Shown: piece by piece, positions 1 through 11,792 of the stretch
Position numbering within the stretch: the stretch's first letter is position 1
Layout: every line of letters starts with the position of its first letter
Source: Spirochaetales bacterium
GTDB lineage: Bacteria > Spirochaetota > Spirochaetia > Treponematales > UBA12059
Assembly (NCBI GenBank): GCA_004525355.1
Contig: SPCK01000029.1
Location: 1 to 11,792, forward strand
Direction of reading: 5' to 3'
Length of the DNA stretch: 11,792 bases
The notes under the pieces: generated by a model
Database searches by the model: none
What the model was told of the DNA's origin: nothing
The model's input: only the letters and a program-made list of their open reading frames with translations
Made by a program: the position numbers and the translations under genes

Positions 1-585
1 CAGGAGGATTGTCTTGCCCTCCTCGACGAGGCGCCGCATGATTCCCATGAGTTCCCGGACTTCCTGTGGCGTCAGCACGGCTGTCGGCTCGTCGAATATA
101 AGAATCTCCGCGTCCCTGTAGAGCATCTTGAGTATTTCTACGCGTTGTTGCATACCCACGGAAATATCTTCGATCTTGGCGCCAGGGTCGACATCAAGTC
201 CGTATAGTTTTGATATCTGACTGACCTTCTCTATCGCCCGTTTGAGGTCCAGAACCAACCCCTGTGTGGGCTCAAGACCCAGGACGATGTTCTCGGTAAC
301 CGTGAAGTTGTGAACGAGCTTGAAGTGCTGATGCACCATGCCAATGCCCAGGACGTTTGCGACGTTGGGATCGGTGATCTTTACGTCCTTGCCCCGGACG
401 CGGATTGATCCGCCGTCCGGCTGGTACAATCCGAAGAGGATGCTCATCAGCGTTGACTTGCCGGCGCCATTCTCGCCCAGGAGGGCATGAATGGATCCCT
501 TCTCAACCTGAAGGGTAACGTCGTCGTTCGCCCGGATGCCGGGGAAGTCTTTGGTGATGTTGAGCATCTCGATGATAAATGCCAT
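1..585 (-). CDS. Nucleoside/simple-sugar ABC transporter ATP-binding protein (partial, C-terminus off left edge)
   Basis: Only the first 195 residues are visible. They form an ABC ATPase domain: Walker A GENGAGKST (residues 37-45), Q-loop VHQHF (Gln86), signature ISVGMQQR (141-148) and Walker B ILIFDEPTAV (161-170, catalytic Glu166). The SVGMQQRVEIL form of the signature is typical of the first half of the duplicated, roughly 500-residue ATPases of Bmp-type nucleoside importers (YufO/NupO and the rns genes of Treponema), so a second ATPase half and two permeases probably lie beyond the left edge. This is inferred from family organisation. The enzyme would power uptake of the ligand captured by the upstream lipoproteins, on the cytoplasmic face of the inner membrane. 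I chose the ATG at 583-585, which gives MAFIIEMLNI; the G-rich stretch before it is only a weak Shine-Dalgarno. An internal ATG at 565-567 is the alternative start. The gene is 211 bases behind the Bmp gene, with a terminator between them. Confidence 0.93.
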   Translation of the reverse strand, partial: MAFIIEMLNITKDFPGIRANDDVTLQVEKGSIHALLGENGAGKSTLMSILFGLYQPDGGSIRVRGKDVKITDPNVANVLGIGMVHQHFKLVHNFTVTENIVLGLEPTQGLVLDLKRAIEKVSQISKLYGLDVDPGAKIEDISVGMQQRVEILKMLYRDAEILIFDEPTAVLTPQEVRELMGIMRRLVEEGKTILL

Positions 586-614
586 CGCGTGCCCCCGAAT
601 CTTTGTAAGTACTG

Positions 615-642
615 AAAATAAAAGGCTTCCGACACGAGTGAA
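615..642 (-). promoter_or_regulatory. Possible sigma-70-like promoter for the ABC ATPase
   Basis: On the minus strand TTCACT (637-642) and TATTTT (615-620) are separated by 16 bases, each matching four of six consensus positions. A terminator lies upstream at 746-773, so the ATPase gene needs either its own promoter or read-through, and this is the best candidate I found in the gap. It remains weak evidence. Confidence 0.25.
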
Positions 643-743
643 TCGAGCGGTAAGTTTAGTAGGATACAATGGAAACCAGGTTTTGGGAAGACAAGATCGT
701 CGGCAAACAGGACGGATATCGCGATCTGCTTGCCACATCGACC

Positions 744-773
744 ATAAAAAAGGCCGCCCCAAAGGACGGCCTT
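744..773 (-). terminator. Rho-independent terminator behind the Bmp lipoprotein gene
   Basis: Read on the minus strand, AAGGCCGTCC (773-764) pairs over ten positions, including one G-U, with GGGCGGCCTT (759-750). The loop is TTTG and a T-run follows (six T with the end of the stem, then A). It begins 23 bases after the stop codon of the Bmp gene, the classic position. Partial read-through would make the ATPase less abundant than the binding protein, a common arrangement for ABC importers. Confidence 0.88.
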
Positions 774-796
774 CATGGATTCCGGTAATTGCTAAA

Positions 797-1837
797 TTAC
801 TTCGCGGGAATCTCGGAAACCACCAGCTCGCCGGAGGCGATCTTGGTGGCGTATTCCTTGACAATGGTCATGATGTCAGCCGAGAGGTTGGGGTTGGAAT
901 CGGGGACGCCAACGCCGTTGTTCTTGAGTGAGAACACCAGTACCTGGCCACCAGGGAACTGTCCATCAAGAGCCATCTGGGCCACATCGTGAGCGGCTAC
1001 GTCGACGCGCTTCATCATGGAGGTCAGCACGGCGGACTTGTCACCGTACATACCGTCGGTGTACTGATCCTTGTCCACGCCAATCGCCCAGCGGACGTCG
1101 CCCTTCTCCGAGCGTTCCTTGGCTTCCTTGATCATACCGTTTCCGGTGCCGCCAGCGGCATGGAAGATGATATAGGCGCCAGCGTTGAACTGCTTCTGCG
1201 CAATGGCCTGGCCCTTGTCGGGAGCGCCGAAATCACCAGCATAGTCGACAAGAATCTTGGCGGTGGGGAACACGGCCTTGACGCCCTGCTCGAAACCGGC
1301 CTGGAACTTCTCGATGAGCGGGAACTGCATGCCGCCAATGAATCCGAGAACGGATTTACCGTCAGCCTTGGCCTTCAGGCCGGCAACGACGCCGACGAGG
1401 AAGGAGCCTTCATGTTCGGCGAACACGGCGCTGACCACATTGGGCTTCTGCACTACTGTGTCGATTACCAGAAGTTTCTGGTTGGGGTACTTGTCGGCAA
1501 CTTCACCCATGGCCTTCTCGAAAAGGAAGCCTGGGGCGACGATCAGGTCGAGTTTCTCGTCGGCGAAAGTGCTGAGGTTAGGTACGTAGTCGGCTTCGGC
1601 TGCGGACTGGAGATACTTGATGTCGGTGCCTTTTACAAGGCCCTTCTCCTGAGCGAAACGGACGATGCCTTCCCAGGTACCCTGGTTGAAAGACTTGTCA
1701 TCGATACCACCGAGGTCGGTAACGAGACCAACTTTAAACGTGGGTGCCATAACCTCGGGGGCTTCTTCCTTCTTGGCGCAGCTGCTGAATACCAGCGCAA
1801 CGGCAAGGAGGGCAATAAGAATCGTGCGGTACTTCAT
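797..1837 (-). CDS. Bmp/PnrA (TmpC)-family nucleoside-binding lipoprotein
   Basis: A 346-residue substrate-binding lipoprotein. The signal peptide MKYRTILIALLAVALVFSSC ends in a lipobox with Cys20 as the lipidated residue, followed by a charged tether (AKKEEAPE). The mature part carries the family hallmarks: VTDLGGIDDKSFNQGTWEG (39-57), GFIGGMQFPLIEKF (165-178), IIFHAAGGTGNG (223-234), GVDKDQY (253-259) and SMMKRVD (273-279). The closest characterised relative by motif is Treponema pallidum PnrA (Tp0319), a purine-nucleoside receptor. The positions I equate with ligand contacts there (Asn51, Asp126, Asp255, Lys276) are all present, but that equation is from memory, not from an alignment. It should sit in the envelope and hand nucleosides to the ABC importer whose ATPase follows. 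The start is supported by AGGAGAGAG just upstream of the ATG. It has its own candidate promoter and a strong terminator. The exact ligand (purine, pyrimidine or deoxy form) is not readable from the sequence. Confidence 0.95.
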   Translation of the reverse strand: MKYRTILIALLAVALVFSSCAKKEEAPEVMAPTFKVGLVTDLGGIDDKSFNQGTWEGIVRFAQEKGLVKGTDIKYLQSAAEADYVPNLSTFADEKLDLIVAPGFLFEKAMGEVADKYPNQKLLVIDTVVQKPNVVSAVFAEHEGSFLVGVVAGLKAKADGKSVLGFIGGMQFPLIEKFQAGFEQGVKAVFPTAKILVDYAGDFGAPDKGQAIAQKQFNAGAYIIFHAAGGTGNGMIKEAKERSEKGDVRWAIGVDKDQYTDGMYGDKSAVLTSMMKRVDVAAHDVAQMALDGQFPGGQVLVFSLKNNGVGVPDSNPNLSADIMTIVKEYATKIASGELVVSEIPAK

Positions 1838-1890
1838 GTTACTCTCTCCTTTACATTCCTAATACATCCCTAGAATTGGGTAGAGGATCG

Positions 1891-1919
1891 ATAGTAAAGC
1901 CAACTTGCGTTTATTGCAA
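1891..1919 (-). promoter_or_regulatory. Candidate promoter of the second Bmp gene
   Basis: Minus-strand TTGCAA (1914-1919) and TACTAT (1891-1896) are separated by exactly 17 bases, each matching four of six positions of the sigma-70-type consensus. Transcription would start near 1884, about 47 bases before the ATG at 1837. The 137-base gap between the two Bmp genes is the largest inside the valS-to-bmp cluster, which fits an internal promoter boosting synthesis of the binding protein. Confidence 0.45.
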
Positions 1920-1920
1920 G
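1904..1920. promoter_or_regulatory. Inverted repeat over the -35 element, possible operator
   Basis: CTTGC-N7-GCAAG is a perfect 5-base inverted repeat with a 7-base spacer. It overlaps the -35 hexamer and part of the spacer of the candidate promoter, where a repressor would compete with RNA polymerase. A nucleoside- or sugar-responsive regulator would make sense next to these genes, but no regulator gene is in the window, and a repeat this short can arise by chance. Confidence 0.3.
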
Positions 1921-1974
1921 CAGAATCTTGTTAAAACCAACCATCTACTGAATTCTGGGTTGAAAAGCCCATGG

Positions 1975-3126
1975 TCAACGCAGACGGGCCAGAAAGTCGG
2001 CAGTTTCGACTGCATCGGTAGGAACTATGATATCGCCGTCAACCACGAGGTGCGCGATCCCGGATAGTGCGACCAGATCTTCCCGCTCGATACCCTCGGT
2101 CGTGTAGCCGACGCCGCCGTCTGCGAGCGTGTAGGTCCTGTATCCACCAACCAATCGAAAACCACTGGCCAACTCGAAACCGGCATCGTAGATTACTTTG
2201 TCTACCCGCTTGAGCGTGGACATCACGATCAGCGGAGCCAGGGAGCGCATATCGGGATCCCCGGATGCCGCATAGAGCATCGCCTGATCCGCGTCGGAGC
2301 CGAGAGCTTTCCTGCCAAAACGTGCCGCGCTGTTAAAAACGCCCTTGCCGGAAGCTCCCGCCGCCTGGTAAATGATTACGGCATTTCCCGTTTGAAAAAG
2401 CGCAGAGGCAAATTCGGCAGCTCGCTTGGGATCAGCGAAAGCATCTGCGCCCCGTCCGACGAATGCCGACAGAATGGCTCCCGTCGGCTGTAGCGCGCGA
2501 TTGGTCCACGCCGCTCCGGCGGAGAAACCCGCAAGGTGCTTTCGCATTATCGGCATGTCCATGCCACCTACGAAACCGACCTTCGCGGTCGGGCCCTCTC
2601 GTGCGGCAAGCCGGCCAGCAAACGCGCCCGCCATGAACGCCGATTCCTGCTCCGCGAACTGGGCGCAGACAATATTGGACATTGTTGTCAGGTCCGGGGT
2701 ATAGCCGTCGATAAGGAGAAAATCAGTATCCGGGAAATCTCGGGCGATGGCAGCCATGGTGGTCGAGAAAAAGAATCCAACCGCTATCACCAGATTCCGA
2801 CCCTCCTCCGCGAGAGATCGCAACAAGGTTTCACGATCGGAACCGGTCGCGTCGGTCTCCAGAACACGGATATCGATATTACCGCCAAAATTAGCCGCGG
2901 GATCTCCAGCGATCCAACCTCGCAGACTTTCAGCAAGCCGCAGTACACCGTCATAAGCAGTGCGGTTGAGAGCAAGGTCCGCACGACCGCCTACGTCCAG
3001 GACCATGCCGATCTTGGGCTCGGCGGTTCTGGTAATAGCGACTCGTCCGGCGGCGGGGCCCTGGCCGCAGGAGGCCAAAAGAAAGAGGGCCATCATCATT
3101 GATGCTACCAACGATCTTCCATTCAC
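1975..3126 (-). CDS. Divergent Bmp/PnrA-family substrate-binding lipoprotein (GTG start)
   Basis: A 383-residue paralogue of the next gene. The GTG at 3124-3126 is preceded by a full AGGAGG at six-base spacing and yields a compact lipoprotein signal, MNGRSLVASMMMALFLLASC, with Cys20 as the lipid-modified residue. Family motifs are recognisable but altered: MVLDVGGRADLALNRTAYDG (41-60) replaces the usual DLGGIDDKSFN segment, keeping Asn54; then LLIDG (137-141, Asp140), GFVGGMDMPIMRKHLAGF (184-201), YQAAGASGKGVF (253-264), GSDADQ (276-281, Asp278) and STLKRVD (303-309, Lys306). The residues I would match to PnrA ligand contacts are retained while the surroundings differ, suggesting a nucleoside-like ligand of different specificity. 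It lies 64 bases after deoC on the same strand with no terminator between, so it is probably co-transcribed. It may share the downstream ABC transporter with its paralogue, or act as a sensor-type receptor. It is about 40 residues longer than the other Bmp protein. Confidence 0.88.
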   Translation of the reverse strand: MNGRSLVASMMMALFLLASCGQGPAAGRVAITRTAEPKIGMVLDVGGRADLALNRTAYDGVLRLAESLRGWIAGDPAANFGGNIDIRVLETDATGSDRETLLRSLAEEGRNLVIAVGFFFSTTMAAIARDFPDTDFLLIDGYTPDLTTMSNIVCAQFAEQESAFMAGAFAGRLAAREGPTAKVGFVGGMDMPIMRKHLAGFSAGAAWTNRALQPTGAILSAFVGRGADAFADPKRAAEFASALFQTGNAVIIYQAAGASGKGVFNSAARFGRKALGSDADQAMLYAASGDPDMRSLAPLIVMSTLKRVDKVIYDAGFELASGFRLVGGYRTYTLADGGVGYTTEGIEREDLVALSGIAHLVVDGDIIVPTDAVETADFLARLR

Positions 3127-3132
3127 AAGGGA

Positions 3133-3138
3133 CCTCCT
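3133..3138 (-). promoter_or_regulatory. Shine-Dalgarno that fixes a GTG start
   Basis: AGGAGG on the minus strand lies six bases before the GTG at 3124-3126 of the divergent Bmp lipoprotein gene. This decides against the far-upstream ATG at 3292-3294, which would run into deoC and bury the lipobox some 75 residues inside the protein. Confidence 0.8.
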
Positions 3139-3190
3139 GGGGAACTTGAGATGGCGCCGATACCAGTCAGGCAACGGCCCGTTCTCCTGC

Positions 3191-3862
3191 CTACTCTGGC
3201 AGTTCCGCGACAATTGTGACGCCGCTCGACGCGCCGATTCGATCCGCGCCTGCATCAAGCATCTGAATGGCATCATGATAGCTGCGAATACCACCGGATG
3301 CCTTTATCTTCAGCTTGTCGCCCACGACCTTGCGCATGAGCTTGACATCGTCGGCATCGGTCCCGCCCGTTCCAAAACCCGTGCTGGTCATCACGAAATG
3401 AGCACCTGCCTTCATCGCCGCTTCGCAGGCTTTGGTTTTTTCGGAATCCGTAAGGTAGCAGTTTTCAATAATGACCTTGACGGTTGCCTTTCCGGCTGCC
3501 TTGATCACCTCGCGGATGTCTTCCTCGACGGTCTTCCAGTCGCCGGACTTCGCGGCGCCGAGGTTGATGACCATATCCACCTCATGTGCGCCCTGCCTGA
3601 CGGCAAGCGCGGTCTCCTCGACCTTGATGGCGGTGGCGTTGGCCCCGAGGGGAAAGCCGATCACCGTGCATACCATCACCTTGGACCCTGACAGTTCGCG
3701 GGCGCACAGCGGCACCCAGAAGGGATTGACGCAAACGCTGGCGAAGCTATTGGCCTTGGCTTCCACGCATAGTTCGCGCACCTGCTGCTCGGTTGCCACA
3801 GTCTTGAGCACGGTATGGTCGATCGTCTTGGCGATGCTCGCCTTGGTCCATTCCTTGGGCAT
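3191..3862 (-). CDS. deoC: DeoC-family deoxyribose-phosphate aldolase lacking the Schiff-base lysine
   Basis: A 223-residue TIM-barrel protein of normal length for the short bacterial DeoC type. Matching motifs in order: TIDHTVLK (13-20), VCVNPFWV (43-50), [11 protein letters not shown] (64-74), EVDMVIN (94-100, with Asp96 at the catalytic Asp position), VKVIIEN (128-134), TSTGFGTGG (159-167), IKASGGIR (186-193, with Lys187 as the proton-relay lysine) and GASSG near the C-terminus. DeoC cleaves 2-deoxyribose-5-phosphate to glyceraldehyde-3-phosphate and acetaldehyde through a Schiff base on the lysine of the KTSTG motif (Lys167 in E. coli). Here that residue is Met158, codon ATG at 3389-3391, one base away from AAG. 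So the fold and substrate-site motifs are clear, but the canonical chemistry is in doubt. Its ATG is preceded by AGGAGAG, which overlaps the stop of the HD gene. The following Bmp genes and ABC ATPase suggest deoxynucleoside uptake and catabolism. Confidence 0.9.
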
Positions 3863-3866
3863 ATAT

Positions 3867-3873
3867 CTCTCCT
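3867..3873 (-). promoter_or_regulatory. deoC Shine-Dalgarno overlapping the upstream stop codon
   Basis: AGGAGAG on the minus strand shares bases with the TAG stop (3872-3874) of the HD gene and lies four bases before the deoC ATG. Ribosomes finishing the HD protein would sit on this site, so the two genes are probably translationally coupled. Confidence 0.7.
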
Positions 3874-4477
3874 ATATCTCGAAACAGCGGGACAGAAACG
3901 CTCGCCGTGTACCTACCAGATCCTCGAGTTCGGTTTTCATGACCGGGTTCACCTGTTCCGCGATGGGATAGACGAAGCGTTCGGTTTCATCCGTATATCG
4001 GCGTATGAACTCGATGTCCGTCGTATAGCCCAGCGATATCATGTTGCTGATGCGATCCGCGGCTTTGAGTATCTTGGCCATGGTCGATCCATATTTCAGG
4101 ATACGACCCAGGAATTCAGGCTTGGACTCGACCTGCCGCCTTGTAACCTCAAGCACGAGCTTGTAGACGGCCGCGCTTTCTCCCTCTATCTCCAATATCC
4201 GGTCACGATCGAATTCGGGGATATCCTCGAGCAAGTCGTGGATAACCGATGCCTTGAGGAGGATCGAATCTATGTACCCATAGTCCATGAGTACGGCCAT
4301 GGTATCGATCTGGTGCCGGAACATATTGCCGCCCGAACGGCGGCGTTTGCCGATAAGCAGAGTCGCGAGCTGGATATATGGCGCGAGATGCATTTCCTTG
4401 AGGCGTATCATCTCCTCTTCGGCCATGGTCTGCGGCGTCGTTTCGCTTTGATCCAGGGGCCTGCCTTGTCCGGGCAT
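3872..4477 (-). CDS. Standalone HD-domain protein resembling (p)ppGpp hydrolases (small alarmone hydrolase/MESH1 type)
   Basis: A 201-residue soluble protein made of one HD phosphohydrolase domain. From memory of the Rel/SpoT hydrolase domain, the metal and catalytic positions line up in order: RRSGG (46-50) at the place of RKSGE, His55, His80-Asp81, Glu84-Asp85 in HDLLEDIPE (80-88), LVLEVTR (107-113) at the place of LVEGVTK, AADRISNM (139-146) at the place of LADRLHNM with Asp141 and Asn145, and ETERFVYPIAEQV (164-176) at the place of the ETLEIYAPLAHRL helix. There is no synthetase, TGS or ACT domain, so it matches single-domain alarmone hydrolases in size and layout. The Arg-Thr after the LHNM segment is replaced by Ile147-Ser148, so a different nucleotide substrate is possible. 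The first 20 or so residues are polar and may be disordered. It sits between valS and deoC with a good Shine-Dalgarno (AGGAGA). An HD hydrolase assignment is fairly safe; (p)ppGpp as substrate is an inference. Confidence 0.8.
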   Translation of the reverse strand: MPGQGRPLDQSETTPQTMAEEEMIRLKEMHLAPYIQLATLLIGKRRRSGGNMFRHQIDTMAVLMDYGYIDSILLKASVIHDLLEDIPEFDRDRILEIEGESAAVYKLVLEVTRRQVESKPEFLGRILKYGSTMAKILKAADRISNMISLGYTTDIEFIRRYTDETERFVYPIAEQVNPVMKTELEDLVGTRRAFLSRCFEI

Positions 4478-4481
4478 CGCG

Positions 4482-4487
4482 TCTCCT
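4482..4487 (-). promoter_or_regulatory. HD-gene Shine-Dalgarno overlapping the valS stop
   Basis: AGGAGA on the minus strand overlaps the valS TAG (4486-4488) and lies four bases before the HD-gene ATG at 4475-4477. The overlap indicates co-transcription and probable translational coupling with valS. Confidence 0.7.
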
Positions 4488-7131
4488 ATGACAAATCCTC
4501 GAGGTATTTTTCCAGCTTGGCAACCCTGGCGAGTGCATCAGCCAGCTTTTCCCGTTCCTTGTCTACCACCTCTGCGGGAGCGCTCGCCACGAAATCTTCA
4601 TTGGCAATCTTGGCGGTGACCCGTTCGGCGAACTGCCGTTCCTTGTCCGCGTCTTTTTTGAAGCGCGACGCGAGCTGGGCAACGTCCACAGCTTCGCGGG
4701 CGAATACGTAGCATTCAAAACCGTGGCCGGCCAACGCCAGCGCTCCGGCGGGTTTTGCTCCCACGAAATCCACCGACAGGGCATTCACCAGAAGCGCCGT
4801 CAGTTCCGAGTTGCGCGCCAGGAATTCCCCGTCATCCCGACCGGCATCCACGCGTACCGCTACCTTGAGCTTGTGCTCCGCGGCGATGCCGAACTCGCTC
4901 CGCAGGGAGCGCACCAGTGAAACGAGCTCCTTGAGCGTGCCGAAGCGGGCATCCAGGCCTGGATCTCTACGTTCTGCCTCGTCCTTCGGATAGGCCCTGA
5001 CTATCAGGCGACCGGCGGCGGCGGGAAGCTTGCCGTATATCTCTTCAGTGACGAAGGGCAGGAACGGATGCAGGAGCGCGAGAGATTCGGTCAGCGTGTC
5101 CAGGAGAACGGTGACCGCGCGGTCCTTCTCGCCATCATCACCCGATCTGGTCGAGAGTTTCGTGGCCTCCAGGTACCAGTCGCAGAAGTCGTTCCAGAAA
5201 TATTCGTACACGGCGCTTGCCGCGTCGTTGAACCGGTACGAGGCCATGGCCTCGGCGACCGCGGCCGAGCTGACGCACAGCCTGTGCCGGATCCAACGGT
5301 CTGCGTCATTCAATACCGGCTCGGGCACTAGCTCCCGGCCTTCCAGATTCATCAATATATAGCGACTGGCGTTCCATACCTTGTTGGCGAATTTGGAGCC
5401 CAGCTTGAAATCGTCCTTTTTGATGAGTATGTCCTGTGTGGAAGTATACAGGAAGGCCAAGGTGAACTTCAGGGCATCGGCGCCGAATTCGTCTACGATC
5501 TCCAGTGGATCGATGCCGTTGCCCAGGCTCTTGGACATCTTGCGACCCTGTTTGTCGCGAACCAGCGTCGTCATGCAGATATCCCTGAACGGGACCTGAC
5601 CCGTAAACTCGAGGCCCGCCATGATCATGCGCGCGACCCAGAAGAAAATGATGTCGAAACCGGTTAAAAGAGTGCTCGTGGGATAGAACTTGCGCAGGTC
5701 GGCCGTGTCTTTCGGCCAGCCCATCACGCTGAAGGGCCAGAGCCAGGAGCTGAACCAGGTATCCAGAACGTCCTCGTCCTGCCGAAGCTCGGATGACTTG
5801 CACTTTGGGCAGATCGTAGGCTCTTCCCGTTCCACCATGACGTATCCGCAGTGGTCGCAGTACCACACGGGTATCCGGTGCCCCCACCACAACTGACGGC
5901 TGATGCACCAATCCCTGATATTCGTGAGCCATTGCTCGTAGGTGTGTTCCCAACGCTGCGGGTAGAACCGCACGTCGCCGTCGCGCCAGGCCTTGAGCGC
6001 CTTCTCGGCCAGGGGCTTCATCTTCACGAACCACTGTTCGGACAGGTAGGGTTCGACCGCGGTATGGCAACGGTAACAGTGGCCGACCGAATGGGTGATC
6101 GGCTTTTCGTCGACGAACAAGCCCAGGACCTTCAGGTCTTCCACCACGAGCTTTCGGGCTTCCCGGGCCTTGAGCCCGCGGTACTTCTCCGGGACGTTCT
6201 CGTTGAGAGTGCCGTCGGGGTTGAGAATATTGATCCGTTCCAGATTATGGCGGTTGCCCACCTCAAAATCGTTGGGGTCATGCGCGGGAGTTATTTTTAC
6301 CAGGCCCGTACCGAACTCGCGATCCACGTAGCTGTCGGCAATCAGGGGTATGGTACGATCGGCCAGCGGAAGCTTGAGGAGCTTCCCGACGAGATTCGCG
6401 TATCGATCATCCTCGGGATGGCATGCCACCGCCGTATCGCCCAGGAGGGTCTCCGGACGCGTCGTGGCTATCTCGATCGATCCGGAGCCATCGACATATT
6501 CGTACCGGATATGGTACATGGCACCGTTCTCGTCCTCGTGCTCGACCTCGTCGTCGGCCAGCGCCGTCCCACAGGAACTGCACCAGTTGACCAGGTACTT
6601 GCCCCGGTAGACGAGGCCGCGTTCGTACAGCGTCACGAAGACGTCGCGAACGGCCTTGGACAGGCCCTCGTCGAGCGTGAAACGCTCCCGACTCCAGTCG
6701 CAGGACGAACCTATCTTCTCGAGCTGTTTCTTGATGATGTCATGGTGCTCGTTCGCGACCTTCCAGGTCTCTTCGACGAACTTTTCCCGGCCCATTTCAT
6801 GGCGATCGACGCCCCGGGCCCGAAGTATCTTCTCCACCACGTGCTGGGTCGCGATGCCGGCATGATCCATCCCGGGCACCCACAGGGCGGGACGGCCGTT
6901 CATGCGGTGGTAGCGCATGAGGATGTCGGGTATCGCGTTGTTGAGGCCATGGCCCATGTGCAGCACGCCTGTAACGTTCGGCGGAGGCATCACCATGACG
7001 AATGGCTTCTTTCCGGTGCCGGGCTTGCCCCCGGCGTTCGGCTGGAAGAGGCCTTCCTTCTTCCATGCCTCGTAGATGCGGTCCTCGAATTCTTTCGGGT
7101 CGTAGGCCTTGGCCAGCTCGACGGCTTTCAT
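4486..7131 (-). CDS. valS: Valyl-tRNA synthetase
   Basis: An 881-residue class Ia synthetase that attaches valine to tRNA(Val) in the cytoplasm, full length for the bacterial enzyme. The HIGH-type motif is HMGH (58-61) within PPPNVTGVLHMGHG, and the second signature is KMSKS (531-535). Between them lie the connective peptide with editing domain (TTRPETLLGDTA, YVDREFGTGLVKITPAHDPND) and cysteine pairs of zinc-binding type: WCSSC near 183-187, CYRCH, and CDHC followed by CPKC before LDTWFSSWLWPFS. The C-terminus has the anticodon-binding helices and the valS-specific coiled-coil arm (about 820-881, ending EKLADALARVAKLEKYLEDL). The ATG at 7129-7131 is preceded by GGAGGA and directly gives the expected N-terminus (LAKAYDPKEFEDRIYEAWKKEGLF). 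No key residue is missing. It heads the cluster valS-HD-deoC, with no recognisable T-box or other leader in front. The DEFGADALKFTLAF segment after KMSKS and the coiled-coil arm favour valine over isoleucine or leucine. Confidence 0.98.
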   Translation of the reverse strand: MKAVELAKAYDPKEFEDRIYEAWKKEGLFQPNAGGKPGTGKKPFVMVMPPPNVTGVLHMGHGLNNAIPDILMRYHRMNGRPALWVPGMDHAGIATQHVVEKILRARGVDRHEMGREKFVEETWKVANEHHDIIKKQLEKIGSSCDWSRERFTLDEGLSKAVRDVFVTLYERGLVYRGKYLVNWCSSCGTALADDEVEHEDENGAMYHIRYEYVDGSGSIEIATTRPETLLGDTAVACHPEDDRYANLVGKLLKLPLADRTIPLIADSYVDREFGTGLVKITPAHDPNDFEVGNRHNLERINILNPDGTLNENVPEKYRGLKAREARKLVVEDLKVLGLFVDEKPITHSVGHCYRCHTAVEPYLSEQWFVKMKPLAEKALKAWRDGDVRFYPQRWEHTYEQWLTNIRDWCISRQLWWGHRIPVWYCDHCGYVMVEREEPTICPKCKSSELRQDEDVLDTWFSSWLWPFSVMGWPKDTADLRKFYPTSTLLTGFDIIFFWVARMIMAGLEFTGQVPFRDICMTTLVRDKQGRKMSKSLGNGIDPLEIVDEFGADALKFTLAFLYTSTQDILIKKDDFKLGSKFANKVWNASRYILMNLEGRELVPEPVLNDADRWIRHRLCVSSAAVAEAMASYRFNDAASAVYEYFWNDFCDWYLEATKLSTRSGDDGEKDRAVTVLLDTLTESLALLHPFLPFVTEEIYGKLPAAAGRLIVRAYPKDEAERRDPGLDARFGTLKELVSLVRSLRSEFGIAAEHKLKVAVRVDAGRDDGEFLARNSELTALLVNALSVDFVGAKPAGALALAGHGFECYVFAREAVDVAQLASRFKKDADKERQFAERVTAKIANEDFVASAPAEVVDKEREKLADALARVAKLEKYLEDLS

Positions 7132-7608
7132 GAATGTCCTCCGGTGCGGGTGGGAGAGGCCCCGTCGTCCGGAGCCGCGCTCTTTACTTTAACAAAATCC
7201 CTGTCATCGCGCAATGAGTCGGATTCGCCCCTTCTGCTTCCTGCGCGTCAGCGATTTGCGCGGCTGAAGCCGAGCGGGTATAGTTTCACTGCAACGATGG
7301 AGTCATGGAGTTTGCTCTATTCTTGTCCGGAATCAGGCGATGGGCTGCGGGTTACGGAGGCGTCTATATGCATAAAGCGCCAGGAGTGGAATCAAATCCC
7401 TGGCTCGAGCATCCGAACCTTGCGACCGCATTCGGGCCGACATACGAACGCGAGGCATATCGGTCCTGCCGCCGCGAACCACCCTGTTCGTGAGTTGCGG
7501 ATCACCGCATGGTGCGAAAAAGCGATGCCTTCAATGAAAGATCATTTCGGTGAACGCGCCGAGATTGGCTGAAGGCCAACGCGACCGAAGGCCGCCATGG
7601 CGCCACGT
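7132..7608. other. 477-base gap without a convincing gene, presumed valS leader and promoter region
   Basis: Between valS and the cyclase stop I find no ORF with a good Shine-Dalgarno or a recognisable product. Visible elements are all weak: a possible minus-strand promoter near 7186-7214, a 6-base-stem hairpin with GCCAGG (7379-7384) and CCTGGC (7399-7404), a palindrome CGCCATGGCG (7593-7602), and a short hairpin TTGGC/GCCAA (7565-7579) behind the cyclase with no T-run. No tRNA fold was evident by eye. It may hold a degraded gene or an RNA I cannot recognise. Confidence 0.5.
7186..7214 (-). promoter_or_regulatory. Weak candidate promoter for valS
   Basis: Minus-strand TTGCGC (7209-7214) and TAAAGT (7186-7191) are 17 bases apart, matching three and four of six consensus positions. 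It would give a leader of about 45-50 bases before the valS ATG. The spacing is right but the hexamers are poor, so this is only the best candidate seen. Confidence 0.2.
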
Positions 7609-9726
7609 TCAATTGAGGTCCTTGGGCTCGCTGCCGTGACGGGCGATCCCGTCCAGATAACGCCTCGTGGGCTTGTCGTCGGGCAAGGCTTCGGCTACGG
7701 CGACCAGATGCTGCCGCGCCTCATCGAAGCGCCTGCCATAGTACGCTTCCACGCCACGCTCGAATTCATCCTTCACGCGTTCCTTTCGTTCGATCATTTC
7801 AGCTTCATCGCCGTCGTAAATTTCGAATACAGATACCGGTTGTCGTTTGTTCTTCACGCGCACTCTTCCTATGAAACGCATCCTGAAGAGCGTCGGGTCC
7901 TGCAGAGCCGAGAACACGCTCTCGCTGGCGGCTATGCCCATCGCGTATTCCTTGGCCACCCCCTCAAGGCGGCTGGCGGTATTGACCACGTCGGAGATGA
8001 CCGTTCCATCCATCCTGGCTGATTCTCCGATGGTCCCCAGCATGAGCGTTCCGACATGGACGCCAATTCCTACGGCGATCGAGTCCCGGCCTTGCCCGGC
8101 GCGCTCGACATTGTAGGCCCTGACCCTTGCCTGGATATCGATCGCGCAGCGTACCGCGGATTCGGCGCCGGCAGGAAACAACGCCATGAAGCCGTCCCCC
8201 AGATACTTGTCGATGAAGCCGCCATGGGCGCGCACGGCCGGGCCTGTCCTGGCCAGGTATTCGTTGATGAAGGTGAAGGTCTCTTCCGGCGTCAGGTTCT
8301 CGGCCATCCACGTAAAGGCCCGGACATCGGCAAAGAGGACGGCCATGTCCTCGGCGCTGTGATCGCCCAGCTCGATCTCCTCGATATTCGACTTCTTGAG
8401 GAAACCGAGAAACTCGCGGGGTACGAAGCGCTCGAGCGACTCGTTCACGCGCCTCAAATCTCCCGTCAACCGCTCGGCCATGGTGAATGCCCCGGCGAAA
8501 AGCCTTGTCATGTTCAGGGACAGTGCTAATAAGAATGCCATCATCCCCAACTGGGTGATGAACACGCCCTGCACCAGCCCCCCCGCTACGAACATGTCAT
8601 AAATCGTGGCTGCAAAGATGGCCAGAAAGCCCAGCCCGAACAAACCAGCCCCCCGCTTGCGCCTCACCGCGGCCAAGACGATCGCGGCCGCGATGCCCAG
8701 GCCGACGAGCACGACCGAAAGCTGGTACCAGCGCAGGACGCCGGACGCGAAAAACGAAGAAGTAAACAGGATGATACCCGTGTACGCTGCCGATGCGCCG
8801 CCCGCAAACCACACGCCCCATTGCGGCAGTTCGTCGGGAAAGCTCGCCCGGACAAACGCGGTAACAATGACCGCCCCCGCGGTGAAGGTCAGGTAGCCGA
8901 GCACAAACAACGCGCGGAAGGACATTCCGGGGAAGATTGCCAGTATGAAGTACTCGTCGTAGAACAACACCCGCACACCCAGCACCAGACACAGCAAGCC
9001 GAACCAAAGCGATGCCCGGTCTCCGTGCCTGAACATGAACAAGCCCAGGTAATATGCTCCCATGGCCAGGATGGCTCCCACGACGAACAGCTCGTAGGCG
9101 ATCGATCCTACCTTGTGCGCCCAGACATCGTCTGGATGGCCAAGGAACAGGCTCGTCCTGAGCCCGCCCGATCGGTCGGCAAAGTTGGATACATGCAAAA
9201 CCAAGTCAATTGAACCATCGCTGTCAGCCCGCAAAGTGGAAACGTGGGACATCCAGCCGGGGCGCTCTTCCGACTCAGTCCTTCCCGGGGTCCCATGCGA
9301 GTCGATCAGCACTCCATTCGCGAAGATACGCCCGGCGCTCAGGAACGAGGACGCGGACAAACCATACAGAGCGAGCGGCTCCAGACCCAGTATCCGCAGA
9401 CGCCAGGTCCCGAATCCCCGGACGGCGACACCGGGTATGGGATAGCTCGCCCACTCGGACGGGAAGGATGCCATCAGATTGGGTTGAGGCTGTCTCCCGC
9501 TCATGAAGGAATCCGGATCGACGAAACGGTTCCAGTAGAACTCCCATTCCCCGTCCAACGCAAGCAGGTCGCCAAGATCAACACCGGATACGTCCAGTAC
9601 GCCGCCGGCTGCGGCACTATCGCGAGCAGGGGCTGAACATGATGCGAGGCTCAGAATCAGGACGGCAGCCAATGCAGGTCCAATGGAAAGGCGCCGATAC
9701 GATCTTCGGGTGTCATGAAGGTTCAT
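7609..9726 (-). CDS. Membrane-bound class III adenylate cyclase with lipobox and 7TMR-DISM-like sensor
   Basis: A 705-residue signalling protein. Residues 1-30 look like a lipoprotein signal (hydrophobic stretch ending LASC, Cys30). Residues about 45-200 form a periplasmic beta-rich sensor resembling 7TMR-DISM extracellular domains (LDGEWEFYWNRF, FGTWRLRI, RIFANG, HVSNF). Residues about 208-410 hold roughly seven hydrophobic membrane helices. The linker ERFVPREFLGFLKKSNIEEIELGD (432-455) leads to a class III cyclase domain: metal-binding Asp467 (LFADVRAFT) and Asp511 (YLGDGF), Lys507 as the adenine-recognising lysine, Thr575 at the second specificity position, and Asn582 and Arg586 in VVNTASRLE. 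Lys plus Thr indicates ATP as substrate and cAMP as product. Residues about 645-697 resemble a single TPR-like hairpin. The architecture is common in spirochaetes. The ATG at 9724-9726 is chosen because it places the signal peptide at the N-terminus; there is no clear Shine-Dalgarno, and an ATG at 9823-9825 would add 33 uncharacteristic residues. The signal sensed is unknown, and neighbours give no hint. Confidence 0.92.
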   Translation of the reverse strand: MNLHDTRRSYRRLSIGPALAAVLILSLASCSAPARDSAAAGGVLDVSGVDLGDLLALDGEWEFYWNRFVDPDSFMSGRQPQPNLMASFPSEWASYPIPGVAVRGFGTWRLRILGLEPLALYGLSASSFLSAGRIFANGVLIDSHGTPGRTESEERPGWMSHVSTLRADSDGSIDLVLHVSNFADRSGGLRTSLFLGHPDDVWAHKVGSIAYELFVVGAILAMGAYYLGLFMFRHGDRASLWFGLLCLVLGVRVLFYDEYFILAIFPGMSFRALFVLGYLTFTAGAVIVTAFVRASFPDELPQWGVWFAGGASAAYTGIILFTSSFFASGVLRWYQLSVVLVGLGIAAAIVLAAVRRKRGAGLFGLGFLAIFAATIYDMFVAGGLVQGVFITQLGMMAFLLALSLNMTRLFAGAFTMAERLTGDLRRVNESLERFVPREFLGFLKKSNIEEIELGDHSAEDMAVLFADVRAFTWMAENLTPEETFTFINEYLARTGPAVRAHGGFIDKYLGDGFMALFPAGAESAVRCAIDIQARVRAYNVERAGQGRDSIAVGIGVHVGTLMLGTIGESARMDGTVISDVVNTASRLEGVAKEYAMGIAASESVFSALQDPTLFRMRFIGRVRVKNKRQPVSVFEIYDGDEAEMIERKERVKDEFERGVEAYYGRRFDEARQHLVAVAEALPDDKPTRRYLDGIARHGSEPKDLN

Positions 9727-9735
9727 AGTGCGAAG

Positions 9736-9741
9736 ATCATA
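9736..9741 (-). promoter_or_regulatory. Possible -10 element of the cyclase gene
   Basis: TATGAT on the minus strand (five of six matches to TATAAT) ends nine bases before the chosen ATG. No good -35 lies 16-18 bases upstream. If it is used, transcription would begin almost at the start codon and give a leaderless mRNA, which would explain the missing Shine-Dalgarno. Confidence 0.3.
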
Positions 9742-9783
9742 ACTGAAAAGCTTATGGAAAGACAGACATCCACGCCTACCTCG

Positions 9784-9812
9784 TTGCTTCCTTGCACCCT
9801 GCGGGTTATACT
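9784..9812 (+). promoter_or_regulatory. Promoter of the small plus-strand gene
   Basis: TTGCTT (9784-9789) and TATACT (9807-9812) are separated by exactly 17 bases; the -10 matches five of six consensus positions and the -35 three of six. Transcription would start near 9819, giving a leader of about 55 bases up to the ATG at 9875. With the Shine-Dalgarno and terminator downstream this completes a self-contained unit. Confidence 0.5.
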
Positions 9813-9861
9813 GTTCGATGAGCATGAAAGGGCATCGCCATGCCGTTTCTCTATATTAGCC

Positions 9862-9867
9862 AGGAGG
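9862..9867 (+). promoter_or_regulatory. Perfect Shine-Dalgarno of the small lysine-rich gene
   Basis: AGGAGG lies seven bases before the ATG at 9875-9877, an optimal distance. This is the main reason for accepting such a short ORF as a real gene. Confidence 0.75.
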
Positions 9868-9874
9868 CTGGATC

Positions 9875-9985
9875 ATGAAAGAAAAGAGCAAGCAACCCAA
9901 AGAGTCGAAGAAGAAACCACAGAAAACCTTGCTTGAAAAACGCAAGGAGAAGCGGGAAAAAGCCGCGGAGAAACACGAAGAATAG
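9875..9985 (+). CDS. Small lysine-rich protein of 36 residues, unknown function
   Basis: The only plus-strand gene in the window. It begins MKEKSKQPKESKKK and ends EKRKEKREKAAEKHEE; about a third of the residues are lysine, with many Glu and Arg and almost no hydrophobic residues apart from a central TLL. It should be strongly basic, soluble and either disordered or a single charged helix in its second half (about 19-36). No signal peptide or membrane segment is visible. A complete expression unit surrounds it: promoter at 9784-9812, AGGAGG at seven-base spacing, TAG stop, and an intrinsic terminator 37 bases later. It is divergent from the cyclase and convergent with the peptidase. I do not recognise a family. 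Such composition suits binding RNA, the ribosome or DNA, but that is only composition. A chance ORF is less likely given the signals around it. Confidence 0.72.
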   Translation: MKEKSKQPKESKKKPQKTLLEKRKEKREKAAEKHEE

Positions 9986-10022
9986 TCAGCTGACGTCCCG
10001 CCACGAAGCTCCTGCGAGAGTT

Positions 10023-10050
10023 GGCCCGACCATCCGGCCGGGCTGTTTTT
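10023..10050 (+). terminator. Rho-independent terminator of the small plus-strand gene
   Basis: GGCCCGACC (10023-10031) pairs with GGCCGGGCT (10036-10044) over nine positions with one A-C mismatch and one G-U, loop ATCC, followed by G and five T (10046-10050). The T-run ends on the first base of the stop triplet of the convergent peptidase gene. In the other orientation no T-run follows the stem, so it serves the plus strand. Confidence 0.82.
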
Positions 10051-11792
10051 CATACGGGTACTATCCGTGCCATGCGCTCGAAACGCGCGACCTTCTCCTC
10101 GCAAATCCTGACCCCAGCCTGCCAAAAATCCGGATTTGCCAGATCGACGCCCAAGTGCCTCCGGGCGACCTCTTCCGCCTCCATCCTCCCGGTATCCCGC
10201 AACAAGCCCACGTACGCATCATGGAAACCGGCGCCCAAGTCATCCTTGCGCGCGTACACGCCCAGGCTGAAGAGGTACCCAAACGAATAGGGAAAGTTGT
10301 AGAAACTGACACCGCTCATGTGGAAGTGCAGTTTGGACGCCCAATAATACTCGTCGTACTCGGAAAGCACGTCGCCGTACCATTCCTTCCAGGCTTCACC
10401 CATCAATTCCCGTAAGCCGTCCGCGCTGACTGGCCCGGACGGGCGCCGCTCGTAGAATCGGCTCTCGAATTCGAAGCGCAACGGTATGTTCACCAGGAAG
10501 GTGGCAGCGTCCTGCGCATCAGCCCAGGCCAGTTCAAGGAGCGCGGCTTCGTCGCCGGCTTCCTTGGCGAGCATGTCCCCCAGTACCGTTTGGGCGAAAG
10601 TACTGGCCGTTTCCGCCAGCGTCATCGGATAGTCCGCCTCGACCAGGGGTATGTCACGCATGACCTCGCAGTGATACGCGTGGCCGAGCTCGTGGGCCAG
10701 GGTGGATAGCTCGGACAGGGCGCCGCGGTACGTGGTATAGACGAAGGGATTCCTGCTACCGGGAAACTCGGTACAATACGCGCCCGGACGCTTGCCATCG
10801 AGCACCCTGCCCTCGATCCGACGGGCCACGGCCATCCGATCGACGAAAGCGCCCATTGCGGGATCTACCGTTGCGTAGGCTCGCCGCACGATGTCCAGCC
10901 CGCGTTCAAAGGGAATTACAGCGTCATGCCCCTCGCGGGCGGGCGCTGGAGCCAGGATATCCCACGGGGCCAGGCGCTCGACACCGTAGAGTCTGGCTTG
11001 CGCGCGCAGCGCCCTCCTGCCGATCTCGCGGGCCGAACGAAGGGTCTCCATCAACGCCTCGAGAGTCCCCCTGGAGATACGGCTCTGGTGCAGGGCCTTG
11101 TCCAGGTAGTGCACCTGCTCGGTATGGGAGCGCAGTCCCGCTTCTGCATGCCGCCAGCCGGAGATGGCGTTGAGCGTCGAGGCGAAACTCTCCCGATGCT
11201 CTTCCATCGCGGCGTTGATGCCCCGCCAAGCCGCTTCCCTCAGGTCCCGTTCAGGCCGCTTGAGCAAGCTTGCGGCAGCGGCCAGTCCCATGTCCTCGGT
11301 CGAACCATCGGACTTGTGGATGTGGCAGGTAACCGTGCCGGTAATATTGTTGTACAGGTTCCACCAGGCCGAATGACCGTCCGGTGCCATGGTCGACAAA
11401 GCCTTCTCGACATCCAGCGGCAGAAAGCGAGCCTTGAGTTTTCGTTCCTGCGAAAGCATAAAGCGAAACGGCGCCGCCCCCGGAGTCGACAGAAAGCTCT
11501 CGAAAAAAGCCTCGGGGCATTTTGCCATCACCAGCAAAAAGGCCGCGTTTGCCGCGCCGATGCGAGCCCCCAGCGTTTCCAATACTCCCCGAGCGGTTTT
11601 TGCGTCCGCGTCTGAACCGTTTACGCTGACCGTGCAATTGGCGTATACGGCAAGGTCGCCATGCAGCGTGTACGCGGAAACCAGCAGGTCTGCAAACCGG
11701 CGGCACGCCTCCATCAGCGACGCGTCTCGAGTTGCGTCCAACTTTTCAGCGTCCGTAACCCGGGCTCCGATCGGCGCGCCGGCTTTCTCGAG
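10050..11792 (-). CDS. M3-family oligoendopeptidase, pepF-like (N-terminus off right edge)
   Basis: A zinc metallopeptidase expected to degrade short peptides in the cytoplasm; no signal peptide is visible, but the true N-terminus is missing. The reading frame is open to the window edge, giving 580 visible residues; a TTG at 11739-11741 could serve as a start, but the frame continues upstream as LEKAGAPIGARVTDAEK, and family members are usually around 590-600 residues, so only a short piece is probably lost. The active site HELGHAYH (10671-10694) gives the two zinc histidines and catalytic Glu, and the third ligand Glu lies in MTLAETASTFAQ downstream. Other family marks are PGAYCTEFPGSRNPFVYTTY before the active site and HFHMSGVSFYNFPYSFGYLFSLG near the C-terminus, containing the His/Tyr region that contacts substrate in M3 enzymes. 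The 3' end abuts the terminator of the convergent small gene, and I see no minus-strand terminator of its own. Confidence 0.93.
   Translation of the reverse strand, partial: LEKAGAPIGARVTDAEKLDATRDASLMEACRRFADLLVSAYTLHGDLAVYANCTVSVNGSDADAKTARGVLETLGARIGAANAAFLLVMAKCPEAFFESFLSTPGAAPFRFMLSQERKLKARFLPLDVEKALSTMAPDGHSAWWNLYNNITGTVTCHIHKSDGSTEDMGLAAAASLLKRPERDLREAAWRGINAAMEEHRESFASTLNAISGWRHAEAGLRSHTEQVHYLDKALHQSRISRGTLEALMETLRSAREIGRRALRAQARLYGVERLAPWDILAPAPAREGHDAVIPFERGLDIVRRAYATVDPAMGAFVDRMAVARRIEGRVLDGKRPGAYCTEFPGSRNPFVYTTYRGALSELSTLAHELGHAYHCEVMRDIPLVEADYPMTLAETASTFAQTVLGDMLAKEAGDEAALLELAWADAQDAATFLVNIPLRFEFESRFYERRPSGPVSADGLRELMGEAWKEWYGDVLSEYDEYYWASKLHFHMSGVSFYNFPYSFGYLFSLGVYARKDDLGAGFHDAYVGLLRDTGRMEAEEVARRHLGVDLANPDFWQAGVRICEEKVARFERMARIVPV

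Follow-up and report, generated by a model that had tools for sequence, protein, structure and literature searches.

The window analysed here, a stretch of 11,792 nucleotides from a Spirochaetales bacterium, carries a deoC gene whose product has methionine (Met158) at the column of the lysine that forms the Schiff base in E. coli DeoC (Lys167), and the same lysine is recurrently missing from orthologues at the same locus in two spirochaete families. DeoC is a textbook example of a class I aldolase and is used in industry as a biocatalyst; here parsimony counts at least nine losses of its nucleophile within the two families, with the active site otherwise mostly intact. The loss probably reflects a genuine shift in function, not an error of sequencing. 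The explanation that we favour, with moderate confidence, is that Met158 is real, that the aldolase work moved into a microcompartment of the SPU type, and that the cytosolic DeoC was disarmed and kept as a phosphosugar-binding protein.

A DeoC-family protein without the Schiff-base lysine

The gene (3191..3862, minus strand) reads through from 3862 to 3191 as 223 codons with no internal stop, and its product matched the deoC model TIGR00126 at 261.1 bits (cut-off 117.3) over model positions 2-210 of 211; PF01791 also matched. The reading frame is therefore undamaged, as the initial annotation had held, and its assignment of Met to the Schiff-base lysine column was confirmed by the bases, the translation and the alignment with E. 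coli DeoC: the plus strand reads CAT at 3389-3391, which gives ATG on the minus strand as codon 158 (3389..3391), and Met158 aligns with Lys167. The same alignment pairs Asp96 (3575..3577, minus strand) with Asp102 and Lys187 (3302..3304, minus strand) with Lys201, and the phosphate-loop glycines are also kept, in agreement with the earlier description of the remaining active site as intact. A chance or misread motif was rejected, the column being anchored both by the E. coli alignment and by the 120 homologues listed.

Among these 120 homologues, the window protein included, column 158 held K in 117, M in one (the window protein), Q in one and T in one. The nearest homologues, like the named loci, come from spirochaetes. 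Two other residues set the protein apart on the minus strand: Asn at codon 134 (3461..3463), next to Glu133, where 117 of the 119 other homologues listed have Thr, and Thr at codon 168 (3359..3361), where all 119 have Ala. Its count of odd residues, four over 118 strongly conserved columns, is not extreme among the 120 rows listed: the number is higher in four rows (8, 8, 6 and 5), and three of these have the lysine. Coupling of the T134 change to the loss of the lysine was considered, but T134 is also altered in two lysine-keeping relatives (Ala in G009, Ser in G019), and the co-change was therefore dropped as support.

Set beside the class I aldolase DeoC/DERA (EC 4.1.2.4; TIGR00126, PF01791), the window protein has the family, the length, the Asp102 and Lys201 equivalents and the phosphate-loop glycines and serine of the catalytic enzyme, but differs in lacking its Schiff-base lysine, the column being Met, and in the changes T134N and A168T. 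Judged from its sequence, it is very likely a DeoC orthologue that is no longer able to act as a class I aldolase of the Lys167 type.

Recurrent loss of the lysine among relatives

The lysine was missing from 15 of the 44 syntenic orthologues (gene order valS-HD-deoC) of the two spirochaete families, with Met in five and Gln in ten. Within the genome's own family, 8 of 20 orthologues were without it, the window protein and G008 carrying Met and G002, G003, G005, G006, G007 and G011 carrying Gln158; in the second family, which belongs to the same taxonomic order, the count was 7 of 24, with Met in G407, G434 and G438 and Gln158 in G383, G410, G413 and G429. These orthologues come from 23 genomes searched in the own family, where G018 and G022 gave no match and G013 an edge fragment only, and from 30 genomes searched in the second, where G411 and G415 gave no match, G374 gave weak hits only, and G430 (partial, with the column missing) as well as G265 and G412 (other DeoC types only) were left out.

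Three homologue searches pooled to 257 homologues had K at column 158 in 240, M in 9, Q in 7 and T in 1, counts that are not to be taken as population frequencies because all three queries were lysine-less and several hits are genes of the genome set. The initial annotation had asked whether Met is conserved at this column; it recurs there in a minority of homologues, and lysine is the rule. Lysines 20, 80, 129, 142 and 187 were K in 257 of 257 homologues, and K80, K105, K129, K142 and K187 were constant in all 45 genome-set rows (the 44 orthologues and P0068), in which K20 was replaced by Arg three times and the less conserved lysine columns 7, 121 and 177 varied freely. On trees from which column 158 was excluded, the fewest changes between K and not-K were 9 among the 44 orthologues, 10 in a 66-row tree with second copies and P0068, and 14 in a 288-row FastTree tree, all of which are estimates because branch support is uneven.

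In the wider bacteria, the best 80 of 237 relatives, which are the nearest matches of one query and not a random sample, all had K at column 158. A motif pattern with TCN serine codons, which missed the window's own AGC codon, gave matches in 43 of 392 genomes, 45 in total and every one with K. A pattern in which the codon after Phe did not start with A, and which took in neither Met variants nor Tyr-preceded motifs, gave 10 matches in 10 of 390 genomes; five were DeoC with Q, and the other five, judged from their letters, were taken as chance.

The one-base neighbours of the lysine codon AAG encode E, Q, R, T, M and N, with E and R reached by transitions. The replacements observed were Q, M and one T only; E and R, which transitions would give, were not among them. 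By a simple calculation, with AAG as the ancestral codon, neutral mutation and a transition bias of 2, the chance of at least nine of ten events being M or Q is ~1e-5. Of the uncharged residues, Met and Gln come nearest to lysine in length, which suggests selection for the shape of the pocket.

Selection and the state of the pocket

No internal stop was present in any of the 15 lysine-less orthologues, and selection on them is purifying. dN/dS was 0.10, 0.14 and 0.165 for the lysine-less pairs among G005, G006 and G007 and 0.18 for G002-G003, compared with 0.068 and 0.075 for lysine pairs at similar identity, an approximately twofold difference that rests on few pairs; a nearly identical lysine pair gave 0.008 and the distant lysine pair G012-G021 gave 0.159. 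Comparisons of lysine-less with lysine-keeping genes gave 0.13 to 0.20 (G008, G011 and G002), and the window gene against three lysine-keeping relatives gave 0.069 to 0.105, values that average both lineages. In lysine-less relatives of two genera a catalytic residue has thus been lost under purifying selection, the mark of a pseudoenzyme. The earlier proposal of a catalytically dead or repurposed DeoC gains support from the recurrence of the loss, from the restriction of the replacements to Met, Gln and one Thr, and from clades with low dN/dS.

Lys187 was kept in all 16 rows that lack lysine 158 (15 genomes and P0068), and the equivalents of E. coli D16, C47, T168, T170, G171, K201, G204, G205, G236 and S238 were likewise unchanged in all 16. 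T17S was present in 7 of the 16 lysine-less rows and in 0 of 29 lysine rows. In one genus (L016, L017 and L019), the active sites of three lysine-less members combine Q158 with D96E and S160G. Over the lysine-less rows, pocket columns were changed in 15 of 288 cells, compared with 54 of 944 for other invariant columns; the pocket columns were chosen by us after the E. coli site and limited to those that do not vary among lysine rows.

Path lengths were greater in lysine-less rows (median 0.75 versus 0.55 in lysine rows; Mann-Whitney p 4e-4, the rows not being independent), and beyond position 158 the lysine-less rows had 1-8 changes at columns invariant in lysine rows, compared with 0-3 when each lysine row was left out in turn. 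The window gene, with a path of 0.59, lies within the lysine range of 0.21-0.76.

Gene neighbourhood

The genes of the window lie on the minus strand in the order peptidase (M3-like by eye), 7TMR-DISM cyclase, valS, small HD gene, deoC, two Bmp/PnrA-like genes and ABC ATPase. The HD gene (3872..4477, minus strand), separated from deoC by nine bases, encodes a RelA/SpoT-hydrolase-like protein that matched TIGR00691 at E 9e-7, far under the cut-off, and PDB 7p1y (HD domain-containing protein) at E 2e-64, with no Pfam match; a search for literature on entry 7P1Y returned none. From these matches the protein is a candidate alarmone or nucleotide hydrolase. Next to it lies valS (valyl-tRNA synthetase, 4486..7131, minus strand), which was named from its sequence without a family search, and upstream of valS a cyclase with a 7TMR-DISM sensor region (7609-9825; PF07695, PF00211) that was seen in only some relatives' loci. 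On the other side of deoC are two Bmp/PnrA-like substrate-binding proteins, the adjoining one at 1975..3108 (PF02608, E 4e-38) and another at 797..1837 (PF02608, E 6e-71), both on the minus strand. These two tandem proteins diverge at markedly unequal rates: in comparisons with G004, G013-G015, G017, G019 and G020, the protein at 797-1837 was 82-87% identical and that at 1975-3108 was 37-52% identical. An open reading frame cut by the contig end (1..864, minus strand) holds the start of a sugar/nucleoside-type ABC ATPase, its NF047930 match (E 1e-63) falling under the cut-off as expected of a fragment.

All 43 other orthologue loci contained the HD gene, which adjoined deoC in each of the 42 with positions (not G404), and the HD motif was present in 43 of 44 loci (G412 included), G001 being cut by the contig end. 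valS lay upstream in 41 of 43 orthologue loci; in G001 and G408 the contig stops before that point. The order valS-HD-deoC was identical with and without the lysine, whereas Bmp/PnrA-like receptors follow deoC in many but not all relatives. Since the constant neighbours are valS and the HD gene, conservation does not point to the role proposed in the initial annotation, that of a subunit beside nucleoside receptors.

A second DeoC and its link to microcompartments

A second DeoC was present in 14 of the 15 lysine-less genomes but in only 3 of the 29 lysine-keeping genomes (G004, G012 and G404; Fisher p 8e-8, kinship ignored). In G436 an additional, K-bearing fragment of the orthologue at a contig edge was excluded as a second copy. 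All 21 other DeoC rows compared carry K at column 158, a set that leaves out four matches (G265:C12, G265:C156, G002:C9 and G003:C29). One clade holds fourteen second copies from orthologue-bearing genomes, and 13 of these have N-terminal tails, for example MDQNQIIQKIVEEVL, with none seen in G008; judged by eye, the tail resembles an encapsulation peptide. Scanning of three second-DeoC loci showed RpiB (PF02502) in G004 and G383, aldehyde dehydrogenase (PF00171) in G004, G383 and G434, and EutN/CcmL (PF03319) in G383. A PF00936 shell gene was located on the second-DeoC contig in G002, G003, G004, G005, G006, G007 and G011 and, in the second family, in G383, G407, G410, G413, G429 and G434, that is, in 12 of 15 lysine-less versus 1 of 29 lysine-keeping genomes. 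The loci look like those of SPU (sugar phosphate utilizing) bacterial microcompartments, whose DeoC is described in passages of PMC4207490 and PMC8217296 and which, in the latter, share DeoC and RpiB. In most lysine-less relatives the second DeoC resembles the SPU enzyme in its tail and in its association with RpiB, aldehyde dehydrogenase and shell genes. The window protein belongs to the same family but differs in having no tail (it starts just before the barrel), in standing in the valS-HD-deoC locus and in lacking the lysine.

Shell genes of any kind were present in 13 of 15 lysine-less versus 6 of 29 lysine-keeping genomes; in five of the latter (G017, G409, G414, G432 and G436) they were of other kinds and on contigs without a DeoC, and G004 has the compartment DeoC yet keeps the lysine. 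Lysine-less G438 (69% complete) has a second copy of another type, and part of a shell gene lies at the edge of one of its contigs. Lysine-less G008 has a second copy of the main clade and an aldehyde dehydrogenase match of only 31%; neither a PF00936 shell gene nor a compartment-type aldehyde dehydrogenase was found in its 57% complete assembly. Restriction to independent pairs on supported branches left four pairs with a trend that is in the expected direction and not significant, averaging 3.4 in that direction and 0.1 opposite for any second DeoC, and 2.6 and 0.0, respectively, for the compartment-type DeoC.

The genome to which the window belongs, 2.65 Mb in 506 contigs at 93.4% completeness, is the exception. 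A second, lysine-bearing deoC, for which a search had been suggested in the initial annotation, did not turn up: the Pfam model and a protein search to E 10 returned the window's match only. No PF00936 shell gene was found in these 506 contigs, nor did a compartment-type aldehyde dehydrogenase turn up at E 1e-30. As DeoC, shell gene and aldehyde dehydrogenase would share one locus, a single assembly gap could hide all three, the second DeoC included; alternatively, the compartment and its DeoC may have disappeared at some time after the lysine did. The evidence for the compartment link therefore comes from the relatives and not from the window's own organism. The gene deoB (phosphopentomutase), considered as a sign of nucleoside catabolism, was found in none of the 23 genomes of the family, lysine-keeping ones included, and is therefore uninformative.

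Interpretation of the loss

The scheme that we favour begins with confinement of deoxyribose 5-phosphate cleavage, which releases acetaldehyde, to the inside of a microcompartment. A cytosolic aldolase would then be useless or harmful and could have been disarmed by one substitution, while the protein and its phosphosugar pocket would have been retained for a role that also involves binding deoxyribose 5-phosphate or a similar ligand, perhaps as a sensor, a buffer or a partner of the HD protein. Since the pocket is largely kept, the retained role is most likely phosphosugar binding without covalent chemistry, as far as sequence conservation can indicate. A bolder form, which we advance as speculation and think rather unlikely, would have gain of the DeoC microcompartment select, repeatedly and in a nearly predictable way, disarming to Met or Gln as neutral residues of lysine-like shape, with the cytosolic DeoC serving as a deoxyribose-5-phosphate sensor that signals the load of the pathway to the HD protein. 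Against the compartment reading stand the exceptions of the window's genome, G004 and G008 and the shell genes of five lysine-keeping genomes.

The longer paths of the lysine-less rows are compatible, too, with relaxed constraint. In this reading, arrival of the second DeoC made the protein redundant and slow decay followed, with the lysine going first since only catalysis had been released. The changes at invariant columns and the dN/dS of 0.10-0.18, compared with 0.068 and 0.075 in two lysine pairs, point the same way. We nevertheless find decay unlikely, for no internal stop occurs in any lysine-less orthologue, dN/dS is well under 1 and reaches 0.159 in the more distant lysine pair G012-G021 too, the pocket is preserved as well as other invariant columns, and the substitutes never include E or R. 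Persistence of carbonyl chemistry, with Lys187 as the Schiff-base lysine or through another reaction in which lysine 158 is dispensable, seems to us improbable to a similar degree. Lys201 of E. coli DeoC presumably sits on the neighbouring strand, and a relocated Schiff-base lysine has reportedly been engineered in KDPG aldolase in the laboratory. Passages of one review (PMC2431125) in which this relocation was sought did not contain it. The invariance of Lys187 in all rows without lysine 158 agrees with such chemistry, and the coupling of the loss to D96E and S160G in one genus could be retuning; yet Lys187 is equally invariant in normal DeoC, so that its presence is not special, and the link to a second DeoC that has the lysine suggests that the original reaction now takes place elsewhere.

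A role independent of the pocket, in protein-protein contact with the adjacent HD protein or with ValRS and with aldolase activity always a second job, would account for the retention of valS-HD-deoC whether or not the lysine is present and for the HD motif in nearly all loci. It leaves the kept pocket residues, Lys187 among them, unexplained, and gene order alone may merely reflect a shared transcript; we consider it quite improbable. Least credible is an error in sequencing or assembly that turned AAG into ATG in an ordinary DeoC, an option that the initial annotation had left standing as a single A-to-T error. One base would suffice, the aldolase would otherwise be absent from a genome in which no second DeoC was found, and neither the path nor the odd-residue count of the window gene is out of the ordinary. 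However, Met stands at this column in four further genomes and in nine of the 257 homologues, the window protein included, which places the prior for a true Met far above the error rate, and an identical protein is listed on two contigs, although these may be one assembly entered twice. An error is accordingly very improbable.

Compartment-driven disarming, our preferred reading, would resemble known pseudoenzymes, which in general have lost a catalytic residue and kept a binding pocket; here, too, the residue is lost and the pocket kept, and a lysine-bearing paralogue is present in most of the lysine-less relatives' genomes. It differs in that the loss is recurrent and parallel, leads to two lysine-like neutral residues and is tied to one kind of gene gain, and in that no paralogue was found in the window's own genome. 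Among the papers listed in the literature searches, which included few subscription papers, there was no earlier account of lysine-less DeoC orthologues. Because the loss accompanies another DeoC, mostly one that resembles microcompartment cargo, it offers a testable case of organelle gain reshaping cytosolic metabolism. Annotation of a gene as deoC does not mean that it encodes an aldolase, and the natural lysine-less variants could be used for ligand-binding studies.

Other DeoC types in these genomes

In G412, the valS-HD-deoC slot is occupied by a different, lysine-bearing DeoC (L209:5263-5919), which clusters among the second copies. Four genomes of one genus (L195, L197, L199 and L200) have a third type of DeoC that keeps the lysine and has no tail, and in L195 and L200 it is adjoined by a gene that by eye is aldo/keto-reductase-like.
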